Shown here one piece after another: positions 1 through 64,000 of a DNA stretch of 64,000 nucleotides. The DNA is taken from contig JAIZOF010000001.1 in the NCBI GenBank assembly GCA_020525365.1, forward strand, positions 1,015,456 to 1,079,455, in the 5' to 3' direction. A program made the translations under genes and the position numbers. The stretch comes from Sulfurovum sp. (GTDB lineage Bacteria; Campylobacterota; Campylobacteria; Campylobacterales; Sulfurovaceae). Every line of letters starts with the position of its first letter. Within the stretch, counting starts at the first letter, position 1. The notes below the pieces were generated by a model. That model saw only the letters and a list, made by a program, of their open reading frames with translations, ran no database searches and was not told the DNA's origin.

Positions 1-2
1 TG

Positions 3-545
3 GAAGTTGAAGCATTTATTTTTGACTATTTAAATCATCCCAATAAGCAAAAAACAGTCTGTTTGCATGATGTGATACAGTACTTTCCTGTTATGCCAAG
101 CATGAAAGGAAAAATCAGTGAGGAGGAGGTTGAGGCAGTGAGCAACTATATTTATGATTTTGATAAAAATATGGTTGAACAAAAAAGTGTAAAGTACGAA
201 TCCTTTTCTGTCGCATTAAAAAAAGTAATAAAAAGTAATAAAATCATTATGATAGAGGCTGTATCGAAACATTGCCATTTTTGTAAAAAAATGGAGAGAG
301 AAGTAATGATAGATGAAGGTGTGGTGTCTGTGCTGAAAAAAGATTTTGTTGCCGTCACTGTGGATATTAGCAAAAATCCTTTGCCGATGGGACTTACTGC
401 TGAATTGACCCCAACTTTCTTTTTTATCAATAAAGATAAAAATATACTACGACATATAGTTGGTGCACGAAACACTGAAGACTTTCTTCAAATTTTAAAA
501 GAGGTAAAAATGAGCCAAAAAGGAGAAAATTATGGCAAACATTAG
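3..545 (+). CDS. Cytochrome c-thioredoxin fusion protein, 5' end outside window
   Basis: The reading frame is open to the left edge, so the N-terminus, and any signal peptide and CxxCH haem site, lie outside the window. What is visible matches the second half of the next gene: a cytochrome-type stretch ending in MPSMKGKISEEEV (the Met is the likely distal haem ligand), then a thioredoxin-like domain with a CHFC redox motif and a cis-proline in TPTFFF. It overlaps the next gene by 14 nt, so the two are translationally coupled tandem paralogues. By inference it is a periplasmic thiol/disulfide protein with a covalently bound haem. The exact substrate cannot be read from the sequence. Confidence 0.75.
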   Translation, partial: EVEAFIFDYLNHPNKQKTVCLHDVIQYFPVMPSMKGKISEEEVEAVSNYIYDFDKNMVEQKSVKYESFSVALKKVIKSNKIIMIEAVSKHCHFCKKMEREVMIDEGVVSVLKKDFVAVTVDISKNPLPMGLTAELTPTFFFINKDKNILRHIVGARNTEDFLQILKEVKMSQKGENYGKH

Positions 546-1335
546 ACGTATTATTATGCTATTAATCACAGGAACACTTTTAGTTTTAGCAAGAACAGGA
601 GAAGAAGTTTATCAGGAGATATGCTCAAAATGTCATATTGCATATATTCCTGAAGATAAATTAAAAAAGAATTTCGATGAATACAACAATACCCTTCTTA
701 AGCTTAAGGCACCACCTGTAAACCAGATTGCAATGGCAATGAAAAAAAAGCTAGGTAGCCCAAATACAAGTGAAAAAATGCGACGCCTTGAAGTGAGTGC
801 ATTTATAGCAGATTATATCCTCTACCCTGATAAGAAAAAAAGTGTTCTAAGTGACAAGGTAAGAAAGCATTTTGGCATAATGCCGAGTTTAAAAGGAAAA
901 ATATCTCCAGAAGATATTGAGATTATTAGTAATTTTGCGTATGATTTTGATCCCAAAAAATATATTAAATCAAGACACAATGATGTACCTTTTAAAAAGA
1001 TATTACACCGTGCAAGAAAAGAGAATAAGATCATTGTTGTTGAGGCAATGACTTCTCGATGTCATTTTTGCAAGAAGATGAGAAAAGGGGCACTTTCCGA
1101 TCCACGGGTTATGGCAATACTTCAAAAAGAGTTCATTATGGTTTCTATTGATCTTAGTAAAGAGAACCTTCCTTTGAATATGGATGTATCTATGACACCA
1201 ACATTCTTTTTTATTTTTGTAAATAAAAGAGAAGATATAGCCAAGATAAAGCGTATTCCTGGTGCTTGGAGTACACAAGATTTTTTAGATATCTTGAAAG
1301 AGTCTATTAAAGCAAAAAAGCAATATATTAAATAA
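532..1335 (+). CDS. Periplasmic cytochrome c-thioredoxin fusion protein
   Basis: This 267-residue protein starts with a hydrophobic signal segment (about residues 7-20), then a haem c motif CSKCH (C31, C34, H35) and a likely distal Met117 in GIMPSLKG. The second half is a thioredoxin-like fold with redox motif CHFC (C177, C180) and a cis-Pro near 223 in MTPTFFF. It is a tandem paralogue of the preceding gene. The start is supported by an AGGAG site about 7 nt upstream. Covalent haem and a CxxC thiol pair in one exported protein suggest electron transfer to or from periplasmic thiols or sulfur compounds, which is inference. It lies upstream of a DsrE-like gene, probably in the same transcript. 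Confidence 0.8.
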   Translation: MANIRRIIMLLITGTLLVLARTGEEVYQEICSKCHIAYIPEDKLKKNFDEYNNTLLKLKAPPVNQIAMAMKKKLGSPNTSEKMRRLEVSAFIADYILYPDKKKSVLSDKVRKHFGIMPSLKGKISPEDIEIISNFAYDFDPKKYIKSRHNDVPFKKILHRARKENKIIVVEAMTSRCHFCKKMRKGALSDPRVMAILQKEFIMVSIDLSKENLPLNMDVSMTPTFFFIFVNKREDIAKIKRIPGAWSTQDFLDILKESIKAKKQYIK

Positions 1336-1351
1336 AGAAGAAGGTATTTTC

Positions 1352-1798
1352 ATGTGTATATCAAAGAAAATTTTTCTACTTTGGTGTTGTTTGAGTACTT
1401 TTTTATTTAGTGAAACAGAATTTGCAAAACCAAAACCATCTATTGACAATCCTCGTAAAATTGTATTTTCTATTGATACAAATAATGATAAAATAGTTAA
1501 TCATGTTATTAGTACAGTCAATAATGTTATCAAATACTATAGACCAGAAAATACAGAAGTAGTAGTTGTTGTTTATAGTCAGGGGGTTAAAGTATTGCTT
1601 AAAAATAGTAATGACCATACCCGTAAACGCATTGAGGCACTAATGACCTATGATATAGAATTTGTTGCTTGTGAAAATAGCCTACGTACATTAGGAATTA
1701 AAAAAAATGAACTAATAGATGATTTAAGTTTTGGTAAGGCAGGTATTGTGGAGATTATTGAGCATCAGCTACGGGGTTTTGTGTATATCAAACTATAA
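1352..1798 (+). CDS. Exported DsrE/DsrF-like family protein
   Basis: This 148-residue protein has an N-terminal hydrophobic leader (about residues 4-20, ending near FLFS-ETEFA) followed by one DsrE-fold domain. The segment FVACENSLRTLGI carries the conserved Cys of DsrE/YchN relatives, and the C-terminal ...GKAGIVEIIEHQLRGFVYIKL pattern is typical of the family. Classic DsrEF proteins are cytoplasmic sulfur carriers. This one appears exported, as in the large group of periplasmic DsrE-like proteins in Proteobacteria. It follows the cytochrome-thioredoxin gene by 16 nt with an AGAAGAAGG ribosome site, so it is probably co-transcribed. A role in periplasmic sulfur or thiol chemistry is inferred. 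Confidence 0.75.
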   Translation: MCISKKIFLLWCCLSTFLFSETEFAKPKPSIDNPRKIVFSIDTNNDKIVNHVISTVNNVIKYYRPENTEVVVVVYSQGVKVLLKNSNDHTRKRIEALMTYDIEFVACENSLRTLGIKKNELIDDLSFGKAGIVEIIEHQLRGFVYIKL

Positions 1799-1888
1799 TT
1801 TACACTTTTTTTACACTCATTTACTATACTCTTTTGTGAGAATTGGCAATAAGGTCAGTATCAAAAACTATATAAAAAGGAAATTGTA

Positions 1889-2815
1889 ATGGATAGAATA
1901 CTTAAGGGAATAATAGGACTCTCTTTTATGGTTGTGTGTACAGTTGCTTCACAAGATATAGAGCTTTTTAGTTCACCCAATCCAAATGGAAAGATTACTC
2001 CTGCAACCATACAAGCAGCATTTGAAAAGGCAGGTTTTACTGTCTCAGCAAATCGTAATATGAACGGTCCTTTTAAAAAGCAGTTTAAAGCATCTGGATT
2101 TGATGTCTACAATCTATTTACATTTTATAAAAAAGAGACTGTGTTGGCATTGGTAAAGAAATACCCCAATGTTGGGCTTTTTGCTCCGATGAGTATGTCT
2201 ATCTATACAAAAAAGGGGGAGAAAAAGATTTCCGTAGCAGGCTTGAGTGCAGAAACAATGGCAAGGATTATGAAAATTCCATCCTCTGATACTACATTGA
2301 AAAAACTTAAAAATGAAATAAAAAAAGTACTTAAAACTGCTATGCCTAGAGGCACATTTGAAACTCTTCCATATCAATCAAAACCTTCCAAGGGTAATTT
2401 GGTAACTCACTTTACGATGAATATTGACCCAAAAGATTGGGAAGATGAGCTTGAAGAGTTCAAGATGGGGCTTGAGGGAGAACTCGCTCCTAATGGCTTT
2501 GTGATTGCAGGGTTTAATAATCTTGGAGATAATTTTGATGATGTTAATTATAATGGGTATGATTTTTATGAAGTCTATTCTATTTGTAAATTACCTGTTA
2601 TCTACACTATCGCAAAGACTCACCCTGAAGCAGGTGCTTTTGCACCATGTTCACTATATCTAGAAAAGAAAAAAGGAAATAATAAGATGGAAGTAGCATT
2701 TCCATCAGTTTATAATTGGATGAGTACTATGTCTATAGAAGATTCAAAAGATATTAAAATACTTAAGGGTGCCCAAGCAGGCATGGAAAAGATTCTTAAA
2801 GGTCTTATGGAATAA
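1889..2815 (+). CDS. Exported protein with two DUF302 domains
   Basis: This 308-residue protein has a signal peptide (residues 1-21, hydrophobic core GLSFMVVCTVAS). Two copies of the DUF302 fold follow, roughly residues 45-145 and 200-295. Each carries the characteristic pairing of a 'G(F/Y)DxYxxxxxxK' strand with a '(G/A)xFAPxSxxxY' turn: VGLFAPMSMSIY in the first and AGAFAPCSLYLE in the second. DUF302 proteins have no firmly established reaction and often occur near sulfur-oxidation or respiratory genes. An AAAGGAAA ribosome site precedes the ATG. A 90-nt gap separates it from the DsrE-like gene, so it may have its own promoter. The product is probably periplasmic. Confidence 0.75.
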   Translation: MDRILKGIIGLSFMVVCTVASQDIELFSSPNPNGKITPATIQAAFEKAGFTVSANRNMNGPFKKQFKASGFDVYNLFTFYKKETVLALVKKYPNVGLFAPMSMSIYTKKGEKKISVAGLSAETMARIMKIPSSDTTLKKLKNEIKKVLKTAMPRGTFETLPYQSKPSKGNLVTHFTMNIDPKDWEDELEEFKMGLEGELAPNGFVIAGFNNLGDNFDDVNYNGYDFYEVYSICKLPVIYTIAKTHPEAGAFAPCSLYLEKKKGNNKMEVAFPSVYNWMSTMSIEDSKDIKILKGAQAGMEKILKGLME

Positions 2816-2826
2816 GAAGAGAGGAT

Positions 2827-3621
2827 CTAGTAGATAAAAGCTTTTTGCATATGGAGTTTGATTTCATCAAAGCTAAATTGGTGATTGGTAAAGTACTCAA
2901 AAGCAATAATTCCTTGATAGAGCAACATATCTGAACCGTCCTTGGTCGGTTTATTATAGTGTTTTGCAAGTTTCAAGAAGGGTGTCTCTTTGCCATAGAT
3001 AATATCAATACATGCTTTAGCAGATGGAATGACTGCATTGAGTATTGCTTCAGGGCATGGGAGACTCTCATCTTCCAGTCCTGCTGAGGTCATATTTACT
3101 ACAAGATCATATGGGCGATACAAAAAGGTATCAAAAGTAAAGGTTTCAAATCCCTTTTCTTGAAAACGTATTAATCTCTCTTTGCTACGATTAAGGATAC
3201 TTACCTTATAGCCTGCCTCCTCAAGAATAATTGAAGTTGATTGTGCTGTGCCGCCTGCACCAAGGAAGAGTACATTTTTGCTATCATTAAACTCAGAAAT
3301 TGCCTTAAGAAAACCAAGTGCATCAGTGTTGTACCCATGCAACTTCCCATTTTTTTCAATGATAGTATTGACAGCACCAACCTTTTGAGCAAAAGGATCA
3401 AGCACATCACATGCTTTATATGCTGCCTCTTTGTGCGGTACGGTAACATTAACTCCTTTGAGTTTTAGTGCAAAAAAGGTTTTCTTGAGTTTGTTACCAT
3501 CTTCAAGCTTGTAGCGACTATAGCAACCATTGAATGCTAGTCCCCTAAAGGCACAGTTGTGCATCAGAGGAGATTTGGAGTGAGAGACAGGGTTACCGAA
3601 AATGGCATACATGGGACTCAT
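2827..3621 (-). CDS. aroE: Shikimate dehydrogenase
   Basis: AroE reduces 3-dehydroshikimate to shikimate with NADPH in the chorismate pathway. The 264-residue product has the substrate-binding motif NPVSHSKSPLMHN near the N-terminus, the catalytic-lysine segment NVTVPHKEAA, and the nucleotide-binding loop LGAGGTAQS. Length is normal. It starts 3 nt after the trpE stop on the minus strand, placing two aromatic amino acid genes in one operon. In Campylobacter aroE ends the same fur-lysS-glyA-DUF1882-SPOR run, but without trpE in between. An internal ATG three codons in (MYAIFG) is an alternative start. Confidence 0.95.
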   Translation of the reverse strand: MSPMYAIFGNPVSHSKSPLMHNCAFRGLAFNGCYSRYKLEDGNKLKKTFFALKLKGVNVTVPHKEAAYKACDVLDPFAQKVGAVNTIIEKNGKLHGYNTDALGFLKAISEFNDSKNVLFLGAGGTAQSTSIILEEAGYKVSILNRSKERLIRFQEKGFETFTFDTFLYRPYDLVVNMTSAGLEDESLPCPEAILNAVIPSAKACIDIIYGKETPFLKLAKHYNKPTKDGSDMLLYQGIIAFEYFTNHQFSFDEIKLHMQKAFIY

Positions 3622-3624
3622 ATT

Positions 3625-5031
3625 TTAGAGAGACTCCATTTCTTTAAGTGTTTCCAAAAGTGCTCCTAGCTTATTTTTTACCTCTAAATACTCTAATTCT
3701 GGTACAGAATCTGCTACCAATCCAGCACCTGCATGCAGGGTGATTCCTTCATTATTGATGAGAGAGGTTCTGATGGCAATGGCAGAGTCCATGTTGCCAT
3801 TAAAAGAGAAATAGCCGACTGAGCCAGAGTAGAATCCGCGCTTAAGCCTTTCAAAATTAGCAATGAGTTCCATTGCTTTAATTTTGGGTGCACCAGTCAT
3901 TGTGCCGGCAGTAAAGGTGGCTGCAAAAAGGTCAAACATATCTTTGTCTTCTAAGATTTCTGCTTCAATATCACTGACCATATGCATGACATGACTGTAG
4001 CGTTCCACCCTCATCATCTCAGTCATTTTAATCGTACCAGTCTTTGCCACACGTCCTACATCATTACGTCCAAGGTCGATAAGCATAAGATGTTCGGCAC
4101 ACTCTTTGGGGTCATTGAGCATCTCTTCCTCTAGCTCTTTATCTCGCTTGATATTTTTACTGCGTTTTCTTGTCCCTGCAATAGGTCGCAGAAGTATTTC
4201 ATTTTCAGTGAGACGTACCATTACTTCAGGGCTTGAGCCACAGATGGAAAAATCTTCATAGTCAAGCAAAAAAAGATAGGGTGATGGATTTTTTGAGCGC
4301 AATACACGATAGAAGCTGAGTGGGTCAATTTTTCCTTTCTGGGTGTAGCGGTTAGAGAGAAGAATCTGAAAAATATCACCAGAGCGGATATGCTCTTTAG
4401 ACTTTATTACTAACTGCTTGAAATACTCTTCATCAATACTAAATTCACCTTCGTCTTCTAGCTCTGCTGCCTTAAGTGGGAGTGGAGTGAAAGTACTTTT
4501 GATAATTGCTTCAATACGAGAAAGATCATCTGCCATACTTTCATCGTTGAGAATAAAAGTAAGTTTAGCATTCTTATGGGAGTAGGCAATGATAATTTTA
4601 GGACGTACAAGATCAAGGTCAGGTGTATTGAGTGGATCGAAAAGCCCATCCATACTCTCTTCGAGTATTGGTTCGAAAACTTTGACCATATCATAGGCAA
4701 TAAATCCAATAAAACCATCAATAAAAGAGAAGCCAAGTTCCTGAGTTTTGACTTTATAAGCCTCTTGATCAATAGCGGCATAATAGTTTTTCATAAAAGA
4801 GAAAGGATCTTCTTTGAGTGTATGTTTGTGCCCATCTTCAGATTGGTATGTTGTAATCTTATTCTTGTAAGTAATACGCTCCTTGGTACCAATAGTAATG
4901 AAGGAGAAGTTTCCATCGTCTGTGTTGACGGCACTCTCAAAAAGCATGGTAATCTCATTAGGGAATAGTCTCTTAATTTCCCCATAAAGTGCCACCGGAG
5001 TAAGCTGATCAAACAGAATAGTTTTATGCAT
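3625..5031 (-). CDS. trpE: Anthranilate synthase component I
   Basis: This chorismate-binding enzyme makes anthranilate from chorismate, with ammonia supplied by a TrpG glutaminase. The 468-residue protein carries the family motifs CGSSPEVMVRL, RPIAGTRKR, DLGRNDVGRVA and TAGTMTGAPKIKAMELI in the C-terminal two thirds. Its N-terminal region resembles TrpE rather than PabB, but PabB cannot be fully excluded. The candidate glutaminase subunit gene is about 38 kb away in this window (43397), not adjacent. It lies 6 nt from the SPOR-protein gene upstream and 3 nt from aroE downstream. Confidence 0.9.
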   Translation of the reverse strand: MHKTILFDQLTPVALYGEIKRLFPNEITMLFESAVNTDDGNFSFITIGTKERITYKNKITTYQSEDGHKHTLKEDPFSFMKNYYAAIDQEAYKVKTQELGFSFIDGFIGFIAYDMVKVFEPILEESMDGLFDPLNTPDLDLVRPKIIIAYSHKNAKLTFILNDESMADDLSRIEAIIKSTFTPLPLKAAELEDEGEFSIDEEYFKQLVIKSKEHIRSGDIFQILLSNRYTQKGKIDPLSFYRVLRSKNPSPYLFLLDYEDFSICGSSPEVMVRLTENEILLRPIAGTRKRSKNIKRDKELEEEMLNDPKECAEHLMLIDLGRNDVGRVAKTGTIKMTEMMRVERYSHVMHMVSDIEAEILEDKDMFDLFAATFTAGTMTGAPKIKAMELIANFERLKRGFYSGSVGYFSFNGNMDSAIAIRTSLINNEGITLHAGAGLVADSVPELEYLEVKNKLGALLETLKEMESL

Positions 5032-5037
5032 AATTTA

Positions 5038-5736
5038 CTATCTTTTAACTATAAAGGCATTTTTGCTGATAAGATTCTTAATTTTGGTAATAGCTCTGTC
5101 TGCATCACTTCTGCTCTCGTAAGGACCAATCATTACCTTGTGTGTATTGTTGATATGTATAATTTGATAACGGTATCCTCGTTTTTTCACGATACGAAGA
5201 AGGTGTGAATTTGTACTTGGTACCTTGGAGAAAGAGCCTGTTTGAATATAGAACTTTTCTTGTATAGTTTGTGATGATGTAGGTAATTTAGATTTATTTT
5301 TTACCATTGGTTTGGCTTCAGGTATTGCAATAATCTCTTTAGATTTTACAGGTTTTTCTATAGTTTTTACTATAGACTTACTCTTCTGTTCGTTAATCGA
5401 GACAGTCTCTTCACTGACTTGTTGAATGGGTGTATTCTCTTCTTTTTCTTCCTGTGTTACTGCTTCATTGTTGGTCATATTGGAGATCTCTTTATTGTTT
5501 TTGAGACTCTCTTGAGGTGTATTTTTTAATGTTAACTCTGGACTAACTATCTCGCTTGCAATCTCTGTTGGTGAAACCATATCTTCATTGGGTTTTTTGA
5601 GAATAATCTTTGTTAGAATGATGGCAATTATCATTACAATAATAAAAATAGCAACAATAGTTAAAAAGCCTTTAGCCTTTCCATTTTGTTTCTTATGGGT
5701 ATCGATAATGAGGTCATCTAGGTTGTGATCGTTCAT
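5038..5736 (-). CDS. Membrane-anchored SPOR-domain protein
   Basis: A 232-residue bitopic protein. It has a short charged cytoplasmic N-terminus (MNDHNLDDLIIDTHKK), one transmembrane helix (about residues 25-46, rich in Ile), a long low-complexity Glu/Lys/Thr/Ser linker, and a C-terminal SPOR domain (about 155-232, FYIQTGSFS ... HKVMIGPYESRSDA). SPOR domains bind denuded glycan strands at division septa. I chose the ATG at 5736, preceded by GGAGG, over a TTG twelve codons earlier. The neighbour order matches Campylobacter, where the SPOR gene sits between the DUF1882 gene and aroE. Confidence 0.85.
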   Translation of the reverse strand: MNDHNLDDLIIDTHKKQNGKAKGFLTIVAIFIIVMIIAIILTKIILKKPNEDMVSPTEIASEIVSPELTLKNTPQESLKNNKEISNMTNNEAVTQEEKEENTPIQQVSEETVSINEQKSKSIVKTIEKPVKSKEIIAIPEAKPMVKNKSKLPTSSQTIQEKFYIQTGSFSKVPSTNSHLLRIVKKRGYRYQIIHINNTHKVMIGPYESRSDADRAITKIKNLISKNAFIVKR

Positions 5737-5860
5737 GATAGGGAAAATCCTCCAAATAATTTTTTGAATCAATTATATCCAATCATATGTTATAGGAAAG
5801 TTTATGGAAAAACGAAGTAAAGTTGAGAGCAAAGACAAGAGAATCAGATAGCTAGGTATC

Positions 5861-6355
5861 CTATAGTATTGCATAAGGAAGTGTTACAATATTGTACATT
5901 TCAGGTAGTTGTGCAGATGGTAGTGTTTTCCAGTGCTTTGTCAGTCGTTGCTTGAGTTTATTTGAAATATTCTGAAGTTGTGCATCAGCCTTTTTAATAG
6001 AAAGGTGATTGACACCTATGAAGATTTGGATTTTTGTTTTATCCCTTCCTTGGTAGATATGGTAATTCACAATACCAAGTATATGGAAAAGATGTTTAAC
6101 AAGAGAAATAAAACGTTGATATTCCTCTCCTTCGTACTCAATAACAAGATAGTTGGTATACCCTGCTTTTAGAAGGGGAATAGCGATGGTGTATTGTTTA
6201 TTAAGATGTTGTTGCCAAAGAAGAGGGGTTAGTGGTTCTTCTATGCGTTCAAATTTACTATAGAAGATACGGTTGTTAAACTGTATCTTTTTGACAATGA
6301 AGGAGCGTTTGATATAGTAGTGGTCGACCGTAAAGTTAAGATCAAAGATTTTTAT
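5861..6355 (-). CDS. DUF1882 family protein, apparent ATA start codon
   Basis: Reading the minus strand gives an open frame of 164 codons whose product looks like the Campylobacterota-specific DUF1882 family. It has DHYYIKRSFIVKK near the N-terminus, an FYSKFERI segment, and LPEMYNIVTLPYAIL at the C-terminus. Its position just downstream of glyA is also the Campylobacter arrangement. The frame has no ATG, GTG or TTG before the conserved part: after an in-frame TAA it reads AAG GAG GGG TGT ATA AAA ATC. The ATA is ideally spaced from a strong AAGGAGGGG ribosome site and stands where the family's start Met is expected. A GTG at 6070 would give only the last 69 residues. Function is unknown. Confidence 0.7.
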   Translation of the reverse strand: MKIFDLNFTVDHYYIKRSFIVKKIQFNNRIFYSKFERIEEPLTPLLWQQHLNKQYTIAIPLLKAGYTNYLVIEYEGEEYQRFISLVKHLFHILGIVNYHIYQGRDKTKIQIFIGVNHLSIKKADAQLQNISNKLKQRLTKHWKTLPSAQLPEMYNIVTLPYAIL

Positions 6356-6372
6356 ACACCCCTCCTTTTACT

Positions 6373-7623
6373 TTAGTATATCGATTTATTGTAGATTACA
6401 AAATTGGAAGCAAGTTCTTTCATCTCCTCTTTAATCTTTGCATGTAGCGCACCATTATTAATGTTGTCGAGCACATCAGCAATTTTGTTAGCAATAACTT
6501 CAAATTCTGCCTCTTTCATGCCCCGACTAGTGAGTGCAGGAGAACCAATACGGATACCTGATGTAACAAATGGACTTCTTGTTTCGCCTGGAACTGTGTT
6601 TTTGTTGACAGTTATCCCTGCAGCACCAAGTGCTGCATCTGCATCTTTGCCACTAAACTCTTTGTTTAGGAAGCTAACAAGTACGAGATGGTTGTCTGTA
6701 CCACCTGAGACTACGCTATACCCACGTGAAACAAGCACTTCGGCAAGTTTGGCAGCATTGATTTTGACTTGTTTCGCATAGATTTTCCACTTATTAGAGA
6801 GGTTATGCTTGAAGCCAACTGCTTTGGCTGCAACTACATGCACTAGTGGTCCACCTTGGAGTCCTGGGAAAATTGCAGAATTAATTTTTTTAGCAATATC
6901 TTCATTATTGGTCATAATTATACCACCACGAGGTCCTGCAAGTGTTTTGTGTGTAGTTGTTGTAACTACATCTGCATAAGGAAATGGACTAGAATGTTCG
7001 CCTGCACATACTAGTCCAGCAATGTGGGCAATATCTGCAAATAAAATAGCACCTACTTCATCTGCAATATCACGGAATTTTTTAAAGTCAATTTCTCTTG
7101 CATAAGCAGATGCACCACAAACAATAATTTTAGGTTGGACAATTTTGGCAATATTCATGACTTCATCATAGTTGATATACCCATTAAGCTCTACACCATA
7201 GGTAAAACTTTGATAGTTTTTTCCTGAGAAACTTGGTTTACTTCCGTGAGTAAGGTGTCCACCATGACTGAGGTCCATTCCTAAAATTTTATCATAGGGT
7301 TTAAGTAGGGATGCATAGACTGCACCATTTGCTTGAGATCCGGAGTGTGGCTGCACATTTGTAAATTTACAGTTAAAAAGTTTACAAGCTCTGTCGATGG
7401 CAAGTTGTTCTACATTGTCAGCAAATTCACATCCACCATAATAGCGTTTTCCAGGATATCCTTCAGCATATTTATTGGTAAAGACTGAACCCATTGCTTC
7501 CATTACTGCAGGGATAGTAAAATTTTCAGAGGCAATCATTTCAAGGTGATTTGTCTGCCTTTTGTGTTCATTTTCAATTGCCTCAAAGATTTCAGGGTCA
7601 AATTTTTCAATTGCATAACTCAT
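6373..7623 (-). CDS. glyA: Serine hydroxymethyltransferase
   Basis: GlyA interconverts serine and glycine with tetrahydrofolate and is PLP dependent. The 416-residue protein has the family N-terminus ([10 protein letters not shown]), the signature [14 protein letters not shown], and the PLP-lysine motif [14 protein letters not shown]. Length is typical. It lies 17 nt upstream of the DUF1882 gene and downstream of lysS on the minus strand, as in other Campylobacterota. Nothing unusual is seen. Confidence 0.97.
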
Positions 7624-7665
7624 TAAGTATCCTTTTTAAATAATTGTCGGATTTATATCCAATTT

Positions 7666-9309
7666 TTACTTTTTATTTTCTTGTTCTCTCTTCTTGCATG
7701 TGGCTGCATCGATACAGAAGTACCCTTTGCCATTCTTTGCTGGTTTGAGTTCCTTTGTGATAGCATAACCACATTTTCTACAAGCAGTTTCAGATTTTGT
7801 CTCTTCAAGTTTAACCTCAGGTTTCATAGCAGGAAAAAGAATAACATCACGAATAGTATGATTGTTGGTTAACATCATTACTAAACGATCAATACCAATT
7901 CCCTCTCCTGCGGTAGGAGTCATGCCATGACCCAGTGCACGGACAAAGTCAAGATCCATATGCATAGCCTCTTCGTCGCCTGTAGATTCTTTGGTGTTTG
8001 CTTGTGCTTTAAAGCGTTCAAGCTGATCAATAGGATCATTAAGCTCATTAAAGCCGTTGGCAATCTCTTTGCCTGCCATAAAGAGCTCAAAACGTTCAGC
8101 AATTTTAGGATTTTTATCACTTCTTCTAGAAAGTGGAGAGATATCGATTGGATAGTCAGTGATAAAGGTTGGGTTAATTAGTTTTTTTTCAACAAATTCA
8201 TCAAAAAGTTCTGCCTGTAGATAGCCAAGTGTCAGGTTGGGGTTTACCTCTATGGCATGTTGCTTAAGATAGGAAAGAATCTTTTCTCTATCGGTTACCA
8301 CATCAATGGGTACTCCACCAATAGAAGCAAGCGATTCAATAAAAGATATTTTAACAAATGGTGCAGTGAAGTCGATTTCCATGTTGTCGTAGGTGAGTAT
8401 TTTGGGTAGTTGAAGCTGTGCAAAAATATAGTCAAAAAGGTCTTCGGTTAGTTTCATTAGGTCATGATAGTTATGGTATGCCCAGTAAAATTCAATAGAG
8501 GTGAACTCTGGATTGTGGGTAGCATCCATTCCTTCGTTGCGAAAGTTTCGATTAATCTCAAAAACTGCTTCCATTCCTCCTACAATTAGACGTTTAAGAT
8601 AAAGCTCTGGTGCGATACGTAGATATCGGTCAACACTCAGGGCATTATGGTGGGTAATAAAGGGTTTTGCATTGGCACCACCAGGAATAGGGTGCATCAT
8701 TGGTGTCTCTACTTCAAGAAATCCACGGTTTTCGAAGAAGTGGCGGATGAGAGATACGATCTTTGAACGCATAATAAAGATCTCTTTGACCTCTACGTTC
8801 ATAATCATGTCCAGATAACGCTGGCGGTAGCGAATTTCATGGTCGGTTAGACCATGAAACTTCTCAGGTAATGGTATGATTGCTTTACTGATAATTTTGA
8901 GATGTTTGCAGTGTAACGTTAGCTCACCTGTTTGTGTTACAAATGGAAAACCTGTTGCTTCAATGATGTCACCTACTTCAAAGAGTTTTTTGGCAATGTT
9001 ATTATAGTAATTTTTAGGTAAGTCATCACGGTTGTAATAAATCTGTACAAGTCCATCACTATCTTCTATCTTGGCAAAAGCAGCCTTTCCCATAATTCGA
9101 ATGAATTTGATTCGCCCAGTAAGAGTTACAGTTTTGGTTTCGTCTTTCTTCTCTTCTGCGTTTAGTTTTTGTATATAATTAAAGTATTCAAAGAATTCCG
9201 AAGAAGGCATTCCTTTGGCAATATTGGTGGGGTAGGGGTTAATTCCTTCTTCTCTAAGCTTGTTAGCTTTTTTAATACGTTCTTGAATATATTGATTGTC
9301 AAATATCAA
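7666..9309 (-). CDS. lysS: Lysyl-tRNA synthetase, class II, with C-terminal Cys4 extension
   Basis: This enzyme charges tRNA-Lys. The N-terminal OB-fold anticodon-binding domain is followed by the class II catalytic core, with motif 2 in [17 protein letters not shown] and motif 3 in [16 protein letters not shown] place the start at a TTG ([12 protein letters not shown]...), because AGGAGA lies 5 nt upstream and bacterial LysS usually begins near this FDNQY motif. An ATG at 9336 would add nine residues containing that ribosome site. After the usual end (ILFPAMKPE) comes an extra tail with four cysteines, C510, C513, C532 and C538 (CRKCG ... FCIDAATC), which looks like a zinc ribbon. It is downstream of fur and upstream of glyA. 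Confidence 0.93.
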
Positions 9310-9406
9310 GGTTTCTCCTAAAATTAATTGTCTCATGGACTTGAGTCAAAATCTCATTTGGCTATAAAAGAGATACTGAATCAAATTCGGGGTGACATGA
9401 TGTTAG

Positions 9407-9889
9407 TTAGGATGTTCTGTTCCAACACTTTTCACATAGACCAATAATTTTCATGGCATGATCCTGCATTTTGAAGTTGAACTTTTTGGCAATCTCTTCC
9501 TGTCTCTCTTCGATGGTTTCATCAAGAAATTCAATAATCTCTCCACAGTCTGTACAAATAAGGTGGTCATGATGTTTACGCATACCAAACTCATATTTTT
9601 TTCCTTGTACACCAAAGGAGATTGAACCGGCAATACCTTCATTTTCTAAGAGTGCCAATGTTCGGTAAACTGTGGCAATACCAATATTGATATTTGGATG
9701 AGACTTCTTGATGAGGATATAAATATCTTCAGGAGTAAAGTGTCCTTCATTTTCATAGAGGAACTTTAATATCAGTTCTCGTTGTTTGGTAAACTTGAGT
9801 GCATTGCTTTTGAGTAGATGCTTGAACTGTTCTAGTAATGTGGAATAGATGATCATGGCATCTCCTTGCATCTCATTACTACTTTTCAT
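9407..9889 (-). CDS. fur: Ferric uptake regulator family repressor
   Basis: A 160-residue Fur-family DNA-binding metalloregulator. It has a winged-helix N-terminal half (FTKQRELILKFLYENEGHFT ... GIATVYRTLALLENEGI), the HHDHLICTDCG metal motif, and a second CxxC near the end (LCEKC), which gives the usual structural zinc site. Its place between cvpA and lysS matches Campylobacter fur, so iron-responsive Fur is favoured over PerR or Zur, though the sequence alone does not decide. The start ATG overlaps the cvpA stop. MIIYSTLLEQ, eleven codons later, is an alternative start. Confidence 0.9.
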   Translation of the reverse strand: MKSSNEMQGDAMIIYSTLLEQFKHLLKSNALKFTKQRELILKFLYENEGHFTPEDIYILIKKSHPNINIGIATVYRTLALLENEGIAGSISFGVQGKKYEFGMRKHHDHLICTDCGEIIEFLDETIEERQEEIAKKFNFKMQDHAMKIIGLCEKCWNRTS

Positions 9890-10458
9890 GTTGATGGGTT
9901 TTCAATACTTTTTGGGGCTATTTTCATTGGATCAAATGAGGCTGGGTTCATGTAAATCATATTAGTACCAGCTTTGCGAAGCAGAGGGTAAAGTATAGAA
10001 TCTTTAATATATTGTTGGGTATTTTCTCTGATTAGGGCAACATTAGAAAGTGTTGTTACGATGAATGCAAAAATCATAAAATACTTTCCACCTCCTACAA
10101 TAAAACCAAGTAGATGATTTATAAAACCAAGTTTGTTGACAGATACAAGTTTAGAGAAGATAACACCAAGAATCATGGCAATGAGCCAAACAATAATTAA
10201 AACAGACATAAACCCAATTAGTTTTTTAAGTACAATATTTTCAATCTGCATAAAGTGATTGCCTATAAATATTGCTGCATCATCTGCCATACGAGAAGCA
10301 AAATAGAATCCACCAATAAATCCTACTAAACTGAAAATCTCTTTGATGACACCATTCATGAAGCCTTTAATTGCCAATAGAATGATGATGGCACCAATAG
10401 TGACATCAAAATAATTAAAATCAACCATAGTAAAGTTTTCCATTTGTATTCGCTTCAA
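9886..10458 (-). CDS. CvpA family inner-membrane protein
   Basis: A 190-residue membrane protein of the CvpA/colicin V production family. It opens with the typical FNYFDVTIGAIIILLAIKGF helix and the GxIKEIFSLVGFIGG motif, and has four predicted transmembrane segments within the first 135 residues. The CvpA family is broadly linked to envelope stress, but its biochemical role is unsettled. The ATG at 10458 is used here. MENFTMVDFN or MVDFNYFD a few codons later are possible starts. It overlaps fur by 4 nt and belongs to the same operon. Confidence 0.85.
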   Translation of the reverse strand: MKRIQMENFTMVDFNYFDVTIGAIIILLAIKGFMNGVIKEIFSLVGFIGGFYFASRMADDAAIFIGNHFMQIENIVLKKLIGFMSVLIIVWLIAMILGVIFSKLVSVNKLGFINHLLGFIVGGGKYFMIFAFIVTTLSNVALIRENTQQYIKDSILYPLLRKAGTNMIYMNPASFDPMKIAPKSIENPST

Positions 10459-10496
10459 ATTTTTTATTATTGTATCAAAATCGTACTGAAATTGTT

Positions 10497-11561
10497 TTAG
10501 TATGAGATAGCTTTTGCTATCTCCTCAGGCTTATTGGCATACTGTAGTGCTACATTACGTTCAATCTTGCCACTCTTGATGCATTTGAGTAGTGCCTGTG
10601 TTTGTGTCTGCATACCTGTGTCTTCTTGCCCCAGTTGCATTTGTGAGTAAAGTTGGTGTATTTTGTCTTCACGGATTAGGTTAGAGATAGCATGATTGGT
10701 AACCATAATCTCATGTGCGGCAATTCGTCCACCACCAAGCTTCGGTAGGAGCGACTGAGCAATAACGGCAACGAGTGACGATGAGATCATTGCACGAATT
10801 TGAGGTTGTTCATCGCCAGAAAATACATCAATAATACGATTGATTGTGCCAGGTGCAGAAGAGGTGTGAAGGGTACCAAAAACGAGGTGACCTGTTTCTG
10901 CAGCAGTAAGTGCGGCCTCAATGGTCTCTTTGTCACGCATTTCCCCAATAAGAATAATATCAGGATCTTGACGCATGGCATACTTGAGTGCTGTAGCAAA
11001 ACTGCTTGTATCTTCCCCGACTTCCCTATGGGAAAAGACTGCTTTTTTATTTTCATGGATAAACTCCACAGGGTCTTCCACTGTAATAATATGCTTTTGT
11101 TCATAGAGGTTAATCTCATTGAGTAGCGCTGCAAGTGTGGTAGATTTACCTGATCCTGTGGGACCAGTAACCAATATAAGTCCTTTCTCTCTCTTAATGA
11201 GTTGTTTAAATACAGTAGGTGCCCCAAGGTCATCCAAAGAAGGGACTTCAATGGGAATAATACGGAATGCAGCGGCAATATCATTAAGTGTCCGATAATA
11301 GTTAGCCCTAAAGCGTCCGATACCTGGAAGTAGAAGCGCAAAGTCAAGTTCATTGTACTCTTCAAAGTATCGCTTCTGTTTTTCGGTGATCAATGAATAG
11401 CACATCTCTTCAATATCTTCCCCTGTCAGTTTAGGAAGATTAACTGGCTTGAGTTTTCCATCAAGTCTAATCTGTGGTTCAGAGCGACTAACAAGATGAA
11501 GATCTGAAGCACCGTGTGTAATGACGCTTTGAAGTAGCTTTTTGATATCAAAAGTTGCCAC
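10497..11561 (-). CDS. PilT/PilU-type twitching ATPase
   Basis: A 354-residue secretion-superfamily ATPase that powers type IV pilus retraction. It has an N-terminal PAS-like domain (SDLHLVSRSEPQIRLDG), Walker A GPTGSGKST (near residue 140), Asp-box region TVEDPVEFIHENKK, Walker B ILIGEMRDKETI and the His box GHLVFGTLHTSSA. The AIRNLIRE-like motif is present as AISNLIRED. No other pilus genes are nearby; PilT is often separate from the pilus assembly cluster. It shares the minus-strand operon with the ArsC-like and gatC genes upstream. PilT and PilU cannot be separated from this sequence alone. Confidence 0.88.
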   Translation of the reverse strand: MATFDIKKLLQSVITHGASDLHLVSRSEPQIRLDGKLKPVNLPKLTGEDIEEMCYSLITEKQKRYFEEYNELDFALLLPGIGRFRANYYRTLNDIAAAFRIIPIEVPSLDDLGAPTVFKQLIKREKGLILVTGPTGSGKSTTLAALLNEINLYEQKHIITVEDPVEFIHENKKAVFSHREVGEDTSSFATALKYAMRQDPDIILIGEMRDKETIEAALTAAETGHLVFGTLHTSSAPGTINRIIDVFSGDEQPQIRAMISSSLVAVIAQSLLPKLGGGRIAAHEIMVTNHAISNLIREDKIHQLYSQMQLGQEDTGMQTQTQALLKCIKSGKIERNVALQYANKPEEIAKAISY

Positions 11562-11563
11562 GG

Positions 11564-11917
11564 TTATCCTTTGAAGTGGAGTAGTTTTTCTAAATATGTG
11601 GATTCATTATAGCCAACGATAACTTGATTATCAAAGACGATTACTGGTCGCTTGATAAGCATATTTTCTCTAGCAAGCCACACTATCTTTTCCTCATCAT
11701 TAAGGTTAAGTGCTTTGAGCTTTAATGTGCGATAGGTAGTTCCTTTGGTATTTAAAATAGTTTCAAGATTACTCTTTTCTAGCCATGACCGGATGTCCTT
11801 TTCATCAACAGGAGTCTGCCTAAAGTCGATAAATATATGAGGTATATTGTAGGATTTAAAAAATTTTAGTGCCTTTTGAACACTATTGCAATTTTTGATA
11901 CCATAAATATTGATCAT
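11564..11917 (-). CDS. ArsC/Spx-family protein (YffB-like)
   Basis: A 117-residue thioredoxin-fold protein of the ArsC/Spx superfamily. The N-terminal IYGIKNCNSVQKALKF holds the single conserved Cys at the helix start. The motif LIKRPVIVFDNQVIVGY with its cis-Pro corresponds to the ArsC C-terminal region. YffB-like members are glutathione-dependent reductases or regulators of uncertain substrate. True arsenate reductase activity is not implied, since no ars genes are nearby. It lies 2 nt upstream of the pilT-like gene. Confidence 0.82.
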   Translation of the reverse strand: MINIYGIKNCNSVQKALKFFKSYNIPHIFIDFRQTPVDEKDIRSWLEKSNLETILNTKGTTYRTLKLKALNLNDEEKIVWLARENMLIKRPVIVFDNQVIVGYNESTYLEKLLHFKG

Positions 11918-11926
11918 GGATAGAAT

Positions 11927-12217
11927 CTACTCAATGATTGCAGGAACAATAAAGAGGTCATCTTCTGCATGAGGCGCATGGGTGAAAATTTCTTTAGATA
12001 TATCGTTGGATTCTCTTGGAGTATCTTCTCTGAGTGGCGTTCCTCCCTCTAATGTAGAAAAGGATGGATTAAGGGTATCTGTATCAAGTTCATTTAGATT
12101 ATCAATATATTTGAGGATTTCTGTCAGTTGCCCCATGGTCTCTTCTTTTTTTTCTTCTGCAATATGCAAATGCGAAAGCTTCTCAAGTTTAGTTAAAAGT
12201 GTATTGTCAATCTGCAT
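11927..12217 (-). CDS. gatC: Asp/Glu-tRNA amidotransferase subunit C
   Basis: A 96-residue GatC, the small stabilising subunit of the GatCAB amidotransferase that converts misacylated Glu-tRNA-Gln or Asp-tRNA-Asn. It shows the family pattern LLTKLEKLSHLHI near the N-terminus, LNELDTDTLNP in the middle, LREDTPRES, and a C-terminal DDLFIVPAIIE. It is first in the minus-strand operon and divergent from the ferredoxin-thioredoxin reductase gene across 118 nt that must hold both promoters. gatA and gatB are not in the window. Confidence 0.92.
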   Translation of the reverse strand: MQIDNTLLTKLEKLSHLHIAEEKKEETMGQLTEILKYIDNLNELDTDTLNPSFSTLEGGTPLREDTPRESNDISKEIFTHAPHAEDDLFIVPAIIE

Positions 12218-12335
12218 CGTTAAGTGCCTATGTTGATAATTTGTATAGTTATCTTATTATATATTAATTTAGTTTAAGATATAACAACATACAATCTTTC
12301 AGAATAGTTATTTTAGTAACCTAAAGGATATATAA

Positions 12336-12704
12336 ATGATAATGCAACTTGATATGAACTCACCAGAATTTAAGGCAGAACTAGAAAAGACAAAAAAATT
12401 TACAGATAAAGTATGTGAAAGTCGAGGATGGGTTTATGGTGTAAACGAGGATGTCAATGAGGGAGTTACCCTTGGACTAGCACGACACAAGGCACTTTAT
12501 GGTAAACGTTTTTGTCCCTGCTTTATGGTAGAAGAGGATCTTGAGAAGCCTGGAAAGTTTAAAAGTACAGATAACCGTATTTGTCCCTGTAAGCCAGCAA
12601 TAGAAAAAGAGATTCCTCAAGATGGTATTTGCCATTGTCAAATATTTTGTACACCTGAATACAAAGAGAAGCAGATAAAAAAGATAGAAGAAAATCAAAA
12701 CTAA
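12336..12704 (+). CDS. Ferredoxin-thioredoxin reductase, catalytic subunit
   Basis: A 122-residue protein with the full cysteine set of FTR catalytic chains: CPC at residues 60-62, CPCKPA at 83-88 and CHCQIFC at 99-105. These bind a [4Fe-4S] cluster beside an active-site disulfide and pass ferredoxin electrons to thioredoxin. FTR is best known from chloroplasts, but a catalytic-chain homologue occurs in many anaerobic and reductive-TCA bacteria. No variable subunit is seen nearby. The start has an AAAGGA site. It is followed by a rhodanese gene after 90 nt. Confidence 0.88.
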   Translation: MIMQLDMNSPEFKAELEKTKKFTDKVCESRGWVYGVNEDVNEGVTLGLARHKALYGKRFCPCFMVEEDLEKPGKFKSTDNRICPCKPAIEKEIPQDGICHCQIFCTPEYKEKQIKKIEENQN

Positions 12705-12794
12705 TTTGAAGCATAAACTAAAAAATATACAAAATAATTTATTGTGGTAGATTACAAATAATTTTTTATGTAATTGTGTAATAAAAGGATAGCA

Positions 12795-13139
12795 ATGAGT
12801 AAATTACAATTAGAAGAGAATATTACTTCAGAAGAACTTGAGAGTCTCCTGAAGGCTAGAGAGGAGGGTGAGATAGATTTTTTACTTATAGACGTGCGTG
12901 AACAGATGGAATATGATATGGGGTACATTAAAGGGGTTGATTTTCTAAAGCCTACTTCAATATTTGAACAATGGGCAGAAGCATTTTTAAATGAAAATCA
13001 GGATAAAATAATTATTTTTACTTGCAGAACAGGGAGCAGAAGTGCTCAAGTGCAACATATCTTTAAGTCCAACGGAATGAAAAATGCGGTGAATCACTAT
13101 GGCGGCATTGTAACTTATCATGGAGATATCAAACGATAG
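12795..13139 (+). CDS. Single-domain rhodanese-like sulfurtransferase
   Basis: A 114-residue protein consisting of one rhodanese domain: LLIDVREQMEYDMGYIKG at the N-terminal side and an active-site loop IIFTCRTGSRS with the persulfide cysteine at C77. It has no signal peptide, so it should be cytoplasmic. I chose the ATG at 12795 because AAAGGA lies just upstream; the frame is open a little further back without a convincing site. Position beside the FTR gene suggests thiol/sulfane sulfur chemistry, but the acceptor is unknown. Confidence 0.88.
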   Translation: MSKLQLEENITSEELESLLKAREEGEIDFLLIDVREQMEYDMGYIKGVDFLKPTSIFEQWAEAFLNENQDKIIIFTCRTGSRSAQVQHIFKSNGMKNAVNHYGGIVTYHGDIKR

Positions 13140-13225
13140 ATGAGAAACATATTTGACATCTGTATTTTTGAAGATGCTAGTATGAAGTGCGAGCAACTGC
13201 TTCAATACAACTAGGATATTTAGTA

Positions 13226-14341
13226 ATGCAGAAAAATATACTTAATTTAAATGTAATTGATCTATTTTTAAAATTACTCAGCTTTGAATCTATTACCCCA
13301 AATGATGCGGGATCGTTAGATTTTATTGCTGAATATCTGTCAGATTATGAGGTGGTTTGGATCAATAAAGAAGGTGTGAAAAACCTCTTTCTTTATAAGA
13401 GGTTTGGAGAGGGGGAGCATCTTTGTTTTGCTGGACATGTTGATGTGGTACCCCCAGGAAAAAATTGGCAAAATGATCCATTTGTGCCTCTTGTGAAGAA
13501 TGGTATGGTCTATGCCCGTGGCACACAAGATATGAAGAGTGGTGTAGCAGCTTTTGTGCAGGTACTTAAAGAAGCAAAAGATTTTAATGGCACACTTTCA
13601 TTGTTGTTAACCTCAGATGAAGAAGGCGATGCTAAATATGGTACAGTTATTATGCTTGAGTACCTTAAGGAGATAGGTATGCTTCCTAACCACTGTATTG
13701 TGGCGGAGCCTACCTGTGAAACAGACTTTGGTGATATTGTCAAGATAGGACGTCGTGGTTCGATTAATGGTTATTTAACAATCCATGGAAGGCAGGGACA
13801 TGCAGCATATCCTGAAAAAGCAATCAATCCAGTACATCAAATTGCTCCAATACTTAATATGCTTGCTGGAGTGAGCCTTGATAAAGGAGATGAAGATTTT
13901 GCGCCAAGTCAAATAGTTATTACCGATATTCGTGGTGGTATGGAAGTGACAAATGTTACTCCAAGTGAACTAAAAATTATGTTCAATGTAAGAAACTCCA
14001 CAAAAACTACAAAGAAAGATATTAGAGTACATATTGATAACGTATTAAAAGGTCTGAACTATACTCTTGATTTGACACAGGGCTCTTTCCCTTTTGTAAC
14101 CAATCGTACTTCTAAAGTGGTTGAGGTAACCAAACAGAGCATTAAAAAGGTTACAGGAATACAAGCAAAACTCTCAACAGCAGGAGGTACTAGTGATGCT
14201 CGATTTATGGGAAATTTCGGGATAAATGTGGTAGAGTTTGGCGTCATTAATGATACAATACATGCACCCAACGAAAGAACATCTATAGATGAAGTAATGT
14301 CACTTTATCGTATTTTTGATGATATTGTATCCTCTTTTTGA
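13226..14341 (+). CDS. dapE: Succinyl-diaminopimelate desuccinylase
   Basis: DapE hydrolyses N-succinyl-LL-diaminopimelate in lysine and peptidoglycan precursor synthesis. The 371-residue M20-family metallopeptidase has metal-binding motifs AGHVDVVPPG, ARGTQDMKSG, TSDEEGDA and IVAEPT, and the terminal dimetal His in INDTIHAPNER. I chose the ATG at 13226 (MQKNILNLNVIDLF); an upstream ATG at 13187 would add 13 residues without family similarity. A histidine kinase gene follows after 47 nt. Confidence 0.93.
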   Translation: MQKNILNLNVIDLFLKLLSFESITPNDAGSLDFIAEYLSDYEVVWINKEGVKNLFLYKRFGEGEHLCFAGHVDVVPPGKNWQNDPFVPLVKNGMVYARGTQDMKSGVAAFVQVLKEAKDFNGTLSLLLTSDEEGDAKYGTVIMLEYLKEIGMLPNHCIVAEPTCETDFGDIVKIGRRGSINGYLTIHGRQGHAAYPEKAINPVHQIAPILNMLAGVSLDKGDEDFAPSQIVITDIRGGMEVTNVTPSELKIMFNVRNSTKTTKKDIRVHIDNVLKGLNYTLDLTQGSFPFVTNRTSKVVEVTKQSIKKVTGIQAKLSTAGGTSDARFMGNFGINVVEFGVINDTIHAPNERTSIDEVMSLYRIFDDIVSSF

Positions 14342-14388
14342 GTAAAAAAATATGACAACTACTATAGTTCTCAAACGGGAGTTTTTGC

Positions 14389-15435
14389 GTGTTTAAACGC
14401 CCTTATTTTACTGAATATATTATAGCACGCCTTGTGACAATATCTACAACAATCTTTATGTTATTTGTTATTATTTTAGTCTGGGTTAGTGATGATACTA
14501 TGATGACTCTCATTGCTATAACCTTTGTTGCCCTTGCTTTTATATTTTTTATTTATGCAGTTTACCATGGATCTAGGCAGATACAAAAAGAACTTATTGC
14601 ACTCAATGTTTACCTTGGAAGCCTTGAAACATTTGACAAAATAGAGTATAAGACCTGTTTTTTTACTAAAGAATTTGAAGAGATAAACCAGAATCTCATT
14701 AAAGCATTAAAAAAGGTAAAAAAAAGAGAAGATATCAAGCAACGTTACAATGCAAAACTTAAACTCAAGAATCGTCAACGTGCCGATATGCTCTCTGCAA
14801 TTGCTCATGAATTTAGAAATCCCATTGCTTCTATTATGGGGTATTCGCAGACGCTTCAAGAGGATTCAACTATTTCTCTTGAGCTTCAAAAGAAGTTTCT
14901 TGAGAAGATTTACAACAATGGCAATAAGATTGAGTCACTATTGGGGCGACTGATGCTCTGGAATAAGTTTGAAAGTGGTGAAGCAACTTTGCATAAGAGT
15001 TGTTTTGATCTTTATGCTTTGGTATTTGAGGTAAAATACTCTCTTGAGGAAAAGTATAAGAATAGGGAAGTATATATAGAAGGTAATAGCTGTATGGTTG
15101 AGGCAGATCGTACACTGATAGATATTGTACTAAAAAATCTTATAGAGAATGCACTCAAATATTCTAAAGAGGATGTGCAGGTTATAATTACTTCCGATAG
15201 TATGGTTTCGGTAAAAGATCATGGTATTGGAATTGGTGCAAAAGATATTGAAAAGGTAACAAAGAAATTTTATCGCTCAAATACGCATAACTGGGATAAC
15301 TCTATGGGGTTAGGACTTTCTATTGTTAAAACAATCTTAGAACTTCATGATAGTGAGTTAAAAATTCAAAGTAGCCTTAATAAAGGTTCTATCTTTTCTT
15401 TTAAACTTTTTAACAGCACCCCACACTCCTCTTAG
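14389..15435 (+). CDS. Orphan sensor histidine kinase
   Basis: A 348-residue membrane kinase starting at GTG with GGGAG upstream. Two close transmembrane helices (about residues 12-33 and 38-60) leave almost no periplasmic loop, so sensing is probably intramembrane or cytoplasmic. The phospho-acceptor is H140 in AIAHEFRNPIASI. The ATPase domain has the N box LIENALKY, the G1 box KDHGIGIG and the G2 box MGLGLSIV. No response regulator adjoins it, so partner and signal are unknown. It could form a transcript with dapE. Confidence 0.88.
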   Translation: MFKRPYFTEYIIARLVTISTTIFMLFVIILVWVSDDTMMTLIAITFVALAFIFFIYAVYHGSRQIQKELIALNVYLGSLETFDKIEYKTCFFTKEFEEINQNLIKALKKVKKREDIKQRYNAKLKLKNRQRADMLSAIAHEFRNPIASIMGYSQTLQEDSTISLELQKKFLEKIYNNGNKIESLLGRLMLWNKFESGEATLHKSCFDLYALVFEVKYSLEEKYKNREVYIEGNSCMVEADRTLIDIVLKNLIENALKYSKEDVQVIITSDSMVSVKDHGIGIGAKDIEKVTKKFYRSNTHNWDNSMGLGLSIVKTILELHDSELKIQSSLNKGSIFSFKLFNSTPHSS

Positions 15436-15716
15436 TAATCAAAATGATTGCATATTAAAATATTAATCATTTATTCAGTTGATAGGAGCTATGAGATAGA
15501 TTGAATATATGTTTTAAAATTCTCATAAAATATACTTTTTACACACAATATGGATAAAAATTTCTATTTTTCTTGAAAATTATTTAAAGTTAACAATTTG
15601 TGTAATATAATTAAATCGTATTATGTAATCTTATTTTTAGAGTAGTGGCAATCATTGTGGATTCCTCTTCTTCTAAAGAGAACTGATTTTCAGATTATTA
15701 AACTTAAGGAGGAAGT
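15436..15716 (+). promoter_or_regulatory. Regulatory intergenic region before the molybdoenzyme operon
   Basis: These 281 bases between the histidine kinase and the FeS-subunit gene are very AT-rich and contain no plausible gene. The promoter of the seven-gene operon must be here or upstream. A strong ribosome site, AAGGAGGAAG, lies at 15707-15716 directly before the ATG. I see TATAAT-like stretches (for example TAATATAATT near 15603) but no confident -35 partner, so no promoter is assigned. Confidence 0.5.
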
Positions 15717-16472
15717 ATGAAATTAGGTTTCTTGGTTGACCTCAACCTGTGTATGGGTTGCAAGGGTTGTGAAGTCGCCTGTAAAGTGGAAAATGAAGTT
15801 CCACTTAGTTCTTGGCGTCTACGTGTTAAATATATCGATATTGGAACTTTTCCTGATACCAAGCGTTCATTTACACCACTGCGTTGTAATCATTGTGAGA
15901 ATGCACCATGCGAGCGTATCTGTCCAGTCTCTGCGCTACACTATCTTGACAATGGAATTGTCAATATTGATTCTAATAGATGTATTGGATGTGCTGGCTG
16001 CATGATGGCATGTCCTTATGGAGCCATCTATATGGATCCTGAGACAAATACAGCAGATAAATGTACCTATTGTGCGCATCGTATTGAGAGTGGTATGATG
16101 CCTGCATGTGTAGTCATCTGTCCGGTTCAGGCAAATATCTTTGGTGATGTCGAGGATGATACTAGTAATATTTCTCAGTACATCATGGCACATCAAGGAA
16201 GTGTTCAAGTGCGTAAACCTGAAAAGCATACTGAACCAAAACACTATTATGTTGGAGGAGGGCAACAGACACTAGATCCTCTTGCGCAACAACGTATTGA
16301 AGGCTATAGTCTCTTTAATGATATTACGCATCTTGAGCATGTTGGAGACCCTCATCATGGTGTACTTGACAGATTCCTTGCACCGTTTATAAATCACGGG
16401 ACGCATGATAATAGCAGTATGATGGACTGGGCAGAGAATGGCGATCAAACACATGAAAAAGGAGGTCACTAA
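15717..16472 (+). CDS. Molybdoenzyme iron-sulfur subunit, four [4Fe-4S] clusters (PsrB-like)
   Basis: This 251-residue protein is the electron-transfer subunit of a complex iron-sulfur molybdoenzyme. It has four cysteine groups: CMGCKGCEVAC, CNHCENAPCERIC, CIGCAGCMMAC and CTYCAHRIESGMMPACVVIC. Together these bind four [4Fe-4S] clusters as in PsrB, TtrB and related subunits. It has no signal peptide and would be carried across the membrane by the Tat signal of its catalytic partner. Its stop shares one base with the start of the membrane subunit gene. The C-terminal 60 residues are His- and Asp-rich and not part of the ferredoxin fold. Confidence 0.92.
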   Translation: MKLGFLVDLNLCMGCKGCEVACKVENEVPLSSWRLRVKYIDIGTFPDTKRSFTPLRCNHCENAPCERICPVSALHYLDNGIVNIDSNRCIGCAGCMMACPYGAIYMDPETNTADKCTYCAHRIESGMMPACVVICPVQANIFGDVEDDTSNISQYIMAHQGSVQVRKPEKHTEPKHYYVGGGQQTLDPLAQQRIEGYSLFNDITHLEHVGDPHHGVLDRFLAPFINHGTHDNSSMMDWAENGDQTHEKGGH

Positions 16473-17416
16473 TGGACAGTGCAATTCACGCAACACAGGC
16501 AGTCGTCACACTTGATGTGGCTCTTCCTGGTATTATTTGGGGATGGATGATTACTTTAAATATGTGGGCAAAATCAGTTGGTACAGGGGTAATCCTTGTG
16601 GGGGCATTTTTACTTTATAGACATAAAAAAGAGGAGATGCCTAACCTTAGATGGCTTATGCCACTGATTTCATTTGTCTTTCTGAATATCTTTTTGCTAT
16701 TTACTTTGACTGACTTGCATCAGCCATATAGAATGATCAATATCTTCCTTCATCCGCATTGGACATCTGCAATTACGGTAGGGGCATGGATGGCATCACT
16801 CTTTACTGCTTTGATTACTGTGATGATGGTGATTGGATTTTTTGATGCACACCCTGATGTGAGAAAAAATTGTATATTGGCAAAAACGGCAAGAGCAAAC
16901 AGTCAATTTTATGAAAAGATTTTTCCATTTGTTGTATTTCTTGCAATTCCTGTTACACTCTATACGGCAATCATTATGGCAGAATCAAGTGCTCGTGAGC
17001 TATGGCAAGCACCTGCTGAAGTAATGCAGATGATGTGGGCAGCACTTCTTGCAGGTTCTGCCGCACTTATCCTTACCTCTAAAAATTGGAGTAAAGAGAC
17101 CAGGAAAGACCTTGCGTTAGTACTTGCTATTGCGACTTTCTTTAGTTTTCTGATGTATATGGGTGAGTATTTCTTTTCATTTAAGTCCTCTGAAGCAGAA
17201 GCAACACTAGCGTATGTTCATTTAGGTGGGAAATATAATGTTGAGTTTTGGTTTGGTATGGTGCTTGGATTTATTGTACCTTTCTTGCTCTCTGTAAGCA
17301 ATATGAAGAGTGACAATAAAACACTATTAAGATTTTCAGCGGTTTTAGCACTAATTGGTCTATATATGGCAAAAGATGTATGGCTCAAGATTCCACAGAT
17401 GCTACCGTTGAGTTAA
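16472..17416 (+). CDS. NrfD/PsrC-family quinone-interacting membrane subunit
   Basis: A 314-residue integral membrane protein with about eight or nine transmembrane helices (first near residues 15-47, last near 285-305). It fits the NrfD/PsrC family, the membrane anchor that oxidises or reduces menaquinone. Typical features are TLTDLHQPYRMINIFLHPHW after the second helix and conserved acidic/polar residues inside helices (AESSARELW). Its position between the FeS and catalytic subunits makes the order B-C-A. It is cotranslated with the FeS gene. Menaquinone as partner agrees with mqnE in this window. Confidence 0.9.
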   Translation: MDSAIHATQAVVTLDVALPGIIWGWMITLNMWAKSVGTGVILVGAFLLYRHKKEEMPNLRWLMPLISFVFLNIFLLFTLTDLHQPYRMINIFLHPHWTSAITVGAWMASLFTALITVMMVIGFFDAHPDVRKNCILAKTARANSQFYEKIFPFVVFLAIPVTLYTAIIMAESSARELWQAPAEVMQMMWAALLAGSAALILTSKNWSKETRKDLALVLAIATFFSFLMYMGEYFFSFKSSEAEATLAYVHLGGKYNVEFWFGMVLGFIVPFLLSVSNMKSDNKTLLRFSAVLALIGLYMAKDVWLKIPQMLPLS

Positions 17417-17428
17417 GGAGAATAGGAT

Positions 17429-20400
17429 ATGACAAAAATGAACAATAAACAGTCTACCTTTGTAGAGAGTAGAAGAACATTTCTGAAAGGAACAGCTTAT
17501 AGCGTTGCAGGTGCGTCATTGGCAACAGGTGTTTTTAAAGCAATTGTTGAGACACCGGCTGAAGCAGAAGAGATAAAGTTCACAGCAACACCATCCACAC
17601 TCTCTTTCTATCCGCCACTTAAGGATTGGGATAGTTTTAAAGAACTTGATGGTAATGATTGGAAACGTGGGGGCATAGGGAGAAATGGTATTGCGAGTGA
17701 GAGCAACAAAGATGGCATTAAGGTCAATGAATTTATGCTTGTTCCCACTGTTTGTAGTAACTGTGAAGCACAGTGTGGTTTGACTGCATGGGTTGAGATT
17801 GGTGAATACAAAAAAACCAAAGATCCAAGAAGCCTTCGTGTCAAGAAATATATGGGTAACCCATTACATGCTGGTTCGCGTGGTCGCAACTGTGCTAAAG
17901 GGTATGCATCTCAATCACAGATGTATGACCCTGATCGTATTCCTTTTCCTCTAAAGAGAGCACCAGGGTCTAAAAGAGGGGAAGGGAAGTGGGTTAGAAC
18001 TACTTGGGATGAAGCAATGGCAACCATTGGGAAGAAGATGCATGATACCCTCAAGAAGGGTGACGAGATGTCAAAAAAGCTTATTATGTACCACGTTGGT
18101 CGTCCAAATGAGAACGGATTTGGTCATAGAATCCCTCACTCTATGGGGTGTGACGGGTATGATTCTCATACCAATATCTGTTCTGCAGGGGCACGTGAAG
18201 GTACAATTCATTGGGCGAATGATGATCGTAACTCTCCAGATTGGGCAAATGCAAAGCTAATTTTCCTTCAATCTTCACATGCGGCAGATGCGGGTCACTA
18301 CTTTCAGCAATCAGCAGGCTACATTGCAGATGCACGTAGAAAAGGTGCAAAGATGATTGTGCTTGATCCAAGACTCTCTAATTCTGCAGGTATTGCAGAT
18401 TTATGGATTCCTATTTGGCCAGGTACAGAAGCAGCACTCTATCTCTATTTGGCCAATAGGGTTCTTAATGAGAAAGATATTAATGGAAATGATCTTGTCA
18501 ACCATGATTTTGTGAAAAACTGGCTTAACTGGGATCAGTTAATGAAAGACAGAGAGCAGCTTGCATTTATGGTTAAAGAAGGTATCATCAAGACAATACC
18601 TCAAGATGAAAGCTATGAAAGCTATATTAAAATGATGCAAGAACTGTATGCACCATATACCAAAGAATTTGTTACTAAAGAGTGTAAATTGGAAGGTTAT
18701 GAGCATAAGCTAGATGAGCTTTATGATATGTTTATTGATGCGGGTGACAGGGTTGCAAGTTTCTTGTGGAGAGCTGGAACGATTGGTCATAGGGGTGGAT
18801 GGATGAATACTAGAGCTGGCTTCCTGCCGTTAGCACTTAGGGGTGCAATGCGTGGTGATGTTGGAGGAGTCGGTATGCATCATTGGCACGTTATTTCCGT
18901 TAATGGTAAGGGTGACGCAGCAACAGTGGCAGGAGAAGCACCAGCAAGAGTTGACGTATGGAATGAGATTGCATGGCCACCTGAGTATCCTCTCAGCACA
19001 TATGAAATGTCCCATATTATGCCACACCTGCTCCTTGATGATGAGTGGAGAGCAAAATGGAAGCAAAAAGGCTTAACGCAGATTCCAGATAAGTTAGCGG
19101 TATGGATTCCACGTATGTATAACCCTGTTTGGATTAATCCAGATGGATTTAGGTGGATTGAGGCACTTAAGCGTGAAGATAAGATTGAATTGAGTTTCAA
19201 TCTTTCACCAATATGGTCAGAGACCAATTGGTTCTGTGATTATATTCTGCCTGTCGGTTTGGTAGGAGAGAGGCATGATCAGTCATCTGAGCCTACAAAG
19301 CCAGCAAGATGGCTCTCATTTAAAAATCCTGCACTGAGAGTAGCGCTTGAGAAAAATGGATGGAAGCCAAAAGATCCTGCACGTGCTACACTTGAAGCGC
19401 ATATGGCAGCAGGTCTTGGTGAAATCTGGGAAGAGGTTGAATTTTGGGCAAATATCATGGTACACCATGTTGATCCTGATGGAAGTCTTGGTATCAGAAA
19501 ATACTGGGCATCAAAAGAAGATCCGAGTAGAGCAGTAACCATTCCTGAATGGTATCAGGCAGCACTTGGAAAACTGCCAAACCTCAGAAAAGTAGCAAAG
19601 ATGAAATACCCTGATTCTAAGTATCCTAACTATGAGATGATGAGAGATATGGGTACATGGCTTGAGGAAGATCATGTCTATAAGCCACAAGAGAGACCAC
19701 TTAAGAAAGTTGGTAGAAATTTCATTGCACATGGGCATGAATATGATGAAAATGAAGTAGAGATTAATGAGTTTGGCACAATTCTTGTGAAGGATCATGT
19801 CTTTGGTGGCAAAAAGAAGATTGGTGTTGTTGTAGAGGGTGAAGAGAAGCAGGGATTCCATACACTCAGTGGAAAACTGGAATTCTATTCCAAGTGGTTT
19901 GCGCAGTGGAAATGGCCTGAGTATGCGGTACCATTCTATCCAAGAAACAAAGCAGAGCGTAAAAAGTATGTTCACCTTGTTACACAAGTACACCATGATT
20001 TTATTAAGAAGGATAATGAGTTCGCACTTAATACAGTATTTAGACTACCATACAATATTCATACCCGTTCAGTGAACTCCAAGCATTTAATGGAGATTAG
20101 CCAGAACCATAATCCAGTTTGGATTAATACAGAAGATGCAAAACGTATGGGAATTAAGCGTGGTGAAGCAATTAAGGTAACCATTGAAGATACAGTTTCT
20201 GGTCTTGAATCAGGTTACTTTATTGCGATGGCAATTCCAACAGAGGCGACTATGCCTGGTGTTCTTGCCTGTTCGCATCATGCGGGAAGATGGAAGCTGA
20301 AGAATGCAGTTGAGATTCCTGGCTTTAAGCACAAACTTGGTGTATTGGGATTGGGTGCACCACTATATAATATGACTATGGATGGTAAGATTGGTACGCT

Positions 20401-20782
20401 TAATCCAAAAGAAGATCTAAAAGAAGGTATGTTGGCACGCAGAGATACTTGGCAGTTTAAAGAATACAACAAAGATCTTGATAATATTTGGTGGGATGGT
20501 CTTAGTGGTGCATGGCAGAATGCTGTCGCACCATCACACCCAGATCCAATTGCAGGTAACCATGCTTGGCATCAGAAAGTACGCATAGAAAAAGCTGGTT
20601 CTGGTGATAAGATTGGTGATATTTATGTTAACTATGAAAATAATTATAAAGTCTATCAGGCATGGAGAGATAAACTGACACGCCCTCTTGCCAAAGGTGA
20701 TACACTTAGAAGACCAGTACATATGAAGCGTCCAGCAGTACCTCTGTCTCTTAAGGCATACTCGGTGGATATTAAAGCATAA
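17429..20782 (+). CDS. Tat-exported molybdopterin oxidoreductase catalytic subunit (polysulfide/sulfur reductase-like)
   Basis: A large (1117-residue) Mo-bis-MGD enzyme. The Tat signal SRRTFLKG begins at residue 14. A proximal [4Fe-4S] site follows: C109, C112, C116 and C155 (CSNCEAQC ... NCAKG). The segment SHTNICSAGAREG puts a cysteine, C251, at the expected Mo-ligand position, as in Psr/Phs/Ttr/Arr-type enzymes. The C-terminal MGD-binding domain contains HTRSVNSKHL. With PsrB- and NrfD-like partners it forms a periplasm-facing quinone-linked complex. Polysulfide, sulfur, tetrathionate or thiosulfate are plausible substrates, and direction (reductase or oxidase) is unknown. It is longer than PsrA/PhsA (about 750-800 residues) and nearer TtrA/ArrA/SreA in size. 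Confidence 0.9.
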   Translation: MTKMNNKQSTFVESRRTFLKGTAYSVAGASLATGVFKAIVETPAEAEEIKFTATPSTLSFYPPLKDWDSFKELDGNDWKRGGIGRNGIASESNKDGIKVNEFMLVPTVCSNCEAQCGLTAWVEIGEYKKTKDPRSLRVKKYMGNPLHAGSRGRNCAKGYASQSQMYDPDRIPFPLKRAPGSKRGEGKWVRTTWDEAMATIGKKMHDTLKKGDEMSKKLIMYHVGRPNENGFGHRIPHSMGCDGYDSHTNICSAGAREGTIHWANDDRNSPDWANAKLIFLQSSHAADAGHYFQQSAGYIADARRKGAKMIVLDPRLSNSAGIADLWIPIWPGTEAALYLYLANRVLNEKDINGNDLVNHDFVKNWLNWDQLMKDREQLAFMVKEGIIKTIPQDESYESYIKMMQELYAPYTKEFVTKECKLEGYEHKLDELYDMFIDAGDRVASFLWRAGTIGHRGGWMNTRAGFLPLALRGAMRGDVGGVGMHHWHVISVNGKGDAATVAGEAPARVDVWNEIAWPPEYPLSTYEMSHIMPHLLLDDEWRAKWKQKGLTQIPDKLAVWIPRMYNPVWINPDGFRWIEALKREDKIELSFNLSPIWSETNWFCDYILPVGLVGERHDQSSEPTKPARWLSFKNPALRVALEKNGWKPKDPARATLEAHMAAGLGEIWEEVEFWANIMVHHVDPDGSLGIRKYWASKEDPSRAVTIPEWYQAALGKLPNLRKVAKMKYPDSKYPNYEMMRDMGTWLEEDHVYKPQERPLKKVGRNFIAHGHEYDENEVEINEFGTILVKDHVFGGKKKIGVVVEGEEKQGFHTLSGKLEFYSKWFAQWKWPEYAVPFYPRNKAERKKYVHLVTQVHHDFIKKDNEFALNTVFRLPYNIHTRSVNSKHLMEISQNHNPVWINTEDAKRMGIKRGEAIKVTIEDTVSGLESGYFIAMAIPTEATMPGVLACSHHAGRWKLKNAVEIPGFKHKLGVLGLGAPLYNMTMDGKIGTLNPKEDLKEGMLARRDTWQFKEYNKDLDNIWWDGLSGAWQNAVAPSHPDPIAGNHAWHQKVRIEKAGSGDKIGDIYVNYENNYKVYQAWRDKLTRPLAKGDTLRRPVHMKRPAVPLSLKAYSVDIKA

Positions 20783-20796
20783 TTTTTTATTGTTTA

Positions 20797-20816
20797 GGAA
20801 CGGTCTCTCCCGTTCC
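20797..20816 (+). terminator. Hairpin after the catalytic subunit gene
   Basis: GGAACGG (20797-20803) pairs with CCGTTCC (20810-20816) across a 6-nt loop. No long T-tract follows, so it may be a partial terminator or mRNA-stabilising hairpin separating the three structural genes from the accessory genes. The upstream TTTTTTA run would serve the opposite strand. Confidence 0.55.
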
Positions 20817-20929
20817 TGTTATGTATCATTTCCTAGATAACTTATTTTTGTTAAGCATGATTTATTTTGAAAGTGATATAGTTTGCTATAATATTATATA
20901 CTGAAGAAAACAATAATTGAAAGTAAAAT

Positions 20930-21586
20930 ATGAATCAAATGTTAAAAGATATTGATAACCGTATTGCTCTTTATGGTCTTACCTCTAGGTTAATGATGAT
21001 GGAGACTGATGAAGTATTCTTGGATCAGCTTGAGGAGGATGAAGATTTTCTTTCATTGTTACCAAACTATAGAGATTGGGACAAGCGCACTAAACTGAGC
21101 AAAAAAGAGCTAGTAAATCAATATTATAATGTTGACTTTGCCAATCTCTTTATTATGCACCTGGTTCCCTATGAGAGCTTTTATGTGCGTGATGATCAGA
21201 TGATTGAAAGTGGTGGAGATAACCCAGTACTTTCGCTTTATAATGCACTTGATTTCCGTGTAGAGTTAGAGAAGGCAAGGGTAGTTAGTCCTGACCATAT
21301 TGGTGTGGAGCTTGAGTTTATGTATATGCTCTGCAATGCACAGAAGAAAGCATTGAAAGAGAATGATACAGAAGCAGTTTATGAACTACTTAGTGTTCAA
21401 AGAGGTTTTCTTAAAGATCACCTCCTTGAGTGGGCACCAATGTTTCTTATTAATGCTAAAAGAGAGTCACGTACACCACTTTATCATGATGGCACAGAAT
21501 TGACATTGGAGTTTTTGCTTAGTGACTATGAGTATGTAGTTTCTCAATGGAAAGAGCAGTATTTGCAAGAGAAAGAATGGGTCTAA
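20930..21586 (+). CDS. TorD-family molybdoenzyme chaperone
   Basis: A 218-residue mostly helical protein of the TorD/DmsD/NarJ family of chaperones, which bind Tat signals and apo-molybdoenzymes before cofactor insertion and export. Support comes from the pattern YYNVDFANLFIMHLVPYESFY and the late DHLLEWAP segment, which is characteristic of the family. The adjacent Tat-exported molybdoenzyme is the obvious client. The stop overlaps the next gene start (TAATG). Confidence 0.85.
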   Translation: MNQMLKDIDNRIALYGLTSRLMMMETDEVFLDQLEEDEDFLSLLPNYRDWDKRTKLSKKELVNQYYNVDFANLFIMHLVPYESFYVRDDQMIESGGDNPVLSLYNALDFRVELEKARVVSPDHIGVELEFMYMLCNAQKKALKENDTEAVYELLSVQRGFLKDHLLEWAPMFLINAKRESRTPLYHDGTELTLEFLLSDYEYVVSQWKEQYLQEKEWV

Positions 21587-22710
21587 TGAGACTCCATTTT
21601 GATGTGACACACTGTGTCCGAGCAACAAGTAAATTTTCTGAGTGTGCCAAATGCGTAGAGTCGACTGGTGGGCTTGTTCTAATAAAAGAGCAGTTACCAA
21701 TTTTTTCTAAAAGTATGGGTGTAGAGGCTGCTGCTTGTGTGGGAGCATGTCCAACAGAGGCTTTCTCTCTTTCAGATTTCTCTGTAACAGAATTTTTCTT
21801 TACATTTCTTGATACTAAAGCCAAAGTAATCTCACGTAAACTTAATATTCCTTGTCTTTCTGTATTGAGTGTAGAGCATCTGATATCTCTTGCATTAGGA
21901 AGTGATGAGACGATTACACTTGATCTTAATGACTATGAGAGAGAAAGCCATCTTTTTGAATGTATTGTTACACGCATAGAGGAAGCAAATTTTGTACTCT
22001 CATCTTTTTCAAACAAGAGACTGGCTGTCAATATAGAAGAGACTATTATTGGAAGCAAATATGATAAAGATGTGGATGATGCAGTTTCTGATAGAAGAGT
22101 ATTTTTACGCGATACAATTTCCCTGAAGGGAGTGATTAGGCAAAAAAAATCATTTGAAGATGCCATTGAGTCGGATGAACTTCATCATTTTGAGATTGAT
22201 GCCTCTATGACACAGAAGATTAAAGACAAACACCTACCCGATAAACGGAAAATACTCTTTACAATGCTTAAATATATCAAAAAACCCAAAGTATATGAAG
22301 TATTGGTAGAAAAAGATATTGGCTTTACCTCCCAAAAATTTATTGATGAGAGTTGTACAAACTGTCAGGTATGCTACCGTATTTGTCCAACAGGGGCACT
22401 TGGTTCGAACAAAAAATTTTCACTAATTCATTTTGATGCAATGCTCTGTATCAAATGTCATCTCTGTCATGATGTCTGTGAACCTGATGCTATTCAATTG
22501 CAACCTGGTTTTGAGGTTAAGGAGTTCTTTGAGCCTACTCAAAAGACACTGGCAACCTTTAGTATCAAACGATGTAATGAATGTGGCAATCCTTTTACTT
22601 ATCTTGGAGGAGAACAAACTTGCCCTCGATGCCTGATTGAAGAGGGAGAGGCAATATTTTTGCATGAGAATGCATTGAAATTAGAGAAAAAAAATGAAGA
22701 GAAAAGATAG
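21586..22710 (+). CDS. Cytoplasmic polyferredoxin-type accessory protein
   Basis: A 374-residue protein with an N-terminal cysteine-rich part (CVRATSKFSECAKC ... ACVGACPTEAF) and a C-terminal pair of [4Fe-4S] motifs (CTNCQVCYRICP; CIKCHLCHDVC), ending in a CNEC...CPRC zinc-ribbon-like tail. There is no signal peptide. Similar ferredoxin-like genes accompany Campylobacterota molybdoenzyme clusters, where a maturation or electron-supply role is usually assumed; neither is proven here. The ATG at 21586 overlaps the torD stop. An ATG nine bases earlier is possible. Confidence 0.8.
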   Translation: MRLHFDVTHCVRATSKFSECAKCVESTGGLVLIKEQLPIFSKSMGVEAAACVGACPTEAFSLSDFSVTEFFFTFLDTKAKVISRKLNIPCLSVLSVEHLISLALGSDETITLDLNDYERESHLFECIVTRIEEANFVLSSFSNKRLAVNIEETIIGSKYDKDVDDAVSDRRVFLRDTISLKGVIRQKKSFEDAIESDELHHFEIDASMTQKIKDKHLPDKRKILFTMLKYIKKPKVYEVLVEKDIGFTSQKFIDESCTNCQVCYRICPTGALGSNKKFSLIHFDAMLCIKCHLCHDVCEPDAIQLQPGFEVKEFFEPTQKTLATFSIKRCNECGNPFTYLGGEQTCPRCLIEEGEAIFLHENALKLEKKNEEKR

Positions 22711-22745
22711 ATTTCTCTTTGAAAATTTCCAAAGGAATTTTTACA

Positions 22746-23216
22746 ATGCAGCCTCATGAAATAAGACCCGATACCCATTTGTGTACTATTCTTGGCTATA
22801 ATGCTCAGACAGGCTATATGCGAAAGTATTTTAATAAGATACTTAAAGACAACAGCATTAATGCTACAGCAATTGCATTAAATATTACTGATGATCACTT
22901 TAATTTTACTATGCAGAATATTGTACAGTCAAAGGTAGACAAGATGATGCTTGAAAAGGAGTTTCAATCTAAAAGTATCCAGTATTGCACTGTGCTCAAC
23001 GAAACAGCACATCGGGAACAACGTGTAGACTTTATTGAAATAAAACTAGGAAAAATATATGGATATTGCCTAGACGATAAAGTGAAATTACTCTTTAAGA
23101 GATTAGAGTTCCTTGATGATCAGATTCTTTTTGTGGCAAAGATGATGCTGATTGCTAACCGGTGGTTTGATTCAAAAATTGATATGGATAAGATTCCACT
23201 ACTAATAGGAGAATAA
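22746..23216 (+). CDS. Unknown molybdoenzyme-operon protein, possible AroE substrate-domain-like fold
   Basis: A 156-residue soluble protein not assigned to any family with confidence. The first 70 residues run strand-helix-strand-helix (THLCTILGYN, MRKYFNKILKDNSI, ATAIALNITDD). This loosely resembles the N-terminal substrate-binding lobe of shikimate dehydrogenases, but the NPxxHSxSPxxHN motif is not present and there is no NADP domain. Start ATG at 22746 has AAAGGA upstream; a TTG nine codons earlier is less likely. Genes on both sides are packed tightly, so it should be an accessory of the molybdoenzyme. The fold comparison is by eye only. Confidence 0.7.
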   Translation: MQPHEIRPDTHLCTILGYNAQTGYMRKYFNKILKDNSINATAIALNITDDHFNFTMQNIVQSKVDKMMLEKEFQSKSIQYCTVLNETAHREQRVDFIEIKLGKIYGYCLDDKVKLLFKRLEFLDDQILFVAKMMLIANRWFDSKIDMDKIPLLIGE

Positions 23217-23217
23217 T

Positions 23218-23706
23218 ATGGGTGAAAGAGATATGAATGATATACGAAAAGAGTTTGATGATTTAAATCTGGAAAATTTTGCTGGTGGAAATCCTGCATT
23301 TTGTCCAGATGGACAGTGTGATACAGAAGAAGTAGACTTGCAGGACTATCCTTCCTATACAGAGGCACTCTATGCTAAATTAATTTCTCCATATGTAAGT
23401 GGTATCTATATCTCACGTTGGGACATTAAAGAGATTGCGCTTGCAGCAGGTGACTCCATGGCAATTCATCCACGTAAACGTATGTTTGAGTTATTGATGA
23501 AATATGCGACAAGTCGTGAAAATATGCAGGCAGTACTTGATGCACTTGAAAATCATATGGAGGAGAAGATTAGCATCTACGAAGAGTTTATGGCAAGCTT
23601 TCCTGCAAGCAAAGAGATTTTTAAGCCCAAGATAGATAAGGCACGCAAAACCATAAAGATTTTTCCTCAGATTATTGAAGAGTATTTTTTAGAAGATATA
23701 GTATAG
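23218..23706 (+). CDS. Unknown acidic accessory protein of the molybdoenzyme operon
   Basis: A 162-residue soluble, mostly helical, acidic protein that I do not recognise. Near the N-terminus it has two cysteines in NPAFCPDGQCDTEE, followed by a helix-rich region and the basic motif GDSMAIHPRKRMFELLMKYA. The start ATG, 1 nt after the previous stop, has AGGAGAA upstream. Being last in the operon after TorD and polyferredoxin genes, it may assist assembly of the molybdoenzyme. The helical make-up could also suit a distant TorD relative, which is speculation. Confidence 0.7.
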   Translation: MGERDMNDIRKEFDDLNLENFAGGNPAFCPDGQCDTEEVDLQDYPSYTEALYAKLISPYVSGIYISRWDIKEIALAAGDSMAIHPRKRMFELLMKYATSRENMQAVLDALENHMEEKISIYEEFMASFPASKEIFKPKIDKARKTIKIFPQIIEEYFLEDIV

Positions 23707-23785
23707 AAAAGAGATTTATACTCTCATCCTATTAAGATATATTGTGGGCATATGGTTTTCTCATTAAATCAATAGTAAGTTTATA

Positions 23786-24277
23786 TTAAAAAAACTTTTC
23801 AACTCCCATTAAGATAGCAACACAGAGTAATCCCCCTGCAATACCAGAGAGCATGCTGCTAAGTACAATACCGAGTCCCCCTTTCTTAAAGGTATATGCT
23901 ATCCAACCGATAGTTGAAGGTTTCCATACCTGAAAGAGAGTAAATGAGGCAAAAGAAAGTACTATGCTTAACCATATAGTATGGGGAAAGAGGAGTGTCA
24001 CAGTAGTCGAAAGTGTAATTATTAAACTTATCCATACACCTACAACATTATCTATTGTTATCTCCTTGTAGTCAGACTCAGGGTGACTTCTGACATATTT
24101 ATTGACCTCAAAAATACTAATAATTCCCATAGTAAATGTTAGCATAAAAAAGGTTTTCATGCCTGCTATCTGTAGTAAAGGAAGGGCAATAAGTACAGCA
24201 AGGAGTGTTGCCATTCTTCTTGGTTTGGGTAGCATGCCTGTGCCTAAAAAGGTAATGAAGAGTTTGTGTGCATTCAT
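23786..24277 (-). CDS. PgpA-like membrane protein lacking the usual acidic active-site residues
   Basis: A 163-residue protein with the size, four-helix layout and landmarks of phosphatidylglycerophosphatase A: GTGMLPK at the N-terminus, ITIDNVVGVW in the middle, VWKPSTIGW and GGLGIVLSSMLSG late. Signature positions are altered. PGTxGS has become RRMATL, the DE of xxxDExxGxW is DN, the D before WKP is Q, and the MxDDxxAG pair is SS. Conserved genomic position (ispDF, regulator, ATP-sulfurylase homologue, pgpA, as in Campylobacter jejuni) marks it as the pgpA locus. Activity on phosphatidylglycerophosphate is doubtful. The frame is intact, so it is not simply decayed. Confidence 0.75.
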   Translation of the reverse strand: MNAHKLFITFLGTGMLPKPRRMATLLAVLIALPLLQIAGMKTFFMLTFTMGIISIFEVNKYVRSHPESDYKEITIDNVVGVWISLIITLSTTVTLLFPHTIWLSIVLSFASFTLFQVWKPSTIGWIAYTFKKGGLGIVLSSMLSGIAGGLLCVAILMGVEKFF

Positions 24278-24284
24278 GATTTTC

Positions 24285-25463
24285 CTATGTGAGTGATGAA
24301 GTCTGATAGAGCTCTATGAGCTTGAGATAGAACTGCTCTTCACTCTGCTGTTCAAGTAGACCAGAACCAGGCATGAGTGAGTAGTGCATCTCTTGAAGAT
24401 TTTCAAAACGTTCAGGAAAGAGTGAGGCAAGAATATTGGCAGAAACCTCTTTTCGTACTAAAATTGATGGTGGAATGAGACCACTTTGAATTAGTCTCAT
24501 AATTGATTCGCTATGATAGTGAACATGATGATGTTGTCCATGTGGGCAGGTTTGAGTACTGACAAGAGTTTTGCAGGTATCGCAATAGACATACTCATCA
24601 ACAGTTTTGATATGGATTCCAATATTCTTGCAGTGATCAAAAACAGAATTAAGACGATTTTGATCATAGTAAAGTCCAAGTCCACCATGATTTTTTCCAA
24701 TCACCAACTGATGACAACCATAGTTTTTTGCAAGTAATGCATCAAGAATAAGTTCATTATAGCCTGCGAAAATATAAGTATTCTCAAAAGGTAAAATAAG
24801 TACTTTATTTCGTGGAATAAAATTATCAACAAATCGTGCAAGTGCCTGATAGCGGATATCATAACGCAATCCTTCATTGGTAAAAGGTTTTCTTAGAAAG
24901 ATTACAAGTAAATCAGAATCGCTAATGGCTTGTCGTATCATACGCTCATGAGCACGGTTAAGAGGATTGGCAGCAATCATCATAGAGGAGATAAATTTTG
25001 CACCAGTGCGAGTAATCATTTGCTTGATACGCTTGATGTTGCCTTCAACGAGAGGGTACTCCACATGATATGGACCACATACAGCAATTTCTCCTAGCCT
25101 AGAAGTAGTATTTTTGACACCTGGATGGGAGGGATCTGATGTACCATATATATTGTAAAGACGCTGTTTAGGATTGATAGAAAATATTTCATCTACAGTC
25201 AGTTCACCAACTTTTTTTCCTTCATTGATAAGATCTACCACTTCATCTTTTTGTAACATTTTGAGTACTTTTCTGTTCTTTTCTCCTTTGGGTGCGAGCA
25301 CAAAAGCAAAAGGAAAAGGTACTCCTTTGTAGAACTGTGTATGGTCTACTTCATTTGCCTCAGACTGGTTCATAAGTTTATCAACAGGAAAGATAAGTCC
25401 TGCCTGAACAAGTGCAAGTGTGGAGAGGGCTTCAGTATCGATATAGAGTGATCTGTTTTTCAT
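24285..25463 (-). CDS. ATP-sulfurylase (sulfate adenylyltransferase) homologue with altered active site
   Basis: A 392-residue homologue of dissimilatory-type ATP sulfurylase. It keeps the general fold markers (TSDPSHPGV, CPHGQHHHVHYHSES, a GSGLLEQ tail). The catalytic QTRNPxHRxH motif reads MIAANPLNRAHER, with Q, R and the first His lost, and GRDHAG reads GKNHGG. I start at the ATG at 25463, which has AAGGA 7 nt upstream; the longer open frame runs back into the regulator gene. It lies 8 nt from the pgpA-like gene. C. jejuni has an annotated sulfate adenylyltransferase at the same place. Its real reaction is uncertain. Confidence 0.78.
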   Translation of the reverse strand: MKNRSLYIDTEALSTLALVQAGLIFPVDKLMNQSEANEVDHTQFYKGVPFPFAFVLAPKGEKNRKVLKMLQKDEVVDLINEGKKVGELTVDEIFSINPKQRLYNIYGTSDPSHPGVKNTTSRLGEIAVCGPYHVEYPLVEGNIKRIKQMITRTGAKFISSMMIAANPLNRAHERMIRQAISDSDLLVIFLRKPFTNEGLRYDIRYQALARFVDNFIPRNKVLILPFENTYIFAGYNELILDALLAKNYGCHQLVIGKNHGGLGLYYDQNRLNSVFDHCKNIGIHIKTVDEYVYCDTCKTLVSTQTCPHGQHHHVHYHSESIMRLIQSGLIPPSILVRKEVSANILASLFPERFENLQEMHYSLMPGSGLLEQQSEEQFYLKLIELYQTSSLT

Positions 25464-25476
25464 AGACATTCCTTGC

Positions 25477-26358
25477 TTATTTTTTCTTAAATAGACCATA
25501 TTTTTTACGTTTTTCCCAAAGGCTTTTACGTGAGATTCCAAGTTTTTTGGAGAGTTCAGTATCAGGAAATTTATATTGAAAAGAGTTGATAATAAATTTG
25601 ACATAGTCGTCAATGGTAAGAATCTCATTTTGATCATAGAGTTTTGACTCAGTATTGAGAATAATTGTACTATAGTCACATTCAAGATCGATTGTACTAG
25701 AAAGAATAAAGTCTCTTCCCTTTAAAGCATTAAGTAGAAAGTCTCTGTCTGCTTTTTTTAGTGTATGTATTTCGGTAATATAAAGTAGAGAGTTTATATC
25801 GATACTCTCAAGTTTTTCTTTCCATACTTTCTTTTCAAGAGGAATAAATGTTAGCAATCTATTGTTTTTATGGGTATATTCAAAAACAATTTTATCCACT
25901 AGGCGCTGATAGTTGGTTCGAATTACCAGTGGTGTGCTAAGTGTATTAACATCAAAATCAGTTTCAATATCTTGCAGTAAATTTTCCATATATTCTTGGT
26001 AGAGATGTGTATATTTTTTGAGTTCTTGATATTCTTGGTAATGTTCTATCTTTCGCAATAACTCTTCAATCATGAATGGTTTCACAATGTAGTCTTTAGC
26101 ACCTAATTTTAGTGGTTCGCCAACTGTATCGTTGTTAATGTAAGAAACCATTAGAATAATGATTTTTTCCTTGAACTGTGTAATTAATGGTGTAGTACTT
26201 TGTCCAGGAAGATTCGTCGAGAGTAGATATACATCACCACTACTTTGCATTGCTTCCTTGGTGGAGCTATATATTTCTGTTTCAAATCCATTTTCTCCAA
26301 GTTTTGAAGCAATGCTTTGTGCCAAATAGAGTTCATTTTCTACAATGATAATTTTCAT
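25477..26358 (-). CDS. Atypical orphan response regulator, HP1021/Cj1608 type
   Basis: A 293-residue protein with an N-terminal receiver domain and a C-terminal Fis-like helix-turn-helix (DTELSKKLGISRKSLWEKRKKYG), and no AAA+ ATPase domain in between. The receiver keeps the lysine in DYIVKPFM. The phospho-acceptor Asp is replaced by Ser (about S47, VYLLSTNLPG), and the acidic pocket reads VENE. This, together with its place next to ispDF, matches the Helicobacter pylori HP1021 and Campylobacter Cj1608 family. Those are orphan regulators that act without phosphorylation and have been linked to redox response and replication-origin control. It overlaps ispDF by 4 nt (ATGA). Confidence 0.85.
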   Translation of the reverse strand: MKIIIVENELYLAQSIASKLGENGFETEIYSSTKEAMQSSGDVYLLSTNLPGQSTTPLITQFKEKIIILMVSYINNDTVGEPLKLGAKDYIVKPFMIEELLRKIEHYQEYQELKKYTHLYQEYMENLLQDIETDFDVNTLSTPLVIRTNYQRLVDKIVFEYTHKNNRLLTFIPLEKKVWKEKLESIDINSLLYITEIHTLKKADRDFLLNALKGRDFILSSTIDLECDYSTIILNTESKLYDQNEILTIDDYVKFIINSFQYKFPDTELSKKLGISRKSLWEKRKKYGLFKKK

Positions 26359-27497
26359 AATTTTTTTCCACTATTGAGATATTTCTTCCAATTAAAGTAG
26401 GTTAAATTTGCCACAGCATACACAGTGATGCCTTCCTTGCGTCCAACAAAACCAAGTTTTTCAGCAGTAGTTGCTTTGATATTTACTCGATTAGGAGTAA
26501 TACCAAGCAGAGAGGCAAGAGTGGTACGCATTTTTGTTTTATAGGGTAGCAGTCTAGGAACCTGTGCCATGATAGTTATATCAACATTGTTTATCTTTAG
26601 TCCGTAGGAGTTAATGCGTTTTACAATATCTTCAAGCATTTCCGTTGAATCTATATCAGCATAGGTTGGATCTGTATCAGGGTAGAACTCGCCAATATCT
26701 CCCATACCTGAAGCCCCCATAAGTGCATCAATAAGTGCATGAATGGCAACATCACCATCACTATGTGCCTTGAATCCATAGTTAACATCAATGGTGACAC
26801 CACAGAGTTTCATGATTTTACCATTTTCAAATGGGTGGATATCGATACCAAATCCCACAATATTTGTTGCAGTAGGTGCATGAAGACAGCTAAGTTTTTC
26901 AAGATCATTTTGTGTGGTTAGCTTGTGTGCGAGTGGTGATCCATCGACAAAGTGTACTTTTTCTCCCAATGCCATAATGGCAGAGCTCTCATCCGTAAAA
27001 ATCTGTTCCGTAGAGAGTGCCTTTTTGAGTATTTTGGTGACACTTAATTGTGGGGTTTGAATGATGCGTACTTTTTCACGATTAATAGGGGTATCATCCA
27101 TATAGAGTGTATCGGCTATAGGCAGTACTGGCACAATGCAAGATGCCTTCTCTTTGGCATCAAGAATACGCATTATCATCTCACAAGGTACGCAACATCG
27201 AGCAATATCGCTAACCATGACATATTCTGTTTCCACCCTAGAAAGTGCATTGATAAGTGAAGCTTGTCTACTATTGCTACCCGCAATGAATGTGTAATCT
27301 GCAAAGTACTTCATATAGTGTATCTCATCTGTAGATGAGACAATGATAATATTTGCAAAGATCCCTGTGGCTTCAAACTGTTGTGCTACTTGAAGCCACA
27401 AAGGAGTCTCTCCACTATAGAGCCACTGTTTCTTAACACTACTTTTAAAACGAGATGAATTGCCTGCACCAAGAAGTATGAGTGTTATTTTTGACAA
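26355..27497 (-). CDS. ispDF: Bifunctional IspD-IspF isoprenoid enzyme
   Basis: This 380-residue fusion performs two steps of the MEP pathway. The N-terminal half is the cytidylyltransferase (ILLGAGNSSRFKSSVKKQW ... VMVSDIARCCVP). The C-terminal half, from about residue 215, is MECDP synthase (GFGIDIHPFENG, AHSDGDVAIHALIDALMGA, GEFYPDTDP). The fused form is usual in Campylobacterota. It is divergent from mrp. The translational overlap with the regulator gene is conserved with Helicobacter and Campylobacter. Confidence 0.94.
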   Translation of the reverse strand: MSKITLILLGAGNSSRFKSSVKKQWLYSGETPLWLQVAQQFEATGIFANIIIVSSTDEIHYMKYFADYTFIAGSNSRQASLINALSRVETEYVMVSDIARCCVPCEMIMRILDAKEKASCIVPVLPIADTLYMDDTPINREKVRIIQTPQLSVTKILKKALSTEQIFTDESSAIMALGEKVHFVDGSPLAHKLTTQNDLEKLSCLHAPTATNIVGFGIDIHPFENGKIMKLCGVTIDVNYGFKAHSDGDVAIHALIDALMGASGMGDIGEFYPDTDPTYADIDSTEMLEDIVKRINSYGLKINNVDITIMAQVPRLLPYKTKMRTTLASLLGITPNRVNIKATTAEKLGFVGRKEGITVYAVANLTYFNWKKYLNSGKKL

Positions 27498-27694
27498 TTT
27501 TTACCCCTCTTATGTATCAAATTGTAACGGATTATACAGAGTAAAACCTTGATAATATCTTTAGTGTATATCCTAAAGAGAGTAGATTCAATTTTAAATA
27601 GGACTTGAATTATCTTATTTTAATAAAAATTAAAGACTATTTAAGATTTGGGTGGTATAACTCAAATATCAAATTTTTATATAGGAGTCACCAT

Positions 27695-28876
27695 ATGACA
27701 CAAGAGAATGTATTAGAAGCATTAAAAAATGTAACCTATCCGGGATTTACGAAAGACATTGTAACTTTTGGATTTGTAAAAGATATTGTAATTGATGAAA
27801 AATGTATCTCTTTGACTATCGATATCACATCATCTGCCAATGAAGTGAAAGAACAGCTTATAAATGAAGCAACTATAGAGCTAAAAAAAGCTGGTTTTGA
27901 GGAGATTGATATTGCTATCAAGGCACCACAGCCACCTAAACAGATGAGTAACTCTATTAGTGGAAAGAATATTGCACCACATGTTAAAAGTTTTGTAATG
28001 GTTTCATCAGGAAAGGGTGGGGTTGGAAAATCAACTACTGCTGTAAACCTTGCAATTGCTATGGCAATGCAAGGTAAAAAGGTTGGATTGCTTGATGCAG
28101 ATATTTATGGACCAAATATTCCTCGTATGATGGGGCTTGAAGATCAAAAACCAGAGATTCAAGGAAACAAGGTACTTCCTTTAAAAGCATATGGTGTTGA
28201 AGTTATGTCCATGGGTTCACTTATGGAGCCAGGACAGTCTCTTATTTGGAGAGGCTCCATGATTATGAAAGCCATTGAACAGTTTCTTCGAGATATCCTT
28301 TGGTCAGAGCTCGATGTGCTTGTAATTGATATGCCTCCAGGAACGGGTGATGCACAGCTAACACTGGCACAGTCTGTACCGGTAACTGCAGGCATTACGG
28401 TTACAACACCACAGGAAGTATCTTTGGATGACTCAAGGAGATCACTTGATATGTTCCAAAAATTACATATTCCGACAGCAGGTATTATTGAGAATATGTC
28501 AGGATTTATCTGTCCAAGTTGTGAAACTGAATCTGATATCTTTGGCATAGGTACGACCGAGCCAGTTGCCAAAGAGTATGATACAGATGTTGTTGCACGT
28601 ATTCCAATAGAGCCTGCCATTAGAGTAGGGGGGGATACAGGTATGCCAGTTACTTACCATAAACCAGCCTCTGAAACAGCTAAGCGTTATCAAGAGGCAG
28701 CAAGAAACCTACTTGCATTTATTGACAAAGTGCAAACAGAGGGAGGTGCAGACAATACAGCTATTCAGCCAACTACACCTCCAGGCGTAAGCGCATGTAG
28801 TACTGGAGCGGGTGCTACAAATACACATTCTAATGGTGGGCACTCTCACGGTAATGGTGGATGTGGCTGCCATTAA
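27695..28876 (+). CDS. Mrp/ApbC/NBP35-family Fe-S cluster carrier ATPase
   Basis: A 393-residue protein with an N-terminal MIP18/DUF59 domain (residues 1-85) followed by the deviant Walker A loop SSGKGGVGKSTTAVNLA (about residue 110) of ParA-type ATPases. The segment CPSC holds the conserved CxxC of Fe-S scaffold/carrier proteins. It ends with a Gly/His/Cys-rich tail (GHSHGNGGCGCH) that may bind metal. I chose ATG 27695 with TAGGAG upstream; the frame is open earlier but without family similarity. Role: delivery of [4Fe-4S] clusters, matching the many Fe-S proteins here. Confidence 0.92.
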   Translation: MTQENVLEALKNVTYPGFTKDIVTFGFVKDIVIDEKCISLTIDITSSANEVKEQLINEATIELKKAGFEEIDIAIKAPQPPKQMSNSISGKNIAPHVKSFVMVSSGKGGVGKSTTAVNLAIAMAMQGKKVGLLDADIYGPNIPRMMGLEDQKPEIQGNKVLPLKAYGVEVMSMGSLMEPGQSLIWRGSMIMKAIEQFLRDILWSELDVLVIDMPPGTGDAQLTLAQSVPVTAGITVTTPQEVSLDDSRRSLDMFQKLHIPTAGIIENMSGFICPSCETESDIFGIGTTEPVAKEYDTDVVARIPIEPAIRVGGDTGMPVTYHKPASETAKRYQEAARNLLAFIDKVQTEGGADNTAIQPTTPPGVSACSTGAGATNTHSNGGHSHGNGGCGCH

Positions 28877-28932
28877 ATGACTCCTTTTTAGGAAGTAGTT
28901 TATGTTTTAAAAATTGGTAAGGATATCTTAAG

Positions 28933-28963
28933 ACCATAGTTTTGACTATGGTTTGATATTTTT
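28933..28963 (+). terminator. Rho-independent terminator after mrp
   Basis: ACCATAG (28933-28939) pairs with CTATGGT (28946-28952) across a 6-nt loop and is followed by a T-rich tail (TTGATATTTTT). Confidence 0.75.
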
Positions 28964-29041
28964 CTATCAATGTTTTTTATTTCTTCTGCTAAGATATTTT
29001 GCTACAATACCAAATATAAAGCAAGATACAGGAACTACCCC

Positions 29042-29299
29042 ATGACAAATACTGAAAAATTGAAGAACCTTCTTGAGAATGAGATACTCCCTGATCTTGA
29101 AGTGGCAATAGATGAACTTTTTGCTAAGATTGATAAAACTAAAAATGCTTCAAAAGAGGATAAGGTCAATCTTGAAGAGATGCGTGACATGCGTACGGAG
29201 TGCTTTGCGATGGTCGAAGAGATTAAGCGTGATGAGATGGATGAAGAAGAAGCCACAGCACTTCTCGAAGAACTTATCGAAGTTAAAACAGAAGGATAA
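29042..29299 (+). CDS. Small acidic coiled-coil-like protein, unknown
   Basis: An 85-residue protein, highly charged and almost entirely helical by composition (repeated LLENEILPDLE, EEMRDMRTEC, EEEATALLEEL). It has no signal peptide or membrane segment. I do not recognise a family with confidence. ATG 29042 follows ACAGGAAC about 7 nt upstream, and a longer open frame back to 28970 looks non-coding. It has its own region between the mrp terminator and a convergent terminator with metE. Confidence 0.7.
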   Translation: MTNTEKLKNLLENEILPDLEVAIDELFAKIDKTKNASKEDKVNLEEMRDMRTECFAMVEEIKRDEMDEEEATALLEELIEVKTEG

Positions 29300-29323
29300 T
29301 CTTAAATTTATAATAAGACATAA

Positions 29324-29342
29324 GGTAGGCTAGTTGCCTACC
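29324..29342. terminator. Bidirectional hairpin between convergent genes
   Basis: GGTAGGC (29324-29330) pairs with GCCTACC (29336-29342) around a 5-nt loop, between a plus-strand gene ending at 29299 and metE ending at 29360. Flanks are A/T-rich on both sides rather than pure T-tracts. Confidence 0.6.
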
Positions 29343-29359
29343 AATTTAAATGAAATAGT

Positions 29360-31633
29360 TTATATATTGAGCTTCTCTCTCACAATTTCTACCGCTTTCA
29401 CCATATTTTCTAAACTTGGTTTCACCTCTTCCCATTTTCGGGTTTTTAGTCCACAGTCAGGATTGATCCAAAGTTGCTCTTTGGGGAGTACTTCTAGTAA
29501 CTTCTCTATTTGTATCACAATCTCTTCGGTACTTGGGATTCGTGGAGAGTGGATATCATAAACACCTGGTCCTACTTCTTGCTTATAGCCTACTTCAGCA
29601 AAAATTTTGAGTAGTTCGTTACCGCTTCTTGCAGTCTCTATGGAGATAACATCGGCATCCATTGCTTCAATAGTTCGGATAATATCGTTAAACTCCGAGT
29701 AGCACATATGAGTGTGGATTTGTGTCTCTTCTCTTGCGGTACTAACAGCAAGTCTAAAATCACGTACTGCCCAGCTTTCATACTCTGGAATATTTTCATT
29801 TCGTAAAGGATATCCCTCTTTGAATGCTGCTTCATCTACCTGAATAATTTTAATACCTGCTTGCTGTAAATCATCTACTTCATCACAAATAGCGAGTGCA
29901 ATCTGCTTACTCACTTCGCTTCGAGGTAGATCATCGCGCACAAAAGACCAATTTAAAATAGTTACAGGTCCTGTAAGCATACCTTTCATTATCTTCTCTG
30001 TTTTACTTTGTGCATAAGTAATCCAGTCAACTGTCATTGGTTTGGGGCGACTAATGTCACCATATATAAATGGTGGCTTAACACAACGACTACCATAACT
30101 CTGTACCCATCCATTCTGGCTAAATCCATATCCTTTGAGCTGTTCGCCAAAATACTCAACCATGTCGTTACGCTCTGGTTCACCGTGTACAAGTATTTCC
30201 AAACCACAGGATTCTTGAAATTTAACACACTCATTGATATATGCTTGCATTGCTTTAATATAGGTCTCTTCATCAATGGCACCCTGCTTGAAGTCACGTC
30301 TTGCTTGTCGTACCTCTGGTGTCTGTGGGAAAGATCCAATGGTTGTGGTTGCCAATGGTTTGTAGTTGAGCGTATTGTGTTGGGTGTCAATGCGATCCTC
30401 GTAAGCACCATCACGAACCCATTTGCTAATTGCTTCGGTACGCCCCTGTACTGATTTGTCATGGATACGTACAGAATTTCGACGACTTTCGTTGGCAACA
30501 CGATTGGCTTCAAGTGTTACATTCTCGCCTTCAGTCAATACTTCATCAAAGAAGCATTTAGTAATAAGATTAATCTCACCTAGTTTTTCTACTGCATAAG
30601 AAAGCCAGTTCTTCACCTCAGTATCCATCTTCTCTTCATATTTTAGAGTGAATGGTGTATGCAATAGTGAGCTAGAGCTAGAGATAATAATATTACACTT
30701 CTCAATTTTTTCAGCAATTTTCTCTAGTAGTCCAACGGTTGTATCGATATCATTTTTCCAGATATTGCGTCCATCTACTACGCCAGCAATAAGCTTTTTA
30801 TTGCTTTGAGAAAGTGCATCAAGGCATTCAAAATTCTTTTTGCCATAAAGAAAATCTAGTCCAATACCCCAGACTGGAGTGTGTACTAGCACCTTGGTTG
30901 CTTCGGTAGCATGTTCAAAGTAGGTAGAAACAATGATATTGACATTATCAGATACCTTGCAGAGTGTATCGTAACAAGGTTTAATGAGACTTAAGTGTTT
31001 TTGTTCAATATCTTTAACAAAAATTGGTTCGTCAATTTGTATATAAACTTCGTTGTCAAGTGTGCTAATCTCCTTAATCAATTTCTCGTAAAGTGGGAGT
31101 ATCTTACTAAAAAGCTCATATGTATCACCTCTATCGGTACGCTTAGAGAGTCCAAGGAAGGTTAGTGGACCAATTAGATTTATTTTAGTGGTAATGCCTT
31201 GTGATTTTGCCTCTTTGTACTCTTTTATGAGTTTAGTTGCATTGAGTTGATAATTATCATTTGGGTGGAGTTCTGGAACAATATAGTGGTAGTTAGTGTT
31301 GAACCATTTGGTCATCTCCATAGCGACAGCATCTTTATTTCCTCTTGCCATAGCAAAGTAGAGTGTTTCTTTTTCAAGCCCTTTAAACCGTGCTGGAATT
31401 GCACCAAGCATAATAGCTGTATCAAGCATATTATCGTAAAGTGAGAAGTCGTTACTAGAGATAAAATCAATACCAGCATTTTTTTGGTAGTTCCAGTGTC
31501 GTGCCTTGAGTTCTGAGGCAACTTTTTCAACTTCAGCAAAATCTATCTCTTTTGCCCAGAATTTTTCTAATACTTTTTTAAGTTCCCTCTGCTCCCCAAT
31601 ACGTGGGAAGCCTATAATGTAATTATGTGACAT
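29360..31633 (-). CDS. metE: Cobalamin-independent methionine synthase
   Basis: MetE transfers a methyl group from 5-methyltetrahydropteroyl-triglutamate to homocysteine. The 757-residue protein has the duplicated barrel typical of the family: GFPRIGEQRELKK at the N-terminus, HGEPERNDMVEYF in the second barrel, and zinc ligands in HTHMCYSEF and NPDCGLKTR. I start at MSHNYIIGF (31633), because AAAAGGA sits just upstream of that ATG; the ATG at 31648 precedes the ribosome site. No S-box or other methionine riboswitch is evident upstream. Confidence 0.95.
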   Translation of the reverse strand: MSHNYIIGFPRIGEQRELKKVLEKFWAKEIDFAEVEKVASELKARHWNYQKNAGIDFISSNDFSLYDNMLDTAIMLGAIPARFKGLEKETLYFAMARGNKDAVAMEMTKWFNTNYHYIVPELHPNDNYQLNATKLIKEYKEAKSQGITTKINLIGPLTFLGLSKRTDRGDTYELFSKILPLYEKLIKEISTLDNEVYIQIDEPIFVKDIEQKHLSLIKPCYDTLCKVSDNVNIIVSTYFEHATEATKVLVHTPVWGIGLDFLYGKKNFECLDALSQSNKKLIAGVVDGRNIWKNDIDTTVGLLEKIAEKIEKCNIIISSSSSLLHTPFTLKYEEKMDTEVKNWLSYAVEKLGEINLITKCFFDEVLTEGENVTLEANRVANESRRNSVRIHDKSVQGRTEAISKWVRDGAYEDRIDTQHNTLNYKPLATTTIGSFPQTPEVRQARRDFKQGAIDEETYIKAMQAYINECVKFQESCGLEILVHGEPERNDMVEYFGEQLKGYGFSQNGWVQSYGSRCVKPPFIYGDISRPKPMTVDWITYAQSKTEKIMKGMLTGPVTILNWSFVRDDLPRSEVSKQIALAICDEVDDLQQAGIKIIQVDEAAFKEGYPLRNENIPEYESWAVRDFRLAVSTAREETQIHTHMCYSEFNDIIRTIEAMDADVISIETARSGNELLKIFAEVGYKQEVGPGVYDIHSPRIPSTEEIVIQIEKLLEVLPKEQLWINPDCGLKTRKWEEVKPSLENMVKAVEIVREKLNI

Positions 31634-31649
31634 ATATATCCTTTTCATT

Positions 31650-32153
31650 TAATATATAAAATTGATGTGTAGAGTGGGTTTATCCACCAAGCAGGTATGC
31701 AAAATTTGTAATTAAAACTATGTATTAATTATCAAACGGGAGGATGTATGCCCGTACGTCTAAAAGCATAGAATGTCGTATAATAAGGACATCGTGGAAT
31801 AAAGTGGTTTAACAGTAATACAAGACGTGCTTTGTATTTATAATAACAGTTACAACGGTAGGAATTAATTGTCTGAAGAGTTGTATCTAGCGTTTTAAGT
31901 GAGTTTTTATGATCATTTAATCGAAAAAGTGTTTGAGTAGAGATGGCATGAGTTCGGAGTTTATAGATGGCAGGATAAACAAGTGTGGGCAATAGCATGA
32001 AATATCTCTTGTCAAATCCACGAAGCATGACGACACTTCTCCTTTGTTAATAGGTTTTTAATGTGCAATTATAACCTGAAAAGATTTAGGAAAAATAAAA
32101 GTAGCTTCACTTAAGAGAAATTTTATCTTTTATTGACTATAGTGGAAGTTCAA
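31650..32153. other. Long intergenic region between metE and the TPP riboswitch
   Basis: About 500 bases between divergent metE and thiC. It contains one possible minus-strand gene (31732-32028). Short hyphenated repeats such as AAACGGGAGGATGTATGCCCGT near 31735 do not form a clear terminator. The metE promoter should lie between 31634 and about 31720. Nothing else can be supported. Confidence 0.4.
31732..32028 (-). CDS. Small basic protein, unknown
   Basis: A 98-residue open frame starting at an ATG with a good ribosome site (AAAGGAG, about 9 nt upstream). The product is basic, Tyr- and Leu-rich, with cysteines in CNCYYKYK and RCPYYTTFYAF. It has no recognisable family, no clear signal peptide and only weak hydrophobic stretches. 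The only argument for it being real is the ribosome site plus its fit in an otherwise empty gap. It could be a chance open frame. Confidence 0.35.
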   Translation of the reverse strand: MLRGFDKRYFMLLPTLVYPAIYKLRTHAISTQTLFRLNDHKNSLKTLDTTLQTINSYRCNCYYKYKARLVLLLNHFIPRCPYYTTFYAFRRTGIHPPV

Positions 32154-32242
32154 ACTCTCGGGGTGTTGACACAGGCAACTGAGAAGGACACAAAATCCTA
32201 CCCGCTGAACTTGAACCGGACAATACCGGCGTAAGGAAGAGT
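32154..32242 (+). promoter_or_regulatory. TPP riboswitch (THI element)
   Basis: Conserved blocks of the thiamine pyrophosphate aptamer appear in order: CTCTCGGGGTG, the CTGAGA core (32199-32204), TACCC followed by GAACTTGAACCGGACAATAC, and CGGCGTAAGGAAG. The outer helix is ACTCT (32154-32158) with AGAGT (32238-32242). It sits 126 nt upstream of thiC. When TPP binds, expression of the thi operon should fall. I see no obvious terminator downstream, so translational or Rho-linked control is more likely. Confidence 0.93.
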
Positions 32243-32325
32243 CTTGTAATACCGCAATATTTTGAGAATCAAACATCTTTTTAAATAGACTTCTCTTTAT
32301 CTTCGATTACAATATTCTCCTTTAA

Positions 32326-35369
<3,044 letters not shown>

Positions 35370-35386
35370 GAAGACAAAGGAGTAAA

Positions 35387-35587
35387 ATGTATATTATATT
35401 GAATGGCGAATCTAAAGTAATTGAGCCACAAACAACCATTACTCATTTAATGAAACAGTTTAATTATGAAATAGGTATTGGTGCAGTGGCTGTTAATATG
35501 GTTTTTATTGCTTCTGGTAACTATGATAAGACTATACTAAAAGAGGGAGATAAAGTGGAGGTACTTGCGCCAGTGTGTGGTGGATAG
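35387..35587 (+). CDS. thiS: Sulfur carrier protein ThiS
   Basis: A 66-residue ubiquitin-fold protein ending in the diagnostic GG (APVCGG), whose carboxylate is adenylated and then thiocarboxylated to donate sulfur to the thiazole ring. An AAAGGAG site precedes the ATG. It is between thiO and thiG. The activating enzyme ThiF is not in this window, so a ThiF/MoeB-like protein must act from elsewhere. Confidence 0.93.
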   Translation: MYIILNGESKVIEPQTTITHLMKQFNYEIGIGAVAVNMVFIASGNYDKTILKEGDKVEVLAPVCGG

Positions 35588-35627
35588 ATATGTTTATTAA
35601 AAAGAAAAAAAGAACAAGGAGAATGCA

Positions 35628-36440
35628 ATGACCAAACATATGGGAAGCAGTGAAAATATATGGAAGATAGGCGGAAAACAGTTGACATCACGAATGTTTA
35701 TCGGCTCAGCACTCTATCCATCGCCAGCAATTATGGAGGCTTCTATTAGGGTTTCTGGTGCAAAGGTGGTTACTGTATCGTTGCGTCGTCAAGGAGTCAA
35801 TAAGGATACCGGAAAGAGTTTTTGGCATATCATTAAAACACTTGGTGTGGAAGTGTTACCCAATACTGCAGGGTGTCACTCTGCTAGGGAAGCAATAACG
35901 GTTGCACAGATGGCACGTGAAGTGTTTAAGACCAATTGGATAAAACTAGAAGTTATAGGCGACCAGTATAATCTTCAGCCTGATCCATACGAGACGGTTG
36001 AAGCAGCAAAAGTATTGACAAAAGAGGGTTTTGAAGTCTTTCCTTACACAACAGATGATCTTGTTGTTGCCAAAAAGCTAGTTGATGCGGGATGTAAGAT
36101 TCTGATGCCATGGGGGTCTCCTATTGGTTCAGGAAAGGGGCTGATGAATCCTTACAATCTTAAAGTAATACGCAAAACTTTTCCTCATATGCCACTCATT
36201 ATTGATGCGGGTATTGGTAAGCCTTCACATGCAACCATGGCAATGGAGTTAGGGTATGATGGTATCTTGATTAACTCTGCTGTAGCATTGGCACAGGATC
36301 CTAAGGTAATGGCAAAAGCATTTGCATTGGCAGTTCAATCTGGACGCATGGGATATGAAGCAGGAGTAATGCAGGAGCGGGATCTGGCATCACCATCAAC
36401 ACCAACGGTTGGTACACCATTTTGGCATCAAAATATATAG
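35628..36440 (+). CDS. thiG: Thiazole synthase
   Basis: A 270-residue TIM-barrel enzyme that forms the thiazole phosphate from DXP, dehydroglycine and ThiS thiocarboxylate. Family motifs: [32 protein letters not shown] with the Schiff-base lysine region, [14 protein letters not shown] and [12 protein letters not shown]. It has an AAGGAGAA ribosome site and follows thiS by 40 nt. Confidence 0.96.
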
Positions 36441-36478
36441 CAAACAACTGTATCACGCTTATGGGTAAAGGACAATGA

Positions 36479-37117
36479 ATGAAATTTCCAAAATGTGATG
36501 AAACTCCACTAGGTATCTATCCTGTTGTAGATAGGGCAGATAAACTAACACCACTTTATGAATGTGGTATTACTACAGCACAGTTGAGAGTAAAAGATAT
36601 GGAGGGAGAAGCACTCGAAGCAGAAATTATAAAAGGGGTAAATATTTCTAAAAGATACCAAGCCAGATTTTTTATTAATGACTATTGGCAACTTGCTATC
36701 AAGCATAATGCCTATGGAGTACATCTAGGGCAGGAAGATATACAGGGAGCCAGTATGGAGATAGAGGCGATTTATGCTGCTGGCTTACGTCTAGGAATTA
36801 GCTCTCATACTCCCGAAGAGATTGAAATTGCACTTTTGTTTAAGCCTTCTTATTTAGCGATTGGACCCATTTATGAGCCTATCTCGAAGAAGATGTCATA
36901 CAAAGATGTGGGTCCAGAGAAACTCAAACAGTGGGCAAAACATGTGGAGTGTCCCATTGTTGCCATTGGAGGAATTACAGAAAAAAATATTATTGACGTA
37001 GTAGCAATTGGAGTAACAAGTGGTATTGCAATGATTTCAGCCGTATTAGAGAATGGCAGTATATCCAGAAAAAAGACTGAAATACTTATGAAGATATTTG
37101 AATATTATGATAAATGA
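36479..37117 (+). CDS. thiE: Thiamine phosphate synthase
   Basis: A 212-residue barrel protein joining HMP-PP and thiazole phosphate. Key motifs are TAQLRVKD, FFINDYW, GVHLGQED and LAIGPIYEPISKK, with the GGI phosphate loop in VAIGGITEKN. AAAGGA precedes the start; an ATG four bases upstream is in another frame. It overlaps thiD by 11 nt. The protein is a little divergent from typical ThiE at the N-terminus. Confidence 0.88.
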   Translation: MKFPKCDETPLGIYPVVDRADKLTPLYECGITTAQLRVKDMEGEALEAEIIKGVNISKRYQARFFINDYWQLAIKHNAYGVHLGQEDIQGASMEIEAIYAAGLRLGISSHTPEEIEIALLFKPSYLAIGPIYEPISKKMSYKDVGPEKLKQWAKHVECPIVAIGGITEKNIIDVVAIGVTSGIAMISAVLENGSISRKKTEILMKIFEYYDK

Positions 37118-37916
37118 ACATACTCCAACTGTATTGACTATCGCCGGTTTTGACCCTTACGGGGGAGCAGGTATTCAGGCAGATATTAAAACCATTCATG
37201 CACTCCATGGCTATGCTTTTAGTGTCACAACGGCTCTGACTGCTCAGAATTCACAGGGGGTTTCATTGGTAGAAGCAGTAGATGCCTCAACATTTCAGAT
37301 ACAGCTTGAAACATTGTTGAGTGATGTGCAGGTTGATGCAGTTAAAATAGGAATGCTTGCCAATATAGAGATTATTGCTGTAATAGTTGAGATGATTAAA
37401 AAGTATAAACTCAAGAATATAGTGCTTGATACGGTATTGGTTAGTTCTAGTGGAAAACAGCTACTTGAATTAGATGCAATAGAGGCAATGGTGCAGTATC
37501 TTTTCCCACTTTGCAAGATTATCACTCCCAATATTCCCGAAATGAATAGTTTGCTCAATACAAAATTTACTAGCACTAAAACAGAGAGCTCTAAAATAGT
37601 AAATGCACTTTTTAGACTGGGAGTAGATACCATACTTCTTAAGGGTGGACATTCGATTGATACTGAAGCGACTGACTGTCTAGTAACCTCTTCTGGTATT
37701 GACTATTTCTCTTCACCAAGAGTGGAGACTACTCATACTCATGGGACAGGTTGCATTCTCTCTTCCGCCATTGCCATCTATCTTGCCAACAAGCTTCCAC
37801 TCAATGAGAGTGTAAAAAGGGCAAAGCTTTTTCTTTATAAAAAGCTACTACATGCCCAACAGTTAAAGTTTCGATACAAAACAATCAATCAAATCAAGCA
37901 AGAATCAATTTTCTAA
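37107..37916 (+). CDS. thiD: Hydroxymethylpyrimidine (phosphate) kinase
   Basis: A 269-residue ribokinase-fold enzyme that phosphorylates HMP and HMP-P. Motifs: LTIAGFDPYGGAGIQADIKT at the N-terminus, AVKIGMLAN, DTVLVSSSG, ITPNIPEM and the ATP/anion-hole motif THTHGTGCILSSA. Start at ATG 37107 overlaps the end of thiE; a TTG three codons earlier is also open. It ends the thiamine operon and is convergent with glmS after an 18-nt gap. Confidence 0.93.
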   Translation: MINEHTPTVLTIAGFDPYGGAGIQADIKTIHALHGYAFSVTTALTAQNSQGVSLVEAVDASTFQIQLETLLSDVQVDAVKIGMLANIEIIAVIVEMIKKYKLKNIVLDTVLVSSSGKQLLELDAIEAMVQYLFPLCKIITPNIPEMNSLLNTKFTSTKTESSKIVNALFRLGVDTILLKGGHSIDTEATDCLVTSSGIDYFSSPRVETTHTHGTGCILSSAIAIYLANKLPLNESVKRAKLFLYKKLLHAQQLKFRYKTINQIKQESIF

Positions 37917-37934
37917 AAGTATATAGTATTTGGT

Positions 37935-39743
37935 TTATTCTACTGTTACACTTTTGGCTAAATTCCTTGGCATATCTACGTCATTTCCAAGTCTTACAGA
38001 AATTTCTAGTGCCAATAGTTGCATGACAACCATCATCTCAAAAAATTCAACCATTGGATGAGAACTATATTGTGTTTGTATGAAATCATCTGCAAGATCA
38101 AAAAATTCTGGAGAAATAACACAGATAGTTGCATCTCTTGCACTAAGCTCTTCAACATTAGACTTAATCTTTTCATAGTGCATTGTTTTGGGCATTAAGG
38201 CAATAGTAAAAAGTTCTGCATCAGCAAGTGCAATGGGTCCATGTTTCATCTCTCCAGCAGGGTAACCTTCAGCATGTAAATAGCTAATCTCTTTGAGTTT
38301 GAGTGCGCCTTCAAGTGCAAGAGGGTAGAAGATATCGCGCCCTATAAAGAAGAAACCGTGTCCATGTAGATAACGTTTACTTAGACGATGTAGTTTAGTA
38401 TGGAGCGTATCGGTTACTGTGAGTGCTTTTGGAGTGTGACGCATTGCATTTATTTCATCATTCAATATTTTTTTGTCAATAGTCTTCTTGTGTTGACCTA
38501 TATAAAGTGAGAGCATCCAAAGTACCATAGTTTGTGTCGCAAAAGCTTTGGTGCTAGCCACACCTTTTTCAATACCTGCACGAGTCAAAATGGTAGCATC
38601 GCTGTCTCTAACAATAGAGGAGTTATTAACGTTACAAATACTTAAACTTTTAAGCCCAGCCTGTTTTGCCATTTTGAGTGCTTCGAGGGTATCGGCAGTC
38701 TCACCACTTTGTGAGATGGTAATAAATAGTGTATCTTTTGTTAAAAGTGGTTCCTTATAGCGAAATTCCGAAGCAATCTCTACATCACAACGTATCTTTG
38801 CTAGACGCTCAAAAAGGTAGGTGGCAATTAGGGCAGAGTGATAGGAGGTACCGCAGGCACAGATTTTAATGGTATTGATATCATCAAAAAAGTTATTTTT
38901 AAGCTCATCGAATACAATTTTATCATCAAGTACTCGACCCATCATTGTCTCAGTCATAATATAACTTTGTTCATAAATCTCTTTTTCCATAAAGAAGCGA
39001 TAACCATCCTTTTGGGCAGAGACCTTATCGGCACTGAGTGGCTGTTTGATGAAATCTTTCTCTCCTTTTAAATCATAGAGGCGTACTTCTCCCTCTTTGA
39101 CATAGCCGTACTCACCATCCTGGAGATAGTAAACTTCATTAGCCTTACCAATAATGGGGGTATCTGAAGAAGCGAAGTAAACCTCATCTTTGTAAAAACC
39201 AATTAGCATCGGAGAACCATTTTTGGCAAAAAAGATTGTATCTGGCGCAGCTTCGGTAATCAACAGTGTGGCATAGGCACCCTCCAAGCATTTAACTGTT
39301 TTTGTAAATGCTTCAAAAGGATTGTTAATATCGTTATTATATTTTTCAAAAAGATGCACAATGGTTTCTGTATCAGTTTGACTAAGAAAGGCTATATTGT
39401 GATCTTGTAGCTCCTTTTTGAGATTCTGGTAGTTTTCAATAATCCCATTGTGTACAACATAGGAGTATTGTCCAAGATGTGGATGGGCATTAAGCTCGGT
39501 TGGTTTACCATGTGTTGCCCATCGGGTATGTCCTATAGAGATACCAAATCCATCACTGTAATAGTTCTTTGTCTTTTTTTTGAGGTTAATCAGTTTTCCA
39601 ACTGACTTAAAATTGTCAAGCTTCTCTCCCTTGATGATAGCAATGCCTGCTGAATCATAACCCCTGTATTCAAGTTCTTGCAGGCCTTCAAGTAAGATTT
39701 CCTTCTTCTCTTTGGAGCCAATGTATCCTACGATTCCACACAT
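37935..39743 (-). CDS. glmS: Glutamine-fructose-6-phosphate aminotransferase
   Basis: GlmS makes glucosamine-6-phosphate for peptidoglycan and LPS. The 602-residue protein has the N-terminal nucleophile CGIVGYIGS (Cys2 after Met removal), the glutaminase motif GHTRWATHG, and two SIS domains (ITISQSGETADTLEA; HAEGYPAGEMKHGPIALAD), ending in NLAKSVTVE. It adjoins glnD with no gap. No glmS ribozyme is expected or seen in this phylum. Confidence 0.97.
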   Translation of the reverse strand: MCGIVGYIGSKEKKEILLEGLQELEYRGYDSAGIAIIKGEKLDNFKSVGKLINLKKKTKNYYSDGFGISIGHTRWATHGKPTELNAHPHLGQYSYVVHNGIIENYQNLKKELQDHNIAFLSQTDTETIVHLFEKYNNDINNPFEAFTKTVKCLEGAYATLLITEAAPDTIFFAKNGSPMLIGFYKDEVYFASSDTPIIGKANEVYYLQDGEYGYVKEGEVRLYDLKGEKDFIKQPLSADKVSAQKDGYRFFMEKEIYEQSYIMTETMMGRVLDDKIVFDELKNNFFDDINTIKICACGTSYHSALIATYLFERLAKIRCDVEIASEFRYKEPLLTKDTLFITISQSGETADTLEALKMAKQAGLKSLSICNVNNSSIVRDSDATILTRAGIEKGVASTKAFATQTMVLWMLSLYIGQHKKTIDKKILNDEINAMRHTPKALTVTDTLHTKLHRLSKRYLHGHGFFFIGRDIFYPLALEGALKLKEISYLHAEGYPAGEMKHGPIALADAELFTIALMPKTMHYEKIKSNVEELSARDATICVISPEFFDLADDFIQTQYSSHPMVEFFEMMVVMQLLALEISVRLGNDVDMPRNLAKSVTVE

Positions 39744-42221
39744 CTATTTTTCCTTGACTTTATCTATTGTTAATTTTTCAATAATTGTTTCCATATTATG
39801 GCAAAAGTTTCCATTCTTTTCAATAAGGAACATATCGCGTACCCGATTTTTGAGTGTATGTACTTTCGCAGTCACAATATCAACACCCATTTCATCAAAC
39901 ATATCTATAACATAAGCAAGAAGACCTCGTTGATTTTTGCTACGAAGATGCATGATTGCATAGGTTTTTGAATGTTCACAGTTGATATCAATATCTTCTT
40001 TTTTAATTAAAGGGATCTTGTGAATACTTTTTGTTGTTAAGCTGAAAGCATTGATAATAATCTGTTCAATAGTATGTATTTCATCTTCATCTACTCTTGA
40101 GGCAAAATCAATTTTAAAATACTTTAATTCATTGAAGAGTTTACTAATATCCATATTGACTATCTCAAGGGTACTAAGTTTTCCAAGCAGATAACTAAGG
40201 TTAATTGAATCTGCTCGAATGATCTCAATGGTAAGGTACTCATTATTGCTAATATGATAGGTAAAATCTGTGGTTTCAAAAGCTTTTTGGCATATCTTAA
40301 TGATTCGTTCAGGACGATATCGTAAAAAGAGGAGATTAGATGGCATTTGTAATATCTTTTTTTGTTCAGTACGTTTGAGTGTACGGAACTTCGGATGTCG
40401 CTTGAGTGATACTTCTTTTTTGGTACGTTTGGCTGCCTCGCTGAGCATGACGGTCTTCCCTAGTATTTCCAATGAGTGATTATAGAGTGTTCGAATCAGT
40501 TTTGCATTAAAAGAGTTGTAAATGCCATCACCAACGCCATTCATATCGGCATAGGTGAGAATATAGATCATATCGAGTAGTTTTTGTGTTGGAAAGTGGG
40601 ATGCAAAACCAAAAATAACTTTTTCATTGTAGAGATCCTCACGTTGAGCTATATTGCTCATTAAGGTATGATACTGAATGAGCTGTTCCCCCATTCTAAT
40701 TAGTGTATTGTCCATACCAAGTTTTTGTGCAAATATTTTAAATAAAGATGCACCTACATAGTGATGATCTCGTTTTCGACCTTTTCCTGAATCATGCAAA
40801 AATGTAACCACCTTAAGCATCGCTTTTTCATCTTTATTTAGTTTCTCATAACATTTTCTAATTAAAGGTTCTTCTATATGCTCTAAATGATAGATACAGC
40901 GCAAAGAGTGGATATCGACTGCATATTGATGATAGCCATCAAATTGTGGCAAGTCAATTACCTTTTTAATAGGAGGAATAGTATAGTGCAATAGGCGTGC
41001 ATAAGAGAGAGTGCCTAGGATGGAATAGGCATGTGGCTGATAAAAAATAGTAGCAATAGTTTTGTAAAGCATATTGTTAGGACGTTCAGGACGTTTAGCA
41101 TTGATGAGTATATGCAAAAAGGTTGGATGAGCCCTAAAAGGCTCTTTTCCTTCCTTGCAGATATATTTAAGTATTCTGTTAAAATCTTTACTTTTTGTAT
41201 AGATAAAACGTTTTTCAGACGGTAGATCCATATACTCACACGTAAGACGTTCCAGCCAAATGGTACTATATAGACGAATGATTTTAAGCGACTCTGTTAC
41301 TTTTTTGGCAAACCTAAGATGTCCTTGTTTGCTTTTCTCATAGCCAAGAAGACTCGCAATGGTAGGAATGAGGTCAAGTTGAAGTTTATCCTCTTTTTTG
41401 TGTGTCGCCAAATGCAGTGCAGAGCGTACCCGAAAAAGAAATTCTAGCGCAATTCGAAAAGTACGATACTCTTTTTCTTCAATAATAATTTTAGGTAAAT
41501 CTTTAATTGTATCAACATTATATTGTACTTTACCAATCCAAAAAATGAGATTAGCATCTCGAAATCCTCCAACCCCCTCCTTGAGATTGGGCTCCATTGT
41601 CAGTGGAAATTTTTTATGCTTAACTGCCTGCTCCTCAAGTTTGGCTTTAATGAAACCTTCAATATCGTCATGTCGGATAAGATTGATAGCATTTTGTGTC
41701 TCTGTCCAAATAAAGTGTGACCCTTCGATAAAACGGGATTCTATTAGTGCAGTTTTGATAGTAATATCAGTTTTAGATATACGATAAAGCTCTTCGGTTG
41801 CGTGAACCCGATGCCCTAACTTGAGACCAGCATCCCATAGAATGTAAAGAATTTTCTCAATCAATTCTTTGGTATTGTAGCCTGAGATATTCTTGTAGAC
41901 AATCATAAGATCAATATCAGAGTAGACACAGAGCTGTTCTCTGCCATAGCTTCCAAGGGCAACAAGTGCTATGGGTATAGAATTCTTCATGGGCATATAG
42001 TCTGAAAACATTGAACGTAGTACAACTTGGTAGATAATCTTCAGGTATGTATCGATTTGTTTAGTATGCTTAACGAGGAAATCTTTGCCACCTGTATTAG
42101 CAAAAGTTTCCTCAAGTGTTTCAAAGTACTCTTTGATACTTTTTTTCATAATCTTAGCAATCTCGAAATCAGTAGCATTTTCATATAGCAATACTTCGAT
42201 TTCACGTTTTAGTCTATCCAC
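39744..42221 (-). CDS. glnD: PII uridylyltransferase / nitrogen sensor GlnD
   Basis: An 825-residue sensor enzyme that uridylylates and deuridylylates PII in response to glutamine. In order: a nucleotidyltransferase motif LGSYGREQLCVYSDIDLMIV (about residue 90), an HD domain with HDSGKGRKRDHHY (about residue 480), and two C-terminal ACT domains, the last beginning near ILRSKNQRG-like YAIMHLRSKNQRGLLAYV. Length is normal. Downstream it abuts glmS. Confidence 0.92.
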   Translation of the reverse strand: MDRLKREIEVLLYENATDFEIAKIMKKSIKEYFETLEETFANTGGKDFLVKHTKQIDTYLKIIYQVVLRSMFSDYMPMKNSIPIALVALGSYGREQLCVYSDIDLMIVYKNISGYNTKELIEKILYILWDAGLKLGHRVHATEELYRISKTDITIKTALIESRFIEGSHFIWTETQNAINLIRHDDIEGFIKAKLEEQAVKHKKFPLTMEPNLKEGVGGFRDANLIFWIGKVQYNVDTIKDLPKIIIEEKEYRTFRIALEFLFRVRSALHLATHKKEDKLQLDLIPTIASLLGYEKSKQGHLRFAKKVTESLKIIRLYSTIWLERLTCEYMDLPSEKRFIYTKSKDFNRILKYICKEGKEPFRAHPTFLHILINAKRPERPNNMLYKTIATIFYQPHAYSILGTLSYARLLHYTIPPIKKVIDLPQFDGYHQYAVDIHSLRCIYHLEHIEEPLIRKCYEKLNKDEKAMLKVVTFLHDSGKGRKRDHHYVGASLFKIFAQKLGMDNTLIRMGEQLIQYHTLMSNIAQREDLYNEKVIFGFASHFPTQKLLDMIYILTYADMNGVGDGIYNSFNAKLIRTLYNHSLEILGKTVMLSEAAKRTKKEVSLKRHPKFRTLKRTEQKKILQMPSNLLFLRYRPERIIKICQKAFETTDFTYHISNNEYLTIEIIRADSINLSYLLGKLSTLEIVNMDISKLFNELKYFKIDFASRVDEDEIHTIEQIIINAFSLTTKSIHKIPLIKKEDIDINCEHSKTYAIMHLRSKNQRGLLAYVIDMFDEMGVDIVTAKVHTLKNRVRDMFLIEKNGNFCHNMETIIEKLTIDKVKEK

Positions 42222-42281
42222 TTATACACTCCTAAACAATTAGTGATATAATACCAAAATTTACTATAGGGATACGGATAT

Positions 42282-43343
42282 ATGCAACTTATAGAAAAAG
42301 TACGAAATCACCAGCGTCTTACCCAAGAAGAGGGCGAAGCACTTTATGAGCTTGATCTCTATGTACTTGGCGATCTAGCAGACAAAATTCGTCGAGAAAA
42401 GTATGGAAATAAGAGTTTTTTCAATATTAATCGCCATATTAATCCCACCAATATTTGCGCAGACATCTGTAAATTCTGTGCTTATTCTGCTAGTCGGAAG
42501 AACCCTAACCAGTATACGATGACCCATGATGAAATTCTCAATATCGTTGAGAACTCTATTAAAAATGGTGCCAAAGAGATGCATATTGTTTCGGCACACA
42601 ATCCTAATGACGGAGTAGAGTGGTATATGGATACTTTCCGAAAGATTAAAGAGAAGTTTCCTGATATTCACATTAAGGCAATGACTGCAGCAGAAATTGA
42701 TTTTTTACACCGTGAGTATGGTTTAAGCTATGACACAGTACTCGATATGATGATAGAAAATGGTGTAGACTCTATGCCTGGAGGTGGTGCTGAGATTTTT
42801 GATGAACAGGTGCGTGAGTATCTTTGTAAAGGAAAAGTGAGTTCTGATGAATGGTTAGAAATCCATCACAAGTGGCATAAGCGCGGCAAGGAGTCTAATG
42901 CTACAATGCTCTTTGGTCATGTAGAGAAAAGGGCACACCGTATTGACCATATGTTACGTCTACGTAACCTACAAGACGAAACAAATGGTTTTAATGCTTT
43001 TATCCCTTTGGTTTATCAAAAAGATAATAATTTTCTTAAAGTTAAAGAGTTCCCTTCAGGGCAAGAGATACTTAAAACCTATGCAATCAGCCGTATTTTA
43101 CTTGATAATATTCCCCATATTAAAGCTTATTGGGCAACATCAACGATTAACCTTGCACTTGTTGCACAGGAGTTTGGTGCAGATGATTTGGATGGTACTA
43201 TAGAAAGAGAGTCCATTCAGTCTGCTGCAGGAGCAGAAAGTGCTTCAGGTATGAATTTGAGTGACTTCATAGCAATGATCAAAAATTCTGGTTTTGTACC
43301 AATAGAGAGAGACAGTCTCTATAATGAACTTAAAGTATATTGA
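42282..43343 (+). CDS. mqnE: Aminodeoxyfutalosine synthase MqnE
   Basis: A 353-residue radical SAM enzyme of the futalosine route to menaquinone. The cluster motif CADICKFC (CX3CX2C) is at about residues 61-68, followed by GVDSMPGGGAEIF and a C-terminal SAAGAESASGM segment characteristic of the MqnE/MqnC group. The N-terminal part and length favour MqnE over MqnC. Menaquinone is the expected quinone for the NrfD-linked molybdoenzyme upstream. Divergent from glnD. Confidence 0.9.
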   Translation: MQLIEKVRNHQRLTQEEGEALYELDLYVLGDLADKIRREKYGNKSFFNINRHINPTNICADICKFCAYSASRKNPNQYTMTHDEILNIVENSIKNGAKEMHIVSAHNPNDGVEWYMDTFRKIKEKFPDIHIKAMTAAEIDFLHREYGLSYDTVLDMMIENGVDSMPGGGAEIFDEQVREYLCKGKVSSDEWLEIHHKWHKRGKESNATMLFGHVEKRAHRIDHMLRLRNLQDETNGFNAFIPLVYQKDNNFLKVKEFPSGQEILKTYAISRILLDNIPHIKAYWATSTINLALVAQEFGADDLDGTIERESIQSAAGAESASGMNLSDFIAMIKNSGFVPIERDSLYNELKVY

Positions 43344-43396
43344 TAGTCAAAGCATGATAAAATAACCCTTATCCAAGAAAGCACGAGGAAGAAAAT

Positions 43397-43966
43397 ATGG
43401 TTCTTATGATAGATAACTATGATAGCTTTACCTACAATGTCGTTCAGTACTGTCGTGAACTTGGAGCAAACCTAAAAGTGATTCGTAATGATGAGCTAAC
43501 CATTGATGAGATTAGGGCACTTGATCCCAAAAAAATAATTCTTTCTCCCGGACCTGCTACACCAGATGAAGCAGGCGTAACACTTGATGTTATTAAGGAG
43601 TTTGCTGATACCTTGCCAATATTTGGTATTTGCTTGGGGCATCAAAGTATTGCACAAGCATTTGGTGGAGAGGTGATTCGTGCCAAGCGCATGATGCATG
43701 GAAAGACCTCGCAAGTGGAAGTAGATATGGAAACCTTAATTTTTAAGGGGATTCCAAGAGAGTTTTGTGCAACACGTTACCACTCATTGGCAGTCAATAA
43801 AGAAAATCTTCCTGAACATATTATTGTAACATCCCACAGTAAAGATGATAAGGAGATCATGTCATTGCAGATTAGAGATAAGCCTATTTATGGTGTGCAG
43901 TTTCACCCTGAATCGATTATGAGTGAGTATGGACATGAGATGCTTGATAATTTTTTAAAACTTTAA
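43397..43966 (+). CDS. trpG: Glutamine amidotransferase, anthranilate/aminodeoxychorismate synthase component II
   Basis: A 189-residue class I glutaminase with IDNYDSFTYNVVQY at the N-terminus, the nucleophile Cys in FGICLGHQSIAQAFGG and the catalytic His/Glu in VQFHPESIMSEYGHEML. TrpG and PabA are often one shared protein and cannot be told apart here. The trpE gene is about 38 kb away in this window. AGGAAG lies upstream of the start. Confidence 0.88.
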   Translation: MVLMIDNYDSFTYNVVQYCRELGANLKVIRNDELTIDEIRALDPKKIILSPGPATPDEAGVTLDVIKEFADTLPIFGICLGHQSIAQAFGGEVIRAKRMMHGKTSQVEVDMETLIFKGIPREFCATRYHSLAVNKENLPEHIIVTSHSKDDKEIMSLQIRDKPIYGVQFHPESIMSEYGHEMLDNFLKL

Positions 43967-43983
43967 ACCTGAAGGAAATTTAG

Positions 43984-45069
43984 ATGAAGAAAGCACACTT
44001 TTTTGGGCTCCTTCTTCTTTATGTTGTATCATCATTTTACCTTGCTTTAACCACACCTATTACGCCCCATGAAGCCAATAATCTGTACACTAATAGCAAT
44101 ATCGTTTCGCTCCTAATGCAGTGGGGGGAAAGTATTATTTCTGGGTTTCTTGGATTACGTATATTTTTTCTTTTGTTTGCATTTTTAAGCCTATATATTT
44201 TTTATAAATTAAATCAACAGTATTTTAAAAAGAAGGAAGATGCATATCTTTCAACTGCACTATTTATGTTCTTGCCAGGAATTATGACTGCGACAGTGCT
44301 AGCAAATATAGGGATTATTGTATTAACACTAGTCCTTTTTTTTGTCTTACTTTATGAACAAAAACATTTTGTTGCATTGCCACCTATTATGCTATCACTC
44401 TTTTTTATTCATGAAGCCTCTATTGTCTTTTTTATTGCACTACTCTTCTATGCAGTAGAGTATAAAAATAAATTCCTATTTATTTTTTCTTCAGCGTTTA
44501 TTTTGGCATTTCTCTATTTAACAAAAGGCATAGATATAGGCGGTCACCCATTTGGTCATTTTCTAGAGATATTTGGTCTCTATGCTACGGTATTCTCTCC
44601 GTTGCTCTTTCTCTATTTTTTCTATACGATGTATTACATATTCCTTTGTGAAGAGAAAACATTGATGTGGTATATCTCTTTTGTTGCATTAACGGCTTCT
44701 TTATTGCTATCTTTACGTCAAAAGGTTTACATTACTGATTTTGCTCCATATGTAATGATCTCTACTATTGCCATGGTAGATATATTTCGTAAAAGTCTCT
44801 ATATTCGTCTTCCTCAGTTTCAAAAGTACTATCTGAAATTTTTTTATGTTGTAATTACAATACTTGCAATTTCAGCAGGAATAATCATATTTAATAAGCC
44901 ACTTTACTATCTCCTCAAGCAGACAGAAAAACATTTTGCCTTACATGTTTATCGGCCTTATGAACTTGCTAAAGAATTAAAAGAAAAACATATCTCATGT
45001 TACAATGCAAAGGGAAGAACAATTTTACAACTTCGATATTATGGCATCCCTTCTTGTAGAGATAATTAA
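43984..45069 (+). CDS. Polytopic membrane protein, possible GT-C type glycosyltransferase
   Basis: A 361-residue protein with about nine or ten transmembrane helices. The first loop after helix 1 carries TPITPHEANNLY, resembling the acidic first periplasmic loop of ArnT/PMT (GT-C) glycosyltransferases, which is the only reason for this suggestion. The C-terminal 60 residues are soluble with HISCYNAKGRTILQLRYYG. It lies 17 nt after trpG and before aclBA. Substrate and family are not certain. Confidence 0.65.
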   Translation: MKKAHFFGLLLLYVVSSFYLALTTPITPHEANNLYTNSNIVSLLMQWGESIISGFLGLRIFFLLFAFLSLYIFYKLNQQYFKKKEDAYLSTALFMFLPGIMTATVLANIGIIVLTLVLFFVLLYEQKHFVALPPIMLSLFFIHEASIVFFIALLFYAVEYKNKFLFIFSSAFILAFLYLTKGIDIGGHPFGHFLEIFGLYATVFSPLLFLYFFYTMYYIFLCEEKTLMWYISFVALTASLLLSLRQKVYITDFAPYVMISTIAMVDIFRKSLYIRLPQFQKYYLKFFYVVITILAISAGIIIFNKPLYYLLKQTEKHFALHVYRPYELAKELKEKHISCYNAKGRTILQLRYYGIPSCRDN

Positions 45070-45192
45070 AGTCTCTTAAACTGTTTCTAAAATACACAAT
45101 ACTTAGAGTTTTTCTTATCGTTTTGATTAGCGAAACAAAACTTAAAACAACTGCATGCTAAACTTTAAAGAACAAAATTAAAGGAGAACTTG

Positions 45193-46503
45193 ATGGCTCA
45201 AAAGGCGATTAGAGAGTACGATGGCAAAGCAATTTTTGCAAAACATTGGAATGAATATTTTGATGGTTTTCATTATGGATTTAAGTCTGTTTTGATTACC
45301 AGTGGAGATGAACTAAGAGACAAAGCAAAAGAACATGGTTTTGAGTGGTTAAAACAAGAGCCATTGGTTGCCAAGCCAGATATGCTCTTTGGTAAAAGAG
45401 GTAAAAATGACCTTGTATTGTTTCGTGTTGAAAAGCCAGGTGACGTCACTCTTGAGAATGCCGCAAAATGGATTGATGAAAAGCAGTCACGCGAGGTGAC
45501 GCTACTTTCAGGTGAAAAAGGGCATTTGACACATTTTGTTGTAGAGCCATTTACTCCACATACACAAAAACAGGAGTATTATATTTCTGCAACAACTGTT
45601 GGAGAAGATGATGTACTGTATATGTCTGCAGAGGGTGGAATGGAAGTTGAAGAAGGATGGGATGAAAAAGTAAATGAAGTTCATATCCCTATCAATATGT
45701 CAGATATGGAGATGGAAAAAGCAATTAAAGCATATATTCCAAAAGATATTCCAGATGAAAATAAAGCAACATTCACATCATTTGCAATCCAGTTCTTTAA
45801 ATTTTACAGAGATATGAATTTTGCTTATCTTGAGATTAACCCTATTGTTATGCTTGAAAATGGTGAAATGGCTATTCTTGATCTTGTAGCTAGGCTAGAT
45901 GATACAGCTGGCTTTATGATGAAAGATGCATGGGGAGATATTGAGTTTCCTACAGCATTTGGCATGGAAGATATGTCTCCTGAAGAAAAAGCAATTGCAG
46001 AAGCAGATAGTAAGTCCGGTGCATCGCTGAAGCTAACTATTCTTAACCCTAAAGGTCGTATCTGGACTATGGTTGCAGGTGGTGGTGCTTCTGTTGTGTA
46101 TGCAGACACAATTGCAGATTTTGCAGGCGTTGAAGACCTTGCAAACTATGGTGAATATTCTGGTGGACCGACAACGGGTGAGACAAAATTTTATGCTGAA
46201 ACTATTTTTGATCTTATGACAAGACATGAAGATCCAAGAGGGAAAGTACTTATCATTGGTGGTGCAATTGCAAACTTTACGGATGTCGCAAAGACATTCA
46301 CGGGTATTATTCAGGCATTTGAAGATTATGCAGACAAATTAAAAGCACATAAGACAAAAATTTATGTCAGACGTGGTGGACCAAACTATGAAAAGGGTCT
46401 TAAAGATATTAAAGAGGCGGCTGACAGACTTGGATTGGATATCGATGTTTATGGTCCTGAAACACATGTAACAGATATTGTTAGAATGGCACTAGAGAAG
46501 TAG
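45193..46503 (+). CDS. aclB: ATP-citrate lyase, small subunit
   Basis: A 436-residue subunit equal to the N-terminal ATP-grasp/citrate-binding part of eukaryotic ATP-citrate lyase. Visible are an ATP-grasp-like N-terminus (AKHWNEYFDGFHYGFKS), FAYLEINPIVMLENGEMAILDLVARLDD and a succinyl-CoA-synthetase-beta-like half (AGGGASVVYADT ... GGPTTGET). It cleaves citrate to acetyl-CoA and oxaloacetate together with AclA, the diagnostic step of the reductive TCA cycle. AAGGAGAA precedes ATG 45193; a TTG one codon earlier is open. aclA follows after 10 nt. Confidence 0.93.
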   Translation: MAQKAIREYDGKAIFAKHWNEYFDGFHYGFKSVLITSGDELRDKAKEHGFEWLKQEPLVAKPDMLFGKRGKNDLVLFRVEKPGDVTLENAAKWIDEKQSREVTLLSGEKGHLTHFVVEPFTPHTQKQEYYISATTVGEDDVLYMSAEGGMEVEEGWDEKVNEVHIPINMSDMEMEKAIKAYIPKDIPDENKATFTSFAIQFFKFYRDMNFAYLEINPIVMLENGEMAILDLVARLDDTAGFMMKDAWGDIEFPTAFGMEDMSPEEKAIAEADSKSGASLKLTILNPKGRIWTMVAGGGASVVYADTIADFAGVEDLANYGEYSGGPTTGETKFYAETIFDLMTRHEDPRGKVLIIGGAIANFTDVAKTFTGIIQAFEDYADKLKAHKTKIYVRRGGPNYEKGLKDIKEAADRLGLDIDVYGPETHVTDIVRMALEK

Positions 46504-46513
46504 GGAGAAGATA

Positions 46514-48337
46514 ATGGAAAATAAACTTTTTACAAAAGATACACAGGCAATTTTTTGGAATAATAATAAAACAGCTATTCAGAGAATGTTGGACTATGAC
46601 TATACGATAGGAAGAGAGAAACCTTCTGTAGCCGCTATTGTTGCACCAACAAGTGGAAACAAATTTGAAAAATTCTTTTATGGTTCTGATGAAATTATGA
46701 TACCGTTATATAAATCAACAGCAGATGCAACAAAAGAACATCCTCAAGTAGATGTCTTGTTGAATTTTGCTTCTTTTAGAACAGCATATGATGTTACCAT
46801 GGAAGCTATCGAACTTGGTAGCCAGTTCAGGGTTATTATGATTACTGCAGAAGGAATTCCCGAAAGACTGGCACGAAAAATGAATCAAGCAGCAAGAGAT
46901 GCTAGTGTTACAGTAATTGGACCAGCAACAGTAGGTGCAATCACCCCTGGTGCCTTCAAAATTGCTAATATTGGTGGTACAATTGAAAATATTGTTAATT
47001 CAAAACTTCATAGAGAAGGTTCTTGTGGTCTTGTGACACGTTCCGGCGGTCTCTTTAATGAGCTTTCAAATATTATTGCAATCAATGCAGATGGTATTGC
47101 TGAAGGTGTTGCAATTGGTGGTGATAGATTTGTTGGTTCCGTATTTATAGATAATCTTCTTAGAATGGAAGAAAATCCAGATGTAAAATATATGATTTTA
47201 CTTGGTGAAGTAGGTGGAACCGAAGAGTATAAAATTATTGAAGCAGTCAAATCGGGCAAGATCAAGAAGCCAATTATTGCATGGTGTATTGGTACAATCG
47301 CAAAACATTTCTCTTCAGGTGTTCAGTTTGGACACGCAGGTGCTTCTGCTAATGCTGATGCAGAGACTGCGGCAGCAAAAAATATAGCTATGGCTGAGGC
47401 TGGTATTTATGTACCAGCCTCATTTAATGATCTTCCTAAAACAATTGCCAAAGTGTATAATGACCTTAGAGAGCAAGGTGTAGTTAAGGAAGTTGAAGAG
47501 CCTGAGATTAAACTAATTCCTAAAGCAAGACGACCTAAGCAGTTTATCTGTACGATATCTGATGACAGAGGCGAAGAAGCTACATATGCAGGTTTCCCAA
47601 TCTCTTCTGTGGCACTTCCAAGTACAGGAAAAGGGATTGGCGATGTTATTTCTCTTCTTTGGTTCAAAAAACAGTATCCAAAATGGGCAGTGGATTTTAT
47701 TGAAACGGTTATCAAGACAGTTGCAGACCACGGACCCGCAGTTTCTGGAGCACATAATGCAAAAGTGACAGCTAGGGCAGGAAAATCAGTTGTTGAGTCT
47801 TTGGTTACAGGTCTTTTAACTATTGGACCAAGGTTTGGTGGTGCCATTGATGGTGCAGCAAAATACTTTAAGTATGCAGATGATAATAATCTTTCGCCTA
47901 AAGAATTCCTCGGCTACATGAAAAAAGAAGGTATACCTATTCCAGGCATTGGTCATAGAATTAAATCTTTGAAAAACCCTGATCTTCGTGTCAAAGGTCT
48001 CATGGACTACGCAGCAGAAAGTTTCCCTGCAACCCCACTTCTTGATTATGCAAGAACGGTAGAGGCACTAACAACATCTAAAAAAGAGAATTTAATTCTA
48101 AATGTGGATGGTACAATTGGTATTCTTATGGTAGACATGTGGAGAGCACTTGGATACTCTGAAAATGAGATTGATGAATTTATCGAATCTGGTACACTTA
48201 ATGCCTTCTTTATTGTTGGTCGTTCTATTGGCTTTATTGGTCATGTACTTGATGAGAAGAGATTAGCAATGCCAATGTATCGTCATCCAATGGATGATAT
48301 TCTTTATGATGTTCAAGAAGCAGAACCAATTGAATAA
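46514..48337 (+). CDS. aclA: ATP-citrate lyase, large subunit
   Basis: A 607-residue subunit combining a succinyl-CoA-synthetase-alpha-like half with the phosphorylated His in VQFGHAGASANAD and a citrate-synthase-like C-terminal half (GIGHRIKSLKNPDLRV). It works with AclB in ATP-dependent citrate cleavage. The order aclB-aclA with short spacing is the usual arrangement in Campylobacterota and Chlorobi. A terminator follows. The frame is intact, which shows sequence quality is good right up to the rRNA operon. Confidence 0.94.
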   Translation: MENKLFTKDTQAIFWNNNKTAIQRMLDYDYTIGREKPSVAAIVAPTSGNKFEKFFYGSDEIMIPLYKSTADATKEHPQVDVLLNFASFRTAYDVTMEAIELGSQFRVIMITAEGIPERLARKMNQAARDASVTVIGPATVGAITPGAFKIANIGGTIENIVNSKLHREGSCGLVTRSGGLFNELSNIIAINADGIAEGVAIGGDRFVGSVFIDNLLRMEENPDVKYMILLGEVGGTEEYKIIEAVKSGKIKKPIIAWCIGTIAKHFSSGVQFGHAGASANADAETAAAKNIAMAEAGIYVPASFNDLPKTIAKVYNDLREQGVVKEVEEPEIKLIPKARRPKQFICTISDDRGEEATYAGFPISSVALPSTGKGIGDVISLLWFKKQYPKWAVDFIETVIKTVADHGPAVSGAHNAKVTARAGKSVVESLVTGLLTIGPRFGGAIDGAAKYFKYADDNNLSPKEFLGYMKKEGIPIPGIGHRIKSLKNPDLRVKGLMDYAAESFPATPLLDYARTVEALTTSKKENLILNVDGTIGILMVDMWRALGYSENEIDEFIESGTLNAFFIVGRSIGFIGHVLDEKRLAMPMYRHPMDDILYDVQEAEPIE

Positions 48338-48354
48338 TTCTCTAATGCAATGAT

Positions 48355-48376
48355 AGAGGTATAAAAATATACCTCT
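48355..48376 (+). terminator. Hairpin terminator after aclA
   Basis: AGAGGTATA (48355-48363) pairs with TATACCTCT (48368-48376) across a 4-nt A loop, followed by GCTTTAATC. The T-tract is short, but position and stem length support termination of aclBA. Confidence 0.65.
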
Positions 48377-48532
48377 GCTTTAATCACTACATAGTCCGGA
48401 TATTTTTTAAAAACTTGATGATAGTTTTATCAAAAGATAAAATCAATAATATTTTTTTGAGTATCTAAAAGCATATATTCCACGTAAGAACTAAAAAATT
48501 TCCATAAATTTCTATATTTTTTTAGAATACCC

Positions 48533-48561
48533 TTGACAACAAGAAAGTTCGGTGCTATAAT
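48533..48561 (+). promoter_or_regulatory. Consensus sigma-70 promoter of the rRNA operon
   Basis: TTGACA (48533-48538), a 17-nt spacer and TATAAT (48556-48561), an exact consensus promoter, about 210 nt upstream of the 16S start. The transcribed leader (48562-48771) is AT-rich with no gene. Confidence 0.9.
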
Positions 48562-48771
48562 ACGCGTCCACAAACACAGAGACCTCTTCAGAGTTTGAAG
48601 CAGAGAGTGAATGTGAGTGATCTTTGACAACCAAATATAAGTAAACAAATCAACGTCTATTTGAGATTTAATTTATTTGAATTAATTTTTTTTAACTAAA
48701 AGGAATTGTAGAAATTGCCCAGATAGCATATTATTTAAGTGATTCCTGACAATGGTTCAAGCCATTCATTT

Positions 48772-50275
48772 ACCAATGGAGAGTTTGATCCTGGCTCAAG
48801 TGAACGCTGGCAGCGTGCTTAACACATGCTGAAGTCGGGTAAAGAACATTACAACACTTTAAATTGTCAGCTAAGTGGCCGGACAGGTGAAGTAATATAG
48901 CTAACAATGCCTTTGGAGGGGATAACGATTGGAAACGACTGCTCAAGTACCCGCCACCTTCTGTAGTAATTACAGTTGAAATGTTTTCATAAAGATCGGG
49001 CTATATGGTATCAGTGGTTGGTAGGTAGGCTCACCAAGCCAGCTGACGCCCTAGCTGGGTCTAGAAGAGGATGATCAGCCACACTGGAACTGAACACGGT
49101 CCAGACCTACGGGGAGGGCATGGTAGAATATTGCTGTAATGGAAATACGATGCAACAACGCCGCGTGGAGGATGACGCATTTCGGTGTGTGACTCCTTTT
49201 ATATGGGAAGATAATGACGGTACCAGTGAATAAGCACCGTAACTCCGTGCCAGCGGCCGCGACCAATACCGGAGGTACAAGCGTTGCACCTCAGAATCAC
49301 TGGGCGTAAAGCGCGCGCAGGCAGCCTCGATGGTTGGATCTTGAAGCCTGCACGGCTCAGCCGTGAACTGCGTCCAAAACTGTCGGGCTAGAGTCTGGGA
49401 GGGAAGATGGAATTAGTTGTGTAGGGTAAAATCGTAGAGATAACAGGAATGCAAAAGCAGAAGAAGGCGATCTTCTGGAACAGTACTGACGCTGAAGGCG
49501 CGGCGTGGGGAGCAAGCAAGTTAGATACCCTGGTGATCCGCTACAAATTGGATATTAGTCGTCAAGGTCCGTGACACCGGTGATGCAGCTAACGCATTAA
49601 ACGATCATATAGGGAGTACCGGTCATAAAGATTAAAACTCAAAGGAATGGGCGGGGACCCCGCTGAAGTGGTGGAGCATGTGGTTTAATTCGAAATGCGA
49701 AAAGACCGCCACCTGGCAGCAACATTGATGGAACCTGGTAGAGATACTGGGGTGCCTTTTAGAGCCTAGAAACAAATTACTGCGCATTTGGCTCGTCAGC
49801 TCGTGTCGTGAATGTTGGTTCAGTCCGCAACGAGCGCAACCCTCGTCACTAGTTACTAACGGTTCGGTAGGGACTCTGGTAGACTGCCTTCAACAGGAGG
49901 AGGAAGTAGAGGACGACGTCAAGTCATCATGGTACTTACAGTAAGAACTAACCTGTGCTACAATGGGTAGGACAATGGAACGCAATACCGCGAGAGTGGA
50001 GCAAATCTATAAACCTACTACTCTCGGTTCAGTTGTAGTCTGCAGCTCGACTACATGAAGGCTGGAATCCTTTAGTAATGTGAATCATGCTACAGTGAAA
50101 GATACGTTCCAGGTCTTGCTGCTACTGCCGCCCAGAAATCACTACATGGGAGGTTAGTTTCTGAAATGAGGAATGAGCTAAGCTACCTCCACGGTGGGAT
50201 CAACGACTGAATTGAGAAGTCAATAATAAAGTAACAAAGCCGGAGAGAACCCTGCACGGTTGGATCACCTCCTTT
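48772..50275 (+). rRNA. 16S rRNA gene with disrupted conserved sites
   Basis: The region has the length (about 1.5 kb) and order of a 16S gene, from GAGTTTGATCCTGGCTCA to the 3' end GGTTGGATCACCTCCTTT with an intact anti-Shine-Dalgarno. Universally conserved sites carry indels and substitutions. The 530 loop reads CCGCGACCAATACC instead of CCGCGGTAATAC. The 790 region reads CCTGGTGATCCG for CCTGGTAGTCC, and the 910 region GGAATGGGCGGGG for GGAATTGACGGGG. The 1400 decoding region reads CTGCCGCCCAGAAATCAC for ACACCGCCCGTCACAC, and GTCGTAACAAGG near 1490 is scrambled. As written it should not work. Assembly error across a multicopy gene is the likeliest cause. Boundaries are approximate. Confidence 0.8.
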
Positions 50276-50794
50276 CAAGGGTACATATACTCCATATGTC
50301 TCACAATATCCAATGGAGCAACATCAAAGGCTTGGTTGTTTGACATTGTGGCTTACCTCTTGGTTGATAAAGATCATTAGGATGCTGTTGTACATAACAG
50401 GCGTATCAGCTCTTCGGTTGAAGTGCACCTGATAAGGAGTGAGGTCCCAGGTTCAGAATCCTGGTGCCACCATTTAGCATTTTGTCTTGAAAAACTTAGC
50501 AAATACTTTATAAGATATTTGAGATTAGGTTTAAAACCTAAAGCTATTAACACTATTGTTGAAGTCTAACATGTGTACCAAACATTGATGAAAATTATTA
50601 TCAAATCCAAATCAAGTTTAAACAAGTTACAGTTAACAAGAAAATATTATCTGCGTATGTTATACAAGACGATAATAATCTTTCATGTCTAAAAACTCAA
50701 TAAACGTCTTTAACAAGACACTTATTAGTAACATTAACAGACCAACATTATTGTACACGTAAAGTTCATTTTGCATTATGCGGGGCGTACCTTA
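50276..50794 (+). other. 16S-23S internal transcribed spacer
   Basis: About 520 bases separating 16S and 23S. The only feature I can support is one tRNA-Ile-like gene (50399-50472). I do not see the tRNA-Ala that often accompanies it. The rest is AT-rich and without open frames of note. Confidence 0.7.
50399..50472 (+). tRNA. Degenerate tRNA-Ile (GAT)-like gene
   Basis: The anticodon-loop CTGATAA, a T-arm stem CCAGG/CCTGG and an encoded CCA end identify a tRNA-Ile in the usual rRNA-spacer position. The T loop has 8 nt (TTCAGAAT) instead of 7, the anticodon stem does not pair properly (TGCAC against GGAGTG), and the acceptor arms are not complementary. These look like single-base insertions and deletions in a normal tRNA-Ile, as in the neighbouring rRNAs. 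Confidence 0.65.
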
Positions 50795-53254
<2,460 letters not shown>

Positions 53255-53325
53255 TTGGAAGTCAAGCCTCCCATCGCCGATAATACTGCTGGCTACGCTA
53301 GTGGGAATGTAGGTCGCTGCCACTT
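53255..53325 (+). rRNA. 5S rRNA, 3' half only
   Basis: GAAGTCAAGCCTCCCATCG, CGATAATACTGCT and GGGAATGTAGGTCGCTGCC correspond to the second half of a Campylobacterota 5S gene. The first half and the 23S-5S spacer are absent, so the fragment is fused to the broken 23S. Confidence 0.7.
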
Positions 53326-53473
53326 TGAGATTTATCTTCTATAATACTTCTTTTTATAATCATGGTTTTTTTGTTTTTGTTATGTTTTTTATGAGAATTA
53401 AGGCTAGAATTAAACGCTGATACTCAGTGTCATTACGCTAAAATATGTTAATTTATTATTAATAGGATTATTA

Positions 53474-54382
53474 ATGTCTAAAAAGATTGCTTCTGCAAGA
53501 ATCATAACCGAAAGTTCAAAATTATTACAAGAATTAAATAACTCCTTATCCTTTGATAAAATACTTTATAGAGAGGATATAGAAGGATCTCGTGCACATG
53601 CCTATATGCTCAAAGAGCAAAAAGTTATTTCCAAAGAAGACTATGAGAAGATTGAAGCAGGCTTATGTGAAATATTGAAAGATATTGAAGAGGGTAAATT
53701 GAGTCTAGATGGCAATGATGAAGATATTCATATGGCAATAGAAGGAGAGCTGACACGTCGTATTGGTGATGCAGGAAAACGTCTACATACGGCACGTTCT
53801 CGTAATGATCAAGTAGCTCTTGATTTTAGACTCTATGTACAAAATAGTACCAAAGCTATTGCAGGCTTACTCTTGAAGAATATTGGTACACTTGTAAAAG
53901 TAGCAGAAGCTAATGTAGAGACAATATTACCTGGAATGACTCATCTTCAACATGCTCAACCAATTAACTTTGGATACCATATGATGGCATATGCGAGTAT
54001 GTTTAAGCGTGATTATGAGCGTTTTATGAGCTCTTATGAACGCAATAACTATTCTCCTATAGGCTGTGCAGCATTGGCTGGTACACCACATCCCATAGAT
54101 AGACAGATGACTTCCGATAAGTTAGGCTTTAACGCACCTACACTGAACTGTCTGGACACAGTTAGTGACCGTGACTTTGCCTTAGAGATACTTTTTAACA
54201 TCAGTACGATGATGATGCATATGAGTCGCCTGAGTGAAGAGCTCATTTTGTGGTCTGCGGCTGAGTTTAAGTGGGTAACACTAAGTGACAGACATGCTAC
54301 GGTGTGGGTTGCGTTGCGGCTGGCAGCTTCGAAGTCATCTGTCTGTCACGTAGGCTATTTCGGCGTTCATAAGAGCTCATAA
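53474..54382 (+). pseudogene. argH: Argininosuccinate lyase, 3' part replaced
   Basis: ArgH splits argininosuccinate into arginine and fumarate. The first about 270 residues are normal and in frame: [65 protein letters not shown]. After SDRHAT (about 54300) the frame continues into unrelated sequence for about 27 codons and stops. The family signature GSSxMPQKKNP and the last roughly 190 residues are missing. The replacing DNA contains a perfect inverted copy of 53903-54043. As assembled the enzyme cannot work. Confidence 0.88.
53903..54043 (+). repeat. Inverted repeat arm 1, inside argH
   Basis: This 141-bp part of argH is identical to the reverse complement of 54363-54503. It is the original copy, because it is in the correct coding context. 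Confidence 0.97.
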
Positions 54383-54503
54383 AACGCTCATAATCACGCT
54401 TAAACATACTCGCATATGCCATCATATGGTATCCAAAGTTAATTGGTTGAGCATGTTGAAGATGAGTCATTCCAGGTAATATTGTCTCTACATTAGCTTC
54501 TGC
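54363..54503 (-). repeat. Inverted repeat arm 2, fold-back copy of argH
   Basis: An exact reverse-complement copy of 53903-54043, 319 nt away. Between the arms, 54285-54349 also shows a small inverted pair (GTGACAGAC with GTCTGTCAC), and GTCATCTGTCT echoes argH sequence near 54100 in reverse. The pattern is that of a noisy hairpin (fold-back) joined to the gene. Confidence 0.97.
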
Positions 54504-54542
54504 GGATGTTTTGATATTTGGGTATTATTTTGGTTTAAATTT

Positions 54543-54570
54543 AAGGTGCTGTGGCAACAGCACCCTACGG
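54543..54570 (-). repeat. REP copy 1
   Basis: GGTGCTGT-GGCA-ACAGCACC hairpin followed by CTAC. Read on the minus strand it begins with the GTAG foot. Confidence 0.85.
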
Positions 54571-54609
54571 TTGGTTATTGAAATATAATTTTCTATTTGT
54601 GAAAGTTTT

Positions 54610-54634
54610 GTAGGGTGCGGTTGCTACCGCACCT
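54610..54634 (+). repeat. REP copy 2
   Basis: GTAG foot, then hairpin GGTGCGGT-TGCT-ACCGCACC. Compared with the other copies one stem pair has changed on both sides (T-A to G-C), keeping the helix. Confidence 0.85.
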
Positions 54635-54739
54635 TTGGGAATGTGGATTGATGTCACGGTTTATTTTGTTTGAAATATATGGCGGGGAATGTTCTTATTT
54701 TGACCATTGAATCAATCGTTTATTTTTGCTTATAGTGAA

Positions 54740-54767
54740 GGTGCTGTGGCAACAGCACCCTACGGGT
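54740..54767 (-). repeat. REP copy 3
   Basis: Same sequence as copy 1 (GGTGCTGT-GGCA-ACAGCACC, then CTAC), minus orientation, about 78 nt before the transposase start. Confidence 0.85.
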
Positions 54768-54844
54768 AATTTGTATTCAAAATAAAAAACATGTCAATAT
54801 GCCATATTTTTAACCATAATCTCATATCTTCGTTACACTTCAAC

Positions 54845-55291
54845 ATGGCAAAATATAAACGACTCTTTTTGGCTGGACATAGCTACTACATTACTATGGT
54901 GACACATAAACGTAATCCATTGTTGGTAGACAATATTGGACTATTGCGTGAGAGCTTTCGTGAAAGTAAAAGGTATTTCGCTTATAGCATAGATGCTATT
55001 GTCATTATGCCTGACCATATACATATGATAATCACACCTGAATATGTGATGGATTATCCTAAAATCATCAAAGCTATTAAATATAATTTTTCAAGACACT
55101 TTAATGTGGAAGAAGAACAATCATATAGTAGATATAAACGGAAACTCAAACCGATATGGCAGAAACGGTATTATGAACATACGATACGAGATGAAAAAGA
55201 TTATCTACGTTGTTTGGAATATATGGAGAATAATCCATTGAAACATGGGTATGTGGATAATGGTGAGGTATGGGAATATATGTCTCTGTAG
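54845..55291 (+). CDS. REP-associated tyrosine transposase (RAYT)
   Basis: A 148-residue Y1 transposase of the TnpA-REP/IS200-like superfamily, which cuts and joins single-stranded REP hairpins. It has the HUH motif MPDHIHMI (H58, H60), a later KRYYEHTIRDEKD segment typical of the family, and the probable catalytic Tyr126 in LEYMENNPLKHGYV. I start at MAKYKRLF; an ATG 18 codons upstream gives an extension with no family similarity. The TAG stop codon is shared with the GTAG foot of REP copy 4. Confidence 0.9.
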   Translation: MAKYKRLFLAGHSYYITMVTHKRNPLLVDNIGLLRESFRESKRYFAYSIDAIVIMPDHIHMIITPEYVMDYPKIIKAIKYNFSRHFNVEEEQSYSRYKRKLKPIWQKRYYEHTIRDEKDYLRCLEYMENNPLKHGYVDNGEVWEYMSL

Positions 55292-55313
55292 GGTGCTGTT
55301 GCTACAGCACCTT
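55288..55313 (+). repeat. REP copy 4, overlapping the RAYT stop codon
   Basis: GTAG foot and hairpin GGTGCTGT-TGCT-ACAGCACC, plus orientation. The TAG of the foot is the stop codon of the transposase gene. Confidence 0.85.
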
Positions 55314-55357
55314 CACTCCAATATGCAATAGAACTTTTTTCTTTATGTCAATTTATG

Positions 55358-55385
55358 AAGGTGCTGTGGCAACAGCACCCTACGG
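55358..55385 (-). repeat. REP copy 5
   Basis: Same sequence as copies 1 and 3, minus orientation. It directly precedes the stop codon of the truncated DsbA-like gene. Confidence 0.85.
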
Positions 55386-55390
55386 GATTT

Positions 55391-55600
55391 TTATATCTTC
55401 AAAATCTCCTCTAAACTCCTATACCCACTCAGACATACCATATGCCCATCTTCATCTATCTTGACTGTGGAGGGGAAGGCATTGGCTCCCATGGAACGGG
55501 CTTTACTGAAGTTGTGTTGCATGAGGAGTTCTGCTCGGTCTGATTGGTAGAAGTCAAGGAATGTATTTTTATCTTCTTTGACATAAGCACAAAGTACATC
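55391..55600 (-). pseudogene. C-terminal fragment of a DsbA-family oxidoreductase
   Basis: On the minus strand about 70 codons end at a TAA and read ...DVLCAYVKEDKNTFLDFYQ..., FSKARSMGANAFPSTVKID and a final SGYRSLEEILKI. The cis-proline segment AFPSTVKID and the overall pattern fit the C-terminus of DsbA/FrnE-like thioredoxin-fold proteins. There is no N-terminal half with the CxxC site: upstream, the sequence runs into the start of the ABC-F gene. Only the stump remains. The 5' boundary is approximate. Confidence 0.65.
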
Positions 55601-55659
55601 TATACTACAGTATATTTCGATATAATCCCAAAAAATTATTACTATGACAGAGTACCAAT

Positions 55660-57498
55660 ATGATACAACTTACCAATCTCTGTAAAAGCTTCGGTGGACA
55701 AATACTCTTTAATGATGTAAACTTTAAGATGCAAAGCCAACAAAAAATAGGTTTTGTTGGACGTAACGGTTCTGGGAAATCTACACTCTTTAAGATGATA
55801 CTTGGAGAAGAGAGTCATGACAGTGGGTCTATCAGCATTCCTAAAAACTACCGCATAGGGACACTTAAACAACACCTTGTGTTTACAGAGACTACGGTAC
55901 GTGAAGAGTGTGCATTGGTATTGCCAGAAGATGAGCAGTGGAACTTTTATAAGATAGAAAAGCTTTTGTTTGGTCTTGGGTTTTCTGAGGCAGACTTGAA
56001 CAAAAACCCTTTGAGCTTTTCTGGTGGGTATCAGATACGTATTAACCTTGTGAAATTACTAGCAACAGAACCAAACATGTTACTACTCGATGAGCCTACT
56101 AACTACTTAGATATTATCTCTCTTAGATGGCTTAGAGGGTTCATAAAAGAGTTTGATGGTGAAGTGATACTCATTACCCACGATAGAGACTTTATGGACT
56201 CTGTGACGACGCATACAATGGGTGTACAGCGTAAAGGACTACACATTGTGCGTGGTGACAGCTACAAGTACTACGGTACACTAGAGCTAGCAGATGAAAC
56301 GTACGAAAAAACCAAAGCCAACCAAGACAAAAAGCGTAAAGAGCTTGAAGAGTTCGTGGCACGCAATAAGGCTAGAGCCTCAACTGCAGCTCTGGCACAG
56401 TCTAAACAAAAAGAGTTAGACAAGATGGAAGAGATGGAAGACTTGGCAACGGATGCAAACCTCTCTTTTAACTTTAACTATAAAGATACCCCTGCAAAGA
56501 TACTCTTCCGTGCGAATGAGCTGAGTTTTGGGTATAACCCTGATGAGCCATTGTTTCATCATATTACTTTTGCGATGGAGAAGGGTAAACGTCTTGCTAT
56601 CATTGGTAAAAATGGTAAGGGTAAATCTACTTTGCTTAACTATATTGCAGGTGAATTTGGTGAGCAACAAAGGAGCCTAGAATTTCACCCCTCTACCGTC
56701 TTTGCACACTTTGGGCAGACAAATATAGAAAGACTCAATACCAAAGTGACTATTGTTGAAGAGATAGCATCTATGTCTAAAGAGGTGGGGATACCTCAGG
56801 CGCGTAACATAGCTGGGCGTATGATGTTCAGTGGAGAGTTGGGTGACAAGAAGATAGAGGTGCTCTCTGGTGGAGAGCGAAGTAGAGTGATGTTAGGGAA
56901 GATTATTGCAACACCTGCGAACCTACTCCTTTTGGATGAGCCTACCAACCACCTAGATATGCAGTCGATAGATGCCCTTGCAGATGCCATCGATGCTTTC
57001 GAGGGTTCACTTATTATGGTAACACACTCGGAGATGTTATTGCATAGACTTGCCGATGCACTCATCATTTTTCATAAGGGTGGGGCAGAGTATTTTGATG
57101 GTACGTATGCGGATTTCTTGGAGAAGATAGGCTGGGAAGAGGAAGAGGGAAACATAAAACCTAAAAAGAAAAAGCCTAAAATAGACTATAAAGAACGCAA
57201 AAAACTTCGTAAAGCAGCAACAAAAGAGCGCAACGAAGAGCGTAAGCCTTACTCCAAAGAGATAAAAGAGTGTGAAGAGAAGATAGAGAAGCTTGAAGTT
57301 GAGATGGCTAAGAAAAATGAGATTTTAATGGAAGCTTCAAAGAAAGGTGATAATGGTGCCATTATGGAGATGTCTAAAGAGGTAGGGCTTGTGCAACAAG
57401 AGATAGATGCCTTGTTTGAGAGACTTGAGATTGCTTCTGAGTTGGATGAGGAGATAGTGGCAAAGTATGAGTTGAAGTTACAAGAGATAGATGCTTAA
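55660..57498 (+). CDS. ABC-F family ATPase (ribosome-associated type)
   Basis: A 612-residue soluble protein with two ABC domains and no membrane segments. Domain 1 has Walker A GRNGSGKST (residues 34-42), a slightly altered signature SFSGGYQIR and Walker B LLLDEPTNYLD. A charged linker follows (about residues 225-265). Domain 2 has Walker A GKNGKGKST, signature LSGGERSR and Walker B LLLDEPTNHLD. A Lys/Glu-rich C-terminal coiled coil (about 505-612) resembles Uup/YheS-type proteins. These act on stalled ribosomes or as translation factors; resistance cannot be inferred. The frame is clean, so sequence quality recovers here. Confidence 0.9.
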   Translation: MIQLTNLCKSFGGQILFNDVNFKMQSQQKIGFVGRNGSGKSTLFKMILGEESHDSGSISIPKNYRIGTLKQHLVFTETTVREECALVLPEDEQWNFYKIEKLLFGLGFSEADLNKNPLSFSGGYQIRINLVKLLATEPNMLLLDEPTNYLDIISLRWLRGFIKEFDGEVILITHDRDFMDSVTTHTMGVQRKGLHIVRGDSYKYYGTLELADETYEKTKANQDKKRKELEEFVARNKARASTAALAQSKQKELDKMEEMEDLATDANLSFNFNYKDTPAKILFRANELSFGYNPDEPLFHHITFAMEKGKRLAIIGKNGKGKSTLLNYIAGEFGEQQRSLEFHPSTVFAHFGQTNIERLNTKVTIVEEIASMSKEVGIPQARNIAGRMMFSGELGDKKIEVLSGGERSRVMLGKIIATPANLLLLDEPTNHLDMQSIDALADAIDAFEGSLIMVTHSEMLLHRLADALIIFHKGGAEYFDGTYADFLEKIGWEEEEGNIKPKKKKPKIDYKERKKLRKAATKERNEERKPYSKEIKECEEKIEKLEVEMAKKNEILMEASKKGDNGAIMEMSKEVGLVQQEIDALFERLEIASELDEEIVAKYELKLQEIDA

Positions 57499-57585
57499 TC
57501 TTTTTTGACTTATTTCAATTTCCTTATTGTAGAACTTGTGGCGTTGTTGCTCTCTTTATTTTTTAGAAAAAATGAAATAAGAAAT

Positions 57586-57641
57586 TGTCGTGGCTCTCAA
57601 ATTGCATAGCTTTCAAGGGTGTTCGCCACGACAGGTTTTTT
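57586..57641. terminator. Terminator between convergent ABC-F and HIT genes
   Basis: TGTCGTGGC (57586-57594) pairs with GCCACGACA (57625-57633), with a 30-nt loop, followed by GGTTTTTT. The rest of 57499-57686 holds no gene. Confidence 0.65.
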
Positions 57642-57686
57642 GAATTAATGGATGGGCTATCACCAAGTTTAAACATTGATTGTGTT

Positions 57687-58040
57687 TTATAAAGATTTAT
57701 GATTATCTTCATGGGAGTGATCCCACACTAATTTTCCTCCACCTAGCATATGAAAGTGTAAGTGTCCTACTTCTTGTCCTCCATCTTCTCCGTTGTTGGT
57801 GATGAGTCTGTAACCTGTTTGATCTACACCAATTTTAGTGGCTACTTCTTGGATGAATGATGTCATACCTGCCATCGTTTCTGGGCTTACATCTTGAAAA
57901 CAATCTACATGTTGTTTTGGAATGATGAGTATATGAATAGGTGCTTTAGGATAGAGGTCATGAAATGCCAAAAAATTTTCATTTTCATGCACGGTATTAT
58001 TGGGAAGACTCCCGTCAACAATTTTACAAAATATACACAT
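57687..58040 (-). CDS. HIT-family nucleotide hydrolase (HinT-like)
   Basis: A 117-residue histidine triad protein: MCIFCKIVDGSLPNN at the N-terminus (CxxC zinc pair start), PKAPIHILIIPKQHV, and the catalytic triad motif VGHLHFHMLGG. HinT-type proteins hydrolyse purine nucleoside phosphoramidates. ATG 58040 has GGAGATAGC upstream; the frame is open 16 codons further without similarity. Divergent from pheS. Confidence 0.93.
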   Translation of the reverse strand: MCIFCKIVDGSLPNNTVHENENFLAFHDLYPKAPIHILIIPKQHVDCFQDVSPETMAGMTSFIQEVATKIGVDQTGYRLITNNGEDGGQEVGHLHFHMLGGGKLVWDHSHEDNHKSL

Positions 58041-58162
58041 AGCTATCTCCTTGTTGGTAGTATTGTTTGGGCAATTATAGCACACCAAATCCCACTATTA
58101 GCTACTTTTAGATAGAATCACATCAATTTAATCATTGGATAATATGTGATAAACGGAGTATT

Positions 58163-59155
58163 ATGAAGAACCTAGAAGCAAAAATACTTAAAGCAAACTC
58201 GCTTGAAGTACTTGAAAAAGTACGTATTGAACTTTTTGGAAAAAAAGGAATATTGGCAACAGAATTTGCCAAAATGAAGGATATTCCTAGTTCTGAGAAG
58301 AAAGCTTTTGCAGAAGGGCTGAACAAGCAAAAAATGACATTACAAAAAGTATTTGATACACGCTATGAAGCACTCAAAACCAAAGAGATAGAAGCAATAC
58401 TCAAAAGTGAAACAATTGATGTCTCTCTTTATGGTACATTGACACAAAAAGGAGCGCTTCATCCCGTTATGGAAACCATGGATAAAATTATTGATTATTT
58501 TATGGCACTTAACTTTTCAGTTGAAAGTGGCAATATGGTAGAGGATGATTTTCATAATTTTGAAGCACTCAATCTTCCAAAGTACCACCCTGCAAGGGAT
58601 ATGCAGGATACTTTTTATTTCAAAGATGGTGGACTGTTACGTACACATACCTCTCCAGTACAGATACGTACCATGCTTAAAGAGAAGCCACCCATTCGTA
58701 TGATTGCACCTGGATCTGTGTTTAGGCGTGATTATGATTTAACCCATACACCAATGTTTCACCAAGTTGAAGGGCTGGTTGTAGATGCAAAAGAGAGGAT
58801 CTCTTTTGCTAACCTCAAAGCAATTTTGACAGATTTCCTACACTATATGTTTGGAGATGTTGATATACGTTTTCGTCCAAGCTTTTTTCCATTCACTGAG
58901 CCTTCAGCTGAAGTAGATATTAGTTGTATCTTTTGTGATGGAGAGGGGTGCCGTGTTTGTTCGCATACAGGATGGATAGAGATTCTTGGATGCGGCATTG
59001 TTGATCCAAATGTATTTAAAGCTGTTAAATATAAAGATGTCAGTGGTTATGCTTTTGGATTAGGGGTTGAGCGTATTGCAATGCTGGTACATCGTATACC
59101 AGACTTAAGAAGCCTTTTTGAGGGCGATATTCGTTTGTTGGAGCAATTTGTATGA
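58163..59155 (+). CDS. pheS: Phenylalanyl-tRNA synthetase alpha subunit
   Basis: A 330-residue class II synthetase subunit. It has an N-terminal coiled coil (residues 1-75), motif 1 region [36 protein letters not shown], motif 2 [19 protein letters not shown] and motif 3 [11 protein letters not shown]. Its stop overlaps pheT by 4 nt. An ACGGAG site lies upstream. Nothing unusual. Confidence 0.97.
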
Positions 59156-61488
59156 TAGTCACAAGAACATGGCTGAATGAATTTATAGATATTAGCAAAA
59201 TTAGTGATGAGGATTTGTGTGAAACTTTTAATGCTATTGGTCTCGAAGTAGATAGCATAAAGAAGATTGTCGTTCCATCAAAAGTAGTTGTAGGAGAGAT
59301 TATCTCTTGCCAAAAACACCCCAATGCAGACAAACTGAATGTCTGTCAGGTTGATATTGGTTCTGGTGTACGTCAAATTGTTTGCGGAGCAGCCAATGTG
59401 GTTGATGCCAAGTATGTGGCAGTAGCAACTATTGGTGCAGTACTTCCAGGGAACTTCAAGATTAAACATGCTGAATTACGTGGAATTGAAAGTGAAGGGA
59501 TGATTTGTGCTGCTTCAGAATTAGGGCTACCTGATATGGGTGAAGGGATTATGGTCCTTGACGAAAGTATTGGTGAACTAAAACTAGGACAAAACCTGAA
59601 CAGTTACAAAAAAATAGTTGATACGATTATTGAACTGGAATTAACGGCCAATCGTGGAGATTGTTTAGGGATTTATGGTGTTGCACGCGATCTCTCTGCA
59701 GCACTCAATATTGAAATGATACCGTTTGAACATACGAAAGTAACACATATAAAGGTTGGAATTGCCCGAAAAGCAGAACTACGTACCAAGGGGAAGATAG
59801 ATACCGATTTGTGCTACAAGCTGGCAAACATTAAAAAAAATAAAAGTAATTTTTTAATTAAGCTACGTCTATCTATAATCAATATTGAAGCACAAACCCC
59901 TCTCATTGAACTTTTGATGTATACAATTCATGCAACAGGTGTTGCTTTGCGTATGTATGACTGTGCTAGTTTTTGTACTTCGAACAATAAGAAGATTATT
60001 GTTCAGGTCGAAAAGGAAAAGAGAGGAATTACCTATGTGCATGCAAATGAAAAGCATATCAGTATAGTAGGAACCCATCAGGTTAAAGAGACAGAGCCAT
60101 CGATACATAGTACAGGAGTATTAATCGAAGCAAGCTATATCGATCCAGATCTACTTTCTGAAGCGATAACAAGCACAAAGTTACCGAGAGACGACCTTTA
60201 TTATAGGACATCAAGGGGTTCCAATCCAGATCTTGCTTTTGGTCTCTCCTATTTAATGTCTCTCATGGAAAGGTATGCTGATGCAGGTTGCTATGCGGGA
60301 TCTCTTGATACTGAAGTAAAAAGAAAAAATAAAAAGATTGCAGTTAATATCAATGAAATTTCTACAATTATAGGTACGGAAATTGAGTTACACAAGATTG
60401 TAGTTATCTTGAAGAGGCTTGGGTTTGAAATTGCAATGATGGGTAATCATAAATTTGCAGCAACGGTACCATTTTTTAGGCATGATATTAAAAATATACA
60501 AGATATTGCAGAAGAGATTTTGCGAATTGTCGGTATCAATAATATTCCCACAAGAGCACTTTCTTTTGTGGAAAAAATGCACCTAAATGAAACAAGCTAT
60601 AGATATAAAATAAGAAAATCACTTAGAAACAGGGCGGTCAGTGTAGGCTTTTATGAAAATATCTCTTATGTGTTTAGTGAAAAAGCAGTACTTCAAAAAT
60701 ATGGTTTTGAAACAATTCAGGATACCATGGCACTTGCCAACCCTATTGCTGAAGATCTCAATACACTCAGAAGTACACTATTGGTGAATCTTCTTATGGC
60801 AGTTAAGCGTAACGTTGGTTACTCTAAAAAATTAATTTCTCTTTTTGAGATAGGTGCAGTTTTTAATACACACCGTAAACAGTCTGAGAAAATGGCATTT
60901 GTCTTTACCGGTCAGATGGAGACAGAAAATGTAGAGAATGCAGGTAAGCCCCCAATGATTGATTTTGCAACTTTTGCACAGAAGCTTGGAGTGGTGATTG
61001 GACATTTCGATCTGGTACCCTGTAGTAGCAAGAATGGCCTTATTCATCCTTATCAGTCGGCTGATATTATTGTAAATGGACATGTAAGTGGTTTTATAAG
61101 CAAGCTTCATCCCACAGTACAGGAAGCGTATGATATTCCAACAACATTTATTGCCGAAGTAGATTTTGAAATGTTGCTACCAAAGCATATTAATGCTGAG
61201 CCGATCTCTAAATTTCAAGGAGTCTATAAAGATATTAGTATTGTGATTGATAAGTCATTAAACTACTTTGAAGTAGCTAAGGTCTTAAACAAACTGAATC
61301 TGCCTATGCTTAAAGAGAGTTATCCTATTGATATCTATACCGATAAAAAACTGGGTGATAAAAAGTCTTTAACCATTCGTTTTTTTATTCAGTCTATGGA
61401 TAAAACACTTGAAGAGAACGATATTGAGAGTATGATGAACCAAATCATGGAAACACTTCAAAAACAATGTGGTGCGGAGCTTAGATAG
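59152..61488 (+). CDS. pheT: Phenylalanyl-tRNA synthetase beta subunit
   Basis: A 778-residue subunit with an N-terminal tRNA-binding (EMAP-like) domain ([15 protein letters not shown]), [20 protein letters not shown]3/B4 editing region, B5 domain ([22 protein letters not shown]), the catalytic-like core ([16 protein letters not shown]) and a C-terminal ferredoxin-fold anticodon-binding domain ([16 protein letters not shown]). The B3/B4 part (about residues 200-370) is rather divergent, but the frame is intact. Confidence 0.95.
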
Positions 61489-62349
61489 ATGAAGATACAA
61501 CTTGCATCAAACTATGGTTTTTGTTTTGGTGTCAAACGTGCCATCAAAATTGCTGAAGAGCATCAAGGAAGCAAAACCTATGGTCCACTTATTCATAATA
61601 AAGATGAAATTAATCGCCTCAAAGAAGGGTTCCAGATAGGGCTTGCAGAAAACCTTGATGAGATTACACCAGAAGATTCAGTGGTTATTCGTACACACGG
61701 TATTCCCAAAGATGAGTTAGCAAAACTTAATATACAGAACAATCAGATTATTGATGCAACCTGTCCTTATGTAACCACACCACAAAATATTGTAGCAGAG
61801 ATGAGCAAGAAAGGCTATAGTATTGTAGTCTTTGGTGATAAAAATCATCCTGAAATTAAAGGGGTGGTTTCTTATGCTAAAGATCCACGAAATGCCTTTG
61901 TGGTAATTGATGAAAATGAACTTGAAGGGTTACCTATCCTCTCTAAAGTAGCAGTTGTGGCACAAACAACCCGTAAGCCAAAAGATTATCTAAAGGTAGT
62001 TAATAAACTCATTCTTGAGCATAAAGAAGTACGTGTTTTTAATACTATTTGCAATGCAACCTTTGAGAATCAAGATGCAGCAGCTGTGTTGGCCAAGGAT
62101 GCGGATGTAATGATTGTAATTGGTGGCAAACACTCCTCCAATACTAAGCAGCTACACTCCATCTGTAAGACCTATTGCGGGGACAGTTATCTTATTGAAA
62201 ATCAAGATGAATTAAGATTAGTGTGGTTTAAAAATAAGGAACTGTGTGGCATCTCAGCAGGTGCCTCTACACCAGACTGGATTGTACAGAATGTGATAGA
62301 AAAGATTCAAGAATTAGTTCAAAAGGCTGAGGTTTTAAAGAGTGAATAG
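61489..62349 (+). CDS. ispH: HMBPP reductase (last step of the MEP pathway)
   Basis: A 286-residue [4Fe-4S] enzyme giving IPP and DMAPP from HMBPP. Three cluster cysteines are visible in [24 protein letters not shown] and [11 protein letters not shown], and [13 protein letters not shown] forms the C-terminal substrate motif. It starts directly after the pheT stop and overlaps aroA. Complements ispDF elsewhere in the window. Confidence 0.96.
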
Positions 62350-63625
62350 TATTACACTTGAGCCAATTAAGCGGGTAGAAGGCATAGTAAATCTTCCTGG
62401 CTCTAAAAGTCTTTCTAACCGTGCACTATTACTTGCAGCACTAGCAGAGGGAACGACCACGCTAACCAATCTGCTAAAGAGTGACGATACACAACATATG
62501 TTAAATGCTCTTAAGATACTTGGGGTAAAGTATATACTCTCTGAGGATGGGACTGAATGTACCATTACTGGAAACGGAGGATCCTTTCAGTGCAGTGAAC
62601 CCATTGAACTATTTCTTGGTAATGCTGGAACAGCGATGCGACCACTTTGTGCGGCACTCACTTTGGGTAGTGGTGAATTTGTTCTAACTGGTGAACCACG
62701 CATGAAGGAGCGTCCTATTGGACACCTTGTCAATGCCTTAAGGGAAGCAGGATCTGATGTTATCTATTTAGAAAATGAGGGATATCCTTCTCTAAAAATA
62801 AGAGCCAATGGTCTTCATGGAGGAGAGGTTAGTATTGATGGCAGTATCTCTAGTCAATTTTTAACAGCATTACTCATGGCAGCACCTTTAGCACAGAATG
62901 ATATGCATATTCATATTGTTGGGGATTTGGTTTCTAAACCTTACATCGATATTACACTTAATATTATGAAGCACTTTGGAGTTGAGGTTGAGAATAGAAA
63001 TTATAAGACCTTTGTCGTAAGAGCAGGGCAATGCTATAGGGCGGTGAAACGCTATATGGTAGAAGGTGATGCCTCTTCTGCCTCTTACTTTTTAGCCGCT
63101 GCGGCAATTAAAGGCGGAACAGTCAAGGTTGTAGGTATTGGCAAAAATAGTATCCAAGGAGATATTGCTTTTGTTGATGTACTAGAAAATATGGGATCCA
63201 AGGTAGAGTGGGAAGATGATTGCATTTCCGTCAGTTGTGATGAACTGCATGCTGTAGATATGGATTTCAATCATATACCCGATGCGGCAATGACCATTGC
63301 GACTACTGCACTTTTTGCTAATGGCACCACCACGCTACGCAATATTTATAATTGGCGCGTTAAAGAAACCGATAGGCTTTCAGCTATGGCAACAGAACTT
63401 CGTAAAGTAGGAGCTGATGTGGAAGAGGGAAAAGATTATCTGACTGTTACACCACCCAAGAGGCTCAAGCATGCCACTATTGATACCTATGATGATCATC
63501 GTATGGCAATGTGTTTTTCTTTATTGTCACTTGATCCAGTCTCTGTAACCATTAATGATCCAGAATGTACCGCAAAAACGTTTCCAACTTATTTTGAAGT
63601 ACTGGAGAGTATTGTTGTGAAATAG
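62342..63625 (+). CDS. aroA: EPSP synthase (3-phosphoshikimate 1-carboxyvinyltransferase)
   Basis: AroA joins PEP to shikimate-3-phosphate. The 427-residue protein has [58 protein letters not shown] and the late DDHRMAM motif. Start is GTG, overlapping ispH by 8 nt. The ispH-aroA order is also known in Campylobacter. Confidence 0.96.
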
Positions 63626-63759
63626 TAAGAATGATTACTGCATGCCAGTAGGCTTTCTAAGGGCGGCATATAATGTAATTCTAACATATTTTTAAGTATA
63701 ATCATCCCCCATTTAATACTTACTATAGTGCTATCATTTTATTTTTTTAAGGTTGAATT

Positions 63760-64000
63760 ATGAGAGATCTTTTTACATCATTCAAGGATAATTGTGGATT
63801 TGGATTATTGTGTTCTATTGATAATACGCCCACACACCAAAACTTGGAAGATGCCATTACATCACTGTCACGCATGATGCATAGGGGAGCGATTGCAGCA
63901 GACGGAAAGACAGGCGATGGATCTGGGCTGCTTCTCTCTTTTCCAAAAACATTCTTTGAATATGTTGCTACCAAAGATGGGGTAAGCCTTCCTGAACAGT
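63760..64000 (+). CDS. gltB: Glutamate synthase large subunit, 3' end outside window
   Basis: The first 80 codons of a GOGAT large subunit: the nucleophilic Cys13 in DNCGFGLLCS is the amidotransferase Cys, here preceded by a short propeptide-like MRDLFTSFK. SRMMHRGAIAADGKTGDGSG follows as in the family. AAGG lies upstream of the ATG. The gene is cut by the window end. Confidence 0.9.
   Translation, partial: MRDLFTSFKDNCGFGLLCSIDNTPTHQNLEDAITSLSRMMHRGAIAADGKTGDGSGLLLSFPKTFFEYVATKDGVSLPEQ

Follow-up and report, generated by a model that had tools for sequence, protein, structure and literature searches.

The locus described here is very probably a REPtron, in which a single-copy chromosomal gene for a RAYT (TnpAREP), a domesticated relative of the enzymes of jumping genes, is accompanied by its cognate GTAG-type REPs, the likely targets of the enzyme, in a small alternating array. 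It lies in a 64,000-nucleotide stretch of a Sulfurovum sp. genome (GCA_020525365.1, contig JAIZOF010000001.1), hereafter the window, to which all coordinates refer unless another locus is named. Five 24-nt GTAG-footed hairpins occupy positions 54545–55383 in the order −, +, −, +, − around an intact RAYT gene (Table 1), within 2 bp of the limits (54543–55385) given in a preliminary description of this DNA. Each of the five consists of an unpaired GTAG foot, a perfect 8-bp stem and a 4-nt loop; in every copy, the stem carries CACCTT at its 3′ foot. Copies 3 and 4 bracket the gene as inverted REPs with their GTAG ends pointing inward, and the stop codon of the gene is the TAG of the copy 4 foot. 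Together, copies 4 and 5 make an inverted doublet of 96 bp whose GTAG ends lie outside. Copy 2 differs from the other four by a T-A to G-C replacement at stem positions 10/19. Both plus copies have the loop TGCT, and the loop of the three minus copies is TGCC. Pattern searches, shuffles and strand order bear out the preliminary description of five alternating hairpins around a Y1 transposase gene; its paired swap, which keeps the stem of copy 2, and its separate loop in the plus copies also hold, the latter within the window.

Table 1. Components of the REP–RAYT unit, in window coordinates.
Feature	Position	Strand	Description
REP copy 1	54545..54568	−	GTAG foot; 8-bp stem GGTGCTGT; loop TGCC
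REP copy 2	54610..54633	+	stem GGTGCGGT, G-C replacing T-A; loop TGCT
REP copy 3	54740..54763	−	stem GGTGCTGT; loop TGCC; GTAG end towards RAYT gene
RAYT (TnpAREP-like Y1 HuH endonuclease)	54845..55291	+	148 aa from likely start
REP copy 4	55288..55311	+	stem GGTGCTGT; loop TGCT; GTAG foot overlaps RAYT stop
REP copy 5	55360..55383	−	stem GGTGCTGT; loop TGCC

A search of the window with the REP pattern at up to two mismatches returned six matches (the five copies, and copy 1 again on the opposite strand with two mismatches), against none when the window was shuffled 100 times with its dinucleotides preserved. When the copies are folded as single-stranded DNA, the hairpin described above forms in each, with energies of −8.9 to −10.1 kcal/mol and z values of −3.70 to −5.35. 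A broader scan of the window for GTAG hairpins with mismatches yielded many chance-like hairpins and was dropped as uninformative. That the five are chance repeats without functional link to the gene, a reading that draws on the lack of further copies in the genome itself, is contradicted by the empty shuffles and refuted by the relatives, in which these repeats occur both next to RAYTs and at dispersed sites; its probability is practically nil.

The RAYT reading frame is open from 54791 to 55291 (166 aa). TGA stops interrupt the 18-residue N-terminal extension at four related loci (L010, L011, L012 and L015), the frame being open there at L007 and L008; because of these stops, the true start is probably 54845 and the first 18 residues are untranslated. 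The protein scores 146.5 bits against a cut-off of 80 with the NCBIfam equivalog model REP_Tyr_transpos (NF047646.1; 4.9e-43), and the ORF at 54791–55291 matches Pfam Y1_Tnp (1.6e-13). Its best match among solved structures is E. coli TnpArep (4er8, 1.8e-17), with the HuH, W-Q and Y..NP motifs aligned. These matches uphold the earlier call of a REP–RAYT unit. In the numbering of the 166-aa frame, the HuH motif is DHIH at 75–78, accompanied by the W-Q motif and by Tyr144 in YMENNP. HuH together with a single catalytic tyrosine in a Y---NP context, rather than Y---Q, corresponds to class 2 under the rule in PMC6006769. The W-Q motif is the one tabulated there for subclass 2.5/group 3, and the set of DHIH, WQ and YMENNP is identical neither to the group 2 nor to the group 3 row of Table 1, nor to any tabulated subclass.

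A Y1 transposase with flanking hairpins, whose neighbours here are a broken argH and a dsbA-like fragment, might also be taken for an IS200/IS605-type insertion sequence that carries subterminal hairpins and has arrived recently or is still mobile. Such an origin is very improbable. The RAYT is the sole PF01797 match in the genome and hence single-copy, and it is found in related neighbourhoods in three relatives. The IS200 transposase model NF033573 reaches 44.1 bits, below its own cut-off of 55, whereas the REP transposase model lies well above its own. By eye, no tnpB-like gene was seen among the ORFs at 52–58 kb.

The RAYT gene is under purifying selection: in comparisons with the RAYTs at L007, L008 and L009, dN is 0.083–0.099 and dS 0.90–1.16, giving dN/dS of about 0.07–0.11. 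These three are the nearest RAYTs, 82–85% identical to that of the window. Faster evolution of the RAYT than of its neighbours was considered and is no general trend here; with L007, RAYT and argH are each 84% identical, and RAYT identity compares with that of ABC-F as 85% versus 93% with L009 and 82% versus 87% with L008.

The unit of the window is bordered by a truncated argH on one side and a C-terminal dsbA-like fragment on the other, with an ABC-F gene close by; neighbouring genes were named from their translations, only the argH and RAYT of the window having been matched to models. L007 has argH first, then small genes, the RAYT, a SelO-like gene and a dsbA-like gene, the RAYT being within a few kilobases of both argH and the dsbA-like gene. 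L009 reads RAYT, REP, a dsbA-like gene with broken frame, other genes and ABC-F, and L008 reads RAYT, an OsmC-like gene and ABC-F. The recognisably related neighbourhoods of the L007, L008 and L009 RAYTs point to vertical inheritance. At L169, argH and ABC-F are parted by one CYTH-like gene, and the genome that holds this locus (G006) gave no RAYT match.

Two further observations concern these neighbours. The DsbA-like C-terminal fragment at 55388–55600 (−) lacks its 5′ part, and a full-length ORF containing some N is present at L007. At L007 2456–2695 there is a second partial argH 3′ end, approximately 0.75 kb downstream of the full-length argH, and three small ORFs lie between the two. In this genus, the 3′ region of argH may be a hot spot for insertion or recombination.

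The surroundings of the unit call for some caution as to the assembly. The window argH (53474–54503) is cut after about residue 275, its profile match ending at 273 of 455, and the gene is full length (462 aa) at L007 and L169. Positions 54363–54503 are an inverted copy of 53903–54043, 141 bp long and 100% identical. A profile search of the genome found no C-terminal part of argH elsewhere; argG is intact.

The genome holds two 16S/23S pairs, one at 48773–53357 (+) of the window and the other at L184 1640–6276. The window 16S and 23S score 520.5 and 836.5 bits, against 1553.6 and 2810.8 for a relative of the same genus, and the only other 16S in the genome, in the second operon, scores 433.6 bits, with a 23S of 950.6 bits. 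Compared with the relative, the two 16S copies reach 77% and 76% identity, and compared with each other 65%; positions conserved in nearly all bacteria are among those altered. The second operon retains a recognisable tRNA-Ala and 5S, which speaks against uniform noise. In the 16S–23S spacer of the window, a damaged tRNA-Ile look-alike was seen by eye at 50400–50475; ARAGORN found no tRNA in the whole 64-kb window, and Rfam no 5S after the window 23S.

Real divergence of this extent in 16S and 23S would be extraordinary. Because a cell living on these rRNAs alone is very unlikely, both copies are probably assembly errors. The argH truncation and fold-back may likewise be a misassembly of the same origin as the rRNA damage, or else a real fold-back rearrangement. 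Breakage of argH by the unit itself was considered and set aside, since approximately 40 bp separate the end of the fold-back from REP copy 1 and the assembly around the unit is doubtful. The surroundings of the unit may thus be misassembled; the unit, with its intact ORF and perfect stems, shows no such damage.

The genome comprises 1,466,071 bases in two contigs and is 99.86% complete. Searched with the exact pattern, it contains only the five copies at the locus rather than many dispersed extragenic ones, which counts against the REPtron reading. At up to three mismatches there are 22 matches on both strands; the RAYT locus accounts for 10, and the other 12 lie elsewhere and have two or three mismatches. 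Against these 12, the reversed pattern, used as a control, gave two. The 12 off-locus matches were rejected as REP copies: by eye, none has both the GTAG foot and all 8 bp of the stem, and several represent one site read on both strands or duplicated DNA. As this genome has its REPs at the RAYT locus only, dispersal in it has either not begun or been lost. The genome-wide search suggested in the preliminary description therefore has a divided outcome, with no further copies in the genome itself and dispersed copies in relatives.

The REP family is present in 10 of 60 genomes, this one included (9 of 59 relatives); the ten are among 37 genomes of the same genus, and none is among the 23 that share only the order. 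Relatives with the family carry 1–40 copies each. Among neighbouring REPs within 150 bp of each other in the nine relatives, those beside RAYTs included, the GTAG ends are outside in 27 of 29 pairs and inside in two; a span of 93–104 bp is seen in 18 of the 27. Among these relatives, G010, G013 and G028 encode RAYTs 71–84% identical to that of the window, and the RAYTs of G008, G019 and G022 are 50–54% identical to it. In the remaining three, G021, G030 and G033 (75%, 99% and 72% complete, respectively), no RAYT match was found; G030 carries a single copy of the family. The REP family and a close RAYT thus do not always co-occur, which counts against the REPtron reading. The RAYTs of G024, 52–60% identical to that of the window, go with GGTGTGCA- and GGTGTTGT-type stems.

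Such hairpins also gather around other RAYTs. Within 600 bp of 38 RAYT loci, the window included, a stem of 6 bp or more begins at 116 of 188 GTAGG sites, compared with 14 of 262 sites farther off at the same loci without the window. Hairpins with a GTAG foot recur on either strand near RAYTs of different stem families; by eye, the stem and loop types broadly track the clades of the RAYT tree. At the 27 loci (window included) with perfect hairpins on both sides, the two nearest REPs are inverted in only 18, imperfect copies being excluded from this count; this too counts against the REPtron reading.

Within loci, hairpins of the same orientation resemble each other more than those of opposite orientation, none of 5000 permutations reaching the observed difference over 21 loci (at least three hairpins each, with both orientations represented; detected perfect hairpins only, some loci being near relatives of each other). 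At 15 of the 21, no sequence is common to both orientations. Heterodimers with unlike REPs in opposite orientations are described in PMC3733652. The loop-by-orientation pattern of the window was rejected as a conserved rule, with counter-examples at L007, L008, L009 and L013. TGCC occurs in plus copies at L007 and L009 (imperfect copies) and at L013, and TGCT in minus copies at L008 and L009.

It is also conceivable that the hairpins act as bidirectional transcription terminators or mRNA 3′ stabilisers, with selection on the RNA hairpin and not on recognition by the RAYT. Copy 4 sits exactly at the RAYT stop codon, and REPs have been proposed as RNA elements (PMC3733652). Against this, no site combining a hairpin with a T run was found in 54200–55700, and GTAG hairpins occur in both orientations at RAYTs of different stem families, with stem types that broadly follow the RAYT clades (by eye). 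We therefore regard a role in RNA as improbable.

Selection on the hairpin as a structure is addressed by covariation. Two stem pairs only, 10-19 and 11-18, were tested, since the search pattern fixes the other six, and 78 of 117 places were used, 39 copies of one stem type from G010 being left out. Pair 10-19 is Watson–Crick in 73 of the 78 (maximum of 2000 shuffles, 57) and pair 11-18 in 77 (maximum, 48), in rows that are not independent because copies within one genome probably share descent. The GG/CC stem type of copy 2 and the TG/CA type of the other four each occur in six genomes, this one included. As the G-C stem type is found in five other relatives, the swap in copy 2 need not be compensation in situ; it can reflect two repeat lineages meeting at one locus rather than mutation and compensation on the spot. 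A single swap at one locus is thus weak evidence for selection. Of the earlier claim that covariation implies selection on the structure, the covariation is borne out genus-wide at these two pairs, and the swap within the locus is weaker evidence than was claimed. A fixed-register table of 97 GTAGGGTG sites in RAYT flanks (49–82 of 97 paired, depending on position) was not used; because REPs that differ in stem length and loop are combined in it, it is no covariation test.

A perfect stem is not universal in these systems, because the REPs of a sister RAYT clade carry a fixed, uncompensated G.A mismatch. This clade comprises the RAYTs at L010, L011, L012, L013 and L016 (support 99/96), and its flanking REPs read GTAGGGGGC...GCACC. 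By our count, G stands opposite A at stem pair 7-22 in 21 of 23 copies, the other two being one with a different mismatch and one perfect. The G.A-type repeat is present in 6 of the 60 genomes, including copies across many contigs. RAYTs of the perfect-stem and G.A-mismatch groups are 61–72% identical to each other.

By analogy with the E. coli and S. maltophilia TnpAREP enzymes, whose binding, CT cleavage and strand transfer are described in PMC8266576, the window RAYT would bind the GTAG strand of the single-stranded REP hairpin. The cut would be guided by GTAG and fall at a nearby CT dinucleotide, through a 5′-phosphotyrosine on Tyr144. Such cleavage, with strand transfer, would let REP doublets be copied or moved; we infer on this basis that binding, cleavage and mobilisation of its REPs may be expected of the enzyme.

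The E. coli REPtron (TnpAREP/yafM; y, z1 and z2 REPs; 4er8; group 2) shares the Y1 HuH enzyme and the GTAG foot with the window. E. coli REPs are dispersed in hundreds of copies. The window differs in having stems that are perfect 8-bp palindromes and no dispersed REPs. E. coli REPs need a bulge or irregularity in the stem (PMC8266576). Flanking REPs of two types are common to both systems, those of E. coli being Y and Z2 (PMC2817692).

REPtron Sm of S. maltophilia, with its group 3 TnpAREP, is described in PMC8266576 as having GTAG, a perfect 8-bp palindrome and a tiny loop, like the window, the loop being the 3-nt GCT there and the 4-nt TGCY here. According to the same source, cleavage in the S. 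maltophilia system is impaired or almost lost when the stem carries a mismatch. The REPINs of Pseudomonas fluorescens (PMC3116915) are inverted REP doublets, comparable with the doublets of about 100 bp in the Sulfurovum relatives; unlike P. fluorescens, the genome of the window has no dispersed population.

Di Nocera et al. (2013; PMC3733652) report GTAG REPs in all divisions of the Proteobacteria, from alpha to epsilon. Sulfurovum sp. NBC37-1, the same kind of bacterium as that of the window, is listed there with GTAG and CGTC repeats together and as also encoding tyrosine transposases, the available text of that paper not stating that GTAG repeats flank them. The preliminary view that such a unit is less familiar in Campylobacterota is accordingly only partly right. 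A literature search, with most subscription journals outside its coverage, found no binding or cleavage data for any Campylobacterota RAYT and nothing on RAYTs in Campylobacter or on repetitive extragenic palindromes in Epsilonproteobacteria; for a REP-associated tyrosine transposase in Sulfurovum, it found only PMC3733652. Paired stem changes and RAYT–REP co-evolution have also been reported (PMC2817692).

Being of a known kind already reported in the same bacterial group, the unit is mostly ordinary. With it, the REP–RAYT record gains a well-resolved Campylobacterota branch and a stem covariation test in which neither side of the tested pairs was fixed by the search. Related RAYTs with perfect and with mismatched REPs are useful to specialists mapping recognition, and ordinary for general readers. 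As a tentative proposal, which we think has a rather small chance of being correct, Sulfurovum RAYTs may form a natural series from perfect-stem REPs, as in the clade of the window, to fixed-G.A REPs. If this is true, the switch between recognition of perfect palindromes and of irregular stems, which now separates different TnpAREP groups, could be traceable to a few residue changes. In parallel, the window RAYT would have been kept by purifying selection in a genome without dispersed REPs, and a host function independent of REP dispersal would be implied.
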